The position numbers and the translations under genes are program-made. From contig CANQBV010000006.1 in assembly GCA_947589595.1 (NCBI GenBank), positions 1 to 64,000 of the forward strand: a stretch of DNA of 64,000 nt, in the 5' to 3' direction. This document shows, one piece after another, positions 1 through 64,000 of this stretch. Within the stretch, counting starts at the first letter, position 1; each line of letters starts with the position of its first letter. The notes beneath the pieces were generated by a model, which searched no databases, was not told the origin of the DNA, and saw only the letters and a list, made by a program, of their open reading frames with translations. This stretch comes from an uncultured Clostridia bacterium (lineage in GTDB: Bacteria; Bacillota; Clostridia; Oscillospirales; SIG627).

Positions 1-2
1 TG

Positions 3-41
3 AACGAACGGCTGTCGGAACTGTTGGAACGAAAGCGGTGA
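3..41 (+). CDS. C-terminal tail of an upstream gene, probably MobC-like relaxosome protein (partial)
   Basis: An open frame enters from the left edge and ends at TGA 39-41, encoding NERLSELLERKR. The stop lies four bases before the relaxase ATG, so the two genes are probably translationally coupled. A charged helical tail just before a VirD2-type relaxase fits a MobC-type accessory protein that helps the relaxase nick oriT. That identity rests on position and composition only, since no domain is visible. If correct, oriT is probably upstream, outside the window. Confidence 0.45.
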   Translation, partial: NERLSELLERKR

Positions 42-45
42 GCGG

Positions 46-1416
46 ATGGCAACGGTAAATATTCTGCAAAGCAAACGACTGCAGACGAGAGCCGGTCTCG
101 CGTTCATCCTCTCCTATTGCAAGCGGGAAAGCAAAATCCGATACGGCGACCGCCGCCTTGCGACCGGTGTAAACTGTGTGGCAGAATCGGTCTACCGCGA
201 AATGATGAATACCAAAATGCAGTACGGAAAAACCGACGGACGGATGTACTATCACTTTGTGCAATCCTTTTCTCCGAAGGAAAAGCTCACGCCGGAAACG
301 GCGCATGAGATCGCTCTGCGATTTGCCGAGAAACAGTTCGGCGGCTACGAGGTCTTGGTCGCCACCCATGTGGATCGGGAGCATATCCATTCCCATTTTA
401 TCCTCAACAGCGTAAGCTGTGAGGACGGACGAAAGTACCACTCGGACAGAGAAAACCTCCAAGCGCTCCGGCAGGCGTCGGACGCGCTCTGTCTGCAATA
501 CGGACTCTCGGTTGTGCAGCCGAAGGAAAAATCACAAAAGGTCGGACAGATGTCGTCCCGCGAGTACCGCTCCGCCGAGCGCGGGGAGAGTTGGAAACTG
601 CGTCTCGCCGTCACCATTGAGGACGCCATGAAGTATGCCCGTTCCAGGGAGCATTTCCTTTCGCTCATGGAGGCGGAGGGCTATGCCGTGAAGTGGACGG
701 ACGAGAGAAAATCGATCACCTACACGACGCCGGAGGGATTCCGGTGCCGGGACAATAAACTGCACGAAGAAAAATTTTTGAAGGAGAACATGGAATATGA
801 ATTCGGAATCCGAACGGAAATCCTTGAAGGAATTGAAAGAACAGGCCAGAGCGCAGATCCAGACGGCGGCGAAAGCCGAACCCTGCGTAACGGTGACCGA
901 ACCGAACTGGAAGGCGTTGATCGCCGCGCAGAATACGCAGGTCAAGATGCTCGCGGAGATACAGGACGGGCTTACCCTGCTGGCGACGGAGGAAAAGATT
1001 ACGGACTATCTGGACAGGCAGATGGAACTGTTGGAGCAGTACTCGGAGAACAGCAAGACCATTACCGAACGGTTTCAGACGGAGATGAAGAAGCTGTCGC
1101 AGGAATCGGCCTTGGAAATCGGGAAAGCGATGAAGGAAACCGAGATACGGGTTGGGAGTATGAAAGAAATCTTTTCAAACAGTCTCTCCTCGGAGCGAGA
1201 TACGATGAAGAAATATACGAGGCGGCTGTTTTGGATCGCGCTGATCCCTTCGCTCCTTCTGCTGCTCTTGGAGCTGACGCCGCGTATCTGGCAGCTTCTC
1301 TCGTCGGTATTTTAGAAAACGACCATCCGGTGGAGGACAGCACCACCATGCGCCGTCCCCACAGGCAGAAAAAGAAACAGGAGCAAGGTCACGGCCCCGT
1401 CATGGGCGGGATGTGA
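46..1416 (+). CDS. Relaxase/mobilization nuclease (MobA/VirD2 family)
   Basis: Predicted to nick one strand at oriT and stay covalently attached to the 5' end during transfer. The 456-residue protein has a relaxase domain in about residues 1-250, with the metal-binding histidine cluster HVDREHIHSHF (H108, H113, H115, H117) followed by the strand ending FILNSV. The catalytic tyrosine should be N-terminal; Y24 and Y33 are candidates. From about residue 255 the protein is low-complexity, Gly/Asp/Glu/Arg-rich and ends in a basic tail. That half coincides with a second gene in another frame (797-1315), which probably explains its odd composition. It starts four bases after the previous stop, in the recombinase operon. 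Family assignment is firm; the subfamily is not. Confidence 0.9.
   Translation: MATVNILQSKRLQTRAGLAFILSYCKRESKIRYGDRRLATGVNCVAESVYREMMNTKMQYGKTDGRMYYHFVQSFSPKEKLTPETAHEIALRFAEKQFGGYEVLVATHVDREHIHSHFILNSVSCEDGRKYHSDRENLQALRQASDALCLQYGLSVVQPKEKSQKVGQMSSREYRSAERGESWKLRLAVTIEDAMKYARSREHFLSLMEAEGYAVKWTDERKSITYTTPEGFRCRDNKLHEEKFLKENMEYEFGIRTEILEGIERTGQSADPDGGESRTLRNGDRTELEGVDRRAEYAGQDARGDTGRAYPAGDGGKDYGLSGQADGTVGAVLGEQQDHYRTVSDGDEEAVAGIGLGNRESDEGNRDTGWEYERNLFKQSLLGARYDEEIYEAAVLDRADPFAPSAALGADAAYLAASLVGILENDHPVEDSTTMRRPHRQKKKQEQGHGPVMGGM
797..1315 (+). CDS. Membrane-anchored coiled-coil protein encoded inside the relaxase gene (MobB/MbeB-like position)
   Basis: A 172-residue frame lies wholly within the relaxase gene in the +1 frame. 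It starts at ATG 797, ten bases after a strong AAGGAG Shine-Dalgarno at 781-786. The product is helical and charged, with coiled-coil character over roughly residues 60-140, and ends in one hydrophobic segment (LFWIALIPSLLLLLLEL, about 143-160) before a short tail. ColE1 mbeB and RSF1010 mobB are likewise nested out of frame in their relaxase genes and act as relaxosome or membrane accessory proteins. I infer an analogous role from position, size and the membrane segment; I cannot claim sequence homology. Confidence 0.7.
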   Translation: MNSESERKSLKELKEQARAQIQTAAKAEPCVTVTEPNWKALIAAQNTQVKMLAEIQDGLTLLATEEKITDYLDRQMELLEQYSENSKTITERFQTEMKKLSQESALEIGKAMKETEIRVGSMKEIFSNSLSSERDTMKKYTRRLFWIALIPSLLLLLLELTPRIWQLLSSVF

Positions 1417-1456
1417 AGCCATACTGCAACAGCCGATAACGGCGGAAAGGAGTTCA

Positions 1457-1738
1457 ATGGACATTTACAAAGAATATCTTGAAACGGGAATGCTCGGCAG
1501 CTATCAGCCGGAGAGCGCGATCGTAAAGAAATCGGACAGCGGTGCATCGTTCGCTGTTTTCCGTGATTCTATCTACACCCTCGATGATGATACCTGCACC
1601 CGTGAACGTGAAATGCTGATCAAGGGAAAGCGGTTTATTATTTCTTCCGTGTTTCCCTTGGAAGCAAAGACAACCGCTACGGATAAGATGTTGGCGCTCA
1701 TAGACGCAGACCTCCGAAAAGATGCAAAAAGTTTCTGA
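1457..1738 (+). CDS. TnpW-like small transposon protein
   Basis: A 93-residue protein with a good ribosome site (AAAGGAG) ahead of ATG 1457. The last 40 residues (GKRFIISSVFPLEAK, then TDKMLALIDAD) match the pattern of the TnpW family found in Tn4451-like elements, a short beta pair followed by a helix with a conserved DK-x-L-x-LI. The first 50 residues are an extra, unrecognised N-terminal part. TnpW proteins have no established biochemical role. Position between relaxase and recombinase is typical. The assignment is by eye and moderate. Confidence 0.55.
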   Translation: MDIYKEYLETGMLGSYQPESAIVKKSDSGASFAVFRDSIYTLDDDTCTREREMLIKGKRFIISSVFPLEAKTTATDKMLALIDADLRKDAKSF

Positions 1739-1764
1739 ATTTTTTTGATTTTGAATGGACTTCC

Positions 1765-1807
1765 GGCAAGCGATACGGTATACTGTGTGGTACCGTACCG
1801 GCTTGCC
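1765..1807 (+). promoter_or_regulatory. Inverted-repeat leader just before the recombinase gene
   Basis: Arms GGCAAGC (1765-1771) and GCTTGCC (1801-1807) enclose a second pair, ACGGTA (1775-1780) and TACCGT (1791-1796). The nested hairpin ends about eight bases before the AAAGGAGG ribosome site. It could be an RNA hairpin or an operator controlling recombinase expression. Function is inferred from position only. Confidence 0.4.
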
Positions 1808-1829
1808 CTGCATAAAAGGAGGATGCAAA

Positions 1830-3518
1830 ATGACAAGCCAAAAATATACAATACTCTACGGTAGATTAAGTCAGGACGACGGCAGAACCGTCGAGTCCAA
1901 CAGCATAACCAATCAGCGGCTTATGCTCGAAAAGTACGCCCGTGACAATGGGTTCGATAACGTCCTGTTCCTTGCTGACGACGGCTATACGGGAACGAAT
2001 TTCGAGCGTCCCTCGTGGAAACAGATCGAGGATTTGATCAAACGAGGCGAGGTGGAAACACTTATTGTCAAGGATCTCAGCCGACTCGGCAGAGAGTACC
2101 TGCAGGTAGGTTATTATCTTGAACTGTTCTTCCCGAACATGGGAGTTCGGTTCATAGCGATCAATGACGGAGTCGATTCGCTGGTTGAAGGCAGTAACGA
2201 TTTCAGCCCGATACGAAATTGGGCAAACGAGCTTCACGCAAAAGATTCCAGTAAAAAGGTTCGCGCGGTGAAGAAGCTCCAGGCAGAGCGAGGGGAACGG
2301 CTCGGCGGAAGACCGCCTTACGGCTACAAAAAGGTGGACACGGAAAGCAAAGAAATCATCCCAGACGAAGAAGCCGCGGCGGTGGTACAGCGGATCTTCT
2401 CCCTGTGCGCCTCCGGCAAAGGCCCCAATCAGATCGCCCGTATCCTTCGTGAGGATAAGGTGCTGACGCCCAGTAATTATTATTACCAAAAGCACAATAA
2501 AGGACATATTGGGTTGGATACTACCCGTCCCTATGCATGGAGCAGCAGTACCGTCACGGGTATCCTTGACAACAAGGTGTACCTCGGACACACCATCGGA
2601 CTGCGTACCACAACGATATCGTATAAAAATAAAACAACGGTACACCGCCCCGAAAGCGAATGCGCCGTTGTGGAAAATACGCATCCCGCGCTGATCACGC
2701 AGGAGCAATGGGATATCGTTCAGGATGTACGCGCACACAAGAAACGCACGCCGAAGCAGATGGAAGAACCGAATATATTTTCGGGACTCGCCTACTGCGC
2801 CGACTGCAAACGGACGATGGTACTACACCGGGCAAGCACGATGAAAAAGTCAGATTACAATTTCAAGTGCTACACCTACGGTAAGCGCGGCAAGGGAGAA
2901 TGCACGCCCCACCATATCCGCGAGGACGAGCTGTACGCCATCATACTGGATGACCTGCGTCGGGTGACACACTTCGCCCGAAAAAAGGAACGGCAGTTTG
3001 CGGAGTATATCAACCGCAAAAATACCGTACAGCTCCGTCAGGAGATCACGGCTCTGCAAATGGAGATCGACGCCATGCACAAGCGCCGAGATGAGCTGAC
3101 AGCCTTGTTCAAGCGACTGTATGAGGATAATGTGCTCGGCCGTGTTACCAACGAGCAGTTCCGGATTCTCTCCGCCGATTACAACGCCGAGCAAAGAGAA
3201 GTGGACGAAGCATTGCCGCTGAAAGAGGAACGCTTGGAAAAACTGAAATCGTCCGCGGCCAATGTAGACGCTTTCATCGAGAAAGCAAAACGGTATAAAA
3301 CCATTGACAAATTAACACCCGAAATCGTGCGCCTGTTTATTGCAAGGATCGAAATCGGAGAACGCACCGTGAAATACTCACGGCACTCCGCTCAAAAAAT
3401 TCGCATTATCTACCGTGACATCGGTGAATGGGATTACGACGATGCGGCTGAAGCAGAACAGCAACAACCGCTGACCGAAGTAATACCCGCAACACAATCG
3501 GAACCGTTTCCTGCATAA
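1830..3518 (+). CDS. Large serine site-specific recombinase (TndX/TnpX type)
   Basis: Catalyses excision and integration of the element through a serine-linked double-strand exchange. From ATG 1830 it is 562 residues. The catalytic domain opens with YGRLSQDDG (Ser14 nucleophile) and carries the SRLGRE motif near residue 87. A recombinase domain follows (LGGRPPYGYKK), then a zinc-ribbon-like region (CADC with CYTYG and a later Cys), a long coiled coil, and a C-terminal DUF4368-like segment (RLFIARIEIGERTV). I chose 1830 because AAAGGAGG lies just before it; a longer frame from 1755 would add residues translated from the inverted-repeat leader. It is intact, so the element may still move. Confidence 0.93.
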   Translation: MTSQKYTILYGRLSQDDGRTVESNSITNQRLMLEKYARDNGFDNVLFLADDGYTGTNFERPSWKQIEDLIKRGEVETLIVKDLSRLGREYLQVGYYLELFFPNMGVRFIAINDGVDSLVEGSNDFSPIRNWANELHAKDSSKKVRAVKKLQAERGERLGGRPPYGYKKVDTESKEIIPDEEAAAVVQRIFSLCASGKGPNQIARILREDKVLTPSNYYYQKHNKGHIGLDTTRPYAWSSSTVTGILDNKVYLGHTIGLRTTTISYKNKTTVHRPESECAVVENTHPALITQEQWDIVQDVRAHKKRTPKQMEEPNIFSGLAYCADCKRTMVLHRASTMKKSDYNFKCYTYGKRGKGECTPHHIREDELYAIILDDLRRVTHFARKKERQFAEYINRKNTVQLRQEITALQMEIDAMHKRRDELTALFKRLYEDNVLGRVTNEQFRILSADYNAEQREVDEALPLKEERLEKLKSSAANVDAFIEKAKRYKTIDKLTPEIVRLFIARIEIGERTVKYSRHSAQKIRIIYRDIGEWDYDDAAEAEQQQPLTEVIPATQSEPFPA

Positions 3519-3541
3519 GCGCCGCACAAAACGGGATAAAC

Positions 3542-3581
3542 GCGGTAAAGGCGGATGACAACCGCCATCCGCCTTTACCGC
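3542..3581 (+). repeat. Perfect 16-bp inverted repeat after the recombinase gene
   Basis: GCGGTAAAGGCGGATG (3542-3557) and its exact reverse complement (3566-3581) flank an 8-nt loop. It begins 23 bases after the recombinase stop. No U-tract follows on the plus strand, so it is not a textbook terminator. It may end the element transcript or mark the element end. Confidence 0.6.
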
Positions 3582-3651
3582 ACCTACATACTGTCAGAAG
3601 ATATCCCTATGAACACAAACAGAACTGGCTGCCGTGGTTTTTAACCCTTTT

Positions 3652-5427
3652 TTAATCCTCGATCGCAGCATGGCGCTTGTTGATCTCGGAAAGGATGGCC
3701 ATATTAAATTTTGGCTCGCGGGTGTCGTAATCATAAAGACCGTTCTTTTCCTGCTCCACGTCGGTCAACTGCGTGTAGCAGAAGCCGGAGATCATGGGGT
3801 TATCCAAAAGCGCGGTGGTCAGGCCCTCGTAGCGCGCGTAGAATTCCTCGTAGGACGAGGTGGTTTTTCCATAGCTCCAGTTGGACATACGGCCCGCCTC
3901 AAAGGAATTGTCGGCGAGCTGGAAGCCGATGCCGCCGTATTCGGAGATCATCACCGGCTCGCCGCGCCAGGTCTGGCGCTCGTGCCAGCGATCCTCTAGG
4001 ACGCCCTCGGTGGAAAGCCTATCGTAGGCGGCCTTAAAGACCTCGGGGTTCTGCTCATACCAGTGCAGGTCAAAAATATCGGTCACCACGTGGTAGTTAC
4101 CGCTGGTGTCCACGCAGGGGCGGGTGGGGTCGCAGAGCTTGGTCTGCTCATAAATAATGCGCAGCACTTCGTCGTTTTGCCGAGAAGTGCGAAATTCCTT
4201 CAGCGAGCTGCCGCCGATTTTGCCGTAGTCCCAGGTTTCGTTGAACGGCGACCAGCAAACGATCGCCGGATGGTTGTAGTCGCGCCGGACGGCGGAAAGC
4301 CAGTCGGGCAGGAAATACGCCACGGCTTCCAGCGTGGAATGGTCGATCCCCCAGTTGCCGTATTCGCCCCATACCATGTAGCCGAGCCGATCCGCGTGGT
4401 AGAGGTAACGCGGCTCAAATACCTTCTGGTGGAGCCGGGCGCCGTTGAAGCCGGCTTTCATACCAAGCTCAATATCCTGAATCAGCGCCTCCTCGCTGGG
4501 CGCGGTGCAGATTCCGTCCGGATAAAAGCCCTGGTCCAGCACCAGGCGCTGGAAAACGCTCTTGCCGTTGAGAAGAAATTTCATGCCGCAAAATTCAATC
4601 GTACGCAGGCCGAAATAGGTTTTCACCTCGTCCTCACCGAAACGCAGCACCACGTCATAGAGTCGGCCGTTGCCCAACTCCCACAAGTGCTTTTCGGAAA
4701 GCGCGATTTCCAGTTCGCCGTGCACGGAAAGATTCTGCTTTTTCGCCTCGCCGACCTTTTTGCCCTCGTAAAAAACCTCTGCGGAAAAGTCGCCCTTGCC
4801 GCATAATTCCGCCTGCACGGAAACGGTGGCGTTTTCGGCGTCGGTGAGGATCTTCGCGTGCTTGAGATAGCTTTCCGGCACGAATTCCAGCCACACCGTC
4901 TGCCAGATGCCGGTAGTGCGGGTATAAACGCAACGGCACGAAGCGTAGCTTTCGCTCTGCTTGCCGCGCGCCTGCCTGCCGGAGCGAACGTCGTCCAGAC
5001 AGGAAACGGTGACAATATTTTTGCCAACCTGTAAAAGGGGCGTGATATCGTATTCAAAAGAACCGTACCCGCCGATATGCGGCAGCCCTGCCGATTTTCC
5101 GTTGATCCATACGCGGGTTTCGAAGTCGGCGGCGCCGACGTGAAAAATCACGCGCTTGCCGGAAAGCTGTTCTTCTGAAAATTCCAGCACGCGCTTGTAC
5201 CACACGCAGAACATAAAATCAAGATGCCCCACGCCGGAAAGACGACTTTCCGGGCAGAACGGAAGCGTGATCTTGCCGGAAAGGCTTTCCGCCTCCACAA
5301 GGCCGCGCATTTCGCCGCTGACGCCGTTGTCGATCTCAAACTGCCATTCGCCGTTTAAATTCAGCCAATTCTTTCTTTCCCACTGGGGATTGGGGTGCTC
5401 CGGTCTCGGAATACGGGTTTCGTTCAT
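3652..5427 (-). CDS. Glycoside hydrolase family 2 enzyme (beta-galactosidase/glucuronidase-like)
   Basis: A 591-residue cytoplasmic glycosidase (no signal peptide) with the GH2 layout: jelly-roll sugar-binding domain in about residues 1-180, an immunoglobulin-like domain to about 275, then a TIM barrel. The general acid/base is E397 in WSPFNETW and the nucleophile is E496 in ISEYGG, both placed as expected. GH2 includes beta-galactosidases, glucuronidases, mannosidases and others; substrate cannot be read from sequence alone, although its shortness resembles compact intracellular forms. It has its own promoter and no transporter neighbour, and it abuts the mobile element end without being broken by it. 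Confidence 0.88.
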   Translation of the reverse strand: MNETRIPRPEHPNPQWERKNWLNLNGEWQFEIDNGVSGEMRGLVEAESLSGKITLPFCPESRLSGVGHLDFMFCVWYKRVLEFSEEQLSGKRVIFHVGAADFETRVWINGKSAGLPHIGGYGSFEYDITPLLQVGKNIVTVSCLDDVRSGRQARGKQSESYASCRCVYTRTTGIWQTVWLEFVPESYLKHAKILTDAENATVSVQAELCGKGDFSAEVFYEGKKVGEAKKQNLSVHGELEIALSEKHLWELGNGRLYDVVLRFGEDEVKTYFGLRTIEFCGMKFLLNGKSVFQRLVLDQGFYPDGICTAPSEEALIQDIELGMKAGFNGARLHQKVFEPRYLYHADRLGYMVWGEYGNWGIDHSTLEAVAYFLPDWLSAVRRDYNHPAIVCWSPFNETWDYGKIGGSSLKEFRTSRQNDEVLRIIYEQTKLCDPTRPCVDTSGNYHVVTDIFDLHWYEQNPEVFKAAYDRLSTEGVLEDRWHERQTWRGEPVMISEYGGIGFQLADNSFEAGRMSNWSYGKTTSSYEEFYARYEGLTTALLDNPMISGFCYTQLTDVEQEKNGLYDYDTREPKFNMAILSEINKRHAAIED

Positions 5428-5469
5428 GGTAGATTCTCCTGTGATTTTTTTAGAAAAATATCAGTTTTT

Positions 5470-5498
5470 ATCATATCAGCCAAAAGGGAAAATGTCAA
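5470..5498 (-). promoter_or_regulatory. Sigma-A promoter of the GH2 gene
   Basis: On the minus strand TTGACA (5498-5493), a 17-nt spacer and TATGAT (5475-5470) lie 43 bases upstream of the GH2 start codon. The -35 is perfect and the -10 is one base off consensus. Confidence 0.8.
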
Positions 5499-5518
5499 TT
5501 GCCTCTCCCGATTTTTGC

Positions 5519-5553
5519 AAAAAAAAAGAGATCAAGGAAGCCCTTGATCTCTT
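5519..5553 (-). terminator. Rho-independent terminator of ddh
   Basis: A 12-bp perfect stem (5526-5537 with 5542-5553, loop of four) is followed on the minus strand by a run of U. It sits just after the ddh stop codon and isolates ddh from the GH2 gene. Confidence 0.9.
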
Positions 5554-5558
5554 GGTGT

Positions 5559-6536
5559 TTACAGCATATGAGCGCGAAGCTCTTCCGGCGAAAGGGGAGA
5601 AAGCTCGCTCGGCGCCAGATCCAGAATCGTGCGGGCGCCGCTCTGGCCTTTCGCTTGCTGACGGTAAGCCGCACGGGCCACAGCCACTAAAACGCTGCCG
5701 GTGAATTCGGGGTTGGAATCGAGCTTTAATGCGTATTCGATCACGTGATGGTTGTTTTCCGAAGTGGTGCCGGTGCGGAAAACGAAACCACCGTGCGGTA
5801 AAGTTGCGTGGTCACGCCGCAGTTCTTCCATGGAAATGAAATGCACCGTGGTGTCGTAATCGGAAAAGTAGTTCGGCATTTCTTTGATTTCTTTTTCGAT
5901 TCTTGCTTTGTCAGCGCCTTCCTTGGCGACCACAAAGCATTCGCGGGTGTGCTTTTCACGCGTGGAAAGCGTGGGGTTCTTGCCGTTTCTGACGGCCTCC
6001 AGCGCTTCTTCCACGGGAATCGTGTACTGGCGCGCATCCAGAACACCCTCGATCCGGCGGATGGCGTCCGAATGCCCCTGGCTGACGCCCTTGCCCCAGA
6101 AGGTGTAGTCGCTGCCGTCGGGCAGGATCGCCTGGGAATACACTCTTGCTAAAGAAAACATACCGGGATCCCAGCCGCAGGAGATCACGGCGATGTGCCC
6201 GCTCTCTTTGGCAGCCTTGTCTACCTCAGCAAAATGCTGCGGGATCTTGGCGTGCGTATCGTAGCTGTCCACTACGTGGAAGAGGGAAGCCACCTCGGGG
6301 GTCTGCGTATCCAGGTCGGTAGCGCTGCCGCCGCAGAGGATCATCACGTCGATTTTATCGGTAAACTCTTTTGCCTGAGAAGCCGAATAGACGTTAGCGC
6401 CGCTCACGGTTTTCACGCTGGCCGGATCGCGCCGCGTGAAAACGCCGACAAGCTCCGTATCGCTATTTTTTTCGATCGCGCGTTCCACGCCGCGCCCTAA
6501 ATTGCCGTAACCGTAAATGCCGATTCTGATCATCAA
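5559..6536 (-). CDS. ddh: meso-Diaminopimelate D-dehydrogenase
   Basis: NADPH-dependent reductive amination of tetrahydrodipicolinate to meso-diaminopimelate, the one-step route to lysine and the peptidoglycan cross-linking residue. The 325-residue length fits the family. It begins with a Rossmann motif (IGIYGYGNLG), has the VFTRRDP NADPH-phosphate region near residue 33, CGWDPGMFS in the middle, and the WGKGVSQGHSDA segment typical of Ddh. Start is ATG 6536, with a second in-frame Met one codon later. It is a monocistron with its own promoter and terminator. Ddh occurs in a limited set of bacteria, so it is a useful taxonomic marker. Confidence 0.95.
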   Translation of the reverse strand: MMIRIGIYGYGNLGRGVERAIEKNSDTELVGVFTRRDPASVKTVSGANVYSASQAKEFTDKIDVMILCGGSATDLDTQTPEVASLFHVVDSYDTHAKIPQHFAEVDKAAKESGHIAVISCGWDPGMFSLARVYSQAILPDGSDYTFWGKGVSQGHSDAIRRIEGVLDARQYTIPVEEALEAVRNGKNPTLSTREKHTRECFVVAKEGADKARIEKEIKEMPNYFSDYDTTVHFISMEELRRDHATLPHGGFVFRTGTTSENNHHVIEYALKLDSNPEFTGSVLVAVARAAYRQQAKGQSGARTILDLAPSELSPLSPEELRAHML

Positions 6537-6571
6537 ATTTGCCTCCTATGGTCTTTTGTTATTCATGGTAA

Positions 6572-6600
6572 AGAGTATCATTTTTTTCAAAACCTGTCAA
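6572..6600 (-). promoter_or_regulatory. Sigma-A promoter of ddh
   Basis: On the minus strand TTGACA (6600-6595), 17 nt, then TACTCT (6577-6572), about 36 bases before the ddh start. The -35 is perfect and the -10 weak. Confidence 0.65.
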
Positions 6601-6606
6601 GATTTT

Positions 6607-7506
6607 TCATTCTTTTTCCGATTTCCAGTCAAAATCCGGCACGTACTCGGCGCTTGCACTGGCAAAGCCCTGGGTATAGATTGTTTTAAAGCCTAAATTT
6701 TCGGCGTGCCGCACGACTTTTTGGTATTCAAGCCGTGTGATTTTGCGGGAAAGGGCGGGGAACTCCGCGGCCCTGTGCGTGGGAAAGTATTGGCTCATTA
6801 AGGATAAAATCACCCCGTCCCGGCCGAAATCCTCGAAAAGCGCATTCAAAACGTCCAGACTGTCACGGCTTTCTCCCGGCAGCACCAGGTGCCGCACGAT
6901 TACGCCTTTTTTTAAAGCTCCGTTTTCCCACCGGGGATTTCCGGTCTGGCGCTGCATTTCGCGAATCGCGCTCCGCGCAACCGAAAAATAATCGGGTGCG
7001 GCAGCGTATTTCCGGGAAAGGTCGGGATTACAGAATTTGAAATCCGGCAGATAAACTTCCACGAGTCCCATGAGTTTTTCCAGCGTTTCTTTTTTTTCGT
7101 AGCCGCCGGAATTGAAAACCACGGGAATTTGAAGACCGCGGATTTTCGCCTTTTCCAGCGCGGGCACAATGCTTGGCAAATAGGGCGTGGGAGAAACGAG
7201 ATTGAGATTGCACGCCTTTTTTTCATTTTGCAGAAACAGAAAAAGCGCGGTCAATTCTTCGACCGAAAAGGCTTTGCCGCAAATGCGGGATGAAATTTCA
7301 TAATTCTGGCAAAATACACATTGCAGCTGACAGCCCGAAAAAAACACCGCGCCACTCCCGGGAGGCGACCATATACACGGCTCCTCCCACAGGTGAAGAT
7401 CGGCTTTTGCGATCCTTGCCACACTGGGCGCGCCGCAAAACCCGCGGTGCAAATTGCGGTCGACTCCGCATTCGCGCGGACAAAGGCGGCAGTTTTGGGG
7501 TTCCAT
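6607..7506 (-). CDS. PflX-type radical SAM protein (PFL-activase-like, COG1313)
   Basis: A 299-residue radical SAM protein. An N-terminal Cys cluster (CRLCPRECGVDR) precedes the 4Fe-4S motif CQLQCVFC at about residues 59-66, the CX3CX2C pattern of activase-type enzymes. Downstream segments (SPTPYLPSIVPAL, VFNSGGYE, VEVYLPDFKF, VRHLVLPG) match the PflX family, whose substrate is not established. It is upstream of ddh on the same strand, but ddh has its own promoter, so no shared role is implied. Confidence 0.85.
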   Translation of the reverse strand: MEPQNCRLCPRECGVDRNLHRGFCGAPSVARIAKADLHLWEEPCIWSPPGSGAVFFSGCQLQCVFCQNYEISSRICGKAFSVEELTALFLFLQNEKKACNLNLVSPTPYLPSIVPALEKAKIRGLQIPVVFNSGGYEKKETLEKLMGLVEVYLPDFKFCNPDLSRKYAAAPDYFSVARSAIREMQRQTGNPRWENGALKKGVIVRHLVLPGESRDSLDVLNALFEDFGRDGVILSLMSQYFPTHRAAEFPALSRKITRLEYQKVVRHAENLGFKTIYTQGFASASAEYVPDFDWKSEKE

Positions 7507-7535
7507 AGCGTTTCCTCTTTTCGTTCTTTGTGATC

Positions 7536-7564
7536 ATTATAATAAAAACCGCTCAAAATGTCCA
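7536..7564 (-). promoter_or_regulatory. Sigma-A promoter of the PflX-type gene
   Basis: On the minus strand TGGACA (7564-7559), 17 nt, then TATAAT (7541-7536), 30 bases before the start codon. Confidence 0.75.
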
Positions 7565-7601
7565 GCTTTTCGCGGTATTGGGAAGAATTTTCCGCTTGGA
7601 C

Positions 7602-7631
7602 TTGACGAAGAAGTCCCCGGCGTGTTACAAT
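7602..7631 (+). promoter_or_regulatory. Sigma-A promoter of coaW
   Basis: TTGACG (7602-7607), 18 nt, TACAAT (7626-7631), about 50 bases before the coaW start. With the minus-strand promoter at 7536-7564 it forms a divergent pair. Confidence 0.7.
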
Positions 7632-7680
7632 AAACTGCTTTCGTTTTCAGGATATTCTATAGGAAAGAAGGAACACGCAA

Positions 7681-8508
7681 TTGGCAATCGTACTCGGAAT
7701 CGACGTCGGCGGCAGTACCACCAAAATCTGCGGCTTTACGAAAGAGAAAAAACTGATCCAGCCCCTTTCCGTGAAAGCGGACGACCCGATTTCCTCAATT
7801 TACGGCGCGTTCGGAAAATTCACGTCTCAATATCGCCTGCCGCTTTCCGAGATTCAAAAGGTCATGATCACCGGCGTCGGTTCCAGCTTTATCAATGAAG
7901 ATCTCTACGGCATTTCCACCGAACACGTGCGGGAATTCGACTGTATCGGCCTGGGCGGGAACTACCTGGCCGAGCTTTCCGAGGCCATTGTAGTCAGCAT
8001 GGGGACCGGCACGGCAATCGTCCATACGCAGGGGAGCGAGATTGAATATCTCGGCGGCACCGGCGTCGGCGGCGGCACCATGCTCGGCCTTTCCAAAACG
8101 CTTTTGGGCGTGACCGACATCCCGCACCTGGAAAGTCTTGCCATGAAGGGGGATATTGCCAAGGTCGATCTCCGCATCTGCGATATTTCGCAGAAAAATT
8201 TAAGCCCCTCGCTCTACCCCGATACCACCGCCTCCAACTTCGGGAAGCTTTCCGATCTGGCAGAAAAAGAGGATCTGGCGTTGGGGATCGTCAATCTCGT
8301 GTTTGAAACCATCGGTATGATGAGCGTTTTCGCCGCCAAAAAATTCGATACCAAAAATATCGTCCTTACCGGCAATCTTTCCAGCATGCCGTTTGCCAAA
8401 ACCGTCTTTTCCCGGCTGGGCGAAATGTTTTCCATGAACTGTATTTTCCCCGAAAACAGCCGCTACGGCACGGTGATCGGCGCGGCGCTCCTGTATTTTT
8501 TGAAATGA
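7681..8508 (+). CDS. coaW: Type II pantothenate kinase
   Basis: Phosphorylates pantothenate in the first committed step of coenzyme A synthesis. The 275-residue protein has the ASKHA-fold phosphate loop GIDVGGSTTKICG at the N terminus, a second nucleotide motif VSMGTGTAIV near residue 100, GGTGVGGGTMLGL, and the adenosine-motif region VLTGNLSSMP. The start is TTG at 7681, preceded by GGAAAGAAGG; no better ATG lies near. Type II kinases are typical of staphylococci and some Clostridia and resist CoA feedback. It lies where dnaA or the oriC region would often be, just upstream of rpmH. Confidence 0.9.
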   Translation: MAIVLGIDVGGSTTKICGFTKEKKLIQPLSVKADDPISSIYGAFGKFTSQYRLPLSEIQKVMITGVGSSFINEDLYGISTEHVREFDCIGLGGNYLAELSEAIVVSMGTGTAIVHTQGSEIEYLGGTGVGGGTMLGLSKTLLGVTDIPHLESLAMKGDIAKVDLRICDISQKNLSPSLYPDTTASNFGKLSDLAEKEDLALGIVNLVFETIGMMSVFAAKKFDTKNIVLTGNLSSMPFAKTVFSRLGEMFSMNCIFPENSRYGTVIGAALLYFLK

Positions 8509-8552
8509 GAGCGTACTTATCTTAGCAAATCCGGGAATTTTTTGAAAAATAC

Positions 8553-8582
8553 TTGACATTTCCATTTACTTTCATGTATAAT
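8553..8582 (+). promoter_or_regulatory. Strong sigma-A promoter of rpmH
   Basis: Perfect TTGACA (8553-8558) and perfect TATAAT (8577-8582) with an 18-nt spacer, 47 bases before the rpmH start. This is the best promoter in the window and fits a highly expressed ribosomal protein. Confidence 0.9.
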
Positions 8583-8629
8583 AACCGTTAGTTGACTCAG
8601 TATGCAATTTACCTTGAGGAGGTGCAAAT

Positions 8630-8764
8630 ATGCTCAGAACGTATCAGCCCAAGAAGCGCCAGAGAAAAATGGAACACGGCTTCAGAAAGAGAATGAAAAC
8701 TGCCAACGGCAGAAAGGTACTCAAAAGACGCAGAGCTAAAATGAGAGCCAGACTTACCTATTAA
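8630..8764 (+). CDS. rpmH: 50S ribosomal protein L34
   Basis: A 44-residue, very basic protein with the L34 signature: [20 protein letters not shown], then [17 protein letters not shown]. Length is exactly that of the family. The ribosome site GAGGAGGTG lies before ATG 8630. It is the first gene of the rpmH-rnpA-yidD-yidC-jag-mnmE-mnmG-rsmG cluster. A hairpin with U-tract after its stop probably sets the high L34 to RnpA ratio. Confidence 0.97.
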
Positions 8765-8782
8765 AATCCAAAGTTTAGTATA

Positions 8783-8827
8783 AAACCACCGTTCTTCGGA
8801 AAGCTCTGTGAAACCCGGTGGTTTTTT
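8783..8827 (+). terminator. Terminator/attenuator between rpmH and rnpA
   Basis: AAACCACCG (8783-8791) pairs with CGGTGGTTT (8816-8824), followed by TTT. It begins 18 bases after rpmH and, with no clear promoter before rnpA, is probably leaky, so most transcripts stop after rpmH and some read through. Confidence 0.8.
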
Positions 8828-8859
8828 CTATATCTTCATTTTGGTAAAGTACGGGGAAC

Positions 8860-9219
8860 ATGGCGAAAATCGAAACCATTAAAGAAAACCACCTTTTTTC
8901 CAAAGTATACGCCAAAGGCAAAAGCACAGCGGGAAAAAACCTGGTGGTTTACGCGCTGAAAAACTACAAAAAGCAGGGGGTGACCCTGCTCGGTATCACC
9001 ACCAGCAAAAAACTCGGCGGCGCCGTGCAGCGCAGCCGGGCCAGGCGGATCATCCGGGAAGCCTATCGCCGTGTTTTGGCAAAAAGGAAATTTTCCCGGC
9101 CGCAGCTGATTGTGATCGTCGCCCGCCGCCCTTTGTTTGAAAAGGGACGCAAAATGCAGGAACTGATCCCCGAACTGGAAAATGCTTTCCGGCGTCTTTC
9201 TCTTTTCGGGGAAGAATAG
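8860..9219 (+). CDS. rnpA: Ribonuclease P protein component
   Basis: Protein subunit of RNase P, which trims the 5' leader of precursor tRNAs. The 119-residue basic protein has the family's central GITTSKKLGGAVQRSRARRIIREAYR (given here in two parts: GITTSKKLGGAV and QRSRARRIIREAYR), matching the RNRxKR-type RNA-binding helix. Start ATG 8860 follows GGGGAA. It lies in its canonical place between rpmH and yidD, six bases from yidD. Confidence 0.95.
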   Translation: MAKIETIKENHLFSKVYAKGKSTAGKNLVVYALKNYKKQGVTLLGITTSKKLGGAVQRSRARRIIREAYRRVLAKRKFSRPQLIVIVARRPLFEKGRKMQELIPELENAFRRLSLFGEE

Positions 9220-9225
9220 AAAATC

Positions 9226-9462
9226 ATGAAACAAATTTGTATATTTTTGATCCGCTTGTATCAAAAATATATCTCTCCGCTCATTGGCCCGCATTGTCGG
9301 TTTACTCCCACCTGTTCTCAATACGCCGTGGAGGCCTTTGAAAAGCATGGCTTTTTCAAAGGATTCGTTCTTTCTTTTTGGCGTATTTTACGCTGCAATC
9401 CCTTCGGGAAAGCCGGGTTTGACCCGGTTCCCGAATCTTTTCCCAAAAGAAAGGAAAAATAA
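9226..9462 (+). CDS. yidD: Membrane protein insertion efficiency factor YidD
   Basis: A 78-residue peripheral membrane protein that aids YidC-dependent insertion. It shows the family signature [15 protein letters not shown] with its paired cysteines, an amphipathic N terminus ([15 protein letters not shown]), and the later [10 protein letters not shown]. It starts six bases after rnpA and ends two bases before yidC, so it is probably translationally coupled to both. Confidence 0.95.
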
Positions 9463-9464
9463 AA

Positions 9465-10724
9465 TTGTCAATTATTTCATTTATTTTTGATATTATTCGG
9501 ATCCCCTTTGGCTGGTTGATCCGTTTGTTCTATTCGCTGACAAACAGCTATCTGTTGGCGATCATTGCTTTTGCTTTGGTTCTGAAGGTCGTTCTTTTCC
9601 CCTTGGGCATCAAGCAGCAGAAAAATTCCCAGCGGCAGGCAAAGCTGCGTCCGAAGGAAAATGTGATCCGCAAAAAATACGCCGGCAGAAACGACCGCGC
9701 CACTCAAATGAAGCTCAACACGGAGATCCAGGAGCTGTATCAGAAAGAAAATTTCAGCCCGTTTTCCGGCTGTCTTCCCATGCTGATTCAAATGCTGGTG
9801 CTGCTTGCGGTATACGCCGTGGTCAGAAGCCCCTTGACCTATACCGCCGGTCTCCCGCAGATCGAGGGGGTAGATTCGGTAGATACCTTAAAGCAGACCG
9901 TTTCCTATATGGTGTTTGAAGAAGACGCCGAGCGGCCCGAAAGTGAGCGTCAGATCCGCAATTTTGTCAATATCGCGGTCACCGAGCGCGACGAACAGAA
10001 GTTCTACGAAGCGCTGCACGCCGGCAGCTACAATATTTACAACGAAATCAACGTCATTCAATATATCAAAGCCAATCCGGAGGCATTTATTACCTATGTG
10101 ACTTCGCACAATTCCGCTGTCAGTGAGACGGATGCGAAAGCGCTGATAGAAGCAATCCCGGAGCTGGAACTTTTCAGCGGCTTTAGTTTGGGAACCGATC
10201 CGGAAATCAGCTTCCTGACCGATAAAGAAGCGCCTGTAGGCAAAAAGCTGACGCTTCTTGTTCCGCTTTTAACGCTGGTTACCGCGTATTTCGGTCAGGC
10301 GATCACCCGGAAATTTACCTATCAGCCGGAAACGACGCCCGAGCAGGAGAGCCAAATGAAGATGATGAATCTTTTCATGCCGCTGTTCAGCTTGTATATT
10401 TCGTTTATCGTGCCGACCGCCGTGGCCATTTACTGGATCATTCAGAACATTCTGAACCCTGTTCAGCAGATTCTTCTTTCGAAAATTTTCCCCATTGCCG
10501 AAATCACGCCGGAAGAAATGCGTGAAGCGGAGCGGCTTTACGGCGGAAAAGTAAAGAAAAAGAAATCCTCCGCCGGCAGCGGCAAGAAGAGAAGAAGTCT
10601 TGTCTATGACGATGACGATGAAACGGAATCAGTCTCTACCGTTAAGGAAAAGAAGGTTTTGAAGGAGAAAAAAGAAGTCGGCGAAAATAATGTAGTTGAC
10701 AAAGCCCCCTTAAAAGAGGACTGA
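9465..10724 (+). CDS. yidC: Membrane protein insertase YidC (OxaI/SpoIIIJ family)
   Basis: Inserts and folds inner-membrane proteins, with or without SecYEG. The 419-residue protein has the membrane core of the Gram-positive family: hydrophobic segments near residues 10-45, the cytoplasmic loop rich in K/R/E with ENFSPFSGCLPMLIQ, and late segments around LTLLVPLLTLVTAYF and LFMPLFSLYISFIVPTAVAI. A long soluble loop of about 125 residues (about 130-255) separates the middle membrane segments and is larger than in Bacillus SpoIIIJ. The tail is strongly basic, probably ribosome-binding. Start is TTG 9465, two bases after yidD. Confidence 0.93.
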   Translation: MSIISFIFDIIRIPFGWLIRLFYSLTNSYLLAIIAFALVLKVVLFPLGIKQQKNSQRQAKLRPKENVIRKKYAGRNDRATQMKLNTEIQELYQKENFSPFSGCLPMLIQMLVLLAVYAVVRSPLTYTAGLPQIEGVDSVDTLKQTVSYMVFEEDAERPESERQIRNFVNIAVTERDEQKFYEALHAGSYNIYNEINVIQYIKANPEAFITYVTSHNSAVSETDAKALIEAIPELELFSGFSLGTDPEISFLTDKEAPVGKKLTLLVPLLTLVTAYFGQAITRKFTYQPETTPEQESQMKMMNLFMPLFSLYISFIVPTAVAIYWIIQNILNPVQQILLSKIFPIAEITPEEMREAERLYGGKVKKKKSSAGSGKKRRSLVYDDDDETESVSTVKEKKVLKEKKEVGENNVVDKAPLKED

Positions 10725-10763
10725 AATCAGCTTGTGTGATTTTGGGAAGGAAGTGTCAGAAAC

Positions 10764-11549
10764 TTGAGTAAAGAGCTTATTTTTACGGCAAAAAGCGTGG
10801 AAGAAGCGGTAGAGGCGGCTACCAAAGCTTTGGGCAGAGCAAAATCCGATTTTTCCTATGAAGTACTGGAGGAGGCCAAAAAAGGCTTTCTCGGCATCGG
10901 TTCGTCCGACGCCAAGATCAAAGTAAGCTTCGAACCCAGCGTGCGCGAGGCTACCGAGGAATTTCTTCAAAATCTGATCCGGAATATGGGTCTGAACGCT
11001 ACGCTTTCCTGTGAGGAAAAAGAGGACGGAGAGCTTTCCTATCAGCTCAGTGGCGAAGGACTCGGCGTGCTGATCGGCCACCACGGCGAAGTGCTGGAAT
11101 CGCTGCAGTATCTTTTGAGCCTGGTCACCAACCGCCATGGAGACGATTTTGTCCGCGTGACGATTGACGTGGAAAATTACCGTGCCAAACGGGAAGAAAC
11201 CCTGAAAACGCTCGCCCGCAAAACTGCCGCCCGTGTGAAAAAGAGCGGCCGTAATGTCACATTTGAACCCATGAGCGCCTATGAAAGACGCATCATTCAT
11301 TCTCAGGCGCAGGAGCTGGAGGGCGTTACCACCCATTCCATTGGATCCGGCGATCAGAGAAGAGTGGTTATGACCCCTACCGATCCTGTTAAGCGCGAGC
11401 ACAAGCACAAAAAAGAAGAAAAGACCGATAAGCCGAAAGTGGTTTACGAATACAACCCCGTAAGAGAACCGAGAAAAATTGTCAAGGCAAAGAGCATTGA
11501 AGAGATTAATCTCGCAGACGTGGAAGATACCGAAATGGTACATTTATAA
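10764..11549 (+). CDS. jag: RNA-binding protein Jag/KhpB
   Basis: A 261-residue protein with the Jag-N domain (residues 1-55, with KGFLGIGSSDAKI), a KH domain (about 80-150, GVLIGHHGEVLESLQYLL) and an R3H domain (about 155-215, SAYERRIIH motif). KhpB with KhpA binds many RNAs and links to cell elongation in Firmicutes. The lysine/glutamate-rich C-terminal tail (about 220-261) is extra. TTG start at 10764 follows GGAAGG. It lies behind yidC in the usual order and is followed by a strong terminator. Confidence 0.95.
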   Translation: MSKELIFTAKSVEEAVEAATKALGRAKSDFSYEVLEEAKKGFLGIGSSDAKIKVSFEPSVREATEEFLQNLIRNMGLNATLSCEEKEDGELSYQLSGEGLGVLIGHHGEVLESLQYLLSLVTNRHGDDFVRVTIDVENYRAKREETLKTLARKTAARVKKSGRNVTFEPMSAYERRIIHSQAQELEGVTTHSIGSGDQRRVVMTPTDPVKREHKHKKEEKTDKPKVVYEYNPVREPRKIVKAKSIEEINLADVEDTEMVHL

Positions 11550-11576
11550 AAAATGGCGGGAAACCGCCATTTTTTC
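11549..11576 (+). terminator. Terminator after jag
   Basis: A 12-bp stem AAAAAATGGCGG / CCGCCATTTTTT with a GAAA tetraloop starts at the last base of the jag stop codon. It separates jag from mnmE. Confidence 0.9.
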
Positions 11577-11599
11577 GTAGGATAAAAAGGATTGAAGTT

Positions 11600-12985
11600 A
11601 TGTTTTTATCAACCATCGCCGCGGTATCCACTCCGCGCGGCAAGGGCGGGGTGGCCCTGATCCGTATCAGCGGCAGCGAAAGTCTGTCGATCGCCGAAAA
11701 AATTTTTGCTCCCGCCGCGCATAAAAAGGTTTCGGATTTCGCACCGCGCTTTCAGATCTACGGCAACATTCTTTCCGCCGATGGCAAGACCGTTCTGGAC
11801 GACGGTCTTTGTACCTGTTTTCGTGCGCCGGCTTCTTTTACCGGTGAGGATGTGGTGGAGCTTTGCTGCCACGGCGGAGAAGTGGTGGCCGCCCTTGTTT
11901 TGGAGGCCGCTCTGCAGGCGGGCGCCGTTATGGCGGGGCCGGGCGAATTTTCGCGTCGTGCACTGCTGAATGGAAAACTTACCCTAACGGCCGCCGAGGG
12001 CATAGCCGATCTTCTGGACGCCAAAACCGAAGCCGCTGCGCACCTTTCCTCCGCCGCCGCCCGCGGAAAACTTTCTGAAAAAATCGATTCGCTTTCCCAG
12101 CGGCTGCTCGGCGCTGCCGCTTCCTTATGGGCCTATCTGGATTACCCGGAGGAAGATCTGCAGGCGTTTACCGATGAAGAACTGATTGCGGAATTGGAAG
12201 CCATTCAGGCTGAATGCGAAAAGCTGCTGCGCACCTTTCAAACCGGCAAAGCGGTCAATTCCGGCGTCCGTACGCTGATCATCGGAAAGCCCAACGTCGG
12301 AAAGTCCACCTTTTTTAACGCCTTCCTCGGGGAAAACCGCGCCATTGTAACCGAGATTCCCGGCACCACGCGCGACATGATCGAGGTTTCCGCAAAAGCC
12401 GGACATGTGCTGCTGAACCTGACGGATACCGCCGGCATCCGCCGCAAAACCGAGGATAAAATCGAAAAGATCGGCATAGAAAAAGTCCTTTCCGAGTTGG
12501 ATTCTGCGGAGCTTGTCCTGGCGCTTTTCGATTCCTCCCGCCCCTTGGACGAGGACGATCGGCTGATTTTAGACCGCCTGCAGGATCGAATCGGCACGCT
12601 GCCGATCCTTCCGATTTTAACGAAAGCCGACCTGCCCCGACAGATCGATCCGGAGCCGATAAAAGCGCTCGGCAGCCCGATTGCTATCTGCGCTAAGGAA
12701 AAAAGCGACTGGCGTGAGCTTTGTAATAGGATTGAAGCCCTGTTTATTTCCGATGAAGCGGCGCTTCATGAGGGCGCGGTATTAACCAATATACGGCAGA
12801 AGACACATTTTATCAAGGTTTCGGATTTACTTGCCGAAGCGGTTCGACAAATTTCGGCAGGAAACAAGGATATCGCGTCTCTGGGGTTGGAGAGTGCGGT
12901 TGCCGAATTGCGGGAGACAGACGGCAAAGGCGCCGGAGAAATGATTTTGAATGAGGTTTTTTCGCGCTTTTGTATTGGAAAATAA
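11600..12985 (+). CDS. mnmE: tRNA modification GTPase MnmE
   Basis: With MnmG forms the complex that adds carboxymethylaminomethyl groups to U34 of certain tRNAs. The 461-residue protein has the N-terminal tetrahydrofolate-binding domain (about 1-120), helical domain, inserted G domain with GKPNVGKST (G1, about residue 227), DTAGIR (G3) and TKAD (G4), and the C-terminal FCIGK with the catalytic cysteine. Length and order are canonical. It is next to mnmG with a 16-base gap. Confidence 0.97.
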
Positions 12986-13001
12986 AAATGAGGAATTTTC
13001 T

Positions 13002-14885
13002 GTGAACGATTTTAAATTTTTTGCCGGCGCCTGCGACGTCGCCGTTGTCGGCGCCGGTCACGCCGGACTGGAGGCGGCGCTCGCCGCCGCCCGCATGGGG
13101 ACGGACGCCATTCTTTTCACGCTCTCGCTGGAAGCAATCGGGAATATGCCGTGCAACCCCTCGATCGGCGGCACCGGCAAAGGACACCTGGTTTTCGAGA
13201 TCGACGCGCTCGGTGGTGAAATGGGCAGAGCGGCAGACCGCGTATGCCTGCAAAGCCGTATGCTCAACCTGGGCAAAGGCGCGGCGGTGCATTCTCTGCG
13301 CCAGCAGTCAGACCGCAAGGCGTATCACTACGTCATGAAAAAGACTTGCGAAAACACCCCCGGTCTGCGGCTCATTCAGGCGGAGATCTGTGAGATTGAG
13401 CGTGAGGGCGAGGCGCTTCTGCTCACCACCAAGTTCGGCGCCGTATACCGTGCGCTTTCCGTGGTGGTGTGTGCCGGTACCTACCTCAATTCTAATATCG
13501 TGGTCGGCGACGTTTCCTATTCCGCCGGGCCGGACAATTTTTATCCCGCCAATTTCCTTACCGATTCGCTGAAAAAGCTGGGCGTGGAATTCCGCCGGTT
13601 TAAAACCGGCACGCCGCCGCGTCTCCACGCCGATACGATCGATTTCGACCGCTGCGAGGTGCAGGAGGGTGATGAACAGCCCGTCTGCTTTTCTTACGAT
13701 ACCGACGCAAAAGCTTTCTGCAAAAGGAAGCAGAAGCGCTGCCATATCGTTTATACCAATGAAGAAACACATCGTATTATCCGGGAAAATATTCACCGTT
13801 CACCGCTGTATTCCGGGAAAATCAAAAGTACGGGACCTCGCTATTGCCCCAGTATTGAGGATAAAATCATGCGTTTTCCGGAAAAGCAGCGCCATCAGCT
13901 CTTTTTAGAGCCGTTGGGCGCCGAAACCAAAGAAATCTATGTGCAGGGACTTTCCTCTTCTTTGCCGGAAGACGTGCAGCTGCAGGTGATTCATTCCATT
14001 TCCGGGCTGGAAAAGGCGCAGGTCATGCGCACCGCTTACGCCATTGAATATGACTGCATCGATCCGACCCAGTTAAAACCGACCCTGGAATTCAAAACCG
14101 TCCCCGGTCTGTTCGGCGCCGGTCAGTTCAACGGTTCCTCCGGATACGAAGAAGCCGCTTCCCAGGGGCTTATCGCCGGGATAAACGCCGCCTACCGTGT
14201 GCTGAAAAAAGAACCGCTTGTCATCACGCGCGATATGGGATATATCGGGGTTCTGATCGACGATCTGGTCACCAAAGGCACCAACGAGCCCTACCGCATT
14301 ATGACCAGTCGCTGTGAATACCGCCTGATCCTGCGGCAGGACAATGCCGACCGCCGCCTTTTGGAGGAAGGAAAAAGAGCGGGGCTGATTTCTGAAGAAC
14401 GCTACCGGGAACGCCGGGAAGTATTCCAAAAGATCGATGCGGAAATTGAGCGCGCGGAAAAAACCTTTTTGCCGCCGAGCCAAGAGCTCAACGAAATTTT
14501 GGCGTCCTTGGAAAGCACCCCGGTCGATACCGGGATCCGCCTGGCAGATCTGATCCGTCGCCCGCAGCTTTCCTACAAGGTATTGGAGCCGGTAGATTTC
14601 GACCGTCCCTCTTTTTCGGAGGAGGTATTTGCCCGTGCGGAAATCGAGATCAAATATGCCGGCTATATCAAACGTCAAAAAGCGGAGGCGGAAGCGTTTC
14701 GCAAGCTGGAAAACCGCCCGATCCCGCAGGACGTGGATTACACGCAAATCAAAGGACTTCGCATAGAAGCCATGCAGAAGCTCTCTCAGATCCGGCCGGA
14801 AAGCCTGGGGCGCGCTTCGCGTATATCCGGCGTTTCTCCGGCGGATATTACGGTGCTTTTGATCTATCTGAATCTGAATCACTAA
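13002..14885 (+). CDS. mnmG: tRNA uridine 5-carboxymethylaminomethyl modification enzyme MnmG
   Basis: FAD-dependent partner of MnmE in U34 tRNA modification. The FAD-binding motif [18 protein letters not shown] is near residue 14, followed by [13 protein letters not shown] and the two conserved cysteine regions. I place the start at GTG 13002 with TGAGGA seven bases upstream, giving 627 residues, the usual length. A frame open from ATG 12951 would overlap mnmE by 35 bases and add 17 unrelated residues ([17 protein letters not shown]), so I reject it. Confidence 0.95.
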
Positions 14886-14898
14886 AGGAGATTTTCAG

Positions 14899-15696
14899 AT
14901 GCCATTGGAGAAGAAATATCAGGATCTGTTGGCCGCCGTCGTGCCCGAGGCCGGGCTGGATGCGGAAAAGCTGGAAGAATTCAGCCGTCTTTTCGACCTG
15001 ATTCTGCAAACCAATGAAAAACTCAATATCACTTCCATCACCGCACCGCTATCTGTAGTGCTCAAGCATTTTGCCGATTCGCTGGCGCTTTTCGGCAATG
15101 CCGGGTTCCGCGCGGCTCTGGAAAAGGCTGAGGTGCTTTGCGATATCGGCTGCGGCGGTGGATTTCCGGGCTTGCCGATCGCCATTGCCGCGCCGGAAAA
15201 GAAGATCGTGATGGTCGACAGCACCGAAAAAAAGATCCACGCTCTGTGCGAAAACGCCGCGTCGCTTTCCCTTTCCCGAGTTGTGCCCGTTTGGGGGAGG
15301 GGAGAAGAACTGGCAGGAAAAGGCGGCGAGCTGCGCGAAGCGGTCGATCTGTGCTTTTCCCGCGCCGTAGCGCGCTTTCCGGTGCTTTGTGAACTGTGCC
15401 TGCCGTTTGTAAAGCCGGGCGGCGTCTTTTTTGCCCTCAAGGGCATGAAAGCGCCGGAAGAATTGGAAGAGGCCCGCGCGGCGATTCCCAGGCTCGGCGG
15501 CAAGCTGTTGGCTTGCCAAAAGGTAGAGTGGAGCCTGCCTGCGGCACTTCCTGGTTCCTTTACCGAAGAAGAAAAGCGGGAAATGACAGAGTTTTTCACC
15601 TCCGACCGATACCTGATCCTGGTGCGTAAAATCAAAAGCACCCCGTCCGCCTATCCCCGAAAATGGGCGCAAATGACCAAAAGACCGCTCGGTTAA
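14899..15696 (+). CDS. rsmG: 16S rRNA (guanine527-N7)-methyltransferase RsmG
   Basis: SAM-dependent methylation of G527 in 16S rRNA; loss gives low-level streptomycin resistance in several bacteria. The 265-residue protein shows the SAM motif CDIGCGGGFPGLPIAI near residue 79, VDSTEKK (motif II) and SRAVARFP. It is about 25 residues longer than usual, the extra being a basic C-terminal tail (KSTPSAYPRKWAQMTKRPLG). It sits 13 bases after mnmG and is the last gene of the cluster. Confidence 0.95.
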   Translation: MPLEKKYQDLLAAVVPEAGLDAEKLEEFSRLFDLILQTNEKLNITSITAPLSVVLKHFADSLALFGNAGFRAALEKAEVLCDIGCGGGFPGLPIAIAAPEKKIVMVDSTEKKIHALCENAASLSLSRVVPVWGRGEELAGKGGELREAVDLCFSRAVARFPVLCELCLPFVKPGGVFFALKGMKAPEELEEARAAIPRLGGKLLACQKVEWSLPAALPGSFTEEEKREMTEFFTSDRYLILVRKIKSTPSAYPRKWAQMTKRPLG

Positions 15697-15730
15697 AAAA
15701 AGGACTTGCCTCAGGCAAGTCCTTTTTTTA
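15696..15730. terminator. Bidirectional terminator after rsmG
   Basis: AGGACTTGCC (15701-15710) and GGCAAGTCCT (15714-15723) form a stem with a 3-nt loop, flanked by A-run and T-run, so it can stop transcripts from both sides (rsmG and the small minus-strand frame). Confidence 0.92.
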
Positions 15731-15838
15731 TAAAATTATCGGGAGCAGGCTTTGCAGGAAAAGAAACAGCACCGTCATGAACACGGTTGCCAGAATCAAT
15801 CCGTAAATAAAGCCCGCCATAAAGCGTCTTATCCACAA
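15728..15838 (-). CDS. Short single-span membrane peptide (36 aa), unrecognised
   Basis: A small frame starting at TTG 15838 with AAGGA about ten bases upstream and ending inside the bidirectional terminator. It encodes 36 residues: a short basic head (LWIRRFM) and one membrane segment rich in Phe, Leu, Ile and Val. It is 33 bases downstream of the DUF4830 gene on the same strand and probably shares its transcript. Too short for family assignment. The coding evidence is the ribosome site, the clean amphipathic-to-hydrophobic layout and the terminator at its end. Confidence 0.45.
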   Translation of the reverse strand: MWIRRFMAGFIYGLILATVFMTVLFLFLQSLLPIIL

Positions 15839-15871
15839 AACGAAAGGTTCCTTTGCTATTGAATTCCTTTC

Positions 15872-16408
15872 TTATTCTATCCCGCTTTGCGAAAAATTTC
15901 CCAGGAAATTATTTCCTCGGGTCAAGCCGTGCACAAATCCTTCGGCGTCGGCCGAGCAAATATCCCCGCCGATCACCCGGTCTTTATAAATCAAAAGATT
16001 CGCCAGCACCGTACCGTCATATTCATAGTTGGAAACCAGGTACGTATATCGTTTTACGCTTTTTCCGCGGTATTTGCTCAGGTTCAGCCCTTCTGCCAGC
16101 TGCAGCTCATTGTATTTCTGGTAAACCGTGTCAAATTCCTCGGGGATCACCACCTCGATCACTTCGCGCGCTTCTGGCTCTACCTCCCAGCCGTATTTTT
16201 TTAAGAAAGCAATCCGACTGTCGTTATCGCTGATATTCTGAAAATCCTTGCTGCTCATCACTTTTACGGCCGGCAGAGCCTCGTCGGGATATACAAAATC
16301 CTTTGCTCTGTTCGGAACAAAACTTACCACCAGCGCAATCGCCATGACCGAGACCGCCAGGGAAGCCGCTAATTTCATATTCTGTGCCTTAACCGAAAAA
16401 ATAAACAT
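15872..16408 (-). CDS. DUF4830 domain membrane-anchored protein
   Basis: A 178-residue protein with one N-terminal membrane anchor (about residues 11-30) and an extracytoplasmic part. From about residue 60 (SRIAFLKKYGWEVEPEAREV) to about 165 (VIGGDICSADAEGFVHGL) it matches the DUF4830 pattern, a Clostridia family with no known function. It is preceded by a strong ribosome site (GGGAGG) that lies inside a hairpin. It follows an ABC-F gene on the same strand with a 60-base gap. Confidence 0.75.
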   Translation of the reverse strand: MFIFSVKAQNMKLAASLAVSVMAIALVVSFVPNRAKDFVYPDEALPAVKVMSSKDFQNISDNDSRIAFLKKYGWEVEPEAREVIEVVIPEEFDTVYQKYNELQLAEGLNLSKYRGKSVKRYTYLVSNYEYDGTVLANLLIYKDRVIGGDICSADAEGFVHGLTRGNNFLGNFSQSGIE

Positions 16409-16409
16409 A

Positions 16410-16459
16410 CCCCGCCTCCCAAATAGAAAGAATTCATTTCATTCTATGGGAAAGCGGGG
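16410..16459 (-). promoter_or_regulatory. Hairpin between ABC-F gene and DUF4830 gene that covers the ribosome site
   Basis: On the minus strand CCCCGC (16459-16454) pairs with GCGGGG (16415-16410), and inner segments CCCATAGAA and TTCTATTTGGG extend the stem with small bulges. The 3' arm contains GGGAGGCGGGG, the Shine-Dalgarno of the DUF4830 gene. The structure could be the end of the ABC-F transcript or a translational switch. No U-tract follows. Confidence 0.5.
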
Positions 16460-16468
16460 AATTTTATG

Positions 16469-18361
16469 TTATTCTTTTTCCAATTCGCCCCATTCCGCAA
16501 ACAGAGCGTCGATTTTTTGCCGCAGGGCTTCTTTTTCTTCAAACAGTGCCTGCAGACGGATATAATCGCTCGCGGCTTCTTCCGTTTCGTTGTCGATCTG
16601 TACGAGCCTTTCTTCCGCTGCCGCGATTTCGGCTTCGATCTTTTCGATCCGATGCTGCCGTTTCTGCGCCTCCTGCTTGCGCCTTTTCTGCTCGGCAAAG
16701 CCGGCTCCGGCGGCGCTTTTCTTTTGTCCCGAGGCTTTTTCGGGCATTTTGTGTTTTTCGCGGTACTCCAGAAGCGCCGCGTAAGTCCCTTTGAATTCCT
16801 TGACCTTGTTGCCGTCCAAGGCTTCTTCGCCGGTAAATTCCAAAAGGGACGTGGCGATTTTATTGATAAAATACCGGTCGTGCGAAACCGCAACGATCGT
16901 CCCTTCAAATCCCAAAAGCGCGTTTTCCAGCGCCTCGCGGGATTCAATATCCAGATGGTTGGTCGGCTCGTCCAACAGCAGAAGATTCACTTTTTTCTGC
17001 ATCAGCTTTGCCAAAACCAACCGCGCCCTCTCGCCGCCGGAAAGCACACGGATCTCTTTGAATACGTCGTCCCCTTTAAAAAGAAAGGTCGCCAAAAGCT
17101 TTCGCACCTCGGTGTGCGTCAGGTCGGTATCTTCCCAAATCTCCTCCAGTACGGTGCCGTTTTCATTCAGACGCTGATACTGATCATAATACCCCATTCG
17201 CACGTTATAGCCAAAGCGGAATTCACCGCCGCTGGGCGCGGTATTTCCGGCCAAGATCTGCAAAAGCGTGCTTTTTCCGCTGCCGTTGGCGCCGAGGATG
17301 ACAAGTCTGTCTTTTTTGTGCACCTCAAAAGAGAGCTTTTCAAACAAAACCTTATTGCCGTAGGCCTTGGAAAGCTCCTTTACGGAAATCACATCCTCGC
17401 CCGATTCCAGCGCGCCGGTAAACTGAAACGCCAGGCTTTCCGGCAGGTTTTCTGCTTTTTGCACCTTTACCATACGGTCGAGTGCTTTTTGGCGGGATTC
17501 CGCGGCGACAATATTTTTCTCGCGGTTCCAGCGGCGCTGCTGCTCAATAAAGGCCTCCATGCGAGCAATTTCTTTTTGCTGATTTTTGTAGTGCCGCTCC
17601 TGAATTTCCCGCTCCGTTTTTTTCTGCTCGCGGTATTGGGTATACGGTACGGCATAGAGCTTGGCGTGCGTGTTTTCAATTTCCAGCGTTTTCGTGGTCA
17701 CTCGATCCAGGAAAAAGCGGTCGTGCGAGATCACCAGCACGGTGCTGCGAAGCTGCTTTAATTTCTCCTCCAGCCACTCCAGCGCACGGATATCGAGGTG
17801 GTTGGTCGGTTCGTCCAGCAGCAAAATATCCGGCTCTTCCAAAAGCAGCAGCGCAAGCTGCAGGGAAGTTTTCTGTCCGCCTGAAAGAGAGCCGACCGGC
17901 AGGGAAAGCATGTCCTCAAAGCCCATACTGATCAGCGTGCCGTGCACCCGGCTTTGATATTGGTACCCGCCCAAAGACTGAAACTTTGCTTCCAAGGCGG
18001 AATAGGCTTCAATTTTCGCATCGGAATGATCGGTCTTCAGTTCCTCCTGCAAAGCGGCAAGGCGGCTTTCCATGGCCGACAGTTCCCGGAAAACACGAAG
18101 CCCCGCTTCGTAAACGGTGAGCGCAGGATCAATTGTGGAAAGCTGTTCCAAAAAGCCTACTGTTTTGTCTTTTGCAAGAAAGACCTCGCCGGTATAGGCA
18201 AAATCCTTGTCATAAAACACGCGCATCAGCGTGCTTTTGCCGGCGCCGTTCACGCCGACGATACTGACTTTATCGCCCTGATTGATCGAAAACGTGACGT
18301 TTTCCAAAATCACATTTTCGCCAAAGCGGACTCCGACTTTGTTGGTACCGATGATAAACAT
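16469..18361 (-). CDS. ABC-F family ATPase (YdiF/Uup-like translation factor)
   Basis: A soluble protein with two ABC modules and no membrane domain, expected to bind the ribosomal E site and rescue stalled translation or influence assembly. The 630 residues contain Walker A VGVNGAGKST and signature LSGGQK with DEPTNHLD in the first half, a P-site tip linker rich in E/K/R, then GANGSGKST, LSGGER and DEPTNHLD in the second. A C-terminal coiled coil of about 100 residues (KRRKQEAQKRQHRIEK onward) resembles YdiF and Uup. All catalytic residues are intact, unlike the second ABC-F at 47343-48935. Resistance function is not implied. Confidence 0.9.
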   Translation of the reverse strand: MFIIGTNKVGVRFGENVILENVTFSINQGDKVSIVGVNGAGKSTLMRVFYDKDFAYTGEVFLAKDKTVGFLEQLSTIDPALTVYEAGLRVFRELSAMESRLAALQEELKTDHSDAKIEAYSALEAKFQSLGGYQYQSRVHGTLISMGFEDMLSLPVGSLSGGQKTSLQLALLLLEEPDILLLDEPTNHLDIRALEWLEEKLKQLRSTVLVISHDRFFLDRVTTKTLEIENTHAKLYAVPYTQYREQKKTEREIQERHYKNQQKEIARMEAFIEQQRRWNREKNIVAAESRQKALDRMVKVQKAENLPESLAFQFTGALESGEDVISVKELSKAYGNKVLFEKLSFEVHKKDRLVILGANGSGKSTLLQILAGNTAPSGGEFRFGYNVRMGYYDQYQRLNENGTVLEEIWEDTDLTHTEVRKLLATFLFKGDDVFKEIRVLSGGERARLVLAKLMQKKVNLLLLDEPTNHLDIESREALENALLGFEGTIVAVSHDRYFINKIATSLLEFTGEEALDGNKVKEFKGTYAALLEYREKHKMPEKASGQKKSAAGAGFAEQKRRKQEAQKRQHRIEKIEAEIAAAEERLVQIDNETEEAASDYIRLQALFEEKEALRQKIDALFAEWGELEKE

Positions 18362-18431
18362 GTTCTGTTCCTTTTCTTTCTTTTGCCGTTACAAGTTTTA
18401 TAATAGCCGTTTTTCCGCGCCTTTTCAAGAC

Positions 18432-18457
18432 AAAAAGCGGGCGTTTGCCCGCTTTTG
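18432..18457 (-). terminator. Terminator after the CapA-like gene
   Basis: AAAAGCGGGC (18433-18442) pairs with GCCCGCTTTT (18447-18456); on the minus strand U residues follow the stem. It lies 15 bases after the CapA-like stop. Confidence 0.8.
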
Positions 18458-18471
18458 CAGCATTTCCGGTT

Positions 18472-19995
18472 TTATTTGGTAATGGAGATCACGTGCAGAT
18501 GTTCTTTGGTAAACGCCGTCTGCTTGCCCAGACCGCGCCGCATCGTGCGGGAATAGGAAGCCAGATCGTTAACAAAAGTATCGACGCTGGCGGCGGCAAA
18601 ATTCAGTCTCGGAGAGCCGTCTTCCGCAGAGGCCGCTACCGGGTACAGCGTAATTTCACCGGGTACGGCTTTGCCGTTTGCGGAGAGCGAAAAGCTTTGT
18701 TGATATAAAAACGTGCGGCTATCCTGCGCGTTAAGATTTACCAAATCACCCGGGGAATATAAAATCGAAACTCCGTTGTATTGCTCCAGCGCCATGATGG
18801 CGCCCGGGTAGGTTCCCAGCACGAAGTTTGCGCCGTTGTCCACTGCGCTTTTCGCGGTCAGTGCCTGTGTCATGGAAGGATCCCAGTCGTCGTTGCAGGT
18901 GGTGATCCAGTTGAAATGAACGATCACAAACACCGCGCCGTCAGCCTTTGCGGCGGCAATATCGGTTTTCGGGGCGTCAAAGGTGTAGTCGGTTCTTTTG
19001 CATTCATCGGTAATATCGTAGCTGATATACGCGACTTTTCCCAGCTTGGAGGGGTAGTAACAAACCGTCCCTTCGTCGGAGTACAAAACACCCGAGGTGG
19101 AAAGAGCGTTTTTGGTATCCGTTTTGCCGTTTTCACCGTAGTTGAGAAGGTTGCCGTCGGAAAGGGAAACAACGTCCATGCCGCCGTTTTTCAAAAGCGC
19201 GGCATAGGCCGGAAGCCCTTTTACGGCGCCGTCCTTACGGGCGGTGATGGAAGTGGTCAGCGGGGCTTTGAGATTGGCAAAGCTGACGTCATCGTTCAAT
19301 AAAACAGAACTGAGCCCGTAAAACGGAAACGCATAAAGAGCGTTTTCCTGTTTGGCTTTAAAGCTCGAATCGTTTTCGGCGCCAAGCAGCGTATCTCCAA
19401 GCACCAGGTTGCCGCCGAAGGTGAGAACCAGAGTATTGGCCTGATCCTTTTTCTGCCGGTTGTAAACCGAGAGCATGGCAAGCGTCAGCTTGCCGTTGGC
19501 GTCGGTATCCAGCTTCGGCAGGTGAGCCAGGGTTTCGTCATTTTCCGGACGGTCGGCAGGGTAGGTGTTTTCAATTTCAGTGAGCATAGCCGAAACGCGC
19601 GTGGAAAAGGAAGCGTTGTCGGTGAACGGAGTGGATAAAACGTCGCGCAGAATACCTGCCAGGCGCGCATAATAGGTGGCGCCGGCAAAATCTTCGTCAG
19701 ATTTCAAATATTCCGCCGCGTTATCCAGGCGTTCTGCCAGCTCCGACATGGCTTCCTGATATTCTTTATCCTCCTGATAGGCTAGCCGCACGATCAGGTC
19801 TTCCAAATCATACCCGCATTGTTCTGCATAGGCCTTGGTATAAGCTTCCGATTCCCCTGAGAGAGTAACGGAGGTTTCCTCCTCCGTTTTCTTTTCGCTG
19901 AAATCGTGAGTCATGGAAAATCGAACCAAAAATACAGTGCCTGCCAGAACGACAATGCACAGGATTATACTAATCAGTTTGGATCTCATAAACAC
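18472..19995 (-). CDS. CapA/PgsA-like surface protein with degenerate metal site
   Basis: A 507-residue membrane-anchored protein (anchor at about residues 8-25). Residues 51-180 are helical; about 185-430 follow the CapA calcineurin-like pattern: TFGGNLVLGD (192-201), NLKAPLT (241), GMDVVSLSDGNLLNYG (272-287), VIVHFNW (358), then GTYPGAIMALEQYNGVSILYSPGDLV (394-419, quoted only to locate it: GTYPG, YNGVSILYSPGDL). In typical CapA proteins these read NLE, SLANNHxxDYG, VHWG and GHHPH. Here NNH and the HH/H positions are lost, so metal-dependent activity is doubtful. CapA proteins act in polyglutamate or capsule synthesis; the role here is unknown. Own promoter and terminator. Confidence 0.75.
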   Translation of the reverse strand: MFMRSKLISIILCIVVLAGTVFLVRFSMTHDFSEKKTEEETSVTLSGESEAYTKAYAEQCGYDLEDLIVRLAYQEDKEYQEAMSELAERLDNAAEYLKSDEDFAGATYYARLAGILRDVLSTPFTDNASFSTRVSAMLTEIENTYPADRPENDETLAHLPKLDTDANGKLTLAMLSVYNRQKKDQANTLVLTFGGNLVLGDTLLGAENDSSFKAKQENALYAFPFYGLSSVLLNDDVSFANLKAPLTTSITARKDGAVKGLPAYAALLKNGGMDVVSLSDGNLLNYGENGKTDTKNALSTSGVLYSDEGTVCYYPSKLGKVAYISYDITDECKRTDYTFDAPKTDIAAAKADGAVFVIVHFNWITTCNDDWDPSMTQALTAKSAVDNGANFVLGTYPGAIMALEQYNGVSILYSPGDLVNLNAQDSRTFLYQQSFSLSANGKAVPGEITLYPVAASAEDGSPRLNFAAASVDTFVNDLASYSRTMRRGLGKQTAFTKEHLHVISITK

Positions 19996-20027
19996 TCCTT
20001 TCCGCTGTAAGCCGGATCAATATTTTT

Positions 20028-20056
20028 ATTATACACGATCTTTTCCTATTTTTCAA
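20028..20056 (-). promoter_or_regulatory. Sigma-A promoter of the CapA-like gene
   Basis: On the minus strand TTGAAA (20056-20051), 17 nt, perfect TATAAT (20033-20028), 33 bases before the start codon. Confidence 0.8.
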
Positions 20057-20081
20057 CATTTTTCTGAAAACTCAGTTTTTC

Positions 20082-20110
20082 TTGAAAAAATAAGCGCGGT
20101 GTGATAAAAT
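20082..20110 (+). promoter_or_regulatory. Sigma-A promoter of radC
   Basis: TTGAAA (20082-20087), 17 nt, TAAAAT (20105-20110), 41 bases before radC. It is divergent from the CapA-like promoter. Confidence 0.7.
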
Positions 20111-20150
20111 GGAAAAAAATTGACAGACTGAATAGAAAGGATCATTTTTC

Positions 20151-20918
20151 ATGGCGGCTGAAAAACCAAAAAATCCGCATGAACATCACCGGCAGCGCCT
20201 GAAAGGACGCTTTTTGACTGAAGGACTCGAACATTTTGAGGATCACAATGTTTTGGAGCTCGTTTTGTTTTACGCGCTGCCGCGGAGAGATACCAACGAA
20301 ATCGCCCATCGGCTGCTGGATCGTTTCGGAAGCCTGTCCGGCGTGTTCGAAGCAAGCCCGGAAGAACTGGCGGAGGTCGATGGGATCGGTGAATATGCGG
20401 CGGTCTTTTTAAAAACCTATCCCGCCGTGGCGCAGCGCTATTTTAAGGATCGTTTTGCCGCCCGGACCAAGGATTGGAACTATGAATCTCTCGGCAAAAA
20501 GCTGATCATTTATTATGCCGGCAAGGCGCAGGAGGAAGTCTATGCAATCTTTTTCGATAATGCTCTTGCCATTTGCGGTGAACAGAAGATCCACGAAGGA
20601 GATATTAACTCCGCCGGTTTTTCCATGCGGAAGCTCGTCAATGCCGTTGTGCATTACAAAGCGTCTTTCGTTGTTTTAGCGCACAATCATCCGCACGGAC
20701 TGCCCTATGCCTCCAATGACGATCTGCACACCAACGGCGTCTTAAAAAGTCTGCTTGCGCATATGAATGTTGCCCTGCTCGATCATTACATCATTTCGGA
20801 AGATCACTTTTCCAGCATGGATAAAGAAAACTTTGAGCACTATATCAAATGGTTCCGCGAGGACGACCGATCCGCACAAAAGAAGATCAACAGAAGCAAA
20901 AGTCCGATCGATCTTTGA
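20151..20918 (+). CDS. radC: RadC family JAB-domain protein
   Basis: A 255-residue protein with an N-terminal helix-hairpin-helix region (LLDRFGSLSGVFEASPEELAEV region, residues about 62-83) and a C-terminal JAB/MPN metalloprotease-like domain. The JAMM motif is intact: HNHPHG, seven residues to Ser, then NDD. RadC was named for a DNA-repair phenotype in E. coli that later proved to be due to recG, so its role is unsettled. It is followed by a 29-codon frame and terminator, then uvrB. Confidence 0.9.
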   Translation: MAAEKPKNPHEHHRQRLKGRFLTEGLEHFEDHNVLELVLFYALPRRDTNEIAHRLLDRFGSLSGVFEASPEELAEVDGIGEYAAVFLKTYPAVAQRYFKDRFAARTKDWNYESLGKKLIIYYAGKAQEEVYAIFFDNALAICGEQKIHEGDINSAGFSMRKLVNAVVHYKASFVVLAHNHPHGLPYASNDDLHTNGVLKSLLAHMNVALLDHYIISEDHFSSMDKENFEHYIKWFREDDRSAQKKINRSKSPIDL

Positions 20919-20931
20919 AGAGGAGAACCCC

Positions 20932-21021
20932 ATGAAATTACTGCTTCGGCAATGCAACCAGGGTGCAATGCGTTTTGCGTGGAACGCCGTCCGCGCCCGC
21001 AGAACGCTCTCGGCGCGCTGA
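20932..21021 (+). CDS. Possible 29-residue Arg-rich peptide
   Basis: ATG 20932 follows GAGGAG by six bases and opens a 29-codon frame: MKLLLRQCNQGAMRF then AWNAVRARRTLSAR. It lies 13 bases after radC and before the terminator at 21071. The product is basic with no recognised family. The strong ribosome site is the only support. It may be a leader peptide or noise. Confidence 0.3.
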   Translation: MKLLLRQCNQGAMRFAWNAVRARRTLSAR

Positions 21022-21070
21022 GGTTCGTTTTGGCGGTTGACGCCGAAAAATGCTCGCGCTCGTAATGAAA

Positions 21071-21120
21071 AAAGAGAGCTAAGCGGAAAAAATTCCTTGC
21101 TTAGCCCTCTTTCTTTTTTT
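21071..21120 (+). terminator. Terminator between radC and uvrB
   Basis: AAAGAGAGCTAAGC (21071-21084) pairs with GCTTAGCCCTCTTT (21099-21112) with one mismatch, followed by C and a run of seven T. Confidence 0.88.
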
Positions 21121-21194
21121 GCAAAAGCGTGCTATAATATACTGATAAAATTTGCAGACGTAGTGGCTGAGAAAACGGGAAAGGAGGTTTTGAT

Positions 21195-23171
21195 ATGGAT
21201 CATTTTGAATTGGTATCCAATTACAAACCCACGGGCGATCAACCGCAGGCGATCGAAAAACTGGTCGCCGGCGTTCAAAACGGCTATAAGGAACAGACGC
21301 TGCTCGGCGTGACCGGATCCGGCAAAACCTTCACGATGGCCAACGTCATCGCCCGTCTGAACCGCCCCACACTGGTGTTGGCTCACAATAAAACCCTGGC
21401 CGCCCAGCTCTGCAGTGAATTCCGTGAATTTTTTCCCCACAACGCGGTGGAATATTTTGTTTCTTATTACGACTACTATCAGCCGGAGGCCTATATTCCG
21501 GGAAAGGATGTTTATATTGAAAAGGATTCTGCCATCAACGAGGAGATCGATAAACTGCGCCACAGTGCCACCTCCTCTTTGTTTGAGAGGCGGGACGTGA
21601 TCATCGTTTCTTCGGTTTCCTGCATCTATACGCTGGGCGACCCGCGCGAGTACCGATCCATGACGCTCTCACTTCGGCCGGGGATGTCCATTTCGCGAGA
21701 TGCGGTTCTGCACCGCTTGGTGGAGATTCAGTACGAGCGCAACGATCTGAATTTTGTGCGTAATAAATTCCGTGTACGCGGCGACGTGGTGGATATCTTC
21801 CCGGCCGGGAACAGCGAAACCGCCGTGCGGGTGGAATTTTTCGGCGATGAGATCGACCGCATTGTGGAATTCCATGCGCTCACCGGCACGCCTGTTGCCA
21901 ATCTTAACCATATTGTCATTTATCCCGCCAGTCACTACGCAACCAGCCTGGAGCGCCGTGAAAAGGCAATTCGCGAAATCGAGGAGGAGCTGGTGGAGCG
22001 GGTGCGCTTTTTCGAAGAAAAGGGCAGGATTCTGGAGGCCCAGCGCCTGCGCGACCGTGTGAATTACGATATGGAAATGGTGCGCGAGATCGGCTATTGC
22101 AGCGGAATTGAAAACTATTCGCGCGTTTTCGCCGGCAATCCGCCCGGCGCAACGCCCTATACCTTGCTGGATTATTTCCCCGAGGATTTTATTTTGATGG
22201 TCGATGAATCCCACGCCACCATTCCGCAGGTGCGCGCCATGAGTGCGGGGGATCGCGCTCGTAAGCAGAACCTGGTGGATTACGGCTTCCGCCTTCCCAG
22301 CGCCTACGATAACCGTCCCTTACGCTTTGACGAATTTGAAAAGAAAATTCACCAAACCATTTTTGTCAGCGCCACGCCCGCGGAGTTTGAACTGGAGCGC
22401 AGCGAGCAGGTGGTGGAACAGATCATTCGCCCCACCGGGCTTCTGGATCCCGTCTGTGAGGTGCGGAAAACCGAAGGACAGATCGACGATCTCATTTCCG
22501 AAATCAACCGGCGTGCCGATCGGAAAGAGAGGGTATTGGTCGTCACCTTAACCAAAAAAATGGCAGAGGATCTGACCGACTTTCTGGAGGAAAAAGGCAT
22601 TCGCGTGCGCTATATGCACCACAACGTGGAAACCATGGAACGCGTGGAGCTTTTAAAATCCCTGCGTCTGGGGGAATTCGACGTTTTGGTGGGCATTAAC
22701 CTTTTGCGCGAGGGGCTGGATCTTCCCGAGGTTTCGCTGATCGCCATCCTCGACGCCGATAAAGAGGGGTTTTTGCGCAGCGAGCGAAGCCTCATTCAAA
22801 TCATCGGCCGCGCCGCCCGGCACGTGGAGGGCAAGGTCATTATGTATGCGGATACGGTGACCGATTCCATGCAGCGTGCCATTGCCGAAACCGCGCGCCG
22901 GCGAAAGCTGCAGGAACAGTATAACCTCGAACACAACATCACCCCCAAGGGGATTGTGAAGAAAGTACAGACTCTGCCCGAGGTAACCGTCAAGCACGAG
23001 GAAAAATCCGCCTCCGGCAAAAAGAAAAAGATGTCCCGCGCCGAGCGCACCAAGCTTTTGGAGAAGCTGCGCTTCGAGATGATGGCAGCCTCCAAACGCC
23101 TGGATTTCGAATATGCGGCCGTCCTGCGCGATCGGATCCGCGAAATTCAAAATCAAATGGAAAGCAAATAA
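21195..23171 (+). CDS. uvrB: UvrABC system protein B
   Basis: Damage-verifying helicase-like subunit of nucleotide excision repair. The 658 residues contain Walker A GVTGSGKT (about residue 38), the beta-hairpin region [14 protein letters not shown] that clamps DNA, DESH (Walker B), helicase motif [15 protein letters not shown], motif [11 protein letters not shown], and the C-terminal UVR domain ([20 protein letters not shown] region) that contacts UvrC. Start ATG 21195 follows AAAGGAGG. Twenty-four bases separate it from uvrA, the common Firmicutes arrangement. Confidence 0.98.
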
Positions 23172-23195
23172 CCGAAAGTAAAAAAAGGAACTACC

Positions 23196-26060
23196 ATGGC
23201 AAGAGAAAATATTGTGGTCAAAGGCGCCCGCGTGCATAACCTGCAAAATATCGAACTCGAAATCCCGCGCGATAAACTGGTCGTTTTCACTGGTCTTTCC
23301 GGCAGCGGGAAGTCCTCGCTGGCGTTCGATACCATTTTTGCCGAGGGGAACCGGCGCTTTGTAGAATCGCTTTCTTCCTATGCAAGAATGTTTTTAGGTC
23401 AGGTGGATAAACCGGATGTGGATTCCATTGAGGGGCTGTCGCCCTCCATTTCCATCGACCAAAAAACCACCTCCAAAAACCCGCGCTCCACGGTCGGCAC
23501 CGTCACGGAAATCTACGATTATCTGCGCCTTTTGTACGCGCGTGTCGGCATTCCGCACTGCCCGGTCTGCGGCAAGGAGATCAAAGCGCAGTCGATCGAT
23601 CAGATCATCGACCAGATCATGCTTTTGCCCGAAGGCACGAAATTTCAGATCCTCGCCCCGGTGGTTCACGGCAAAAAAGGACAGCACGAAAAAATTCTCG
23701 ATCACGCCAAAGAAGACGGCTTTGTCCGTGTGAAGGTGGACGGCTATGTCTACGATATCACCGAAGTGCCGCCCTTGGATAAAAACAAAAAACACGATGT
23801 GGAAATCGTGGTGGATCGTCTGGTCATGAAGCCCGGAATCGAAGGGAGACTGACCGGCTCGGTGGAAACGGCGTTCAAGCATTCCGCCGGCGGCGTGGTG
23901 ATCGATCTGGTTTCGCTTGCGGAAAACGACCCGGAAAAATATAAGTTTTTCTCTACGGCGTTTGCCTGCGAAGAGCACAATTTCAGCATCGAGGAATTGG
24001 CGCCCCGGATGTTTTCGTTCAACAATCCCTACGGCGCCTGCCCGGAATGCGACGGCATCGGGGTCAAGCAGACCATCTCTCCGCAGCGCGTCATTCCCGA
24101 CTTAAGCCGTTCGCTTGCCGACGGCGGCATTCAGTGCAACGGCTTTAAGACCATGAAGGAAGATAACTGGTCGGGCATGATCTATAAACAGGTGGTCGCC
24201 CCCTACGGCTGCACCTTAAAAACGCCGTTCTGCGACTACCCCGAAGAAGCCATGAAGGCACTGCTTTACGGTACCGGAGATACTCTCTATACCGTGCCGT
24301 TTACGGAAAACGGCGTCAAGCAGGATTACGTGGTGAAATTTGCCGGGGTGATTCCCAAAATTCTCGAGCGCTATCACACTTTCCACGATACCTATTACGA
24401 GGAATTTTTTGAAGACGTCACCTGCGCTGCCTGTCATGGTCGCCGGCTGAAGCCGGAGATTTTAGCCGTCACGGTCGGCGGAATCAGCATCACGGATTTC
24501 TGCGATCTTTCGGTGGAAAAAGAGCTTGCTTTTCTCGATACACTGAAATTCACCGAAAAGGAAGCCAAAATTGCCAAGGAGATCATTAAGGAGATCCGCT
24601 CGCGACTGGACTTTTTAAGAAGCGTGGGACTGGGGTATCTCACTCTCTCGCGCAAGGCGGGCACCCTTTCCGGCGGGGAGAGCCAGCGCATCCGCCTGGC
24701 CACGCAGATCGGTTCGTCTCTGATGGGAGTTCTCTATATTTTGGATGAACCCAGCATCGGCCTGCACCAGCGCGATAATACCAAGCTGATCCAAACCCTG
24801 AAAAAGCTCCGCGACACGGGCAACACGGTCATCGTGGTGGAGCACGATACCGAAACCATAGAAAACGCCGATTTTGTGGTGGATATCGGCCCCGAAGCCG
24901 GCATTCACGGCGGTAAGGTCGTGTTCAGTGGGACTCCGCAGGAAATTCTTTCCTGCGAAGAATCCATTACCGGGCAGTATTTATCCGGCAAGCGCTTTAT
25001 TCCGATTCCCGAAACAAGACGGGAAGGGAACGGTTCTTCTCTTTGGATCCGCGGCGCGCGGCAGAACAATTTAAAAAATATTGATGTGGAGATCCCGCTG
25101 GGAAAATTGGTCTGCGTGACCGGCGTTTCCGGCAGCGGTAAATCCTCGCTGATCAACGGCATTTTGCTGCCGGAGCTCGGCAAAAAGCTCAACCGCGCCA
25201 ATACCATTTCCGGTAACTTCGACCGTATTGAGGGCATCGAAGCTCTCGATAAGGTCATTGCCATCGACCAATCCCCCATCGGCAGAACACCGCGCTCCAA
25301 CCCGGCGACCTACACGGGGCTGTTTACCGAGATTCGCCAGGTCTTTGCCAAAACGCAGGATGCCAAAATGCGTGCCTTCGGGCCGGATCGCTTTTCGTTC
25401 AATCTGCGCGGCGGCCGCTGTGAATCCTGCCAGGGCGACGGCACCATCAAGATCGAAATGCACTTTTTGCCCGACGTATACGTCAATTGTGACGTTTGTC
25501 ATGGCAAGCGCTACAACCGCGAAACGCTGGAAGTCAAGTATAAAGGAAAATCCATTGCCGACGTGCTGGATATGACGGTTTCGGAAGCCCTCTTGTTTTT
25601 CGAAAATATCCCCTCCATTGCCCGCAAGCTGCAGACCCTGCAGGACGTAGGACTGGGGTATGTGAAGATCGGCCAATCCTCCACCACGCTTTCCGGCGGG
25701 GAAGCGCAGCGCGTGAAGCTTTCCTGCGAATTATCCCGGCGCGACACCGGCCGGACCTGCTATATTCTGGATGAACCGACCACCGGCCTGCATTCCGACG
25801 ACGTGAATAAGCTCTGCAAGGTCTTGAACCGCCTTGCCGACGCCGGCAATTCCGTCATTGTCATCGAGCACAACCTGGACGTCATTAAATGCGCGGATTA
25901 TATCATCGACCTCGGCCCCGAAGGGGGCGACGCCGGCGGCAGGATCATCGCCCGGGGAACGCCGGAAGAGGTGGCGAAAAACAAAAACAGCTTCACAGGT
26001 CAGTACCTGAAGCCGATTCTGGAAAAAGAAGCGCAAAAGCGGAAAGGAAAGAAAAAATGA
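23196..26060 (+). CDS. uvrA: UvrABC system protein A
   Basis: DNA damage recognition ATPase of nucleotide excision repair. The 954-residue protein has two ABC modules: [13 protein letters not shown] (about residue 33) and [13 protein letters not shown] (about 642), two signatures ([12 protein letters not shown] and [12 protein letters not shown]), and zinc modules including [15 protein letters not shown] and CESCQGDG with CDVCHGKR. The stop overlaps the next gene's start (ATGA at 26057-26060), so the downstream radical SAM gene is translationally coupled. Confidence 0.98.
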
Positions 26061-27823
26061 TTCCGAAGCCTTTGGAAAAATATCTGGAAAAGGTCGAAAA
26101 GCCCGGCCGCTATATCGGCGGGGAATTCAACGAAGTCATAAAGGATAAGGCCGGTAAAATCCGCTTTGCCTTCTGTTTCCCGGATACGTATGAGATCGGC
26201 ATGTCCAACCTCGGTATGAAGATCCTCTGCGGCGTGCTGAACGAAATGGAAAATGTGTGGTGCGAACGGGTTTTTGCCCCCTGGCCGGATTTCGGCAAGG
26301 TTTTAAAGGAAGAGAAGCACCCTTTATATGCGCTGGAAAGCGGCGATCCGATTCGCGATTTCGATATTTGCTCCTTCACCCTCCAGTACGAGCTTTGCTA
26401 CACCAATATTCTTTATATGCTGGATCTGGCGGGCATTCCGTTTTACGCCAGGGACAGGGACGATTCCTATCCGATCCTGCTTTGCGGCGGCCCCTGCACC
26501 TATAACCCCGAACCCTTTGCCGACTTTTTCGATATCATGTCCATTGGCGAGGGGGAAGAAGCCCTGCCGGAGCTGGTGCGGCTCTATGAAATCTGTAAAA
26601 AAGCGGGAAAAAGCAAAGCGGAATTTCTGCGCGAAGCCTCGCATCTGGAAGGCTTTTACGTGCCGTCTCTTTACGACGTGGAGTACCGGGAGGACGGCGC
26701 CATTGCCTCCTTTACTCCGAAATACAACGACGTTCCCGCTCTTGTAAAAAAGCGCATCGTTAAGGATTTTGAGAATTCCTACTACCCCACAAAACCCGTC
26801 CTTCCCCATATCGAAGCCGTGCACGACCGCGCCGTTCTGGAGGTATTCCGCGGCTGCATCCGCGGCTGCCGCTTTTGCCAGGCGGGCATGACCTGCCGCC
26901 CCATCCGCGAGCGCAGCCCGGAAAAGCTGGATGCGCAGGCCAGGGAAATCATTGCCAACACCGGCTATTCGGAAATATCCATGTGCGCGCTCTCGATTTC
27001 CGATTACAGCGGCCTTTCCGGCATGTGCGAAAAATTACTGGAATGGGCGCCTGCTCAGCATGTGCGCCTCTCGCTGCCGTCCATGCGGGTAGACAGCTTT
27101 TCCGAAAAAATCATCAATGAAGTGCCGGGTTTGAAAAAGGGCTCCTTCACCTTTGCACCCGAAGCCGGCACCCAGCGCCTGCGCGACGTTATCCACAAAG
27201 GTGTGACGGAAGAAGATATCACCCGCACGCTCACCTATGTGTTTTCTGAAGGCATGACCGCCGTCAAGCTCTATTTTATCGACGGTCTGCCCAATGAAAA
27301 AGATGAAGACGTTGTCGGCATCGCCCAGCTGGCGCAGCGCGCGGTCAATCTTTTCTACAGCCTTTCGAACCGCCCGAAAGGGAAGGGCGTTAATGTCAAT
27401 ATTTCGGTTTCCTGCTTTATCCCCAAACCGCAGACGCCGTTTCAGTGGGCGGGGCAGAATCCGCTCTCTGAGGTGGAACGCAAGCAAAAGCTGGTGCGCG
27501 ACAATATCGCCACCCGCAAAATCAGCTATAGCTGGCACGACGCCCGCTCCAGTCGCGTGGAGGCGGTGCTGGCAAGGGGCGACCGTCGGCTTTCCCGTGC
27601 GATCGAAAACGCCTACCGCAGCGGGCAGATCTTTGACGCCTGGGACGAATTTTTCAGTCTCGACCGTTGGGAAAAAGCCATCGAAAACGCGGGGCTCAGC
27701 GCCGATTTCTATGCCAACCGCGAAATTCCGCTGGACGAAATTTTGCCGTGGGATCATATTTTCGCCGGCGTGACCAAAAAATTCCTGCGTTCTGAGTACG
27801 AAAAATCTATGAACATTTTGTAA
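26057..27823 (+). CDS. B12-binding-type radical SAM protein (TIGR03960 family)
   Basis: A 588-residue protein. The first 170 residues resemble the cobalamin-binding-like part (FAFCFPDTYEIGMSNLG, ILLCGGPCTYNPEPFADFFD), followed by a radical SAM domain with CIRGCRFCQ (about residue 275) and SLPSMRVDSF, then FAPEAGTQRLRDVI, as in TIGR03960. The family's substrate is unproven. In many Clostridia it precedes a TIGR03936/DUF2344 gene and RNase E/G; here it is coupled to uvrA instead. A longer frame from 25889 lies entirely in uvrA and is not credible; start is ATG 26057. Confidence 0.85.
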   Translation: MIPKPLEKYLEKVEKPGRYIGGEFNEVIKDKAGKIRFAFCFPDTYEIGMSNLGMKILCGVLNEMENVWCERVFAPWPDFGKVLKEEKHPLYALESGDPIRDFDICSFTLQYELCYTNILYMLDLAGIPFYARDRDDSYPILLCGGPCTYNPEPFADFFDIMSIGEGEEALPELVRLYEICKKAGKSKAEFLREASHLEGFYVPSLYDVEYREDGAIASFTPKYNDVPALVKKRIVKDFENSYYPTKPVLPHIEAVHDRAVLEVFRGCIRGCRFCQAGMTCRPIRERSPEKLDAQAREIIANTGYSEISMCALSISDYSGLSGMCEKLLEWAPAQHVRLSLPSMRVDSFSEKIINEVPGLKKGSFTFAPEAGTQRLRDVIHKGVTEEDITRTLTYVFSEGMTAVKLYFIDGLPNEKDEDVVGIAQLAQRAVNLFYSLSNRPKGKGVNVNISVSCFIPKPQTPFQWAGQNPLSEVERKQKLVRDNIATRKISYSWHDARSSRVEAVLARGDRRLSRAIENAYRSGQIFDAWDEFFSLDRWEKAIENAGLSADFYANREIPLDEILPWDHIFAGVTKKFLRSEYEKSMNIL

Positions 27824-27872
27824 ATTTTTATGCTTTTTTTGATTTTCAAAAAAGTTTTCTTTCAATAATATC

Positions 27873-27901
27873 TTGAATTCGGCGCCATGTTATGGTAAAA
27901 T
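27873..27901 (+). promoter_or_regulatory. Sigma-A promoter of rpsB-tsf
   Basis: TTGAAT (27873-27878), 17 nt, TAAAAT (27896-27901), about 105 bases before rpsB, leaving a long leader. Confidence 0.75.
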
Positions 27902-27924
27902 AGCCTGACAAAAAAATACACACA

Positions 27925-27976
27925 TAGCTCTTTTGGCAGAGAGGGTGCGGCAAAGTCCGTTCTCTGCCCACGGCTA
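27925..27976 (+). ncRNA. Structured leader of rpsB (candidate S2 autoregulatory element)
   Basis: In the rpsB leader TAGC (27925-27928) pairs with GCTA (27973-27976), GGCAGAGA (27935-27942) with TCTCTGCC (27961-27968), and CGG (27948-27950) with CCG (27957-27959), giving a stacked hairpin. Ribosomal protein operons often carry such elements for feedback by their own product; S2 is the obvious candidate. Prediction by eye, no covariation checked. Confidence 0.5.
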
Positions 27977-28006
27977 TGGCGGGGAAAACCCGGAAAGGAA
28001 AAAACT

Positions 28007-28807
28007 ATGAGCAACGTCATCACCATGAAGCAGCTCCTGGAAGCAGGAGTTCACTTCGGCCACCAAACCAGAAGATGGAACCCCAAAATGAAGGAATACA
28101 TCTTCACCCAGAGAAACGGAATCCACATTGTGGATCTCCAGAAAACCGTGAAAAAGATCGAAGAAGCGTATGACTTCGTTCGTTCCATTGCGGAAGAAGG
28201 CGGCACCCTCCTGTTTGTCGGTACCAAAAAGCAGGCGCAGGACGCCATCAAAGAAGAGGCCGAAAGATGCGGCATGTACTATGTCAATATCCGTTGGCCC
28301 GGCGGTATGCTGACCAACTACAAGACCATCAAAAAGAGCATCGCCCGTCTCAATAAACTGAAAAAGTTCGAAGAAGACGGCACTTTCGATCTGCTTCCCA
28401 AAAAGGAAGTCGCCGAGCATAAAAAGGAAATCGCCGATCTGGAAAAGAATTACGGCGGCATCAAAGAAATGAGCCAGCTTCCGAGCGCGATTTTCGTGGT
28501 CGACCCCAAGAAAGAAAGAAACGCCGTTCTGGAAGCGAAAAAGCTCGGAATCCCCATGATCGCCATTGTCGATACCAACTGTGATCCCGATGAAGCCGAT
28601 TACGTGATCCCCGGCAACGACGACGCGATCCGCGCCATCCGCCTGATCTCCTCTGTCATCGCCAACGCCGTGATCGAAGGTCACCAGGGCGAAGCTTTCA
28701 CCGAAGCGCCTGCCGAAGAAGCCGCCGCTCCTGAAGAAGAGGCCGCTGCCGAAGAGGCTCCCGCAGTTGAAGAACCGGCTGCTGCCGAAGCTCAGCCCGA
28801 AGCTTAA
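28007..28807 (+). CDS. rpsB: 30S ribosomal protein S2
   Basis: A 266-residue S2 with the family segments [42 protein letters not shown] and [11 protein letters not shown]. The last 40 residues form an Ala/Glu-rich acidic tail with repeated EEAAA-like units, common in Clostridia S2. Starts after GGAAAGG. It is followed by tsf after 30 bases, the universal pair. Confidence 0.98.
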
Positions 28808-28837
28808 TTGTTGAAATCAGAAAGGAAAACATAGATT

Positions 28838-29755
28838 ATGGAAATTACCGCAAAAGCAGTTGCCGCTCTCAGAGCGAAAACCGGCATTGGCATGATGGAC
28901 TGCAAAAAAGCCCTTGTAGAAGCCAACGGGAACGAAGAAGAAGCCATTAAGCTCCTGCGCGAAAAGGGCCTTGCCGTTGCCGCTAAAAAATCCTCCCGCA
29001 TTGCCGCCGAAGGTCTGGTTTCCATCCTCATCGATCCGGAAACCCACACGGCTGCCATGATCGAGGTGAACATTGAAACCGACTTTGCCGCCAAAAGCGC
29101 AGTGTTCGGTGAATTTGTAAACGATCTTTTGAAGATCATCCTCAAAACCAAACCCGCTAACGTTGAAGAACTTCTGAAGAAAGAATTCAAGGACGGCCTG
29201 GATGTTGAAGCCGCGCTGAAGGATAAAATCTTTACCATCGGCGAAAACATCAATATCCGCCGCTTTGTTATCATCGAAAACGCCGCCGCTTCCTATGTGC
29301 ACGGCAAAGGCAATATCGGTGTGATCGTGAAAATGACCGCCTTTGTGGAAAACGAGCTGTTTGCCGAAGCCGCTAAGAACGTGTGCCTGCAGGCCGCTGC
29401 GATGAACCCGGTTTACCTCGATCCCGCTTCCGTTCCCGCAGAAGCGGTCGCCAAGGAAAAAGAGATCATCGAAACGCAGATCAAAAACGATCCTTCCAAT
29501 GCCAAAAAGCCCGAAAAGGTCATCGGCATGATGGTCGAAGGCAAGCTCAAAAAATTCTACTCTCAGAACTGCCTTACCGAGCAGGCTTATGTCAAGGACG
29601 ATAAACTTACGGTCGGTCAGTACGTTGCCTCGGTAGCAAAAGAATTTGGCGAAGATTTCAAACTGGCTGAATTCGTTCGCTTCGAAAAGGGCGAAGGCCT
29701 TGAAAAGAAAGAAGACAATTTTGCCGAAGAAATTGCCAAACTGACTCAGAAATAA
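28838..29755 (+). CDS. tsf: Elongation factor Ts
   Basis: Nucleotide exchange factor for EF-Tu. The 305-residue protein has the N-terminal UBA-like domain with TGIGMMDCKKALVEANG and the conserved ETDFAAK segment (about residue 79), followed by the core domains and a C-terminal FVRFEKGEGLEKKEDNF. The terminator after its stop ends the rpsB-tsf operon; pyrH and frr, often in the same run, follow here only after an inserted secreted-protein gene. Confidence 0.98.
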   Translation: MEITAKAVAALRAKTGIGMMDCKKALVEANGNEEEAIKLLREKGLAVAAKKSSRIAAEGLVSILIDPETHTAAMIEVNIETDFAAKSAVFGEFVNDLLKIILKTKPANVEELLKKEFKDGLDVEAALKDKIFTIGENINIRRFVIIENAAASYVHGKGNIGVIVKMTAFVENELFAEAAKNVCLQAAAMNPVYLDPASVPAEAVAKEKEIIETQIKNDPSNAKKPEKVIGMMVEGKLKKFYSQNCLTEQAYVKDDKLTVGQYVASVAKEFGEDFKLAEFVRFEKGEGLEKKEDNFAEEIAKLTQK

Positions 29756-29766
29756 GCAAAGATCCG

Positions 29767-29800
29767 GAAAAGAAGGGCGTACTCCTGCCCTTCTTTTCTT
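29767..29800 (+). terminator. Terminator after tsf
   Basis: A 12-bp perfect stem GAAAAGAAGGGC (29767-29778) with GCCCTTCTTTTC (29787-29798), loop of eight, T-rich 3' arm. Confidence 0.88.
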
Positions 29801-29892
29801 CCCAGTTCGGCATCCTCTCTCGTTGCTTTTAAAAGGCGTGAAATCCAGGTCAAGAGAATGATACTATTTCTTTTCAGAAAGGAAATCTGCTT

Positions 29893-32742
29893 ATGCATAC
29901 GGTGAAAAAAACGCTTGCCTTTTCCCTGGCTGTGATCATGGTACTTTCTTTAGTGTCCATGATGATTTCAGCCGCCACCGAGGCGCAGGTGCGTCTGAGC
30001 GGCCCCGATATTGCCAATCCCGGCGATACCATTGAAATTACCGCCTCGATCGCATCCAACCCCGGCATTGCTTCCATGCGTTTTACCTTGCACTACAGTG
30101 AAGATCTGGAGCTTGTATCTGTAAACGATCAAGGAAAATTCGGCGAGTTTCATTGGTCCGAAACCGATTCCGCGCGTGCAAGCGGGGAATGCTCTCTTGT
30201 GTGGGAAAACGGCATGAAAACCTCCAATTTTACCGATAACGGCGATTTTCTTACGCTCCGCTTTCAAATCGCGTCAGAGGCGCAACCCGGCACTCTAACC
30301 GTTTCGCTCACCGCAGAAGAAGCCTGGAACAAGGATCTCGGCGCCGTTTCTGTTACAACGGCCGCCTCTTCTACGGAAATTCTCTCTACCGACGATGAAA
30401 ATACCGGTGATTCCTATATTTTGTACGTTGCGGAATCTGCTGCAAATGCCGCAGTCAAAAACGGCAGCAGCGAACAGCCTTATTATTACATTTCCGAAGC
30501 GCTGGAACGCATCAAAAAGGACGGCGCAGCCGTCATCGGCGACCGCCGGATCGTTATTTTGGTTATCGGTACGGTTTATGATAAGGTGCAATCCGATTCC
30601 AATCAGCAGTTTGCCGGCGGCAACGAGATCAAATTCGGCGAGAAAAAACCTGATATTTTCATTCGCAGCCTACATTCCGATCCGGATAACTTTGCTACGA
30701 TTTTAACAAATTATGTAAAAGATAATACGGCCAATTTGTATTCCTATTTGAATAATTATAAGTTTTCCAATATCAATGTTGCGGCAGCACCAGGTTCGCC
30801 CACCTCTTCGGTCTATTGCAACGGAAATAATATTGAAATCGGCGAAAACTGCACCTTCAAAACGGCAAAGAACGCCAATATGTCCCTTTACGGCGGCGGC
30901 TCCTCGGCGGGCGCCACCTACAAGGATTTCAGTATCAAAGTGCTGAGCGGCAGTTGGAGTACTATTTCTTTGGGCGGAACCTGGCGCGGTGAGATCGCCG
31001 GCGACAACGAGCTTGTTGTGGGCGGCGACGCGGTTGTAACCTATCTGTATTCCGGCGCCAATAGTTACGGCGCAAACTCTACCAACAAAGCGGACACCAA
31101 TAACTCTACTTTGTTCCGAACCGGAAGCGCGACTTTCAATGCCGAGGTTACCGTTTGCGGCAATGCAAAAATTACCAATTTCTATGGCGGAAGCTATATT
31201 TCCTCCGGTACTTCGGATTATACCTTCCATACCAATATTGTCAACACGGTTGCCGATCAGGCCGAAATTACCAATTTCTACAACTCCGGGCGCTGTTCGG
31301 TTTTGACCGGCGATAGCCGGGTGCAGAATATTCTGGCCGGCGGCACGGTCACGCATTATTACAACGGTCAGACAGCTGCCGGCGGGCGGTGCGGCATCAT
31401 CGAAACCGTCTTCATGCACGGCTACTCTATCCCCAACGGCGTCGAAAAGAAGGATACCACCGGGACGACCCAAGAGACCATTCAGTATTCGGCCGATCTA
31501 ACCGACGGCGATGTTGCCCTGCCTTCCAACGTTACTCAAATATTTGAGCGCGTGGTTGCCGGCTCGGGTACTCTGATTCTCGGCGACGAAGCGGACGGCG
31601 AGAAAACTGTATATTACCGCATTCTTTCCGTCGAGGGAACGCCGAAGATTCTGGTCAACTACCGCCCGAAGACGATCGGCCAGCCTTTGGTGGCGCTTAA
31701 TGTCGGTCTTGCCGCCGATTCCGTTTCGGTATCGACCTTGGTCGGTGGTACCATGTACACCAGCAGCTTTCTCGATTTCGATTATGGCGGGTTTGTCAGC
31801 TCCGGCGCTGCGGTCAGCGGCAACAGCTTTATTATGGAAGAAAATTTCAAACTACGCTATTTCTATGACGAAGTTTCTGTCGATTGGTTCTCCTCCAACG
31901 CCGAAACCCCGTTCACTGCGCAGTACAGCACGGATAATGAGAACTTCAAGGATGCCGTGATCGAAAAGGCCGTGCGCAACGGTGTTGTCTACTATTCCTT
32001 TATTGTAGAAGGAATTGCCGCCAAAAATATCGGAGATACCATTTATGTGAACACCAGTCTTTCCGGAAAAACGGATGAATATTCCATCAAGGATGCTTGC
32101 GGCATTGTTATCAACCATCCCGACATGGGCTTTTCCGTTCTCTTTTCCGATCTGTGCAAGGCAATCCTCAATTATGGCCGTGCCGCGCAGCTCTATTTCA
32201 ACCATAACCTGGAAAATCCCATTCTCGAATCGTATTACGAAGGCATCGTGGCAGATGAGTTCACCGATGAAACGACTGTCGGCGACCGCACCGCCAAAGC
32301 TGCCGTTATTCGCGGCAACTCGCTGCTGATGAAAGACTATGTTTCCATTAAGTTCTACCTCTCGCTGGATCCCGTGGCCGGGCTCGATCCCGATAAGCTG
32401 ACGGCGATCATCAGCAGCTCCAGCAAAACGGAAAAAGTAAAACTCACCTTAAATGGGGGAACTGCCGGCTACTATAGCGCCGCTTTTGCGCTGCCTGCAC
32501 GGCAAATGCGGGAAATGGTCACGATCTATATTGTCGATGAAAACGAAAATGAGATCTCCAATCACTTTCAGACCTCGATCCCGTCTTATTGCGCCGGCAT
32601 GCTGTATGATGAAAAAGTCACAGGCTACGAGGCGGATCTTTATAATCGCTTAATGGCCTACGTCGATACGGCTAAGAACTATCTGGATCATATGAATCCC
32701 TATGAACCGGAAGAGGACGAAATGCCCCCGATGTTCCACTGA
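29893..32742 (+). CDS. Large secreted protein with cohesin-like domain and beta-rich repeats
   Basis: A 949-residue exported protein. The signal peptide is residues 1-27 (basic MHTVKK, then a hydrophobic core to SMMISA). Residues about 31-165 match a cohesin-type fold: PGDTIEITASI, then IASMRFTLHYSEDLELVSV. Residues about 200-500 are rich in Gly, Asn, Ser and Thr with repeated ITNFY and GGxAxVTxxY units, suggesting a beta-solenoid. The rest is mixed and ends MNPYEPEEDEMPP. No LPXTG motif, SLH domain or membrane anchor is visible, so it is released or held non-covalently. Function unknown. It sits between tsf and pyrH with its own ribosome site (GAAAGGA) and terminator. Confidence 0.75.
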   Translation: MHTVKKTLAFSLAVIMVLSLVSMMISAATEAQVRLSGPDIANPGDTIEITASIASNPGIASMRFTLHYSEDLELVSVNDQGKFGEFHWSETDSARASGECSLVWENGMKTSNFTDNGDFLTLRFQIASEAQPGTLTVSLTAEEAWNKDLGAVSVTTAASSTEILSTDDENTGDSYILYVAESAANAAVKNGSSEQPYYYISEALERIKKDGAAVIGDRRIVILVIGTVYDKVQSDSNQQFAGGNEIKFGEKKPDIFIRSLHSDPDNFATILTNYVKDNTANLYSYLNNYKFSNINVAAAPGSPTSSVYCNGNNIEIGENCTFKTAKNANMSLYGGGSSAGATYKDFSIKVLSGSWSTISLGGTWRGEIAGDNELVVGGDAVVTYLYSGANSYGANSTNKADTNNSTLFRTGSATFNAEVTVCGNAKITNFYGGSYISSGTSDYTFHTNIVNTVADQAEITNFYNSGRCSVLTGDSRVQNILAGGTVTHYYNGQTAAGGRCGIIETVFMHGYSIPNGVEKKDTTGTTQETIQYSADLTDGDVALPSNVTQIFERVVAGSGTLILGDEADGEKTVYYRILSVEGTPKILVNYRPKTIGQPLVALNVGLAADSVSVSTLVGGTMYTSSFLDFDYGGFVSSGAAVSGNSFIMEENFKLRYFYDEVSVDWFSSNAETPFTAQYSTDNENFKDAVIEKAVRNGVVYYSFIVEGIAAKNIGDTIYVNTSLSGKTDEYSIKDACGIVINHPDMGFSVLFSDLCKAILNYGRAAQLYFNHNLENPILESYYEGIVADEFTDETTVGDRTAKAAVIRGNSLLMKDYVSIKFYLSLDPVAGLDPDKLTAIISSSSKTEKVKLTLNGGTAGYYSAAFALPARQMREMVTIYIVDENENEISNHFQTSIPSYCAGMLYDEKVTGYEADLYNRLMAYVDTAKNYLDHMNPYEPEEDEMPPMFH

Positions 32743-32750
32743 ATATTGTG

Positions 32751-32779
32751 AAAAAGGAGTCGAAATCGACTCCTTTTTT
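32751..32779 (+). terminator. Terminator after the cohesin-like gene
   Basis: AAAAAGGAGTCGA (32751-32763) pairs perfectly with TCGACTCCTTTTT (32766-32778), with T residues continuing. Confidence 0.9.
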
Positions 32780-32824
32780 GCTGCGCTTTTTTGGCAAAAA
32801 GTTCATAGAATTTTGTGATTTCTC

Positions 32825-32853
32825 TTTACAAATCCCTTCAAATTTTGTAAAAT
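32825..32853 (+). promoter_or_regulatory. Sigma-A promoter of the pyrH-to-polC operon
   Basis: TTTACA (32825-32830), 17 nt, TAAAAT (32848-32853), 35 bases before pyrH. It appears to serve the long run from pyrH onward. Confidence 0.7.
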
Positions 32854-32887
32854 AGAAAAGAACAAAATATGGTAACATGGAGGAGTT

Positions 32888-33601
32888 ATGGAGCCGAAAT
32901 ATAAGCGCGTTCTTTTAAAGCTTTCCGGAGAAGCCTTGTCACAGGGAGCCGAAGGAAAAGCAATTTATAATGACGACCTCGTAAAGGCCATTTGCAGAAC
33001 TATCAAAGAATGCACCGCTCTCGGCGTGCAGGTTGCGGTTGTCGTCGGCGCCGGCAATATCTGGCGCGGAAAGCAGGGAACCGATTTTGACCGTGTCCGG
33101 GCCGATCATATGGGCATGCTCGCCACTGCGATCAATACCCTCTGCCTGCAGGATGTGCTGGAGCAGATCGGCGTGGAAGCACGCGTGATGACAGCGACCT
33201 CTGTGGAGCCGTTTGCCGAGTCTTACAATCGTCAGAAAGCACTTTCTTATTTAAAAGAAGGGAAAGTCGTTCTGCTTGGCTGCGGACTCGGAAGCCCCTA
33301 TTTTTCGACCGACACGGCCGCTGTTTTGCGGGCGAAGGAACTGGAAGCGGATATCGTGCTGCTGGCAAAAAATATTGACGCGGTCTATACCGCCGACCCC
33401 CGCAAGGATCCCACCGCCAAAAAGCTGGAACGGATCCGCTATTGCGAGGTTTTGGCGCAGAATCTTGCCGTTATGGATCTTACCGCCACCTGCTTCGCCA
33501 TGGAGAATCACCTTCCGGCGCTTGTTTTCGGACTGAACGATCCTCAGAATATCATCCGCGCGGTCATGGGCGAAAAGCTCGGCACCGTTGTGGAAGTATA
33601 A
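32888..33601 (+). CDS. pyrH: UMP kinase
   Basis: Phosphorylates UMP to UDP in pyrimidine nucleotide synthesis. The 237-residue protein has the amino-acid kinase fold with KYKRVLLKLSGEAL at the N terminus, VAVVVGAGNIWRG, and the nucleotide region DIVLLAKNIDAVYTADP. Length is typical. First gene of the operon, with ribosome site ATGGAGGAG before ATG 32888. Confidence 0.97.
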   Translation: MEPKYKRVLLKLSGEALSQGAEGKAIYNDDLVKAICRTIKECTALGVQVAVVVGAGNIWRGKQGTDFDRVRADHMGMLATAINTLCLQDVLEQIGVEARVMTATSVEPFAESYNRQKALSYLKEGKVVLLGCGLGSPYFSTDTAAVLRAKELEADIVLLAKNIDAVYTADPRKDPTAKKLERIRYCEVLAQNLAVMDLTATCFAMENHLPALVFGLNDPQNIIRAVMGEKLGTVVEV

Positions 33602-33633
33602 AACAATACTAATTTCGGAAAGGAAATCATATT

Positions 33634-34188
33634 ATGAAACTGGAAACTCGTGAATTCGAAGAAAAAATGAAAAAATGCATCGCCGCTACGGAAAGAGAGT
33701 TTTCCGTTGTGCGCGCCGGCCGTGCCAATGCCACTATTTTGGACCGGGTTACGGTGGATTATTACGGCACGCCCACGCCGATCAATCAGTTAGCGCAAAT
33801 TTCCGTTCCCGAACCCAGACTGCTGGTCATCACTCCGTGGGACAGCAAATGCACCAAGGATATTGAAAAAGCCATTTTGGCTTCCGATATCGGGATCACG
33901 CCGCAGAACGACGGCAAAACGATCCGCCTTTCTTTCCCGCAGCCTACCGAGGAAAGAAGAAAAGAACTGACCAAGCAGGTTTCCAGGCTTGGGGAAGACG
34001 GAAAAGTGGCGATTCGCAACGTCAGGAGAGACGCGATGGATAAGATCAAAGCCATGAAAAAGAACAGCGAAATGACCGAAGACGAGCAAAAGATTTCTGA
34101 AAAAGAGCTTCAGGATCTGGTGGATCGTTATATCAAAAATATCGATACCATTACCGCTGAAAAAAATAAGGAAATCATGTCTGTTTAA
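33634..34188 (+). CDS. frr: Ribosome recycling factor
   Basis: Splits post-termination ribosomes together with EF-G. The 184-residue protein has the helical-bundle segments VRAGRANATILDRVTVDYYG and PWDSKCTKDIEKAI and the C-terminal DEQKISEKELQDL. Canonical length. Its last base is shared with the uppS start (TAATG), so the two are coupled. Confidence 0.98.
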   Translation: MKLETREFEEKMKKCIAATEREFSVVRAGRANATILDRVTVDYYGTPTPINQLAQISVPEPRLLVITPWDSKCTKDIEKAILASDIGITPQNDGKTIRLSFPQPTEERRKELTKQVSRLGEDGKVAIRNVRRDAMDKIKAMKKNSEMTEDEQKISEKELQDLVDRYIKNIDTITAEKNKEIMSV

Positions 34189-34928
34189 TGGCACTATTCA
34201 AGAAAAAACAAAGCTTTGCCCCTGTGCCGGGTGCTATGCCCCGGCACATTGGCATTATTATGGACGGCAACGGCCGCTGGGCAAAAAAGCGCGGTCTGCC
34301 GCGCGTCGCCGGGCACCGGGAAGGGGCGGAAAACTTCAAGCGGATTGCGGAATATCTGCTCGATCTGAACATCGAGTATTCCACGTTTTATGCATTTTCC
34401 ACCGAAAACTGGAAACGCCCGCAGGATGAAGTTGAAAATATCATGTCGCTTCTTGTCGATTATCTGCATGAATGGATGACCATGCAGAAAGAAAAAAATA
34501 TGCGGCTTCATTTTATCGGGGATCGCAGCGCCTTTTCACCGCAGATCCAGAGTCTTATGGCAGAAGTAGAGGAAAAATCCGCTCACTACCAGAATCATTT
34601 GAATCTCGCACTGAATTACGGCTCCCGCTCTGAGCTGGTAAAAGCGTGCAATGAACTTCTTTCCGAAGGGAACCGGAATATCTCCGAAGACGATCTTTCC
34701 GCGCACCTTTATACCGCCGGTCAGCCGGAGGTCGACCTCATCATCCGCACCGGGGGAGAAAAGCGGCTTTCCAATTTTCTCCTTTGGCAATCCGCCTATG
34801 CCGAGCTGTATTTTACCGATCGGCTCTGGCCGGATATGAAAAAACAGGATATTGACGACGCCCTTGCGTTTTTCGCTCATCGGGAACGCCGGTTCGGCGC
34901 GATCATCCAGGAATCCGGAAAGAGGTAA
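34188..34928 (+). CDS. uppS: Undecaprenyl diphosphate synthase
   Basis: Condenses isopentenyl diphosphate into the C55 lipid carrier for peptidoglycan. The 246-residue cis-prenyltransferase has MDGNGRWAKKRGLPRVAGH (catalytic Asp in its diphosphate loop), YSTFYAFSTENWKRP, and the late RTGGEKRLSNFLLWQSAYAEL (given as RTGGEKRLSNF and LLWQSAYAEL). Starts on the frr stop and ends three bases before cdsA. Confidence 0.98.
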   Translation: MALFKKKQSFAPVPGAMPRHIGIIMDGNGRWAKKRGLPRVAGHREGAENFKRIAEYLLDLNIEYSTFYAFSTENWKRPQDEVENIMSLLVDYLHEWMTMQKEKNMRLHFIGDRSAFSPQIQSLMAEVEEKSAHYQNHLNLALNYGSRSELVKACNELLSEGNRNISEDDLSAHLYTAGQPEVDLIIRTGGEKRLSNFLLWQSAYAELYFTDRLWPDMKKQDIDDALAFFAHRERRFGAIIQESGKR

Positions 34929-34931
34929 ATT

Positions 34932-35771
34932 TTGAAACGTCTTGTAACGGGAGTTGTAGCGGGTCTGATATGGGTGCTGATGTGTTTCTTCTCCCATACC
35001 ATTGCCTGGCCGATTGCGGCAACGTTTCTGTGCGTTGTTGCGGTATATGAGATTTTGCGCTGCGTCGGCGTGAAAAACGAAATGCCATTGGTTCTTCCCA
35101 GCCTTTTGTTTGCACTGATGCCGCTTTGTACCTGGCTTCTGTGCCCGAATGGGGAAGATATTTACCGCATTTTTTATCTTTTCGGCGGCATTTATTTTCT
35201 GCTGCTTTTGGTGATCGCCAACGTTGAGCATAACCGCATCCATTCGGAAAAGCTCTTTGCCGTGATCGCGTTTGTTTTCTACGTAACCTATTCCTTTACC
35301 GCACTGACCATGCTGCGCGTCATTCCCGAAGGAATCTACTTTTTCCTGCTGGCGTTTCTGGGCGCCTGGATTTCCGATACTTTCGCCCTTGTTTTCGGCT
35401 TGACGCTCGGGAAACACAAGCTCTGTCCCAATATTTCTCCCAAAAAGACGGTTGAAGGCTCAATCGGCGGCGTGCTGGCCAATATCCTGTTCTTTTTGGC
35501 CTATGCCTACGTGCTTTCCCGCTTTTTCAATATGAAAGTGCAGTATCTTGGTTTTGCCATACTCGGAGCGGTTCTTTCCGTGATCGGGCAGCTTGGCGAC
35601 CTTTTCGCCTCCTGTATTAAGAGGCACTATCATATTAAGGATTATGGAAATCTTTTTCCCGGGCACGGCGGTTCGCTCGACCGTTTTGATTCGGTTTTAA
35701 CGATCGCAGACGTGATGTATCTTTGCTTTGCGCTGTTTGGCACTTCCGGGGTTCGGTTCTTGCTGTCATGA
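34932..35771 (+). CDS. cdsA: Phosphatidate cytidylyltransferase
   Basis: Makes CDP-diacylglycerol for phospholipid synthesis. The 279-residue integral membrane protein has about eight hydrophobic segments and the C-terminal signature GQLGDLFASCIKR, KDYGNLFPGHGG and LDRFDS. The start is TTG 34932, close behind uppS. The stop overlaps dxr (ATGA), so the two are coupled. Confidence 0.95.
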   Translation: MKRLVTGVVAGLIWVLMCFFSHTIAWPIAATFLCVVAVYEILRCVGVKNEMPLVLPSLLFALMPLCTWLLCPNGEDIYRIFYLFGGIYFLLLLVIANVEHNRIHSEKLFAVIAFVFYVTYSFTALTMLRVIPEGIYFFLLAFLGAWISDTFALVFGLTLGKHKLCPNISPKKTVEGSIGGVLANILFFLAYAYVLSRFFNMKVQYLGFAILGAVLSVIGQLGDLFASCIKRHYHIKDYGNLFPGHGGSLDRFDSVLTIADVMYLCFALFGTSGVRFLLS

Positions 35772-36940
35772 AACAAAAAAGAATCTGTATTCTCGGCTCC
35801 ACCGGCTCGGTCGGCCGGCAGGCGATCGAGGTTTGCCGCGAAAACGGCTTTGCGGTAACAGGTCTTTCCGCAGAGCGAAATATCGCGCTTTTGGAAGAAC
35901 AGATCCGCGAATTTCACCCCCGCTACTGTGCGGTTGGAAACGAAAAGGCCGCCGCGGCGCTTGCCGTGGCTGTGGCAGATACCGACACCAAGGTTTTGTC
36001 CGGTGCGGAAGGAATTTGCGAATTGGCGCAAATCACCGACGCCGACCTGATTGAAAATTCCATTCTCGGTTCAGCGGGAATCCGCCCGACCATGGCGGCG
36101 ATCGCCGCCGGAAAAGATCTGGCGATCGCCAATAAAGAGCCCATTGTGGCGGCCGGGGAAATAATTTTAAAGGCCGCGCGGGGAAAGGGCGTTCGTATTT
36201 TGCCGGTAGACAGCGAACACTCCGCCATTTTCCAGTGCCTCAGCGGCGGCTTTAACGCGCACGCCTATGTTTCCGAGCTGGTGCTGACCGCTTCCGGCGG
36301 TCCCTTTTTCGGGAAAGACCGCGCCTTTTTAGAAACCGTCACCCCCGAAATGGCGGTTGCCCATCCGGTGTGGAACATGGGCCAAAAAATTTCCGTGGAT
36401 TCCGCCAGTTTATTGAATAAAGGGCTGGAGGTCATTGAAGCCGTTCGCCTTTTCGGTATTCCGGCGGAAAATGTAAAAGTAACGGTGCACCGCCAGTCGA
36501 TCGTACATTCGATGGTCACCTTTGTCGACGGTTCTACCATTGCGCAGCTCGGCTACCCCGATATGCGGCACTGCGTGCAGTTTGCCTTTACCTACCCGGA
36601 ACGTACGCCCGGACTCTGCAAAAAACTCGATTTTTCAGAGACATTTTCGCTCACTTTTGAACCGGCGGACGAAAAAACGTTTTCACTGCTGCCGCTGGCA
36701 CGGCGCGCAGTTTCCAGGGGCGGAACCTTTCCCACGGTTTTAAACGCTGCCAACGAAGCCGGCGTCGCCCTGTTTTTGGATCATAAGATTCGCTTTCCGG
36801 AGCTGTTTTCTCTGGTAGAGGAAGCGGTGGAAAATCACCGGGATATCGGCTACGAAAACATAGAAGGAATTCTGGCGCTGGATCATGAGGTCAAACAAAA
36901 AGTTTTCGAGAAATATCGGAATGAAGCCGGAAAATTTTGA
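35768..36940 (+). CDS. dxr: 1-Deoxy-D-xylulose 5-phosphate reductoisomerase
   Basis: Second enzyme of the methylerythritol phosphate isoprenoid pathway. From ATG 35768 it is 390 residues, the usual size. The NADPH motif is ILGSTGSVGRQAIE at the N terminus; IANKEPIVAAGE and VDSEHSAIFQCL (metal-binding glutamate) are in the middle, then WNMGQKISVDSASLLNKGLE (given to locate the substrate loop). An earlier in-frame start at 35723 would lie inside cdsA and is rejected in favour of the ATGA overlap. Confidence 0.97.
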   Translation: MKQKRICILGSTGSVGRQAIEVCRENGFAVTGLSAERNIALLEEQIREFHPRYCAVGNEKAAAALAVAVADTDTKVLSGAEGICELAQITDADLIENSILGSAGIRPTMAAIAAGKDLAIANKEPIVAAGEIILKAARGKGVRILPVDSEHSAIFQCLSGGFNAHAYVSELVLTASGGPFFGKDRAFLETVTPEMAVAHPVWNMGQKISVDSASLLNKGLEVIEAVRLFGIPAENVKVTVHRQSIVHSMVTFVDGSTIAQLGYPDMRHCVQFAFTYPERTPGLCKKLDFSETFSLTFEPADEKTFSLLPLARRAVSRGGTFPTVLNAANEAGVALFLDHKIRFPELFSLVEEAVENHRDIGYENIEGILALDHEVKQKVFEKYRNEAGKF

Positions 36941-36960
36941 AAAACTATTAGCATATTAAA

Positions 36961-37096
36961 GTGAAGGGAATCGAACACACACCGCTTTCCATAAGCTCTT
37001 TTCGGCGCTTTCGCGCTTGTTTTCCTTGCAAGGGCGATGACGCGGTATGGACGCAAATTCGCCGGCGAAAACCGATGCGGGTTCGGCTCCCCTCAC
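36961..37096 (+). ncRNA. 136-nt foldable element between dxr and rseP
   Basis: GTGAAGGGAATCGAAC (36961-36976) pairs with GTTCGGCTCCCCTCAC (37081-37096) over 16 positions with two mismatches and one wobble. CCGC (36982-36985) and GCGG (37077-37080) extend the stem. Inside are GCGC-TTTC-GCGC, the near-palindrome CCTTGCAAGG, and TTCGCCGGCGAA. The element ends 23 bases before rseP. It may be a leader regulating rseP-ispG-polC or a separate small RNA. I do not recognise the fold. Confidence 0.5.
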
Positions 37097-37119
37097 CTTA
37101 AGAAAGGAAAATTAGCTTA

Positions 37120-38154
37120 ATGCAAACAGTGATCGGTATTTTCGTTGCCATTTTAGTTTTCGGCATTATGATTTTTCTTCACGAACTCGGGCACTATATG
37201 GCGGCCCGGCTCTGCAAAGTCAAAGTGTTGGAATTTGCCGTGGGAATGGGGCCGAAGTTATTTTCCCGCGTTTCCAAAAAAAGCGGCATTCGCTATTCGG
37301 TGCGCGCGCTCCCCATTGGCGGCTTTACCGCCATGCAGGGCGAGGATGGGGAAGACGACGACCCGCACGCATTGGTGAACCGTCCGCGTTGGCAGCGCTT
37401 TCTCGTGCTTTTTGCCGGTTCTTTCATGAACATTCTCACCGGCATGATCGCCATGCTGATCTATCTGTCGGTCACCTTAAACATCGGCAGCAACGTGGTG
37501 GCGCAGTTCCATGAAGATAGTCTTTCCTCGCAGTATGGGCTGCAGGTGGGCGACGAAATCGTGGCGATCAACAATGAAAAAATGGTTTCATATAACGATA
37601 TCATTTATAAAATCATGCTCGACGGCACCGAACCGTTGGACATCACCGTCGTGCGGGACGGAGAAACGCTCGTTCTGGAGGACGTGGTCTTTCCTACCAT
37701 GGAAGAAGAGGGCGCCGTTTTCGGGGATCTGGATTTCATGTTTCAGGGAGTTCGCCCCAGCATCGGCGTTTTGCTCTCACAAACCGGGAAGCAGTCTTTC
37801 GCGACCATCAAGGTGATCTATAAAACGCTCGCGCAGCTGATCACCGGAAAATTCAGCATGAACAGCGTTTCAGGCCCGGTGGGAACCGTTTCGGTCATTT
37901 CGGACGCGGCAAGCAGCGGCTTTTTGCCGGTACTGTATTTGTTTGTCTTTATCAGTATCAATTTAGGCGTTATGAATCTTTTGCCCTTACCGGCGCTGGA
38001 CGGCGGCAGGATCCTGTTTTTGCTCGTCGAATGCATCATCCGTCGGCCTCTGAACCGCAATGTGGAAGCTTATATCAATCTTGCCGGCATGGTGCTGCTT
38101 CTGGCGTTTATGGCGTTTGTCACCTTTTTTGACGTTGCAAAATTTTTCCGCTGA
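37120..38154 (+). CDS. rseP: Site-2 protease RseP/RasP
   Basis: Intramembrane zinc metalloprotease that cuts anti-sigma factors and leftover signal peptides. The 344-residue protein has HELGHYMAAR in the first membrane helix (zinc site), a PDZ domain at about residues 130-200 (SSQYGLQVGDEIVAINNE), and NLLPLPALDGGR in the last helices carrying the third ligand Asp. Canonical neighbours dxr and ispG. It follows the 136-nt structured region and has the ribosome site AGAAAGGA. Confidence 0.96.
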   Translation: MQTVIGIFVAILVFGIMIFLHELGHYMAARLCKVKVLEFAVGMGPKLFSRVSKKSGIRYSVRALPIGGFTAMQGEDGEDDDPHALVNRPRWQRFLVLFAGSFMNILTGMIAMLIYLSVTLNIGSNVVAQFHEDSLSSQYGLQVGDEIVAINNEKMVSYNDIIYKIMLDGTEPLDITVVRDGETLVLEDVVFPTMEEEGAVFGDLDFMFQGVRPSIGVLLSQTGKQSFATIKVIYKTLAQLITGKFSMNSVSGPVGTVSVISDAASSGFLPVLYLFVFISINLGVMNLLPLPALDGGRILFLLVECIIRRPLNRNVEAYINLAGMVLLLAFMAFVTFFDVAKFFR

Positions 38155-38165
38155 CGGGAGCGATT

Positions 38166-39269
38166 ATGAAACCGGAAAGAAAAATCACCAAAAAAATTAC
38201 CGTCGGCAATACGGTCATCGGCGGCGGGGAACGGATCAAGATCCAGTCCATGACCAATACCGACACCGCGGATTTCGAAGCCACCCTCGCCCAGATCCAT
38301 ATGCTGGAAAAGGAAGGGTGCGATATTGTTCGCTTTACTGTTCCGGATCGGGAATCGGTCCGGAACATTGCTCGTTTCAAAGCCAATTGCAGGATTCCTC
38401 TGGTAGCGGATATCCATTTTGATTATCGGCTTGCCATTGAGGCTTGCGAGGCGGGGATCGATAAAATTCGCATCAACCCCGGCAATATCGGCGGCAAGGA
38501 AAATGTGCGCGCTGTGGCAAAGGCCTGCCGCGAAAAGAAAGTTCCCATCCGCATTGGCGTCAATTCCGGCTCGCTGGAGCGGGAAGTACTCGCTCGTTAC
38601 GGCGGCCCCACGCCCGAGGCTCTGTGTGAAAGCGCCCTGCGGGAAATCAAAATGCTGGAGGAATTTGATTTTCAGGATATTGTTGTTTCTGTCAAATCAA
38701 GCTCCGTTCCCGGCATGATCCGCACCAACCGCCTGCTTTCCGAGCGTACGTCCTATCCTTTGCACTTGGGGGTTACCGAAGCCGGAACCGGCCTTTCCGG
38801 GCTGGTCAAATCCTCGGTGGGCATCGGATCCCTCCTGTGCGACGGCATTGGCGATACCATTCGCGTTTCGCTTACTACCGCGGATTTAGCGGAGGAAGTG
38901 CGCGCTGCCAAGCGAATTTTGTCGGCTTGTCAGCTTTCGGAGGAAAGCATCAACGTAGTTTCCTGTCCCACCTGCGGCAGAACAAAAATCGATATTGTCT
39001 CCATTGCCAATGAATTGGAAACCCGCCTTGCCGCGCTGAAGCTCAAGCCCAAACGCAGCCTGAAGGTCGCGGTCATGGGGTGCGTGGTCAACGGCCCCGG
39101 AGAAGCGCGTGAAGCGGATATCGGCATCGCCGGCGGTAAAGGGGAAGCGCTGTTGTTTCAAAAAGGCCAGATCATCGGAAAGATTCCCGAGGATCAGATC
39201 CTGCCGACTCTTTTGGCGGAAATCGAAAGAATTGTAAAAGGTACATACGATGACGGAATTGAATCATAA
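38166..39269 (+). CDS. ispG: 4-Hydroxy-3-methylbut-2-enyl diphosphate synthase
   Basis: Iron-sulfur enzyme of the methylerythritol phosphate pathway. The 367-residue length fits the short bacterial form. VGGGERIKIQSMTNTDT is at the N terminus (quoted loosely; here IGGGERIKIQSMTNTDT), with VADIHFDYRLA and INPGNIGG of the TIM barrel, and the cluster cysteines in SCPTCGRT and CVVNGPGEA. Eleven bases after rseP; the polC start overlaps its last 20 bases. Confidence 0.97.
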   Translation: MKPERKITKKITVGNTVIGGGERIKIQSMTNTDTADFEATLAQIHMLEKEGCDIVRFTVPDRESVRNIARFKANCRIPLVADIHFDYRLAIEACEAGIDKIRINPGNIGGKENVRAVAKACREKKVPIRIGVNSGSLEREVLARYGGPTPEALCESALREIKMLEEFDFQDIVVSVKSSSVPGMIRTNRLLSERTSYPLHLGVTEAGTGLSGLVKSSVGIGSLLCDGIGDTIRVSLTTADLAEEVRAAKRILSACQLSEESINVVSCPTCGRTKIDIVSIANELETRLAALKLKPKRSLKVAVMGCVVNGPGEAREADIGIAGGKGEALLFQKGQIIGKIPEDQILPTLLAEIERIVKGTYDDGIES

Positions 39270-42200
39270 AAGCTTTTTAGAAAAATTCAACCGCTATTCG
39301 CCCTCGGAGGAGGCCAACGGGATTCTGATGCTTGCGGAGAGCTATCAGATGCATATTAACCGTGAAACCCGGGATCTGCGGCTTGATTTTTCCTTTTCCC
39401 GTTTGGTGGAAAAACGCGCGCTTTACCGTATGGAAAAAGCGCTGAAAGAAGCGTATGACCTGCGAAGCTGCTATATTTTTCCTCATTATCCGGCCGCCCT
39501 TTTTGATGAGACGTATAAAAGTGAACTCTTGCTGGAGCTTTCCCGCAGCACCTGTCTTGCCAACGGCTTTTTTGACGATGCGGCCATGCGCATCGAGGGG
39601 GACCGCGTCATTTTCGATATGCGCGCCGGCTACTCCAATTTGCCGAAGAGCAGCGAGTGCGAGCACATTTTAGAAGCGATTTTGCAAAATGAATTCGGAA
39701 AGAATTTCCGGGTGGAGCTGCTTTCCCCCAAGTTCGATCTGGATGAATATAATCAAAAGCATAAATTTACCATGCTGTTTGATGAATTGCCCGGCGATGC
39801 CCCCGACGGATCTTACGAGGAGCCTTCCACGGCGCGGAGCCTTGCCGCCGCCATTTCCGATCAGACCGAATTTTCTTATGATGAACAAGGAAAAACGGTT
39901 CGGGCAGGTTTTTGTATCTTCGATCTTTCCCAGCCGGAGCTGGTTTACGGCAAAAAAATTACGGCCGCCGACCTGAGTGCGTTGCTGCCGATCAAGGACA
40001 TGACTTTTGATAGGGGAGCCGTTTGCTTTTGCGGCAAATGCATTGCAGCGGAAAGCAAAGAAATGCGCGGCAGAGACGGCTTTCGCGTGAAGGTTTACGT
40101 AACAGACGACGCTTCTTCCGTCACCCTCAAGCTTTCCGGCGCGACCGATAAAGTGTCGCCGCTTATGAAAGCGGTCCCCGGAACGCCGTTTTTGATTGCC
40201 GGAAGCTTGTGTTACGACGAGTTTGAAAAGGAATTTGTGGTTCGTCCGAAATCGGTTTCGGTGATCAAAGAAAAGAAAATGGTGGACGATGCGCCCGAAA
40301 AACGTGTGGAGCTGCATTTGCATACCAAAATGAGCACGATGGACGCCACCATCGATCCGAGCGAGATCGTAAAACTCGCGCATTCCTGGGGGCATAGAGC
40401 GGTCGCTATTACCGACCACGGCAATCTGCAGGGCTATCCGGACGCCATGCTCACCGCCGAAGCGCTCGGGATGAAAGTCATCTACGGCATGGAAGCCTAT
40501 TTTGTGGACGATACCGCCCGCGCAGTTTTCGGGGAAGCACACGGTACTTTTGAAGACCGGGAGTTTGTGGTGTTCGATATTGAAACCACCGGCCTTTCGC
40601 CCATTTCCTGCCGTATTACCGAAATCGGCGGCGTACTGTACCGCAACGGGGAAGTGCTCGATCATTTTTCCACCTTTGTCGATCCCGAGGTGCCCATTCC
40701 GCCGGAAATCGTGAAATTGACGGGTATTACCGATGAGATGGTAAAAGGCGCCCCCAGCCAAAAGGAAGCCGTAGCGTCCTTTCTGGAATTTGCCGGCGAC
40801 CGACTTCTGATCGCGCATAACGCCAACTTCGATATGGGCTTTCTGAAAAAGGTCTGCGAGGAAAATAAAATCCCCATTCCCAATCCGTATCTTGATACGG
40901 CGGCACTTTCGCGCTTTTTGAATCCCGATCTGAAAAAGCACACGCTGGATTCGTTGCAGCGCTACTTCCAATTAGAGGATTTCAACCATCACCGCGCTTT
41001 CGAAGACGCTGAAATGCTGGGCAAAATTTTTGCCGCCATGGTCGATAAAATGGCCAATGAGGGCATTGTCGATTTAGACGGCATGACCGTCGGCATGGCC
41101 AATTCCAGCGACCCGAAAAAGCTGCATTCCTACCACATGATCATCCTGGTGAAAAACCAGGTCGGGCTGAAAAATTTGTATCAGCTGGTTTCGCGCTCGT
41201 ATTTGGACTATTTCTACCGCCATCCGCGGATCCCGAAAACGCTTTTGGAGGAATACCGCGAGGGGCTGATCATTGGATCCGCCTGCTCTGAGGGAGAGCT
41301 TTATAACGCGATCCTGCGGGGAAGAAGCGAAGAGGATCTTTTGCAGATCGCCGATTTCTACGATTATCTGGAAGTACAGCCAATCGGGAATAACCGCTAC
41401 CTGCTTCGCGAAGGAAATGTAGAAAGCGAGGAAAGGCTGCAGGAGATCAACCGTACGATCCTTTCCCTTGCACGGAAAAAGAACAAGCTTTGCGTTGCCA
41501 CCGGCGATGTGCATTTCCTGAATCCGCAGGATGAAATCTACCGCCAGATCCTTATGGCCGGTATGAAATTCAACGACGCCGACCAGCACGTTCCGCTTTA
41601 TATGCGCACCACACAGCAAATGCTGGACGAGTTTTCTTATCTTTCCCCCGAGGAAGCCTATGAGATTGTCGTGACCAATCCCAACAAGATCGCCGATCTG
41701 GTCGACCAAGTCCGGCCGATCCCCAAAGGCTCCTATCCGCCCGCACTGGAAGGGGCGGTAGAGGAACTGAACCAGGCCTGTTATGAGAAAGCGCACGCCA
41801 TGTATGGCGATCCGCTGCCGCCGATCGTAGAGGAACGGCTGGGAAGAGAATTGGGCGCTATTGAGAAAAACGGATTCTCCGTTTTGTACGTCATTGCCAA
41901 GCGTTTGGTGCAGAACAGCGAAAGCAAAGGGTATTTGGTCGGTTCGCGCGGGTCCGTAGGTTCCTCCTTTGTGGCGACCATGGCCAGTATTTCCGAGGTC
42001 AATCCTTTGGTTCCGCATTACCGTTGCCCTAATGAAGCGTGCAAGTACTGCGATTTTATTACGGACGGAAGCGTGGGCTCCGGCTTCGATCTGCCTCCCA
42101 AAAAATGCCCAAAATGCGGTGCGGATATGGTTCGGGACGGGCACGATATTCCTTTTGAAACTTTTCTTGGTTTTTTTGGCGACAAATCGCCTGATATCGA

Positions 42201-43614
42201 CTTAAACTTTGCCGCCGGTACGGCGCAGGCGGACGCCCACAAATACACCGAAGTGCTCTTCGGAGAGGGAAACGTGTTCCGTGCGGGAACGCTCGGTACG
42301 CTGGCGGAAAAAAATGCCTATGGCTATGTCCGGAAATATCTGGAGGAAAAAGGACACGTTTTGAATAACGCCGCCGTGGCCCGATTGGTTGCGGGCTGCA
42401 CCGGCGTAAAAAAAACCACCGGTCAGCATCCGGGCGGGATTATTGTCATCCCGCGTGATCGGGACGTGTATGATTTTACGCCCGTTCAGCACCCGGCAGA
42501 CGGAACCGGGTCGGATACGATCACCACACACTTTGCCTTTTCCTATTTGCACGATACCGTATTAAAACTCGATATTCTCGGCCATGATGTTCCCGCAAAA
42601 TACCGCAAGCTGGAGGATTATACCGGGATCAATGTTCTGACGGTGCCGATGAAGGACGAAAAGGTCATGAGCCTCTTTACCTCGCCGAAAGCGCTGGGGT
42701 GCGATCTTTCGGAGATCGGGGTGGAGACCGGCACGCTCTGCCTGCCCGAATTCGGTACGAAATTTGTGCGGCAGATGCTGATGGATACCAAGCCGAAAAC
42801 GTTTACCGACCTTTTACAGATTTCCGGGCTTTCCCACGGCACCAACGTGTGGCTCGGCAATGCGCAGGATCTCATTAAATCAGGCGTCTGTACCATTTCC
42901 GAGGTCATCGGTACGCGCGATGATATTATGACTTATCTGATTCATCATAACATGGATAAAAAGATGAGCTTTGATATCATGGAAAAGGTGCGCAAGGGCA
43001 AGGGGCTGACGCCCGAATGGGAGGAAGAAATGCGCGCGCACGACGTGCCGGACTGGTACATTTCCTCCTGCAAAAAAATCAAATACATGTTTCCCAAAGC
43101 ACACGCCGCAGCCTATGTGATTTCGGCGATCCGGCTGGCGTGGTATAAGGTGTATCGCCCGGTGGAATTTTACTGCGCGTATTTTTCCGCCGCGCCTGAA
43201 GGCATGGATATGCAGCTTGTCATGCGTGGCAAAGAGGGGGCGGTTCAGGTTTTAAAAGAGCTGGAATCGACCGGCGAAAAGCTGTCGCAAAAAGAAAAGG
43301 CGACCAGCGACGCCATGCAGATCACCTATGAAATTTTCTCCCGCGGGATCGAGATTTTACCGGTGGATCTGTATCGGTCGGACGTGCGGAACTTTTTGCC
43401 GGAGGACGGAAAAATCCGTCTGCCCTTTATCACCATTCCCGGATTGGGGATCAGCGCGGCGGAAAGCATTTACCGCGCCATGCATGAGGAAAGTATTTTT
43501 TCGATCGAAGAGTTCAAAGAAAAAAGCGGCGTCGGCAAGGGCGTGGTCGAAACGCTCCGCTCCTGCGGGATTCTGGACTGCCTTCCGGAAACCAATCAGC
43601 TTTCCATGTTCTGA
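39250..43614 (+). CDS. polC: DNA polymerase III PolC (Gram-positive replicative polymerase)
   Basis: Replicative polymerase with built-in 3'-5' exonuclease. The 1454 residues show the N-terminal region, OB fold, PHP part (VELHLHTKMSTMD, residue about 351), exonuclease inserted in PHP with DIETTG, HNANFD and HRAFEDAE, a zinc module (CPNEACKYC with CPKC), the catalytic DIDLNF in the palm (SPDIDLNFA), and C-terminal helix-hairpin-helix motifs. ATG 39250 overlaps ispG by 20 bases. The position at the end of the ispG operon is common in Firmicutes. Confidence 0.98.
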   Translation: MTELNHKSFLEKFNRYSPSEEANGILMLAESYQMHINRETRDLRLDFSFSRLVEKRALYRMEKALKEAYDLRSCYIFPHYPAALFDETYKSELLLELSRSTCLANGFFDDAAMRIEGDRVIFDMRAGYSNLPKSSECEHILEAILQNEFGKNFRVELLSPKFDLDEYNQKHKFTMLFDELPGDAPDGSYEEPSTARSLAAAISDQTEFSYDEQGKTVRAGFCIFDLSQPELVYGKKITAADLSALLPIKDMTFDRGAVCFCGKCIAAESKEMRGRDGFRVKVYVTDDASSVTLKLSGATDKVSPLMKAVPGTPFLIAGSLCYDEFEKEFVVRPKSVSVIKEKKMVDDAPEKRVELHLHTKMSTMDATIDPSEIVKLAHSWGHRAVAITDHGNLQGYPDAMLTAEALGMKVIYGMEAYFVDDTARAVFGEAHGTFEDREFVVFDIETTGLSPISCRITEIGGVLYRNGEVLDHFSTFVDPEVPIPPEIVKLTGITDEMVKGAPSQKEAVASFLEFAGDRLLIAHNANFDMGFLKKVCEENKIPIPNPYLDTAALSRFLNPDLKKHTLDSLQRYFQLEDFNHHRAFEDAEMLGKIFAAMVDKMANEGIVDLDGMTVGMANSSDPKKLHSYHMIILVKNQVGLKNLYQLVSRSYLDYFYRHPRIPKTLLEEYREGLIIGSACSEGELYNAILRGRSEEDLLQIADFYDYLEVQPIGNNRYLLREGNVESEERLQEINRTILSLARKKNKLCVATGDVHFLNPQDEIYRQILMAGMKFNDADQHVPLYMRTTQQMLDEFSYLSPEEAYEIVVTNPNKIADLVDQVRPIPKGSYPPALEGAVEELNQACYEKAHAMYGDPLPPIVEERLGRELGAIEKNGFSVLYVIAKRLVQNSESKGYLVGSRGSVGSSFVATMASISEVNPLVPHYRCPNEACKYCDFITDGSVGSGFDLPPKKCPKCGADMVRDGHDIPFETFLGFFGDKSPDIDLNFAAGTAQADAHKYTEVLFGEGNVFRAGTLGTLAEKNAYGYVRKYLEEKGHVLNNAAVARLVAGCTGVKKTTGQHPGGIIVIPRDRDVYDFTPVQHPADGTGSDTITTHFAFSYLHDTVLKLDILGHDVPAKYRKLEDYTGINVLTVPMKDEKVMSLFTSPKALGCDLSEIGVETGTLCLPEFGTKFVRQMLMDTKPKTFTDLLQISGLSHGTNVWLGNAQDLIKSGVCTISEVIGTRDDIMTYLIHHNMDKKMSFDIMEKVRKGKGLTPEWEEEMRAHDVPDWYISSCKKIKYMFPKAHAAAYVISAIRLAWYKVYRPVEFYCAYFSAAPEGMDMQLVMRGKEGAVQVLKELESTGEKLSQKEKATSDAMQITYEIFSRGIEILPVDLYRSDVRNFLPEDGKIRLPFITIPGLGISAAESIYRAMHEESIFSIEEFKEKSGVGKGVVETLRSCGILDCLPETNQLSMF

Positions 43615-43643
43615 CAAAAACGGAACTTTTTCCGAAAAAACAC

Positions 43644-43672
43644 TTTTCATTTTACAGAAGCTGTGGTAAAAT
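43644..43672 (+). promoter_or_regulatory. Probable sigma-A promoter of pfp
   Basis: TTTTCA (43644-43649), 17 nt, TAAAAT (43667-43672), 45 bases before pfp. The -35 is weak, so moderate confidence. Confidence 0.5.
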
Positions 43673-43716
43673 GAGCAAAGATTTTAAAAAGTTTATCAAT
43701 AGAAAGGATTTTTATT

Positions 43717-44961
43717 ATGAAAGAATTAAAAGGTGCGGCCATTATCGGCCAGTCCGGCGGCCCGTCTTCGGTAATCAACGCTTCGGCGTACGGTGCGATC
43801 AAGGCGGGGCTGGAAAGTAAAAATATTACCCGTGTCCTCGGCGCTTTAAACGGCATCCGCGGCGTACTGGACGATAACCTGATCGACATGGGAAAGGAAG
43901 ACCCCGCGGAGCTGGCGCTGATGAAATACACCCCGTCCTCTGCACTGGGCTCCTGTCGCTATAAACTGGCGGATCCGGATGTGGACGACAGCGATTATAA
44001 ACGGATTTTGGAGATCTTCAAAAAATACGACGTCCGCTATTTCTTCTATAACGGCGGCAACGATTCCATGGATACCTGCAACAAGATTTCCAAATTCATG
44101 ATGAAAAACGGCTATGAATGCCGCGTGATGGGCATTCCGAAAACCATCGATAACGACCTTGCCGGTACCGATCACTGCCCCGGCTTTGCCAGTGCCGCCA
44201 AGTATATCGCCACTGCCACCATGGAAATTTTCCGCGACGCCAACGTCTACGATTCCGGTATGGTGACCGTGCTGGAGATTATGGGCAGAAACGCCGGCTG
44301 GCTTACCGCCGCCGCTTCTCTGGCCAATTTAAAAGGCCAGGGCCCGGATTTCATTTATCTGCCCGAAGTGGATTTTGATATCGACGCCTTCCTTGAAAAG
44401 GCCGTTGAGGTTTACAACAAGAAGAAAAAAGTATTCATCGCCGTTTCCGAAGGCATTCACGATAAAGACGGCAAGCTGATTGCCGAATACGGCTCCGATA
44501 CCGCGCAGACCAAAGACAGCTTCGGCCACGCGCAGCTCGGCGGCGTAGGCGCTTATCTGGCTGGGCTGCTGAAAGCCAAAACCGGCAGCAAGACCCGCAG
44601 CGTGGAATTTTCGCTTCTGCAGAGATGCGCCGCTCACTGTGCTTCTCAGACCGATATTGAAGAATCCTTCTCCGCCGGCCAGGCCGCTGTGGAAAACGCC
44701 GTCAATGGAATTACCGATAAAATGGTCGGCTTTGAAAGAGTGATGGAAGACGGCAAATACTCCTGCCGCATCAAGCTGTTCGATTTGAACGTGGTGGCCA
44801 ACGCCGAAAAAAAGGTTCCTATGGATTGGATTACCGAAACACAGGACGGCGTCAACGAAAAGTTCGCCGAATATGCGCTTCCGCTCATTCAGGGTCAAAC
44901 GCAGCTTACCACCGAGGACGGACTGCCCCGCTTTGTCAATCTGAAAAAAGTTAAGGCATAA
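43717..44961 (+). CDS. pfp: Diphosphate--fructose-6-phosphate 1-phosphotransferase
   Basis: Reversible PPi-dependent phosphofructokinase of glycolysis. The 414-residue protein has GQSGGPSSVINAS at the phosphate site, GGNDSMDT where the Asp after GGN replaces the ATP-type glycine and marks PPi use, and MGIPKTIDNDL with the catalytic Lys and Asp. The IMGRNAGWLTAA segment follows. Monocistronic. Its 3' end overlaps the convergent SpoVB-like gene by 11 bases, with no hairpin terminator between. Confidence 0.95.
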   Translation: MKELKGAAIIGQSGGPSSVINASAYGAIKAGLESKNITRVLGALNGIRGVLDDNLIDMGKEDPAELALMKYTPSSALGSCRYKLADPDVDDSDYKRILEIFKKYDVRYFFYNGGNDSMDTCNKISKFMMKNGYECRVMGIPKTIDNDLAGTDHCPGFASAAKYIATATMEIFRDANVYDSGMVTVLEIMGRNAGWLTAAASLANLKGQGPDFIYLPEVDFDIDAFLEKAVEVYNKKKKVFIAVSEGIHDKDGKLIAEYGSDTAQTKDSFGHAQLGGVGAYLAGLLKAKTGSKTRSVEFSLLQRCAAHCASQTDIEESFSAGQAAVENAVNGITDKMVGFERVMEDGKYSCRIKLFDLNVVANAEKKVPMDWITETQDGVNEKFAEYALPLIQGQTQLTTEDGLPRFVNLKKVKA

Positions 44962-46459
44962 TGAGTCCCCGGAACCAGCGGCTGTCTTCGCGCGAAATGC
45001 TGCCGGTGACGCGTAAAAACACATAGTAGAAGATAAGACCGATACCGACTGCCAAAACCAGGTTGAGTGTCGGTCTTTCTGTAAGCGTTAAAAAGCATCT
45101 TGACAGCGATACGGCGGCAAAGGAAGAAAGAAGCGGGAAAACCAGATTTTTGAAAACGGAAAACCGGAGCGAGGTTTCCTTGCAAAGCTTGCGAAAGCTT
45201 AGCAGGAAATTGATGATCTCCGCCACGTAAATGGTAATGATATATCCGGTTACCGCCATTTTCGGCACCAGGAAATAAACAAGCACCACGCACAATACCG
45301 AATCCAGCACGTTAATCTTCATAATCGTTAACTGCTGATCCAGGCCCTTGAGCATCCCGTCCGTGGTCATGTCCAAATACATGATCGGGATCAGCGGCGC
45401 GATCACCTTGATAAATAGGGCGGCTTCATCGGAGTGGTAGATGGCAAAGCTGAATTCCTTTGCCATTAAAAAGAGCACCTGCATACAAATCAGCGAAAAG
45501 ATCATCGCTAAGTGCAGCACGCGGTTAATGATGTATTGAATTTCAATTTCGTTCTTTTTAATTTTGCATTCGGCAATTTCCGGCACAAGTAACCCCGAAA
45601 GCACTCCCAAAATCGAAGACGGATACAAAACGATCGGCAACGCCATGCCTTGCACGGCGCCGTAGCTGGCCAACGCTTTTTCACTGGAAACGCCGGATTT
45701 TTTGATCCCTTTGGGGATGAGTAAGTGCTCAATCGTATTCAGCGCCGAGCGGATATAAGCGCCCAGCGCATCCGGAACGGCGATCCGCAGCATCCGCTTT
45801 AAAAAGCCGGGTTTGCCGGCGATTCCGGGGCGATTCTGCTTGAGATCCCACAAATAGCAAAGCAGCGAAAGGCTGAAAGAAAAAACTTCGCTTGCCGTAA
45901 TGCCTGCGCAGATCACACAGAGTGCTCTTTTAGAATTCTGCACGCCGACCAGCCCGATCAAAAGCACGGTGATTACAATGCGGATAATCTGCTCACACAG
46001 CTGGATCAGCGAATAGCGGCTCATTTTGCGGGCCGCGGTCATATACCCATTCAAGGAAGCGGACAGGGCGATAAACGGCAGCGCCAGCGAAAGAATTTTC
46101 AAGGGCTGCGCCGAGATTTCATTGTCGATCCAGTGCGCGGCAAAGAAGTTTGAAAAACCGAATAAAAGGATCAGCGAAAACAGACCGATCAAAAAAGCGG
46201 AAAACAAAAGTCGACGCATACTGTGGCGGTGATGGGAATAATCGTCTATGCAAAGGCGTGTGGAGGCCAAATTCATGCCCGCAGTCGCCATGGTTTTGGC
46301 AAGGGCATAGACGCTTAGAATGAGTTGAAACAGACCGATGCCCGCGCTGCCGATTTTTCCGGTGAGATAGACGTTGAACCATACGGCCACAGTTTTCATG
46401 ACAAAGCTTGTCAAAGTGAGCGCAATGGTGGTAAAAAATAATTTCTTTACGTTTTTCAT
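44951..46459 (-). CDS. SpoVB/MOP-family flippase
   Basis: A 502-residue polytopic protein with about 14 hydrophobic segments, matching the polysaccharide/lipid II exporter (MOP) superfamily near SpoVB: the opening TTIALTLTSFVMKTVAVWFNVYLTG (given to show an SpoVB-type first helix: TLTSFVMKTVAVWF), GSAGIGLFQLILSVY, and GYMTAARKMSRYSL. SpoVB in Bacillus is needed for the spore cortex and is sigma-E driven; a weak sigma-E-like promoter lies upstream here. It could instead be a vegetative lipid flippase. Convergent overlap with pfp at the 3' end. Confidence 0.75.
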   Translation of the reverse strand: MKNVKKLFFTTIALTLTSFVMKTVAVWFNVYLTGKIGSAGIGLFQLILSVYALAKTMATAGMNLASTRLCIDDYSHHRHSMRRLLFSAFLIGLFSLILLFGFSNFFAAHWIDNEISAQPLKILSLALPFIALSASLNGYMTAARKMSRYSLIQLCEQIIRIVITVLLIGLVGVQNSKRALCVICAGITASEVFSFSLSLLCYLWDLKQNRPGIAGKPGFLKRMLRIAVPDALGAYIRSALNTIEHLLIPKGIKKSGVSSEKALASYGAVQGMALPIVLYPSSILGVLSGLLVPEIAECKIKKNEIEIQYIINRVLHLAMIFSLICMQVLFLMAKEFSFAIYHSDEAALFIKVIAPLIPIMYLDMTTDGMLKGLDQQLTIMKINVLDSVLCVVLVYFLVPKMAVTGYIITIYVAEIINFLLSFRKLCKETSLRFSVFKNLVFPLLSSFAAVSLSRCFLTLTERPTLNLVLAVGIGLIFYYVFLRVTGSISREDSRWFRGLIMP

Positions 46460-46486
46460 AGCGGCGCCTTTCCAAAAGTTACTACC

Positions 46487-46515
46487 AATATATTGAAAAA
46501 AGCGTTGATTTATTC
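46487..46515 (-). promoter_or_regulatory. Weak sigma-E-like promoter before the SpoVB-like gene
   Basis: On the minus strand GAATAAA (46515-46509) fits the sigma-E -35 pattern, spaced 14 nt from AATATATT (46494-46487), which shares five to six of eight positions with CATACAAT. The spacing is right and the context fits, but the -10 is poor. Confidence 0.3.
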
Positions 46516-46580
46516 GACCGGAATGGGTAGTTTTTTCCGTTCGGATATGGTAGAATGAATTGTTTAAAAAAGGAGCCGCT

Positions 46581-47339
46581 ATGTATCAAAAGGAAATTGA
46601 CTTTTTAAAAGAGGAATTGCCAAAGGCGTACCGCACTTTTTCCGGCCTTTCCTTTGCCGTATCTGAAAAAGCAAGCTTCGATATCGTGACCGATATCGAC
46701 CAAAAAATCGAAATCTATCTGACAGAAAAGATCCGCGCCGTTTTTCCGCAGGATCGCATTCACAGTGAAGAATTTGCCTCCCGGGAACCGCTCTGCGGCC
46801 GCACCTGGCTCCTCGATCCGATCGACGGTACCTATAATTTTGCCACAGGCTCGCCCTTGTTCGGGATACAGTGCGCCCTGTGGGATGGCAAAGCGGTTTG
46901 CGCCTGCGCTATTTATTTACCGAAACTTGGTGAATTTTACCATGCTGTCAAAGGAGAGGGCGCTTATTGCAACGGCAGTCGCCTTTGGGTGAAAAAACGC
47001 CGGGCGGCGGATTCGATTGTTTCCATCGGCGATTTTCCGCACGGCAGCGCCGAGGATGCTGCAGAGCAAAAAAAGTGTATGGAAACACTGTTCCCGAAAA
47101 TTGCCCGGTTCCGTATGTTCGGCGCTGCCAGCGTGGATTATGCTTTTGTAGCGTCCGGCAGAACCGACGGCGCTCTTTTATATACGAAAAACAAATGGGA
47201 TCTTGCCTGCGGCTGGCTTTTGTGCAAGGAAGCGGGCGCTCTTGTGAAGGGAAGAAAAGGGAAAGACTATTCCTTCGATTCTCGGGCGATCTTCATTTTT
47301 TCCGATTCCGCGCTTACCAACGACTTGTTCAAGGAGTAA
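46581..47339 (+). CDS. Inositol monophosphatase family protein
   Basis: A metal-dependent sugar or nucleotide phosphatase of the FIG superfamily, 252 residues from ATG 46581 (ribosome site AAAGGAG). Motifs: VTDIDQKIE, HSEEF (metal Glu), WLLDPIDGTYNF (DPIDGT core), and GAASVDYAFVASGRTDG with WDLACG near the end, all intact. Substrate could be inositol-1-phosphate, fructose-1,6-bisphosphate or 3'-phosphoadenosine-5'-phosphate; sequence does not decide. It ends three bases before the ABC-F gene and is probably coupled to it. An in-frame ATG at 46560 lies before the ribosome site and is rejected. Confidence 0.88.
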   Translation: MYQKEIDFLKEELPKAYRTFSGLSFAVSEKASFDIVTDIDQKIEIYLTEKIRAVFPQDRIHSEEFASREPLCGRTWLLDPIDGTYNFATGSPLFGIQCALWDGKAVCACAIYLPKLGEFYHAVKGEGAYCNGSRLWVKKRRAADSIVSIGDFPHGSAEDAAEQKKCMETLFPKIARFRMFGAASVDYAFVASGRTDGALLYTKNKWDLACGWLLCKEAGALVKGRKGKDYSFDSRAIFIFSDSALTNDLFKE

Positions 47340-47342
47340 ATT

Positions 47343-48935
47343 ATGATTACCGTTACCGATTTAAGCTTTCAGTTCGGCGGCCAGCTTTTGTTTAAAAACG
47401 TCGATCTGCAATTGAACCCCGGCAACTGCTATGGGATTATCGGCGCCAACGGCGCCGGAAAATCCACGTTTTTAAAACTGCTCTGCGGCGAACTGGAACC
47501 GACCACCGGCTCTGTCTCGATTCCGTCGACCGTGCGAATGAGCGTTTTAAAGCAGGATCACTTTGCTTTCGACGCCTTTCTCGTACTCGATACGATTATT
47601 ATGGGCAATCAAAAGCTTTATGACGTTATGAAAGAAAAAGACGCCCTATACGCCAAGGAAACCTTTACCGATGAAGACGGCCTACACGCTTCGGAGCTGG
47701 AGGGTATTTTTGCCGAAATGAACGGCTGGGAAGCCGAGTCCGACGCGTCGAAGCTCATTCAGGGACTGGGGCTTTCGGAAGATCTTTTGTATGTCACCAT
47801 GGATCAGCTCAAGGAAAGTGAAAAAGTAAAAGTGCTGCTGGCGCAGGCGCTTTTTGGCAACCCGGATATTATCCTTCTGGACGAACCCACCAACGGCTTG
47901 GATCTTAAGGCCACGGCGTGGTTGGAGGATTTTCTGGCGGATTATTTCGGCACCGTTCTGGTGGTATCGCACGACCGTCACTTTCTGAACGACGTCTGCA
48001 CCGGCATTGTCGATATCGATTACAGCGAAATCAAAATGTACGTCGGCAACTATGAATTCTGGTATGAATCCAGTCAGCTCATTCAGCGCATGATCAAGCA
48101 GCAGAACCGGAAAAACGAAGAAAAGATCCGCGAACTGCAGGCCTTTATTTCCCGTTTCTCCGCCAATAAATCCAAGTCCCGCCAGGCCACGGCGCGCCGT
48201 AAGCTGCTGGATCAGCTCACCATAGAGGAATTGCCCGCTTCCAGCCGCCGTTATCCGTTTATCAGCTTCGATATGGATCGGGAGCCCGGCAAGGATATTT
48301 TGTTTGTAGAAAATCTCAGCAAAACCGTCAACGGCGTCAAGGTGCTGGACGACGTTTCCTTCACGGTCAATAAAGGCGATAAAATTGCCTTCTGCGGCGA
48401 TGAAATTGCCATTACCACGCTCTTTCGGATTCTCAGCGAAGAAATTGAGCCGGATGCGGGCAGCTTTAAATGGGGGATCAGCACGTCCCGCTCGTACTTT
48501 CCGCACGATCATACCTCCTTTTTTGAGGGGCACAGCGAAAGTATTTTAGACTGGATGCGCCCTTATTCGAAAGATCAGACCGAAACCTACCTGCGCGGCT
48601 TTTTGGGGAGAATGCTGTTTTCCAACGAAAGCGTATTTAAGCCCGTAAACGTGCTTTCCGGCGGCGAAAAGGTGCGCTGCATGTTTTCCCGCATGATGCT
48701 CTTTGGCTCCAATGTGCTCCTTCTCGATCAGCCGACCGACCACCTGGATCTGGAATCCATCACCGCGGTTAACAAAGGACTCAGCGCCTTTAAGGGCAAC
48801 GTTCTTCTCTATACGCACGACTATGAAATGACCAATACCGTAGCCAACCGCATCATCGAAATCACCGGCGGCAAAATCCTGGATCGCACCGGGAATTACG
48901 AGGAATTTTTGGCATTCAAAAACGAGCGAAACTAA
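47343..48935 (+). CDS. ABC-F ATPase of the YkpA/YbiT type, one ATP site degenerate
   Basis: A soluble ribosome-associated ABC-F protein of 530 residues, close by eye to Bacillus YkpA (PGNCYGIIGANGAGKSTFLK; EGIFAEMNGWEAES region; SSRRYPFISF). First module: Walker A GANGAGKST (34-42) and DEPTNGLD intact, but the signature is LKESE (156-160). Second module: Walker A is GDEIAITT (352-359, no Lys), signature LSGGEK intact, and the catalytic Glu is Gln in LLLDQPTDHLD (Q463). So the site built from Walker A1 and signature 2 is complete, while the other is dead. A weakened second P-loop seems common in YkpA homologues; the Gln and LKESE look like further loss. Coupled to the phosphatase gene upstream. 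Confidence 0.85.
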   Translation: MITVTDLSFQFGGQLLFKNVDLQLNPGNCYGIIGANGAGKSTFLKLLCGELEPTTGSVSIPSTVRMSVLKQDHFAFDAFLVLDTIIMGNQKLYDVMKEKDALYAKETFTDEDGLHASELEGIFAEMNGWEAESDASKLIQGLGLSEDLLYVTMDQLKESEKVKVLLAQALFGNPDIILLDEPTNGLDLKATAWLEDFLADYFGTVLVVSHDRHFLNDVCTGIVDIDYSEIKMYVGNYEFWYESSQLIQRMIKQQNRKNEEKIRELQAFISRFSANKSKSRQATARRKLLDQLTIEELPASSRRYPFISFDMDREPGKDILFVENLSKTVNGVKVLDDVSFTVNKGDKIAFCGDEIAITTLFRILSEEIEPDAGSFKWGISTSRSYFPHDHTSFFEGHSESILDWMRPYSKDQTETYLRGFLGRMLFSNESVFKPVNVLSGGEKVRCMFSRMMLFGSNVLLLDQPTDHLDLESITAVNKGLSAFKGNVLLYTHDYEMTNTVANRIIEITGGKILDRTGNYEEFLAFKNERN

Positions 48936-48966
48936 AAAATGAGCCGGAGGCATCCGGCTCATTTTT
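48935..48966. terminator. Terminator between the convergent ABC-F and NUDIX genes
   Basis: AAAAATGAGCCGG (48935-48947) pairs with CCGGCTCATTTTT (48954-48966), loop of six. A and T runs on both sides make it usable from either strand. Confidence 0.92.
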
Positions 48967-48982
48967 GTAAGCAATATCGGCT

Positions 48983-49486
48983 TTAAAACAGGGGATCTTT
49001 TCGCTGTTTTGCGGGTTTTTCCGAGATTTTTTCTCCATTCAGCACCGCTTCCTGCAAGTGGTCGCCCCGGTAAACCAGTTTCAGAGAAAAGAAAGGAATT
49101 TCCTCATCCAAAAGTTTCAAAAAGATCCGGTCGCCCTCCCACAAATTCAAATCCCGAATTTGCTTTTTCGGCACCCATTCCAGCGCGCCTTCCTCGCATT
49201 CCTTTACGGTGCCGGTAAAATCCTTTGCCAAAAACAAATGCATCAGTTCTGTTTCATACCGATCGGAAACAAAGGTCACGATCCCGCGGTAAGCGGGAGC
49301 GCGCAGCAAAAGCCCCGTTTCTTCCCACGCCTCGCGCAGGATACCGTCCTCGGGACTTTCTTTTTCTTCGATCTTGCCGCCAATGCCGATCCATTTGTCA
49401 CGGTTGCTGTCGTTTTCTTTTTTTATGCGGTGCAGCATCAGGTAGCAGCCATCTTTTTCAATATAGCAAAGCGTTGAATTAATCAT
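48983..49486 (-). CDS. NUDIX hydrolase (8-oxo-dGTP diphosphatase-like)
   Basis: A 167-residue NUDIX protein with an exact Nudix box: G-x5-E-x7-REAWEETGLLL in GGKIEEKESPEDGILREAWEE (quoted as GKIEEKE and REAWEETG). The N terminus (STLCYIEKDGCYLMLHRIKK, given loosely) resembles MutT/MTH1-like 8-oxo-dGTP diphosphatases, but substrate range is not certain. Its start overlaps the YihY-like gene by eight bases, so the two form an operon on the minus strand. Confidence 0.88.
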   Translation of the reverse strand: MINSTLCYIEKDGCYLMLHRIKKENDSNRDKWIGIGGKIEEKESPEDGILREAWEETGLLLRAPAYRGIVTFVSDRYETELMHLFLAKDFTGTVKECEEGALEWVPKKQIRDLNLWEGDRIFLKLLDEEIPFFSLKLVYRGDHLQEAVLNGEKISEKPAKQRKDPLF

Positions 49487-50336
49487 GCAAAACTCCGTAT
49501 TTTTTCTGGTAGAAATGCGCGTTGATATAAGCGCCGGAAAGAAGGATCAGGTTGATCATATACAGCCACAACAAAAGCGCGATCATGGCGCCCAAAGAAC
49601 CGTAAACCGCCGAATAATCGTTCATATTGTCCACGTAGAAAGCAAAAAGCCACGACATCAAAACCCAGCTGATCATTGCAAAAAAGGAACCGGGCAGCGT
49701 ATCGCGCAGTTTCATTTTTGCGCCCGGCAGCACAAAATAGATCCCTACCAGCAGAAATAACATAAAAGCGGCAATCAAAAGGATCCTCAGGGAATGCAGC
49801 AGCGGCAAAACAGAATCGGAAAGAAAAATCAATCTCGAAATCCAGCGAATAATTACATTACCCGCCACAATTAAAATCAAAGTCGCGTAGAACGCTATGA
49901 TCATTAAAATAACAAACACAAAGGAAACGATCCACTCCGTGATCAGCGGCATGCGCGATTCGTCATGGTAAGCTTTGCGGATCCGGCTTTTCAGCGTTTG
50001 CACCGCTTTGCCTGTGGAATAGAGCGTCAGTATAAGGCCCAGGAAAATCAGACTGATGGGGTTTCTGGTGGAAATTTCTTCAATATAGGTGGTAATCAGC
50101 TTAATGATCAAACCGGGCAGGATATTGAGCTCTGTCAAGCCGTTTTCAATCGCCAGCGGATCAAAATGCAGCGTGGAAAAAGAAGCGCTGACCAGGATCA
50201 AAAACGGGAAAAACGAAAATAAAAAATAGTAAGAAAGCGTGGCGGAGCTTTCAAATATATTGGCTCCCAGCAGGGTTTTCCACAAGGGCTGGGGCTTTTC
50301 CGCCGGAGAGACGGGTCTTATTTTTATAATTTTCAT
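49479..50336 (-). CDS. YihY/BrkB family inner-membrane protein
   Basis: A 285-residue protein with six hydrophobic segments; the region SSATLSYYFLFSFFPFLI is the family signature near residue 35, followed by LILTLYSTGKAVQTLKSRIRKAY and late GSLGAMIALLLWLYMINLIL (given as GSLGAMIALLLWLYM). YihY proteins were once called RNase BN in error and are now treated as membrane proteins of unknown function, possibly transporters. Upstream partner of the NUDIX gene. Confidence 0.88.
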   Translation of the reverse strand: MKIIKIRPVSPAEKPQPLWKTLLGANIFESSATLSYYFLFSFFPFLILVSASFSTLHFDPLAIENGLTELNILPGLIIKLITTYIEEISTRNPISLIFLGLILTLYSTGKAVQTLKSRIRKAYHDESRMPLITEWIVSFVFVILMIIAFYATLILIVAGNVIIRWISRLIFLSDSVLPLLHSLRILLIAAFMLFLLVGIYFVLPGAKMKLRDTLPGSFFAMISWVLMSWLFAFYVDNMNDYSAVYGSLGAMIALLLWLYMINLILLSGAYINAHFYQKKYGVLHD

Positions 50337-50376
50337 TCAAATCGTTCCTTATCATAAATTCACATAAAATCACTAC

Positions 50377-50405
50377 TTGCATTTTACGCGGATTTTTTGT
50401 AAAAT
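50377..50405 (+). promoter_or_regulatory. Sigma-A promoter of the ybaK-like gene
   Basis: TTGCAT (50377-50382), 17 nt, TAAAAT (50400-50405), 31 bases before the start codon. Confidence 0.65.
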
Positions 50406-50435
50406 ATTATAAAGTTTGATTTTTGAGGAAGAAAA

Positions 50436-50906
50436 ATGGCGATAAATAAAGTAAAAGAGTATTTTCGTTCGTTTGGAATCGAAGAAAAAATCCGTGTTTT
50501 TTCCGTTTCCAGCGCTACGGTAGAGCTGGCTGCGCAGGCCTTAGGGTGCGAGGAAAAGAGAATTGCAAAGTCTCTTTCATTTTCGGTGGATGGCAGCGCG
50601 ATTTTAGTTGTTGCCGCCGGGGACGCTCGGATCGACAATGCCAAATTCAAAGCGCAGTTTCATCAAAAAGCGAAAATGCTGACCGCAGATGAGGTCGAAA
50701 GCCGGATCGGTCATGCAGTCGGCGGCGTGTGTCCTTTTGCTGTCAACCCGGGCGTGAAAACGTATCTGGACGTATCCTTAAAACGGTTCGAAACTGTTTT
50801 TCCCGCCTGCGGCAGCTCCGACAGCGCGATTGAACTGACCATTCCGGAATTGGAAAAATACTCGTCTTTTGTCGAGTGGGTGGACGTGTGCAAGGACTGG
50901 GCGTAG
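50436..50906 (+). CDS. YbaK/EbsC-family aminoacyl-tRNA deacylase
   Basis: A 156-residue protein of the YbaK/ProX superfamily that hydrolyses mischarged tRNA such as Cys- or Ala-tRNAPro. Characteristic segments are CEEKRIAKSLSF with the conserved Lys (about residue 50), AGDARIDNAKFK, and the GGVCPFAVNPGVKTYLDVSL loop (given as GGVCPFAVNPG). Small EbsC-like subgroup, so exact tRNA specificity is uncertain. Convergent with the S26-type peptidase gene; the two stop codons are adjacent. Confidence 0.88.
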   Translation: MAINKVKEYFRSFGIEEKIRVFSVSSATVELAAQALGCEEKRIAKSLSFSVDGSAILVVAAGDARIDNAKFKAQFHQKAKMLTADEVESRIGHAVGGVCPFAVNPGVKTYLDVSLKRFETVFPACGSSDSAIELTIPELEKYSSFVEWVDVCKDWA

Positions 50907-50907
50907 T

Positions 50908-51366
50908 TCAGCCGAGTCTTGCTTTCAAGAAAGCACGGCAGTGGATCCAAAATCGCCGCAGCGGCAGAAATAAAATGTAAATACGGTAGGAAAGGGAAGC
51001 AAGGTCTTTTTTCTTCCCCTTATGTTCCAGAGCAGAGAGTTTGGCAACGATCTGCTCTTTTTTGACGCCCTTTTCCAGGTAGTACTGGTTATCTCCGCAA
51101 AGAGTAAAGCCCTGCTCCGCACTGCCCCGAATGACGCGGTGCAAAACAAAAGAACCGCTTTTTCTGCGGTAAAAAACAATATCGTGCTTTTGAATGCCGT
51201 TCTCCACCGGAGAGAGGGTCACAGTATCCTCTCCGCCGTGGATCAGCGGCAGCATACTATTTCCGTACGCGGTAAACGAGATCGAAGCGCCGCCGCGAAT
51301 TTTTTCTTCTATCAGAGGAAAAAGCTCGGCAAAAGAAACCTCTTTTGCCGAAGAAGGAGGATTCAT
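50908..51366 (-). CDS. S24/S26-family signal peptidase-like protease
   Basis: A 152-residue protein with the S26 box TAYGNSMLPLI (Ser37) and the second box SFVLHRVIRG, where His76 stands in the position occupied by Lys in bacterial type I peptidases. Ser/His pairs are typical of the SipW/ER-type branch. DIVFYRRKSG and CGDNQYYLEKG are family elements. There is no N-terminal membrane anchor; a weak hydrophobic stretch (YRIYILFLPL) lies near the C terminus. It overlaps the PqqD-like gene by four bases. Probable peptide processing enzyme; substrate unknown. Confidence 0.8.
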   Translation of the reverse strand: MNPPSSAKEVSFAELFPLIEEKIRGGASISFTAYGNSMLPLIHGGEDTVTLSPVENGIQKHDIVFYRRKSGSFVLHRVIRGSAEQGFTLCGDNQYYLEKGVKKEQIVAKLSALEHKGKKKDLASLSYRIYILFLPLRRFWIHCRAFLKARLG

Positions 51367-51620
51367 ACTAAAAGAGCGGCGTCTTTTAATTTCTGCAAAA
51401 AGCGCGCCGTATCATTTGCCGCGGTGTCTTTGTCGATCTCATATTCCGCCTGCAGAGCGGCGGCGATTTCTTCAGCGCTGGTTTCCTTCTCCAATAAACG
51501 CCAAATGAATTTTCCGGTTTCGTTCAGCGTAATGACGCCGTTGAAATCCAGATTGCCTACCGGCACGACAATACAGTTGCCGGCAACCTCCCGCAAAATA
51601 TAACCTTCTTTAATTTTCAT
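51363..51620 (-). CDS. PqqD-like peptide-binding protein (RiPP recognition element)
   Basis: An 85-residue protein of the PqqD fold: the three-stranded start KIKEGYILREVAGNCIVVPV, then the core LDFNGVITLNETGKFIWRLLE (given in parts: GVITLNETGKFIW) and helices TSAEEIAAALQAEYE and DTARFLQKLKDAALL. PqqD domains bind leader peptides of ribosomally made, modified peptides and present them to enzymes. It lies between an HprK-like kinase and an S26-type peptidase, with two- and four-base junctions. Confidence 0.85.
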   Translation of the reverse strand: MKIKEGYILREVAGNCIVVPVGNLDFNGVITLNETGKFIWRLLEKETSAEEIAAALQAEYEIDKDTAANDTARFLQKLKDAALLV

Positions 51621-51622
51621 AC

Positions 51623-52342
51623 CTATTTTCCTTCTTTCATGGCTTGATAAGATACTTTTGCCGCTTCCGGATCCATATTGCAGTGTAAACGATAGATCGG
51701 CACCGTCTGCACCAGCTTTTCGAGCACCTGTAAAAGGAAATCATACTGGTTGGGATTTCCGGGTCTTACCGTTTGATCCAAAAGCTGTGGCAGCGCTTCC
51801 TTTGTGGAAATTCTTTCAATGGTATTCTCGGTGCTTTGCTGTAAAAATGCGATCCCCTGCAGCGGTACTTTGCAGTTGATGTTTAAACTCGTCTTTCCGC
51901 TCCAGGGCGTTCCGTAGACAAAAAACGTTTCCTCCTGCCAGCGCAGGGCAGGTTTATCATCGTTAATAATACGGGCTCTTTCCCCGAAAAGCTGCAGCCA
52001 AAGCGCGGTGTGTGTGGATTTTCCGGTGCCGCTGGGAGCGGAAAACAAATACGCCTTTCCGTCTATCTCCACAGCGGAAGCGTGCAGCATCATTCCCTGA
52101 AAGGATAAAAGCAGGGTATAGAAGTTGCTGCCGGTTCCTAAATATTCAAAAAGCGGATCTTGCCCTTCCGGATGGTTTCTCCTTAACTGCTGTAGGTAGG
52201 AATCCGATATCGAAATATCCGCAATCGCTTTTTCGCTGCCTTCATAGCGATAGGCTTTGGCCTGGGAGCGCAGCGGTTCATACTTCGCGGTCAAATCGAC
52301 GATCAATTCTGCAATCCGATAGCGATCCATTATTTGTTCCAT
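51623..52342 (-). CDS. HPr kinase/phosphorylase-like protein
   Basis: A 239-residue protein whose centre matches the HprK C-terminal kinase fold: MMLHASAVEIDGKAYLFSAP, the P-loop SAPSGTGKSTHTALW (about residues 98-112), INDDKPALRW (metal-binding acidic pair) and YGTPWSGKTSLN. It lacks the N-terminal HPrK domain and the full HprK signature, so it is probably not the CcpA-pathway kinase. Homologues phosphorylate RiPP precursors in some lasso peptide clusters. Start ATG 52342 has GGAAAG five bases upstream and overlaps the previous gene by 13; ATG 52330 (TAATG junction) is an alternative. Confidence 0.8.
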   Translation of the reverse strand: MEQIMDRYRIAELIVDLTAKYEPLRSQAKAYRYEGSEKAIADISISDSYLQQLRRNHPEGQDPLFEYLGTGSNFYTLLLSFQGMMLHASAVEIDGKAYLFSAPSGTGKSTHTALWLQLFGERARIINDDKPALRWQEETFFVYGTPWSGKTSLNINCKVPLQGIAFLQQSTENTIERISTKEALPQLLDQTVRPGNPNQYDFLLQVLEKLVQTVPIYRLHCNMDPEAAKVSYQAMKEGK

Positions 52343-53691
52343 GAGATCTTTCCGAATTTACGGTAAGAAAAATAGACAGCAGCAACAAGGCTGATCACAA
52401 CGGCGACAACCGAAAACACCACCAAAAGGATCGTTTGCCGCTGTTGTTCACGTCTTAGCTGTGCGTTTAAATCTTCTTCAGCAAAATATTGCTCTGCGTT
52501 GAAAAGCGCCGAGGAGGCGGTTTCGATGGCGTCAATGACCTCTTTTAATTCATCAGCCCCGGGAGCATCGGTTTCTAAAAGCGCGTTGCCCTGTTTTACC
52601 GCTTCTTCTAAACGCTGCGCGTAAACCGCGGCGCGGGGGTCGGTTTCGACGTTCGCGTGCCGCAGGCAAAGCTGCTGTAATTTCATATATAAGCTGCGCG
52701 ATACCAATTTATCATCGGTTTCCAGCAAAAGCTCGGCTTTCTTTTGCAGCAGGTTCTGGTAGGATTCCAAATACGCCTCACGGCTGTCGCTTGAGAATTC
52801 AGCAAGGATCAGCGGGTAAGAGAGCGCGTCCTCCATTTCGTTAAGAGTCGATTGAAACTGCGACCAGCTCGACTGCGTATAGTCGTTCTCTGACAGGCTG
52901 TTCAGTTTTTCCAGCGCCTGCTCCAGCACCCGAAAATCCAGATTTTCCCGCAAAAGTGCGGCCAGGCTCTCGTTTAAATCATCGGCGGCCTCCTGAAGAT
53001 CCTTTGCCGCGGGATTTTGCCGGTCGATCAGCCTTTCGGCGCGCTCCATGGCGTTAAGAAAGCTTCTCGCATGCTCGCCCGTCAAATAGTCCGTTTGAAT
53101 AAACGCCGCAAGATGAGTCGTGAGCGCGGCCAATTCTTCTTTCGAAATCGTTTCGGGGTCATAGGTGAAGATCAAATCGTCAAAGGCGTCTTTGATCGCG
53201 TTTGTGAAAGCATCGATATCGGTCTGTTTTCTCTGACGGTAGGTTTCCGTATCCACCGCATTGTTGAAGGTATACAGAAGCGGCGAATACAGTTCTTCCT
53301 GCGCTGCGTCTATGGCATTGGAAAGAGCGGCCCAGCTGCTTTCCGTGTAAAGCGCCGGCGAAAGGGAATTGTAAATTTCAATCGAATGCAAAAGGTCGGC
53401 GTAATCAAAAGTCGCCAGGCACAAATTGACATAGGCGATTCTCAGCTCATCATAGGCCTTTTCCAGCTCCTCTTCGCCAGCAGAAGTATTCGCAAGAATT
53501 TTGGCAGTGTCCGATAATTCCCGGCGATATGCGTTCATCGCGTTACCCTCATTAAAATGGGCTTCGTTTAAATCCTGCTGCAGACTTTGATAGGCGTTTT
53601 CCAGTTTGGAGCGATCAAAAGCCGCAAAAGACTTTAGGGACAATGCCAACGTCAGCGCCAACACAAAAACGGCAACAAAAAGTTTTTTCAT
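52330..53691 (-). CDS. Membrane-anchored helical surface protein with FIVAR-like repeats
   Basis: A 453-residue protein with a signal peptide (KKLFVAVFVLALTLALSLKSFA), a long helical extracytoplasmic part and a C-terminal membrane helix (ILLVVFSVVAVVISLVAAVYF) followed by a short basic tail. Repeated segments YTESSWAALSNAIDAAQ and YTQSSWSQFQSTLNEMED resemble the FIVAR sugar-binding repeat. Function is unknown. The start touches the ksgA stop with no gap, and the gene is followed by HprK-like, PqqD-like and S26-type genes in one operon. Confidence 0.7.
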   Translation of the reverse strand: MKKLFVAVFVLALTLALSLKSFAAFDRSKLENAYQSLQQDLNEAHFNEGNAMNAYRRELSDTAKILANTSAGEEELEKAYDELRIAYVNLCLATFDYADLLHSIEIYNSLSPALYTESSWAALSNAIDAAQEELYSPLLYTFNNAVDTETYRQRKQTDIDAFTNAIKDAFDDLIFTYDPETISKEELAALTTHLAAFIQTDYLTGEHARSFLNAMERAERLIDRQNPAAKDLQEAADDLNESLAALLRENLDFRVLEQALEKLNSLSENDYTQSSWSQFQSTLNEMEDALSYPLILAEFSSDSREAYLESYQNLLQKKAELLLETDDKLVSRSLYMKLQQLCLRHANVETDPRAAVYAQRLEEAVKQGNALLETDAPGADELKEVIDAIETASSALFNAEQYFAEEDLNAQLRREQQRQTILLVVFSVVAVVISLVAAVYFSYRKFGKISWNK

Positions 53692-54570
53692 TTATTTTTC
53701 CTCGAATTGATATAAAATATCGCTGATTTTAGCGTACTCCATGAGGCTCAGCGTTTCGCCGCGCCGCTGTGGATCGATCCCGGCGTCGCGGATCCCTTTC
53801 AAAATTTCTTCTTTTGAAAAACGCGGAGAGAAATAAGCATAAAGGGAATTCGGAAGCGTTTTCCGGCGCGCGGAAAAGGAAGCGCGAATCACCTGAAAAA
53901 ACAAAGGCAGCGAAAGCGGCTGCACCGGTTTTTCCCTGTGCGGAGTCAGCCGCAGAACGGCGGAGTCCACCTTCGGCTTCGGAATAAAGTTTCCGGGGCC
54001 TACAAAAAACAGTTTTTCCGCCTTGGCGTAAAATGATACCGCCGCCGTAATCGCACCGTAATCCGGGGAATTGGGCGCGGAAAGCAGACGGTTTGCCGCT
54101 TCCTTTTGGATCAGCACCGTAACGCTTTCCAAAGTGATGCCGCTTTCCAGCACCCGCATGATCAATTCGCTGGTAATGTAATACGGCAAATTGGAGCATA
54201 CCGCAAACGCATATCCGGGAAATTCTTTTTCCAAGGCGCTGAAATCAAATTTCAAAGCATCCATAAAAACAATTTTTACATTTTTCAAATCACCCAGCGT
54301 TTCTTCCAAAACGCCGGTCAAAACCGGGTCGATCTCAATGGCGATCACCCGGTCAAATTTTTCGCAAAGCTGACGGGTCAAAGCCCCGGCGCCCGGGCCG
54401 ATTTCAATTGCGAGCGCCTTTTTTTCGACAGGAATCGTTTCCCGCGAGGCGTCGGCAATCCGCGCGGCTATTTTTTCCTGTATCAGAAAATTCTGACCGA
54501 GATTTTTTTTAAAGAAGAAGCCGTGCTTCTCCAGCACCTCGGTTATTTCTTTAGCGGAATACAAATTCAT
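53692..54570 (-). CDS. ksgA: 16S rRNA dimethyladenosine transferase KsgA
   Basis: Dimethylates A1518 and A1519 of 16S rRNA; loss gives kasugamycin resistance. From ATG 54570 it is 292 residues, with KKNLGQNFLIQ, the SAM motif IEIGPGAGALTRQL, and VCSNLPYYITSELI (NLPY catalytic). I prefer 54570 because AAAGG lies six bases upstream and the family begins near MNLYSAKEITEVL; a longer frame from 54639 would run into the rubrerythrin promoter area. First gene of the FIVAR/HprK/PqqD/S26 operon. Confidence 0.95.
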   Translation of the reverse strand: MNLYSAKEITEVLEKHGFFFKKNLGQNFLIQEKIAARIADASRETIPVEKKALAIEIGPGAGALTRQLCEKFDRVIAIEIDPVLTGVLEETLGDLKNVKIVFMDALKFDFSALEKEFPGYAFAVCSNLPYYITSELIMRVLESGITLESVTVLIQKEAANRLLSAPNSPDYGAITAAVSFYAKAEKLFFVGPGNFIPKPKVDSAVLRLTPHREKPVQPLSLPLFFQVIRASFSARRKTLPNSLYAYFSPRFSKEEILKGIRDAGIDPQRRGETLSLMEYAKISDILYQFEEK

Positions 54571-54632
54571 AGGAAACCTTTGCATGAAAATAGAATGACT
54601 GGGAAAAATGAAACCGAAAGGAAGGGATAACA

Positions 54633-55169
54633 ATGCCAAACACGGAAGGAACCAGAACCGAACAAAATTTAAGAGCCGCGATCAGCGGGGAAACGCAGGC
54701 CTGGGGTCTGTATGAATTGTTTGCCGAACGCGCCGAAAAAGACGGCTTTCAGGAAATTGCTGCGATTTTCAAGGAAACCGCCCACAACGAGAGAGCGCAC
54801 GCAGAAATTTATTGGAATCTTTTAAACTGCATTCAAAAAACCGTGGACAATCTCAAAAACGCCAAGGACATGGAGCTGCATGAAACCAATATCATGTACC
54901 CCGAATTTGCCAAAATTGCACGCGAAGAAGGCTTTTCCGACATTGCCGATACACTGGAAAAGGTAGGGAAGATCGAGGCTGACCATGCGAAACGCTTTGA
55001 GAAGCTGGAAAACGAGCTTCGCAAAGGCGAAATCTTTGCCCGTTCGACGCCGCAAACCTGGATCTGCACCAATTGCGGACACCACGCGAATGGCCCCGAT
55101 GCGCCGACGGTCTGCCCGGTCTGCGGAAGACCGGTCGCCTATTTCAAACTGCAGCAGCAAGGCTCGTGA
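54633..55169 (+). CDS. rbr: Rubrerythrin
   Basis: Non-haem di-iron peroxidase protecting anaerobes from hydrogen peroxide. The 178-residue protein has the ferritin-like bundle with E..ExxH ligands (SGETQAWGLYELFAER, FKETAHNERAHAEIYW, LEKVGKIEADHAKRFEKL) and a C-terminal rubredoxin domain with CTNCGHH and CPVCGRPV. Start ATG 54633 follows GAAAGGAAGGG. It is divergent from ksgA with a 62-bp gap and ends in a terminator shared with spoIVA. Confidence 0.95.
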   Translation: MPNTEGTRTEQNLRAAISGETQAWGLYELFAERAEKDGFQEIAAIFKETAHNERAHAEIYWNLLNCIQKTVDNLKNAKDMELHETNIMYPEFAKIAREEGFSDIADTLEKVGKIEADHAKRFEKLENELRKGEIFARSTPQTWICTNCGHHANGPDAPTVCPVCGRPVAYFKLQQQGS

Positions 55170-55228
55170 GCGTAAAAACCCTAAAATAGTATAACATTGT
55201 TTTTCTAAGAATTCAATAAAATTTGCAC

Positions 55229-55273
55229 AAAAAAGGCAAGAAATCGGAAAAAGCTCCCGTTCTTGCCTTTTTT
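55229..55273. terminator. Bidirectional terminator between rubrerythrin and spoIVA
   Basis: AAAAAAGGCAAGAA (55229-55242) pairs perfectly with TTCTTGCCTTTTTT (55260-55273) around a 17-nt loop. The two genes converge on it. Confidence 0.9.
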
Positions 55274-55276
55274 CTT

Positions 55277-56758
55277 TCAGAGGATAATACAGATCAGTCC
55301 GCCGCTGCCTTCGTTAATGATTTTCTGCAGGGTTTCGGCCAGCCGCACACGCGCTTCCTCCGGCATGTGATCAAGCTTGGTGTTAAGGCCTTCGTTTACC
55401 AGTTCATACAGCGATTTCCCGAACATGTTGGAATTCCAGATTTGCTTGGGGTCTTCCTCAAACTCTTGCAACAGGAATTTCACAATATCCTCAGACTGCC
55501 TTTCGCTGCCTACGATCGGCGAGATTTCCGCCTGAATATTTGCCTTGATCATGTGGATCGAGGGCGCGCTCGCCTTCAGCTTGACGCCGTACCCGCCGGG
55601 CTGCTTGACGATTTCCGGCTCCTCCAGCGTCAGGTCGTCGATATCCGGCGTTACAATGCCATAGCCCTTTTCGTTGACCTCGTCCAAAGCGCCGGCGATT
55701 TTGTCAAAACGCGTTTTGGTTTCTACAAGGCTTGTCATCAGCGAAATCAGTTCTTCCTCGCCGTGAACCTCCATGCCGCAGTGCTCGCTCAAAACGTGAT
55801 AGAAAAGGTCTTTTTGCAGGTCAATGCGAACCTTCATGCTGCCTTGTCCCAAATCGGAATCAGCCAGTTGGATTGCTTCAAAAAGCGGGTTTTCCTGCAA
55901 AAGCCGAATCGCGCTGAAAACCTCTCCGGTTTTGCGGACGCCGGCAAAAGGCTCGGAAATGACTTCCAGAATCTCATTTTTCGTCTTATGTCCGTTTTCC
56001 AGTGCCAATACCCATTCCGGCAGCTTAAAACGGATCTCCTTAGCCGGAAATTGCAGCACAATGGTGCGAAGAATTTCCCGGATCCGGGCTTCGGTCAAGG
56101 CAAAGCAGTTTTCGGTCAATACAGGTATTTTGTATTTAGCGCTCAAGTCCGCCGCCAAGGTCCTGGCATTTTCGCTTTCCGGCTCCACGGAATTCAGTAC
56201 GATCACAAAGGGTTTTCGGCAGCTCTTTAATTCGCGGATGACCCGTTCTTCTGCTTCGATATAATTTTCGCGCGGGATTTCGCCGATCGTGCCGTCCGTG
56301 GTGATCACAATACCAATCGTGGAATGCTCGGTAATGACTTTTTTTGTCCCCAATTCCGCGGCTTCCTCAAAGGGGAGCGCTTCCTCCGACCAGGGCGTGT
56401 GCACCATACGGGCGCCGTTTTCGTCCGCCAGACCCGCGGCGCCCGGCACGACGTATCCCACGCAATCGATCAGCTTCACCCGAAATCCCAAACCGTCGTT
56501 TAATTCCACCTTCACTGCTTCGTCCGGTACGAATTTCGGCTCGGTCGTCATCACGGTTTTTCCGGATGCGCTCTGGGGGATTTCATCGACAGCTCTTGCT
56601 TTTTCGGCGTCATTTTGAATTTGCGGTACGACGACCGTTTCCATGAATTTTTGAATAAAGGTAGATTTCCCGGTCCTGACCGGCCCTACGACTCCGATAT
56701 AGATATCGCCGCCGGTACGTGTGGCAATGTCATGATAAATACTTTCTTCAATTGGCAT
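55277..56758 (-). CDS. spoIVA: Stage IV sporulation protein A
   Basis: ATPase that polymerises on the forespore surface as the base of the spore coat. From ATG 56758 it is 493 residues, one more than Bacillus. It has Walker A VVGPVRTGKSTF near residue 22, the GTPase-like core with IDCVGYVVPGA, VITTDGTIGEI, and the conserved C-terminal GSGGLICIIL that contacts SpoVM. GGAGG eight bases before 56758 fixes the start; a frame from 56791 includes the upstream ribosome-site region. A sigma-E-type promoter lies upstream. It marks the genome as from an endospore-forming lineage. Confidence 0.97.
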   Translation of the reverse strand: MPIEESIYHDIATRTGGDIYIGVVGPVRTGKSTFIQKFMETVVVPQIQNDAEKARAVDEIPQSASGKTVMTTEPKFVPDEAVKVELNDGLGFRVKLIDCVGYVVPGAAGLADENGARMVHTPWSEEALPFEEAAELGTKKVITEHSTIGIVITTDGTIGEIPRENYIEAEERVIRELKSCRKPFVIVLNSVEPESENARTLAADLSAKYKIPVLTENCFALTEARIREILRTIVLQFPAKEIRFKLPEWVLALENGHKTKNEILEVISEPFAGVRKTGEVFSAIRLLQENPLFEAIQLADSDLGQGSMKVRIDLQKDLFYHVLSEHCGMEVHGEEELISLMTSLVETKTRFDKIAGALDEVNEKGYGIVTPDIDDLTLEEPEIVKQPGGYGVKLKASAPSIHMIKANIQAEISPIVGSERQSEDIVKFLLQEFEEDPKQIWNSNMFGKSLYELVNEGLNTKLDHMPEEARVRLAETLQKIINEGSGGLICIIL

Positions 56759-56789
56759 ACCCTTTTCCTCCGCTGTTTGCTTTTGGTAC

Positions 56790-56818
56790 AATGTATGGGA
56801 GAAATCGGAGAATTATGA
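56790..56818 (-). promoter_or_regulatory. Sigma-E promoter of spoIVA
   Basis: On the minus strand TCATAAT (56818-56812) and CATACATT (56797-56790) are separated by 14 nt. Both elements and the spacing fit the Bacillus/Clostridium sigma-E consensus. It lies 32 bases before the spoIVA start, a gene known to be sigma-E dependent. Confidence 0.75.
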
Positions 56819-56876
56819 CAATCACAAAAACGTAGAATGGTATCACAGCTGCCGAATCCTGTAAACGTCCGCCGAT

Positions 56877-56905
56877 TTGACTTTTCCAAATCGGGGGTCT
56901 ATAAT
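56877..56905 (+). promoter_or_regulatory. Sigma-A promoter of the PflA-like gene
   Basis: TTGACT (56877-56882), 17 nt, perfect TATAAT (56900-56905), 32 bases before the start codon. Confidence 0.85.
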
Positions 56906-56937
56906 GAATAAAACTGCTCTATAGAAAGGAAACGCCG

Positions 56938-57618
56938 ATGTACGATTCCGAAACGGTCAAAATACAGGGGATTCTGCGTTACCGTGAGGATCTGGGACAG
57001 GGTGTGCGCACCGGCGTGCTTTTCGGGAGCTGTAAAGGAAAGTGCGAGAGGATCTGTTCGAAATTTTCAGCGATCCTAAAACCGTTCCCGTATGAAAATC
57101 TTACCGGGGATGAACTGCGAAGCTTTCTCTTGGAGGAGGATCGTGATTATCTAAGCCGCCGCGTCAACGTGACGCTTTTGGGCAAAGATCCGCTTCGCAG
57201 CCCGCGCTTTTGCCGGGCACTTGCAAAAGACTTGAAAAACGCTGGTCTTAGCGTTGATATTCATTCCTGCGCGCTCGGAGGAGAGGGTGCGGTGGAAATG
57301 CTGCTCGATTTTTGTCACCTTTTTGTATTCACCTTTCTGACGACCAATCCCGCCCGCTATCATCGCCTGACAGGAGAAAACCTGCAGGACGCCGCTAAGA
57401 CCATTCTTCATGCCGACCGAATCGGCGCCCCTTTCCGGCTGCGCATTCCGGTGATGCGCGGCGTCAACACCGATGAAGCGGAGGAATTTTCCATATTTTG
57501 TTCGCTGTTAAAAAACGTGAAAAGTGTAATTCTGGATTTTTCCTACGCCGATTTTTCCGACGAGGAAAAGCGCGCTTTCCGGGCATCCTTTTTCAAAAGA
57601 GGAATTATTTTATACTGA
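56938..57618 (+). CDS. PflA-like protein with altered radical SAM motifs
   Basis: A 226-residue protein resembling pyruvate formate-lyase activase in layout: RYREDLGQGVRTGVLFGSC leads to the cluster region, and NVTLLGKDPLRSPRFC then AGLSVDIHSCALGG follow the order of the activase VTFSGGEPL and later strands. But the cluster motif is C32-x3-C36-x3-C40 instead of CX3CX2C, and the SAM-binding GGE is GKD. It may bind a cluster differently or have lost radical chemistry. No frameshift is seen, and it has a strong promoter and terminator. No glycyl radical enzyme is nearby. Confidence 0.6.
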   Translation: MYDSETVKIQGILRYREDLGQGVRTGVLFGSCKGKCERICSKFSAILKPFPYENLTGDELRSFLLEEDRDYLSRRVNVTLLGKDPLRSPRFCRALAKDLKNAGLSVDIHSCALGGEGAVEMLLDFCHLFVFTFLTTNPARYHRLTGENLQDAAKTILHADRIGAPFRLRIPVMRGVNTDEAEEFSIFCSLLKNVKSVILDFSYADFSDEEKRAFRASFFKRGIILY

Positions 57619-57646
57619 AAAAGAGCCGCACGGCGGCTCTTTTTTG
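57618..57646. terminator. Terminator between the PflA-like gene and mazF
   Basis: AAAAAGAGCCG (57618-57628) pairs with CGGCTCTTTTT (57634-57644), loop of five, A and T runs on both sides. The two genes converge here. Confidence 0.9.
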
Positions 57647-57991
57647 TTACATCAACCCGAAGCTGATATTGATGGCGTTATTCACTTTTTGCATGACGTC
57701 TTCTTCAAGATGTCCCATTTTTTCTTTTAATCTTTTTTTATCAATGGTACGTACCTGTTCCAACAGTATGACCGAATCCTTGTTTAGCCCGTTTTCATCG
57801 GCAAATACTTCTATGTGAGTCGGAAGCTTCGCTTTTGTTGTTTTGCTGGTAATCGCGGCTGCGATCACAGTCGGGCTGTGCCGGTTTCCGATATCGTTCT
57901 GTACGATCACTACAGGACGGATCCCGCCCTGCTCCGAGCCGACGACGGGGCTCAGATCGGCGTAGTAGATATCTCCTCTTTTTACAGTCAA
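57647..57991 (-). CDS. mazF: MazF/EndoA family mRNA interferase
   Basis: Ribosome-independent endoribonuclease toxin. The family core is clear: [40 protein letters not shown] and [14 protein letters not shown] prefer TTG 57991 (114 residues) because GGAG lies seven bases upstream; a GTG at 58000 overlaps the ribosome site. Usually a small MazE/EndoAI-type antitoxin gene lies just upstream; here the 103 bases to the lipoprotein gene hold no open frame of useful length, so the gene appears solitary. Confidence 0.93.
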
Positions 57992-58103
57992 TTTTTTCAC
58001 TCCAAATTCGAATTCACATATCGTGTAATCTTAGTTTTGCCGAGCCTTATTGCTTTTATTCCGTGTACTGAAAGTATATTTCAGTTTGCCGGTTTCGGTT
58101 CCT

Positions 58104-58622
58104 TCAGCCTTCGGAGCGGAATTTTAACTGCAAACTGTTTTCCCCGATTTGTGCCTGGATTTTCAGGGGCGCTGCGGTTTCTTTCTTCACCCAAAAATCA
58201 ATTTGCATTTCAGCGTCTTGAAAAGAAAAACGGTAGCATTCAACCCCATCCAGTGTTTCCGTCTTTTTCGGAACATAGCTTTGTGCGGCCAGAAAATTAA
58301 AGCATCGGCGAACGGACTCTGCCGCCGGCAGCCTTTCTTCCATGGAAAGCTGCAGACCCAAATAGGAAAAACGGTTTCCTTCTTCGGAAAGCAATATTTC
58401 AAGTCCCTGCAAAAGCGGGTTGCCGGAAAGAGTGAGCCGTATGCTTTGATTTTCTTCAAAAATCAGGTGCGCTTCACTTTCGACCTCGTTCAGATTCAAA
58501 GCAAGGTCATATTCTCTCCCGGCGGCAAAATACGACTTGAAATCAATTTCCTGCGTGCCCGAACAGCCGGTGATTCCCGGCACCAGACAAAGAATGAAAA
58601 ATACAAGGATCCATTTTTTCAT
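58104..58622 (-). CDS. Small lipoprotein, unrecognised
   Basis: A 172-residue exported lipoprotein: basic MKKW, hydrophobic core, and lipobox GITGC with the cysteine at residue 20. The mature part alternates beta-rich segments (AEMQIDFWVKKETAAPLKIQAQ, given loosely) and resembles the outer-surface LolA/DUF-type sheet proteins only in outline. It is upstream of mazF on the same strand. No family recognised. Confidence 0.7.
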   Translation of the reverse strand: MKKWILVFFILCLVPGITGCSGTQEIDFKSYFAAGREYDLALNLNEVESEAHLIFEENQSIRLTLSGNPLLQGLEILLSEEGNRFSYLGLQLSMEERLPAAESVRRCFNFLAAQSYVPKKTETLDGVECYRFSFQDAEMQIDFWVKKETAAPLKIQAQIGENSLQLKFRSEG

Positions 58623-58637
58623 AGCTTCTCCTCACGG

Positions 58638-58666
58638 TTGACAAAAATATTTGGTTTTGCTACAAT
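58638..58666 (+). promoter_or_regulatory. Sigma-A promoter of the VTC/DUF4956 operon
   Basis: Perfect TTGACA (58638-58643), 17 nt, TACAAT (58661-58666), 53 bases before the first gene. Confidence 0.85.
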
Positions 58667-58718
58667 ACATTTGAACTATATGAAAAAAGAAAGCAAGTAA
58701 TTCAAGGATTTAGAGCCT

Positions 58719-59417
58719 TTGGAAGCTATGTCGAGAAATTTATTCCGAAACGAATGTAAGTACTATATCAGCTACCCTGTTGCGCGCCTGCTCGAGCAGC
58801 GATTGGAAAAAATATTCGTCCGAGATCCTTATTCCGAATCAAACGGCGCCTATCGCATCCGCAGCCTATATTTTGATAATCCGCAGCGGCAAGCCTATTT
58901 TGATAAGCTTTCCGGCGTTGCCGACCGGGAAAAATACCGCATTCGTTTTTATAACCGATCCGATTCCTTTATTCAGCTGGAAAAAAAGAAAAAAGTCGGG
59001 GATAAAATTCTAAAGACCGGCGAAAGCCTTTCCCGTGGGGAAGCCGAGCGTCTGGTACGGGGAGACAGCGAATTTCTCCTGAATTCCGAAAAGTCCCTGC
59101 TTTGCGAGTTTGCCGCCCGTGCACGGTTCGAAAAATTATCGCCGCTTGTTTTTGTGGACTACACCCGCCGCGCGTTTCTGTATTCTTCAAGCAATCTGCG
59201 CATCACTCTTGACAGCAACGTCACCGAGACCGCCTTCCGGGGCTCGCTTTTTGATTTCTCGCAGCCGGCGATTCCTGTACTGGAGCCGCAACAGGTGATT
59301 TTAGAAGTGAAGTTTGACGGCGTTCTGCCGCCGTTGGCGCGCGCGCTGCTGGCCGATATTCCGGCAGTCGGCGCCGCTATTTCCAAATACTGCAAATGCT
59401 GTGAAATGCTGTTTTAG
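58719..59417 (+). CDS. VTC-domain protein (polyphosphate polymerase-like)
   Basis: A 232-residue protein with the triphosphate tunnel fold of the VTC4 catalytic domain: RNECKYYISY, YRIRSLYFDN, KYRIRFYNR, QLEKKKKVGDKILKTG, CEFAARARFEKLSPLVFVDYTRRAF (given to locate the central strands), RITLDSNV and VILEVKFDG. The basic and acidic tunnel residues are present, so it may polymerise phosphate. Start is TTG 58719 with AAGGA ten bases upstream; ATG 58728 is an alternative. Followed by DUF4956 after five to eleven bases, the common bacterial pairing. Confidence 0.85.
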   Translation: MEAMSRNLFRNECKYYISYPVARLLEQRLEKIFVRDPYSESNGAYRIRSLYFDNPQRQAYFDKLSGVADREKYRIRFYNRSDSFIQLEKKKKVGDKILKTGESLSRGEAERLVRGDSEFLLNSEKSLLCEFAARARFEKLSPLVFVDYTRRAFLYSSSNLRITLDSNVTETAFRGSLFDFSQPAIPVLEPQQVILEVKFDGVLPPLARALLADIPAVGAAISKYCKCCEMLF

Positions 59418-59428
59418 AAAGGATGTCT

Positions 59429-60106
59429 ATGCAAACCGTAATCAATTTTTTCCGAGATACGTTTCTCGATGAAATGCAGACCGCCATGTCCGGCGACCGC
59501 ATCGCCAGCGGGCTTTTGGTGGCGTTTTTCCTCTCGCTCTTTGCGGTGCTGGTTTACCGGATTACCTACCAGGGCGTGGTGTTCAGTAAAAGCTATTGCT
59601 TCTCTCTTGTTTTAGCCGCTATGGTGACCAGCGTGATTATCATGACCGTGACCACCAATCTCATGCTTTCGCTCGGCATGGTGGGGGCGCTCTCAATCGT
59701 ACGCTTTCGTACCGCAGTCAAGGAACCCAACGATACGGTTTTTATGTTTTGGTCCATATGCATCGGCATTATGGCGGGCGCAGGGCTGATCTATATTTCC
59801 ATCATTACCAATGTCGCTCTCGGGCTTTTGTATCTGCTTTTGTACTTGACGGCGAAAAAAATCAAGGCAGTTCCGTATCTTTTAATGGTACGCTATTTGC
59901 CGAGCGCGAAAGACGAGGTGCAGAATGCGGTTTTATCTTTGCCGAAATCGAAAATCCGTTCCAAAATCGCTTCGGCGGATGCGATTGAACTGTGTATCGA
60001 AGTGCGCCTTGCCCCGAAGGCTCTGGCTCTGGTGGATACCCTTTCCGAAATGGAGGGGGTGCTCACCGCCCAGGCGATCAGCTTCAACGGCGACACCACT
60101 CTGTAA
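59429..60106 (+). CDS. DUF4956 membrane protein
   Basis: A 225-residue membrane protein with four hydrophobic segments in the first 145 residues (LLVAFFLSLFAVLVY, FSLVLAAMVTSVIIM, MLSLGMVGALSIVRFR, and a long pair around MFWSICIGIMAGAGLIYISI) and a soluble C-terminal domain. The GALSIVRFRTAVKEP motif is the family signature. It is typically paired with VTC-domain proteins, and often a CotH-like kinase, in Firmicutes; no CotH follows here. I chose ATG 59429, spaced six bases from AGAAAGG; ATG 59423 touches the ribosome site. Confidence 0.85.
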   Translation: MQTVINFFRDTFLDEMQTAMSGDRIASGLLVAFFLSLFAVLVYRITYQGVVFSKSYCFSLVLAAMVTSVIIMTVTTNLMLSLGMVGALSIVRFRTAVKEPNDTVFMFWSICIGIMAGAGLIYISIITNVALGLLYLLLYLTAKKIKAVPYLLMVRYLPSAKDEVQNAVLSLPKSKIRSKIASADAIELCIEVRLAPKALALVDTLSEMEGVLTAQAISFNGDTTL

Positions 60107-60111
60107 AAGCC

Positions 60112-60149
60112 AAAAACGCTGTTTTCCTTTGGAAAAACAGCGTTTTTTT
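60112..60149. terminator. Bidirectional terminator between DUF4956 and the AlkD-like gene
   Basis: AAAAACGCTGTTTTCC (60112-60127) pairs with GGAAAAACAGCGTTTTT (from 60131) with a small bulge, flanked by A and T runs. Confidence 0.9.
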
Positions 60150-60176
60150 GCAGTTACAAGAGCTTGATTCGGATTT

Positions 60177-60857
60177 TTACTTGATTTTCAGGGTTCGATA
60201 GCAGGCTTTTTCCTCTGCCGGAATGCGGTAGCTTTCCACGGCCTTCTGAATGGCTTTATTGTGAATCCATTTCGGTAATTTCTTTTCGGTCAAATAGGGG
60301 AGTGCCGCTTCTTTTTGCTTGCACAGCGCCGTGGCAAAATACCAGGCGATCATCATATTGACATAATATTCATCCGAACGAATGGCGGCAATTCTCGCCA
60401 TACTGTCTTCCTTGAAATTGCCATTCAGAAAATACCGCAGAAAAAGCCCGATCCCGAACCGCACCGTATAAGGGTGCTCGGCATCCAAAAAGCGGTTCGC
60501 CGCCAGTTCTAAACGCGCCGGATCTTTTTTCAGTGCCTTTGGCGCCAGCAGATCGCAGGTCGCCCAGTTATCGACATACGGCAAAAAGGTTTCCACCGCT
60601 TGCAGGCAAGCGTCAAAATCGCGTATCCGTTCGATCAGCGCGCCGTGCAGATTATTTTCATCATAGTAAAAATGGGGAAGCGTTTGCAAAAATTCCTCTG
60701 CCTCCGGCGTGCCGTAGATTTTCTTGGCAAATTTCCGGATTTCCGGTGTGCGGACGCCCAGGATTCTGTCCGGATCGACGTTTGGAATCAGCTTTTTATG
60801 AAAATCACGATAGGCAGGGTCGCGAAGGGTGTAAAATTCCTCTAAAAGCGCTTTCAT
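60177..60857 (-). CDS. AlkD-like DNA alkylation repair protein
   Basis: HEAT-repeat DNA glycosylase family, 226 residues. The N-terminal VRTPEIRKFAKKI is typical. W98 and D102 in DNWATCD have the four-residue spacing of the catalytic W109/D113 pair of Bacillus AlkD; the late WIHNKAIQKAVESYRI also fits the family. AlkD removes N3- and N7-alkylpurines without base flipping. The start lies one base after the helicase stop (TAA-A-ATG), so it is strongly coupled to the DUF2791/helicase pair. Confidence 0.88.
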   Translation of the reverse strand: MKALLEEFYTLRDPAYRDFHKKLIPNVDPDRILGVRTPEIRKFAKKIYGTPEAEEFLQTLPHFYYDENNLHGALIERIRDFDACLQAVETFLPYVDNWATCDLLAPKALKKDPARLELAANRFLDAEHPYTVRFGIGLFLRYFLNGNFKEDSMARIAAIRSDEYYVNMMIAWYFATALCKQKEAALPYLTEKKLPKWIHNKAIQKAVESYRIPAEEKACYRTLKIK

Positions 60858-60858
60858 T

Positions 60859-63063
60859 TTACATTCTTTCCTTTTTCAGCCTACAGATTTTGTCTTCTAC
60901 TTCCTGCACCTCCAGGTAGTTTTCCGCATAGGCCTTCTGCAAAAGCTTTTGCGGCAGATACGCGTCGTATTTGTCAAATACCGGGTATTCTGTTTTGCTG
61001 ATGAGAGAAGAAAGAGAAAATTCTCCCGCTTCCAAATACTCCTCCAGCGCGCCGATCAAATCGGCGGGCGTTTTGTTTTCCATGCGGAAAGTGAGGTAAT
61101 AGCAGCCGCCGCTTTCGATTTTGCTCAAAACGATTCTGCCGCCGCAGCCGCGCTGTAATATGCGCTTGACCGTGCGGAAAGCACGAGTTCCCAGCCATGG
61201 GAAAAAGACAAAACTGTCTCCCCAAAGGGAAAGAAAGCTCTTTTTGCAAAGCCCTGTGTTCCGGGCAAGCTGACGGGCCTTGCGTAGGCGCTCTTTGGCA
61301 TTGGGCAGCAAATAGGGGTATTCCTCCTCGCCTGTCAGCACTTCGCGCATTTTTTCCAATATGCGGGTGTGGATCTCGCCGCTGTCGCCCGGCCAGGAAA
61401 TCTTCATTTTTCCCTCAACGCCTTTCACATAAATCAGGCGATTCTGGACGTTTACTTCCTCCACCTCCCAAACTCTGCCCGCCAGTGCAAAGCGTTCGCC
61501 GACCGGAGGGGTAGAGGAAATAGTGCCGATCTCCTCGGAACCGCAGCGCACCGTAAAATCCTCGCTGTCCTTAAAAACGGCATAGAATTTAAAGGAATTC
61601 AAAAGCTTTTCCGCTTTCAGCCCGCAAATCAGCTCTTTTTCCTCGGTTCTTTCCAGAAAGTCTTTTTTCAGCATATCAATCAAAAGCTCACGGTAATCTT
61701 CCTCGGAAATATGAGAAAACGGCGGCAGCGTCAGGATCTCTTTTGCCAGACGCGGTGCCGAAAGCGAGCCTTTGGAAGCCAGAAGCGAAAGCGTTTGATG
61801 GAATAAAAGGCTCATTGGCTGCGGTTTGCTGCGCACCGGCTCTACCCAGCGTTCTTTTAAGTACAGTTCAATGATCGCAATCGCCTGCAAAAGCTCCCAG
61901 GGAATGATCTGGTAGATCGGCGCGTTCGGCAAGGGTTCTTCCTCGCGGAAGATCATCAACATTTCCGGGTCTTCTCCCCGGCGGCCGCTTCGTCCCAGCC
62001 GCTGCAGAAACCCGGAAACCGAAGTCGGCGAGCCCTGATTGAGAATGCGCTTTAATTCTCCAATGTCGATTCCCAATTCCAGTGTGACCGTCGCACAAGC
62101 GGTGATCGCTTCGGCCTTGTTTTTCAGCGCGTCCTCGGTTTCCTCGCGGATCGCGCCGGAAAGATTGCCGTGGTGAATATAGAAACGGTCGATCTCATTT
62201 TTTTTGCGCGCAATTTGCCGCAAGGTCGCGGTAATTTCCTCGGTTTCCTCGCGTGAGTTGGAAAACACCACGCACTTTGCGCCTTTTGAAGCTTTGTAGA
62301 TAAATTCGCTGGCGGCGTCCACTACTTCGTCTTTTTCCGTGGTATAGAAATGCTCCAACCCCAATTTCCAGGAAATACTGTCCTTGGGGACAACAATTGT
62401 TTTTGTCGGTCTGCCGCTGCCCTCACTCAGCCATTCTGCCACGCCATCGGGATTGCCGATCGTTGCGGAAAGAGCGATCCTTCGGGCGGAAAACCCGCAC
62501 AGCCGGGCGATCCGCTGCAGTTGACACAAAATCTGATTGCCGCGATCCGATCCCATCAGCGCATGAATTTCATCCAGGATGATATACTGCACATTGCCGA
62601 AAAGCCGCGGAATATCATTCGCGCGACGGCACAGCATACTTTCCAGGGATTCCGGCGTGATTTGCAGGAGTCCCTCCGGCTTTTTCAAAAATTTTTCCTT
62701 GTGGCTCCGGCTGACGTCTCCGTGCCAGCGAAAAACCGGCATTCCGCTTTCCTGCAAAAGATCTTCCATGCGGGAAAACTGATTGTTGATCAGGGATTTT
62801 AAGGGAGAAATATAAAGCGCCATGCAGTTTTCCGGCCCGGCCTCCTGCATTTGGGAAAGAATGGGGAAAAAGGCGGCTTCCGTTTTGCCGGAAGAGGTTT
62901 CGGAGCAGAGCAAAAGGTTATCTTCTTTGAAAAACAAAACCTCCGCCGCTTCTACCTGTACCCGGCGCAGCTCCGTCCAACCGGAACGGTAAATATAGTC
63001 CTGGATAAACGGAGAAAAACGGGAAAACACCGCCTGCGCTTTTTGATCAAGGCTGCTTTTCAT
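60859..63063 (-). CDS. Lhr-like DEAD/DEAH-box helicase (BrxHI-like)
   Basis: A 734-residue SF2 helicase with Q-motif-like start, Walker A SETSSGKTEA (54-63), DEIH (164-167), SAT (199-201), VVFSNSREETEE (motif IV), TATVTLELGIDIG-like motif V (here ACATVTLELGIDIG) and QRLGRSGRRGE (motif VI). A C-terminal winged-helix and cysteine-poor domain of about 350 residues follows, as in Lhr-like proteins. Such helicases pair with DUF2791 ATPases in BREX type 2 (BrxD/BrxHI) and in stand-alone clusters. It overlaps the DUF2791 gene by four bases. Confidence 0.9.
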   Translation of the reverse strand: MKSSLDQKAQAVFSRFSPFIQDYIYRSGWTELRRVQVEAAEVLFFKEDNLLLCSETSSGKTEAAFFPILSQMQEAGPENCMALYISPLKSLINNQFSRMEDLLQESGMPVFRWHGDVSRSHKEKFLKKPEGLLQITPESLESMLCRRANDIPRLFGNVQYIILDEIHALMGSDRGNQILCQLQRIARLCGFSARRIALSATIGNPDGVAEWLSEGSGRPTKTIVVPKDSISWKLGLEHFYTTEKDEVVDAASEFIYKASKGAKCVVFSNSREETEEITATLRQIARKKNEIDRFYIHHGNLSGAIREETEDALKNKAEAITACATVTLELGIDIGELKRILNQGSPTSVSGFLQRLGRSGRRGEDPEMLMIFREEEPLPNAPIYQIIPWELLQAIAIIELYLKERWVEPVRSKPQPMSLLFHQTLSLLASKGSLSAPRLAKEILTLPPFSHISEEDYRELLIDMLKKDFLERTEEKELICGLKAEKLLNSFKFYAVFKDSEDFTVRCGSEEIGTISSTPPVGERFALAGRVWEVEEVNVQNRLIYVKGVEGKMKISWPGDSGEIHTRILEKMREVLTGEEEYPYLLPNAKERLRKARQLARNTGLCKKSFLSLWGDSFVFFPWLGTRAFRTVKRILQRGCGGRIVLSKIESGGCYYLTFRMENKTPADLIGALEEYLEAGEFSLSSLISKTEYPVFDKYDAYLPQKLLQKAYAENYLEVQEVEDKICRLKKERM

Positions 63064-64000
63064 AGCTGTATCTCACTCAAATCAAAAAAGGAATCCTCTT
63101 CGTTTTCGGAAGCGGCGTTTTCGTTTTCCATTTTCAGACCGATCAGATCGGTAAATTTCGCTTCCGGGTCCGTAAACATCAGATCCAAAATATTGAGAAA
63201 ATCACGGGTTACCTCACGCGGGGTAATCATTTCATTCGCGCCCATTTTATCCAGCGCTACCTGTAAAAACGCCAGAATATCCTCATTTTCAAGCTTCGGC
63301 TGATAGTTGTAATAGGAGGAATGCAAAAGAATCAGTCTTTTACAAAGGGCAAACAGTTCATTGTCATTCAGCCGCTGCAGATATATCAGCGGTGAGAGCA
63401 GATTCTGCTTGCCGAACGGAATAAATTTTCCGGGGACAAGGCGGCTCTTTAGGGCTTCGTAGCTGAAAATGCCGCGCCGCGGATCTTCTATCAGCTGCGG
63501 CGTCGCGCCCAAAAAGATCCCCACGCCCTCGGCCTTGCCCTGCATGGTGTCGTTGAACATGGCAAGAATCTTTTCATAGTTGTTTTCCCGGGAAATCCGG
63601 TTGGGAATTTTGTAGAGATTTACGCATTCATCAAAGAAAATGCAAAAGCCCTGATAGCCGATCGCGCGGAAAAACTGTGCGTATAGCTTTAGAACGTCAT
63701 ACCAATTCTGGTCGTCCACAATGGTTCCGATTTTCAAAAGAGAAGCGCGCGCCTGCGTTTTGGTGGCAAATTCACCGCGCAGCCAGCGCAGCGCGTCCTC
63801 GCAAAGCTCGTCGTTTTGCTGCTTATAGCCGAGGTAATACAAATTTAAAACCTTGGCAAAGTCAAATCCGTTTACAAAGCCGCGCAGCTTTTCGGAAACG
63901 GTAAAAATTTCTCTCTGCACAAATTCAGCCAGCTCGGCGCTTTCCGGCGACAGCTTTTCTTCCAAAATGCCCTTTTGCTGCAGGGCGGCAAACCAACCGG
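63060..64000 (-). CDS. DUF2791 ATP-binding protein (BrxD-like), 5' part outside the window
   Basis: The frame continues off the right edge without a stop, so only the last 313 residues are visible; the N terminus with Walker A should be beyond 64000. What is seen fits the C-terminal part of DUF2791 ATPases: QGFCIFFDECVNLYKI (Walker B with sensor Glu), IFLGATPQLIEDPRRGIFSYEALKSRL (given as GATPQLIEDPRRG and SYEALKSRL), and MITPREVTRDFLNILD near the end. BrxD is the BREX type 2 member. Ends ATGA into the helicase. Upstream genes, often TerB-N proteins, are not visible. Confidence 0.85.
   Translation of the reverse strand, partial: GWFAALQQKGILEEKLSPESAELAEFVQREIFTVSEKLRGFVNGFDFAKVLNLYYLGYKQQNDELCEDALRWLRGEFATKTQARASLLKIGTIVDDQNWYDVLKLYAQFFRAIGYQGFCIFFDECVNLYKIPNRISRENNYEKILAMFNDTMQGKAEGVGIFLGATPQLIEDPRRGIFSYEALKSRLVPGKFIPFGKQNLLSPLIYLQRLNDNELFALCKRLILLHSSYYNYQPKLENEDILAFLQVALDKMGANEMITPREVTRDFLNILDLMFTDPEAKFTDLIGLKMENENAASENEEDSFFDLSEIQL

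Follow-up and report, generated by a model that had tools for sequence, protein, structure and literature searches.

The relaxase gene at the start of the window (the whole stretch of 64,000 nucleotides analysed here, from an uncultured Clostridia bacterium) overlaps in the +1 frame a second, unannotated gene, which almost certainly belongs to a real protein-coding family nested in relaxases, to judge from sequence comparison. Its frame, the selection acting on it, its conservation and its hydrophobic end are established. The nested family extends across many elements, more widely than a single sequence would suggest, and is best read as a new sequence family found mostly in mobilizable-type elements. 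On balance, its product is probably a tail-anchored accessory protein of the MobB/MbeB kind that links relaxosome and membrane.

Table 1. Features at the start of the window (+, forward strand).
Feature	Position	Strand	Basis or remark
Upstream gene, last codons; probably MobC/NikA-like, truncated by contig start	1..41	+	Sequence; name inferred from relatives
MOBP/VirD2-like relaxase, 456 aa, HVDREHIHSH metal-binding motif	46..1416	+	PF03432, E 2.6e-39
Shine-Dalgarno AAGGAG of nested gene	781..786	+	Read from sequence; encoded by relaxase residues KE
Nested gene	797..1315	+	+1 frame, 172 aa; N-terminal motif, long helix, QxGxxxE-type motif, C-terminal membrane helix (predicted)
TGWEYER motif of relaxase frame	1147..1167	+	Overlaps nested RVGSMKE (1148-1168); constrained in both frames
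C-terminal hydrophobic (predicted membrane) helix, nested protein	1226..1282	+	Hydropathy
Small ORF, 93 aa	1457..1738	+	Counterparts 3' of relaxase in L002 and L003
Large serine recombinase (Resolvase, Recombinase, Zn ribbon, DUF4368)	1755..3518	+	Pfam domains
Near-perfect inverted repeat 3' of recombinase; candidate terminator or element end	3543..3583	.	By eye

The nested open frame (797-1315, forward strand) starts with ATG, comprises 172 codons and lies +1 relative to the relaxase ORF (46-1416), with AAGGAG at 781-786, 10 nt 5' of the ATG. The ORF survey and Kyte-Doolittle hydropathy thus confirmed what the earlier note had read there, namely a 172-codon frame within the relaxase with its own AAGGAG and a C-terminal hydrophobic helix; the relaxase half above it, described as low-complexity, is by eye rich in Gly, Asp, Glu and Arg. 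The open run opens a few codons ahead of the ATG and spans 177 codons, compared with 172 in the gene. Of 2000 synonymous recodings of the window relaxase tail, 358 kept a run of at least this length, as did 23 of 2000 codon permutations; for one relative (L020), an equally long run was retained in 1016 of 2000 recodings. Openness by itself is therefore weak evidence, and the open frame of the window, taken singly, is only mildly unusual. The combination of an open frame with a C-terminal hydrophobic segment was found in 0 of 1000 recodings of the window and, as a mean over the 51 loci described below, in 0.5%, whereas a segment of at least 1.54 was observed in all 51.

The nested protein matched 8 of the 391 genomes of the class, its own genome counted; the weakest match (L011) covered 53 residues with five stops, at a locus devoid of a relaxase. 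A search with the relaxase domain (residues 1-245) yielded matches in 141 of 394 order genomes and 109 of 391 class genomes at E 1e-20. Only the better matches became loci, of which 94 related-relaxase loci remained after removal of duplicates; L004 and L011, lacking a relaxase match, had been dropped early as well. Nested genes were detected by running a profile of the nested proteins on all three frames of the relaxase strand at each locus, complemented by a direct ORF survey.

An intact nested gene in the same slot and the same +1 frame was found in 51 of the 94 loci, including the window. Loci were chosen for a start codon close to the end of the domain and for a length of at least 90 codons, the hydrophobic segment being no criterion; four of 55 loci thus selected were removed (L072 as outgroup, L041 for a contig end, L080 for a frameshift, L017 for an early stop). 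Most of the 51 seeded the profile, so that their profile matches are expected. The genes span 127-187 codons and start 16, 19, 22 or 25 nt past the matched relaxase-domain segment in every case, the first possible start being ATG (38 loci), TTG (9) or GTG (4). A Shine-Dalgarno-like 5-mer precedes the start in 50 of the 51 loci (the exception by the pattern used being L034). At most loci this tract is encoded by relaxase KE, and eight loci with KG instead (L007, L013, L026, L027, L036, L051, L077, and L087) retain AAAGGA or AAAGGGG. Where the nested gene is present, 77-132 residues (median 111; 45 of the 51 having GWE) separate the relaxase domain from GWE. A profile search of 398 phylum genomes matched five, two of them already known; all three new matches (L120-L122) are also nested within relaxases of the same family.

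Searching with the nested protein gave no match in the plasmid collection and one in the phage collection, an unannotated faecal scaffold; no relatives were found in the viral contigs searched. Three GenBank scaffolds labelled "Bacteriophage sp." bear relaxases of the same family (MT838398.1, L069; MT839295.1, L075; MT839225.1, L076), the first and third together with the nested gene. These scaffolds may be mobile-element fragments. One genome (G715, contig C1) has the relaxase family in several divergent copies that lie far apart.

Conservation in both frames was compared as the earlier note had proposed, by splitting changes according to their effect in both frames and pooling counts over 14 chosen pairs, which are not strictly independent. 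The nested frame proved constrained, with a dNN/dNS of 0.386 (bootstrap 0.29-0.50) compared with 0.884 (0.70-1.15) in the same frame upstream of the nested gene and 1.00 (0.85-1.19; 12 pairs) in the +2 frame of the overlap. The relaxase frame was nearly free in the overlap (dNN/dSN 0.823, 0.59-1.05), compared with 0.077 upstream and 0.19 past the nested stop, where the alternative frame reached 0.73 (0.53-1.02). Values of single pairs in the nested frame ranged from 0.19 to 0.92, the latter from the poorly aligned pair L023/L047. Within the overlap, substitutions shifted from relaxase codon position 3 toward position 1, i.e. nested position 3. For L005/L014, substitutions by relaxase codon position numbered 16:14:54 upstream and 34:22:10 inside the overlap; the shift is missing in some pairs, e.g. 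L079/L084.

A block-wise analysis comprised 12 pairs (10 of the 12 for blocks bounded by the TGWE motif, as L053 and L085 are without GWE); L023/L047, for its alignment, and L038/L039, for a relaxase stop, were excluded from it. Ratios for the nested and relaxase frames were (i) 0.33 and 0.51 over nested codons 1-18; (ii) 0.37 and 0.91 in the middle block; (iii) 0.25 and 0.18 in the TGWExER block; and (iv) 0.32 and 0.74 from there to the nested stop. On the basis of these ratios, the nested gene is under purifying selection over its entire length, and the relaxase frame in the overlap, which forms a linker between the relaxase domain and TGWExER, is almost free to vary; only at TGWExER are both frames constrained. 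We also noted that the relaxase domains of L035 and L083 are 98% identical in DNA, yet the two differ at 37 bases over 153 overlap codons, which suggests recombination in the relaxase tail.

The nested protein is predicted to be mostly helical with a C-terminal membrane anchor. In the window protein the hydrophobic segment corresponds to residues 144-162 (Kyte-Doolittle 2.04). All 51 intact proteins have such a segment, with a 19-residue mean of at least 1.54 (median 2.25; at least 1.6 in 50 of them) and an end at 87% of protein length or beyond, and basic residues stand directly ahead of it in most of 13 proteins displayed. The consensus of 42 aligned members has M1, an initial MNSxxE...ELK and a QAGKxxE motif in which G120 is nearly invariant; the N-terminal motif of the window protein is of the MNSxSExxSxxELK type. 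AlphaFold2 placed a helix at 3-26 and a single long helix at 38-171 of the window protein (best of five models, mean pLDDT 77.8, the others 48-67; pTM 0.29; 3 sequences in the alignment).

Neither the window protein nor the 42 intact members scanned with it (of 51) had a consistent family match in Pfam, NCBIfam or PHROGs. The families listed in those scans (25 of 28, 25 of 34, and 25 of 26) were coil-rich or unrelated and matched weakly and sporadically (best E 3.1e-5; no family with more than 3 members), and no MbeB model was among the matches listed for the 42 members in Pfam (25 of 28 families). A profile search of the Protein Data Bank returned a calcium channel as best match (E 0.0036) as well as a designed protein, both attributed to helix bias and rejected. 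Annotation pipelines tend to retain one of two overlapping frames, which probably explains the missing family match. No description of a gene nested in relaxases of this family turned up in the literature searched, which was mainly open-access and included a section of PMC5704250.

To place gains and losses, we used a tree of 89 relaxases (L096, L067, L071, L073, and L074 left out). All intact nested genes fall into one clade of 65 rows (support 99/98); no nested gene of the same family occurs in the 24 rows of the two outer groups. Inside the clade, the gene is absent from seven loci, of which L049, L050, L091, and L103 have GWE 20-55 residues past the domain and L025, L052, and L075 have no GWE. 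With labels assigned by hand and midpoint rooting only, the fewest gain/loss changes on the tree number six. Single stops break the nested frame in L017, L022, and L046, with homologous sequence continuing after the stop; frame changes near the junction in L080, L087, and L096 affect the relaxase too. L041 and L048 are truncated by contig ends, and in L039 a stop cuts the relaxase tail and the nested frame is intact. Many of these exceptions come from draft or metagenome assemblies, where assembly errors are possible. Stops in the nested frame beside an intact relaxase, held in the earlier note to speak against a gene, therefore do occur (L017, L022, and L046), but as a minority, with 13 relatives affected even when frameshifts and absences are counted against 51 intact. 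Being absent from seven and broken in six relatives, the nested gene appears dispensable in some elements.

A hydrophobic stretch also occurs in certain relaxases themselves. Among the 54 loci whose nested gene is intact or interrupted once, it exceeds 1.5 in 10, and among the seven clade members without a nested gene it reaches 1.5 in four, so tethering may not depend on the nested protein. The stretch, often GAxIGLAxGI-like, was seen in the relaxase tails of L023, L026, L034, L049, L050, L051, L083, L090, L091, and L103.

The window shows the end of an element only, the remainder being cut by the contig start. Its order is relaxase, small ORF, serine recombinase with DUF4368, and then an ORF on the opposite strand. 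Both the PF03432 domain and, by eye, the HxDxxHxH motif are present in the relaxase, which we take to be MOBP, also in view of the PLSDB typing of distant relatives. The small ORF matched nothing in the Pfam or NCBIfam scan. The full domain set of the recombinase, whose true start may be an ATG near 1830, bears out the assignment to a TndX-type element. Directly 5' of the relaxase, an ORF scores above the Pfam threshold for NikA-like (PF21983) in seven of nine scanned relatives, those of L020 and L024 having no match; of 10 loci tried, three yielded no ORF under the rule used. In eight relative stretches (12.7-20 kb each), scanned for part of their ORFs and leaving out the ORF before the L105 relaxase, an AAA_25 ATPase lies 5' of the relaxase in six, and 3' of it are a serine recombinase in five and a tyrosine integrase in one (L111). 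DUF4368 is also found in L105, L109, L110, and L112. The serine recombinase of L107 (5085-7286, 733 aa) is without DUF4368 and has a C-terminal SpoVT_C domain.

As the channel gene, VirD4 was searched (PF02534 only) around one reference relaxase per genome in 15 genomes, and was absent within 40 kb on the same contig. Four of the 15 genomes, among them the window's own (85.65% complete), are without PF02534; in the others it is either on a different contig or 40 kb or more away from the reference relaxase. VirD4 genes flank the nested-bearing copy L078 (G512:C3:22699-26430) at about 20 and 23 kb, one on each side, perhaps because a mobilizable element sits inside a conjugative element, and another lies about 30 kb from the broken copy L080. 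Owing to these two cases, some copies may belong to larger conjugative elements. For most copies, mobilizable-type elements without their own channel are likely.

We propose that a ribosome would enter internally at AAGGAG/ATG on the relaxase message, by which the anchor protein would be synthesized beside the relaxase. The C-terminal helix would insert into the membrane and leave the helical part on the cytoplasmic side; this part, together with the conserved N-terminal motif, might hold the relaxase-DNA complex or the coupling protein. In this manner, a mobilizable element without a secretion system could bring its DNA to a helper's channel.

It is rather unlikely that the nested membrane protein, while real, has another job, such as entry exclusion, interference with the helper, or control of relaxase levels through ribosome traffic. 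Our knowledge is limited to sequence and selection, and in ColE1 a gene annotated as MbeD family mobilization/exclusion protein adjoins mbeB, which leaves room for such roles. However, a location inside the relaxase gene in 54 of 54 intact loci (the 51 and the three from the phylum search) suits a partner of the relaxase, and the one hit of the class search at a locus devoid of a relaxase was L011, the 53-residue match with five stops. Very improbable is a frameshift fusion in which the catalytic domain is continued in the +1 frame as a membrane-bound relaxase. Such a fusion would fit the +1 frame being open slightly before the ATG and the frame changes close to the junction in L080, L087, and L096, but Shine-Dalgarno and start codon are retained, the tract even where the relaxase residue differs, and the return of relaxase-frame constraint past the nested stop (dNN/dSN 0.19) indicates that a normal relaxase tail is made. 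That there is no gene, the open frame arising from codon usage in the relaxase tail alone, is virtually untenable: the retention of equal runs in part of the recodings agrees with it, but the nested-frame ratio compared with internal controls near 1 and the joint occurrence of open frame and hydrophobic end (0.5% expected, 51 of 51 seen) do not, and selection and conservation rule out a chance open frame, barring wrong alignments.

Taken as a membrane anchor of the relaxosome, the nested protein is a candidate for the docking of channel-less elements onto a helper. It is a conserved component of many mobile elements with no consistent match in the three family databases, and the overlap is a clear bacterial case of a long same-strand overlap with selection quantified in both frames. 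Over most of it, selection preserves the hidden gene rather than the annotated relaxase frame.

Among known systems, ColE1 is the closest in arrangement. The parallel drawn in the earlier note was borne out on the ColE1 sequence: mbeB (2868-3386) lies in the same slot, +1 in mbeA, beginning past the catalytic domain at RLKGAF-YEQSF with a Shine-Dalgarno in the LKG codons. The relaxase domains of ColE1 and the window family align up to the nested start, weakly (hhalign probability 40%). Both nested genes are thus inside a MOBP relaxase gene, straight after the catalytic domain, and encode 172 aa with a helix and a hydrophobic segment after an N-terminal part, and ColE1 is a small mobilizable replicon, much as most carriers of the new gene are likely to be mobilizable. 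In contrast, the hydrophobic segment of MbeB is followed by a conserved region of some 60 aa, whereas that of the new protein stands at its end, and MbeA, differing in this from the window relaxase, is of the HEN type (PMC12857230, in excerpt). No homology to MbeB was found: hhalign of 42 nested with 6 MbeB sequences gave a probability of 8% over 17 columns and a score of 23.2, the controls reaching 20.2 (reversed) and 17.4 (best of 60 column-shuffled). Hence, of the suggestion of an independently evolved or distant MobB analogue, the likeness in slot, frame, size and build stood, and no homology was detectable.

Two outer loci, L066 (2237-2782, relaxase orientation) and L072 (LC817946.1, a Waltera plasmid), have other +1 overlapping ORFs (181 and 199 aa), which likewise encode a hydrophobic segment at the C-terminus and extend past the relaxase stop; the L072 frame runs from 22 nt after the domain. 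The two show no detectable likeness to each other (blastp E 2.7; the identity of the L072 ORF is uncertain, a second hit being listed), and the nested-family profile matches neither. Either the slot was used several times or the sequences diverged past recognition. Tentatively, and with considerable doubt, the slot behind the MOBP catalytic domain may be regarded as a recurrent gene birthplace, where unrelated tail-anchored anchors arose repeatedly by overprinting. LKE/LKG codons would be read as Shine-Dalgarno and the YE dipeptide (taTGA) as start, and the nested family, the L066/L072 type and ColE1 mbeB would each have become a relaxosome membrane anchor. As an alternative to overprinting of a linker, the relaxase might have grown over an older overlapping gene, with L066/L072 as a hint.

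A +1 open frame that we take to be mobB is also found in a pC221-type staphylococcal plasmid, from 4287 inside mobA (3608-4555), read to 4500. MobB of RSF1010/R1162 is a membrane protein and, as Parker and Meyer reportedly found in 2007, is needed for relaxase transport signals. The new gene resembles it in arrangement: the overlap of RSF1010 mobB with the relaxase gene, stated in the earlier note, is supported by PMC5572225 (in excerpt), according to which mobB and repB overlap mobA. The RSF1010 relaxase is MOBQ, different from the MOBP type here (PMC12857230, in excerpt). In the MOBP5 (HEN) plasmids pMARC2 and pAES4, mobA, mobB, and mobC overlap (PMC3832669, in excerpt), a likeness of mobB by gene overlap. 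Finally, compared by description, and with a nested gene unmentioned in the excerpt, IME_Rho_tet and other integrative mobilizable elements of gut Firmicutes likewise combine relaxase, MobC and serine recombinase in a short element (PMC12904643).

What the first reader, a model, noticed from the sequence alone, without database searches (positions are those of the whole stretch)
60177..64000. Coupled triad of DUF2791 ATPase, Lhr-like helicase and AlkD-like glycosylase
Seen: three minus-strand genes joined by a 4-base overlap and a 1-base gap, ending in a shared terminator. Known: DUF2791 plus Lhr-like helicase is the BrxD/BrxHI pair of BREX type 2 and also occurs in stand-alone clusters with TerB-N proteins. 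Inference: the addition of an AlkD-type glycosylase at a translationally coupled position suggests a DNA-damage or defence module in which base removal and ATP-driven DNA remodelling work together. No PglX, PglZ or BrxC is visible, but the upstream side is cut off.
Basis: partly seen in the sequence, partly recalled or inferred. Interest (0 to 1): 0.65.

Follow-up and report, generated by a model that had tools for sequence, protein, structure and literature searches.

The report
Shango phage-defence operon with AlkD passenger
Three of these four bacterial genes are the known anti-phage system Shango, and the DNA-repair gene AlkD at the end of the row is there only in this one species, so the trio is a known system with a local neighbour and not a new repair-defence module.

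Summary
The contig continues past 64000, and the next gene upstream (window 64375-65901) is a TerB-type SngA. SngA, the DUF2791/BrxD-like ATPase and the Lhr/BrxHI-like helicase together are Shango (SngABC), a published three-gene anti-phage system; PADLOC names all three. There is no BREX operon. The AlkD-like gene is a genuine AlkD relative that keeps the four active-site residues, and it is translationally coupled to sngC. Its linkage is nevertheless private to this species. Four congeners carry SngABC at the same tRNA-Thr/tRNA-Tyr locus without it, and two of these also share the VTC-DUF4956 side. None of the other Shango loci examined has AlkD beside it: about 88 distinct loci were scanned, and a further 69 Shango- or BREX-positive genomes were searched. 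AlkD occurs in Shango-positive genomes at the background rate (13/28 versus 143/363, p = 0.55). Best reading: an ordinary, vertically inherited Shango system with a captured base-excision-repair gene. Side findings: a giant helicase/nuclease-like protein often fills the 3' slot in this family, and several Clostridia keep sngAB and sngC apart.

The parts
63060..64000 (-). sngB: BrxD-like AAA ATPase (DUF2791 / BrxC_BrxD); the full gene runs to window coordinate 64394 (444 aa)
   Evidence: Pfam PF10923 1.7e-139, PADLOC SngB 2.3e-160 against BrxD 1.5e-35; Walker A GKYGSGKS (63) and Walker B IFFDEC (252)
60859..63063 (-). sngC: SF2 DEAD/DEAH, Lhr/BrxHI-type helicase, 734 aa
   Evidence: PADLOC SngC 1.3e-237 against BrxHI 1.4e-135; motifs SETSSGKT, DEIH, SAT, QRLGRSGR
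60177..60857 (-). AlkD-like alkylpurine DNA glycosylase, 226 aa, coupled to sngC; lineage-specific addition, not part of Shango
   Evidence: Pfam PF08713 6.7e-13; profile match to B. cereus AlkD 3BVS 1e-6 with W98/D102/R133/W172 aligned to W109/D113/R148/W187; absent from the same locus in congeners
60113..60150 (.). bidirectional terminator-like hairpin shared by the convergent DUF4956 and AlkD ends
   Evidence: fold -26.4 / -23.2 kcal/mol for the two strands; a similar hairpin follows sngC directly in G001
58719..60106 (+). convergent neighbours VTC-domain protein (58719-59417) and DUF4956 protein (59423-60106), which mark the conserved 3' side of the locus
   Evidence: Pfam PF09359, PF16316; same order in G001 and G005

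Best explanation
The operon sngA-sngB-sngC is a complete Shango anti-phage system in an uncultured Oscillospiraceae/Clostridia species. It is inherited vertically at a fixed chromosomal locus beside tRNA-Thr/tRNA-Tyr. Shown here: the gene content, order, motifs and conservation. Inferred from the families: the TerB-type SngA senses or organises, the AAA ATPase SngB and the SF2 helicase SngC act on DNA with ATP, and the trio blocks phage propagation as in Pseudomonas and E. coli. The molecular mechanism of Shango was not found described in the papers read. The AlkD-like gene was added in this species between the sngC stop codon and the operon's terminator. It most likely works as an ordinary alkylpurine glycosylase that is co-expressed by read-through and translational coupling, not as a Shango subunit.
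For: PADLOC SngA 1.2e-15, SngB 2.3e-160, SngC 1.3e-237, the last two far better than their BREX counterparts. TerB_C is found in all 18 aligned SngA proteins and TerB_N in 14. The ABC order is kept with overlaps or short gaps in most loci. The same SngABC locus, with tRNA-Thr/Tyr upstream, is present in G001, G002, G003 and G005 without AlkD; G001 and G005 also share VTC-DUF4956 downstream. AlkD is on a different contig in every other family genome that has both. AlkD was found in 1 of 92 Shango loci scanned, the window's own. The nearest AlkD to an SngB elsewhere is about 27 kb away. Co-occurrence is at background, 13/28 versus 143/363, p = 0.55. Shango activity is reported in PMC10250203.
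Against: SngA of this species is divergent: TerB_C is below Pfam's curated cut-off (23.7 against 26.3 bits) and TerB_N was not detected. Phage defence by a Clostridia Shango has not been tested here. Conserved locus, high SngB/SngC identity and dispersed gene order are more housekeeping-like than a mobile defence island. The tight coupling of AlkD to sngC would fit functional recruitment in this species.
Confidence: 0.87

Rival explanations
1. AlkD has been recruited in this species as a fourth working part of Shango: it excises modified or damaged bases from phage DNA, and the abasic sites are then processed by the ATPase and helicase.
For: One-base gap and ribosome-binding-like sequence inside sngC; AlkD active-site residues kept; DNA glycosylases of another fold, the uracil-DNA-glycosylase-like Brig proteins, do defend bacteria by excising modified phage bases (PMC11078745, PMC13160076).
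Against: No other Shango locus has AlkD beside it; co-occurrence is at background; AlkD relatives are common genes in the class, 156 of 391 genomes; PADLOC has no defence family for it.
Confidence: 0.06
2. The cluster is a partial or type 2 BREX system (BrxD plus BrxHI).
For: BrxD and BrxHI profiles match the two proteins.
Against: The SngB and SngC profiles score far higher; the upstream gene is TerB-type SngA; no PglX, PglZ or BrxC lies in the 15 kb stretch around the operon.
Confidence: 0.01
3. SngABC in these Clostridia is a stably inherited chromosome-maintenance (DNA integrity) system rather than, or besides, a phage-defence system.
For: Present at the same locus in four congeners and in 12 of 22 family genomes; SngB and SngC identity matches neighbouring core genes; where sngC is not next to sngAB the same genome still encodes an SngC relative elsewhere (8 of 8).
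Against: SngA evolves fast (33-39% identity within the genus), as expected of a phage-facing part; Shango gives phage protection in Pseudomonas; absent from 10 of 22 family genomes. No control was run for SngC-like helicases in genomes without SngB.
Confidence: 0.12

Closest known systems
Shango (SngA-SngB-SngC; Millman et al. 2022; Johnson et al. 2023, PMC10250203)
   Same: Same three genes in the same order and all three PADLOC families; stand-alone operon
   Different: A fourth, AlkD-like gene follows sngC; SngA is divergent; the locus is conserved in the genus instead of lying in a hypervariable island
BREX type 2 BrxD/BrxHI
   Same: Homologous ATPase and helicase families
   Different: No PglX, PglZ or BrxC; TerB-type third gene; profile scores favour Shango
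Bacillus cereus AlkD (3BVS, 3JX7, 5CL3-5CLB)
   Same: Same superfamily; W109, D113, R148 and W187 conserved
   Different: Remote in sequence (needed a profile to match); encoded at the end of a defence operon in this species only
Brig1/Brig2/Brig3 anti-phage DNA glycosylases
   Same: Glycosylases used in defence
   Different: Brig1 and Brig3 belong to the uracil-DNA-glycosylase superfamily (PMC13160076), not the AlkD HEAT-like fold; no homology claimed

Membership tests
Shango | SngA: TerB-type (TerB_N/TerB_C) protein first in the operon | tested here: met
   L002:5376-6902 (window 64375-65901): PADLOC SngA 1.2e-15, Pfam TerB_C 6.2e-5, slightly under the curated cut-off; all 18 aligned relatives hit TerB_C and 14 hit TerB_N
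Shango | SngB: BrxD-like AAA ATPase with intact Walker motifs | tested here: met
   PADLOC SngB 2.3e-160; motifs present, core residues invariant in 19 relatives
Shango | SngC: SF2 helicase of the SngC/BrxHI clade | tested here: met
   PADLOC SngC 1.3e-237 over residues 12-723
Shango | Protection against phages | not testable with these tools
   Reported for the Pseudomonas PA14 system in PMC10250203; not for this species
BREX (type 2) | PglX methyltransferase, PglZ and BrxC in the same locus | tested here: not met
   Listed ORFs and family scans of the stretch from 5 kb inside the window to 10 kb beyond it show none
AlkD alkylpurine DNA glycosylase | PF08713 fold family and catalytic W/D/R/W set | tested here: met
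   Pfam 6.7e-13; residues aligned to AlkD structures
AlkD alkylpurine DNA glycosylase | Glycosylase activity on alkylated DNA | not testable with these tools
   Needs purified protein
   1 of 92 loci, the window's own; co-occurrence p = 0.55

The most novel reading that the evidence does not exclude
In this species AlkD has become a functional fourth Shango component that excises modified bases from invading DNA before helicase/ATPase processing, a glycosylase-assisted Shango variant.
Probability: 0.05. Interest if true: 0.5.

Novelty: new member of a known kind. Interest (0 to 1): 0.15.

Why it matters
It removes a candidate 'repair plus defence' module from the list and names the locus correctly as Shango. 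It adds a clear case of Shango inherited vertically at one locus in rumen and gut Clostridia, and it shows that tight translational coupling to a defence operon is not by itself evidence of shared function.

Tried and rejected
BREX: rejected after extending the contig. A first genome-contig scan with the single SngB protein found nothing; an alignment query then gave 80 loci. A single-sequence PDB search of the AlkD-like protein gave only chance hits; the family profile matched AlkD. An AlkD tree did not resolve the gene's origin: the window copy pairs weakly with a genome of another family and not with its congener G005. AlkD relatives in viral contigs: two only, and their neighbourhoods were not examined. 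The ORFs 3' of sngB in loci lacking sngC turned out to be housekeeping genes in those scanned (AlaS, BacA, FtsK, SpoU methylase, DprA, TopA), so no alternative helicase replaces SngC there. Structure prediction was not used because profile evidence sufficed.

Full report
WHAT IS THERE. The window ends inside an operon on the minus strand. Searches confirm the AlkD-like gene (60177-60857), the helicase (60859-63063) and an ATPase that runs off the window. The hairpin at about 60113-60150 is strong on both strands and lies between convergent genes.

THE MISSING END. The contig is 82,269 bases long, so it could be read on (window coordinate = L002 coordinate + 58999, checked). The ATPase is 444 aa (to 64394) and is preceded, with a 20-base overlap, by a 508-aa gene at 64375-65901. 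PADLOC calls the three proteins SngA (1.2e-15), SngB (2.3e-160; BrxD only 1.5e-35) and SngC (1.3e-237; BrxHI 1.4e-135). Pfam sees BrxC_BrxD in SngB and a TerB_C domain, just under the curated cut-off, in SngA. Across 18 aligned SngA proteins all match TerB_C and 14 match TerB_N. This is Shango, the TerB/ATPase/helicase system shown to restrict phages when PA14's copy is put in PAO1 (PMC10250203). SngC's place beside BrxHI, DruE and DpdJ in an immune-helicase clade is from PMC12278908. Two tRNA genes, Thr and Tyr, lie just upstream, and a promoter-like site precedes sngA. No BREX genes were found in the 15 kb stretch L002.

IS ALKD PART OF IT? The protein is a real AlkD relative: PF08713, profile match to AlkD structures (1e-6), and W98, D102, R133 and W172 falling on AlkD W109, D113, R148 and W187 (the residue roles are from general knowledge of AlkD). 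But its place is private to this species. In the same genus G001, G002, G003 and G005 have sngA-sngB-sngC with the same two tRNA genes upstream. In G001 and G005 the downstream side is also the same (VTC, DUF4956), and sngC is followed directly by a short gap with a terminator-like hairpin in G001 and a similar repeat in G005. Only G005 of these has an AlkD, on another contig. Of 22 family genomes 12 have SngB and 12 have AlkD; the two are adjacent only in the window's genome.

WIDER COUNT. Eighty Shango loci from named genomes and twelve family loci were scanned with profiles. 74 hold all three Shango genes, and one, the window's, holds AlkD. In 48 and 21 genomes searched because of an SngB or BrxD hit (or close kinship), no PF08713 gene lies near that hit (nearest about 27 and 33 kb). 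In 391 class genomes AlkD relatives are common (156) and no more frequent with Shango (13/28) than without (143/363), Fisher p = 0.55. The lists were drawn from species-level genomes, many of them fragmented, so a few missed adjacencies are possible, but not a recurrent one.

MECHANISM. Shown: the parts, order, intact ATPase and helicase motifs, and coupling. Inferred: SngA as sensor or scaffold, SngB and SngC as ATP-driven DNA machines blocking phage, as in the tested relatives. AlkD is inferred to be a repair glycosylase that was inserted before the terminator and is expressed with the operon. A recruited role cannot be excluded from sequence, and is given 5-6%.

WHAT ELSE THE FAMILY SHOWS. 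In six of the twelve family loci (G008, G015, G016, G017, G018, G021) the slot after sngC holds a 1461-1725 aa protein, closely following or overlapping sngC, related to PADLOC candidate PDC-S37. The G015 copy has a MTES_1575 nuclease domain at its end, and four of the six have a Walker A motif. The window's own genome has a 1394-aa relative on another contig. G020 has this gene beside DUF4956 and no Shango, so VTC-DUF4956-[SngABC]-giant looks like an old block that has been rearranged, not a dedicated partnership. In eight genomes where sngAB stands without an adjacent sngC, an SngC relative is encoded elsewhere (no control for genomes lacking SngB).

VERDICT. Known system, correctly suspected in part; the AlkD coupling, which made the finding interesting, is a local accident or at most a very recent recruitment.

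Noticed in passing
L031:1711-6093, L032:1121-6208, L033:11829-16259, L034:11006-16054, L035:573-5747, L036:11602-16629: In six of twelve family Shango loci a giant 1461-1725 aa protein (PADLOC PDC-S37-like; MTES_1575 nuclease end in L034) occupies the slot right after sngC; two of the six lack the Walker A motif.
   Followed up: partly
L185:5711-9895 (window's genome, contig C5): The window's own genome carries a 1394-aa relative of that giant protein away from Shango, on a different contig.
   Followed up: partly
L187 (G020:C32:55408-61243): The giant gene lies beside DUF4956 with no Shango in this genome, which looks like the same block without SngABC.
   Followed up: partly
L037, L102, L105, L107, L112, L114, L118, L165: sngA-sngB stand without an adjacent sngC (next to housekeeping genes such as alaS, bacA-ftsK or dprA-topA in those scanned), yet all eight genomes encode an SngC relative elsewhere: a split Shango.
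   Followed up: partly
window 64375-65901 (L002:5376-6902) and congeners L027-L030: SngA is only 33-39% identical within the genus while SngB is 65-75% and SngC 61-69%, so the TerB-type part evolves fastest.
   Followed up: no
window 58719-60106; L031:11247-12620; L033:4095-5489: A VTC-domain/DUF4956 pair flanks Shango in two genera in two different arrangements (convergent after sngC, or co-directional just before sngA).
   Followed up: partly
L191:8537-9922: On a Paenibacillus cellulositrophicus plasmid a 461-aa hypothetical protein starts 25 bases after sngC; accessory genes differ between lineages.
   Followed up: no
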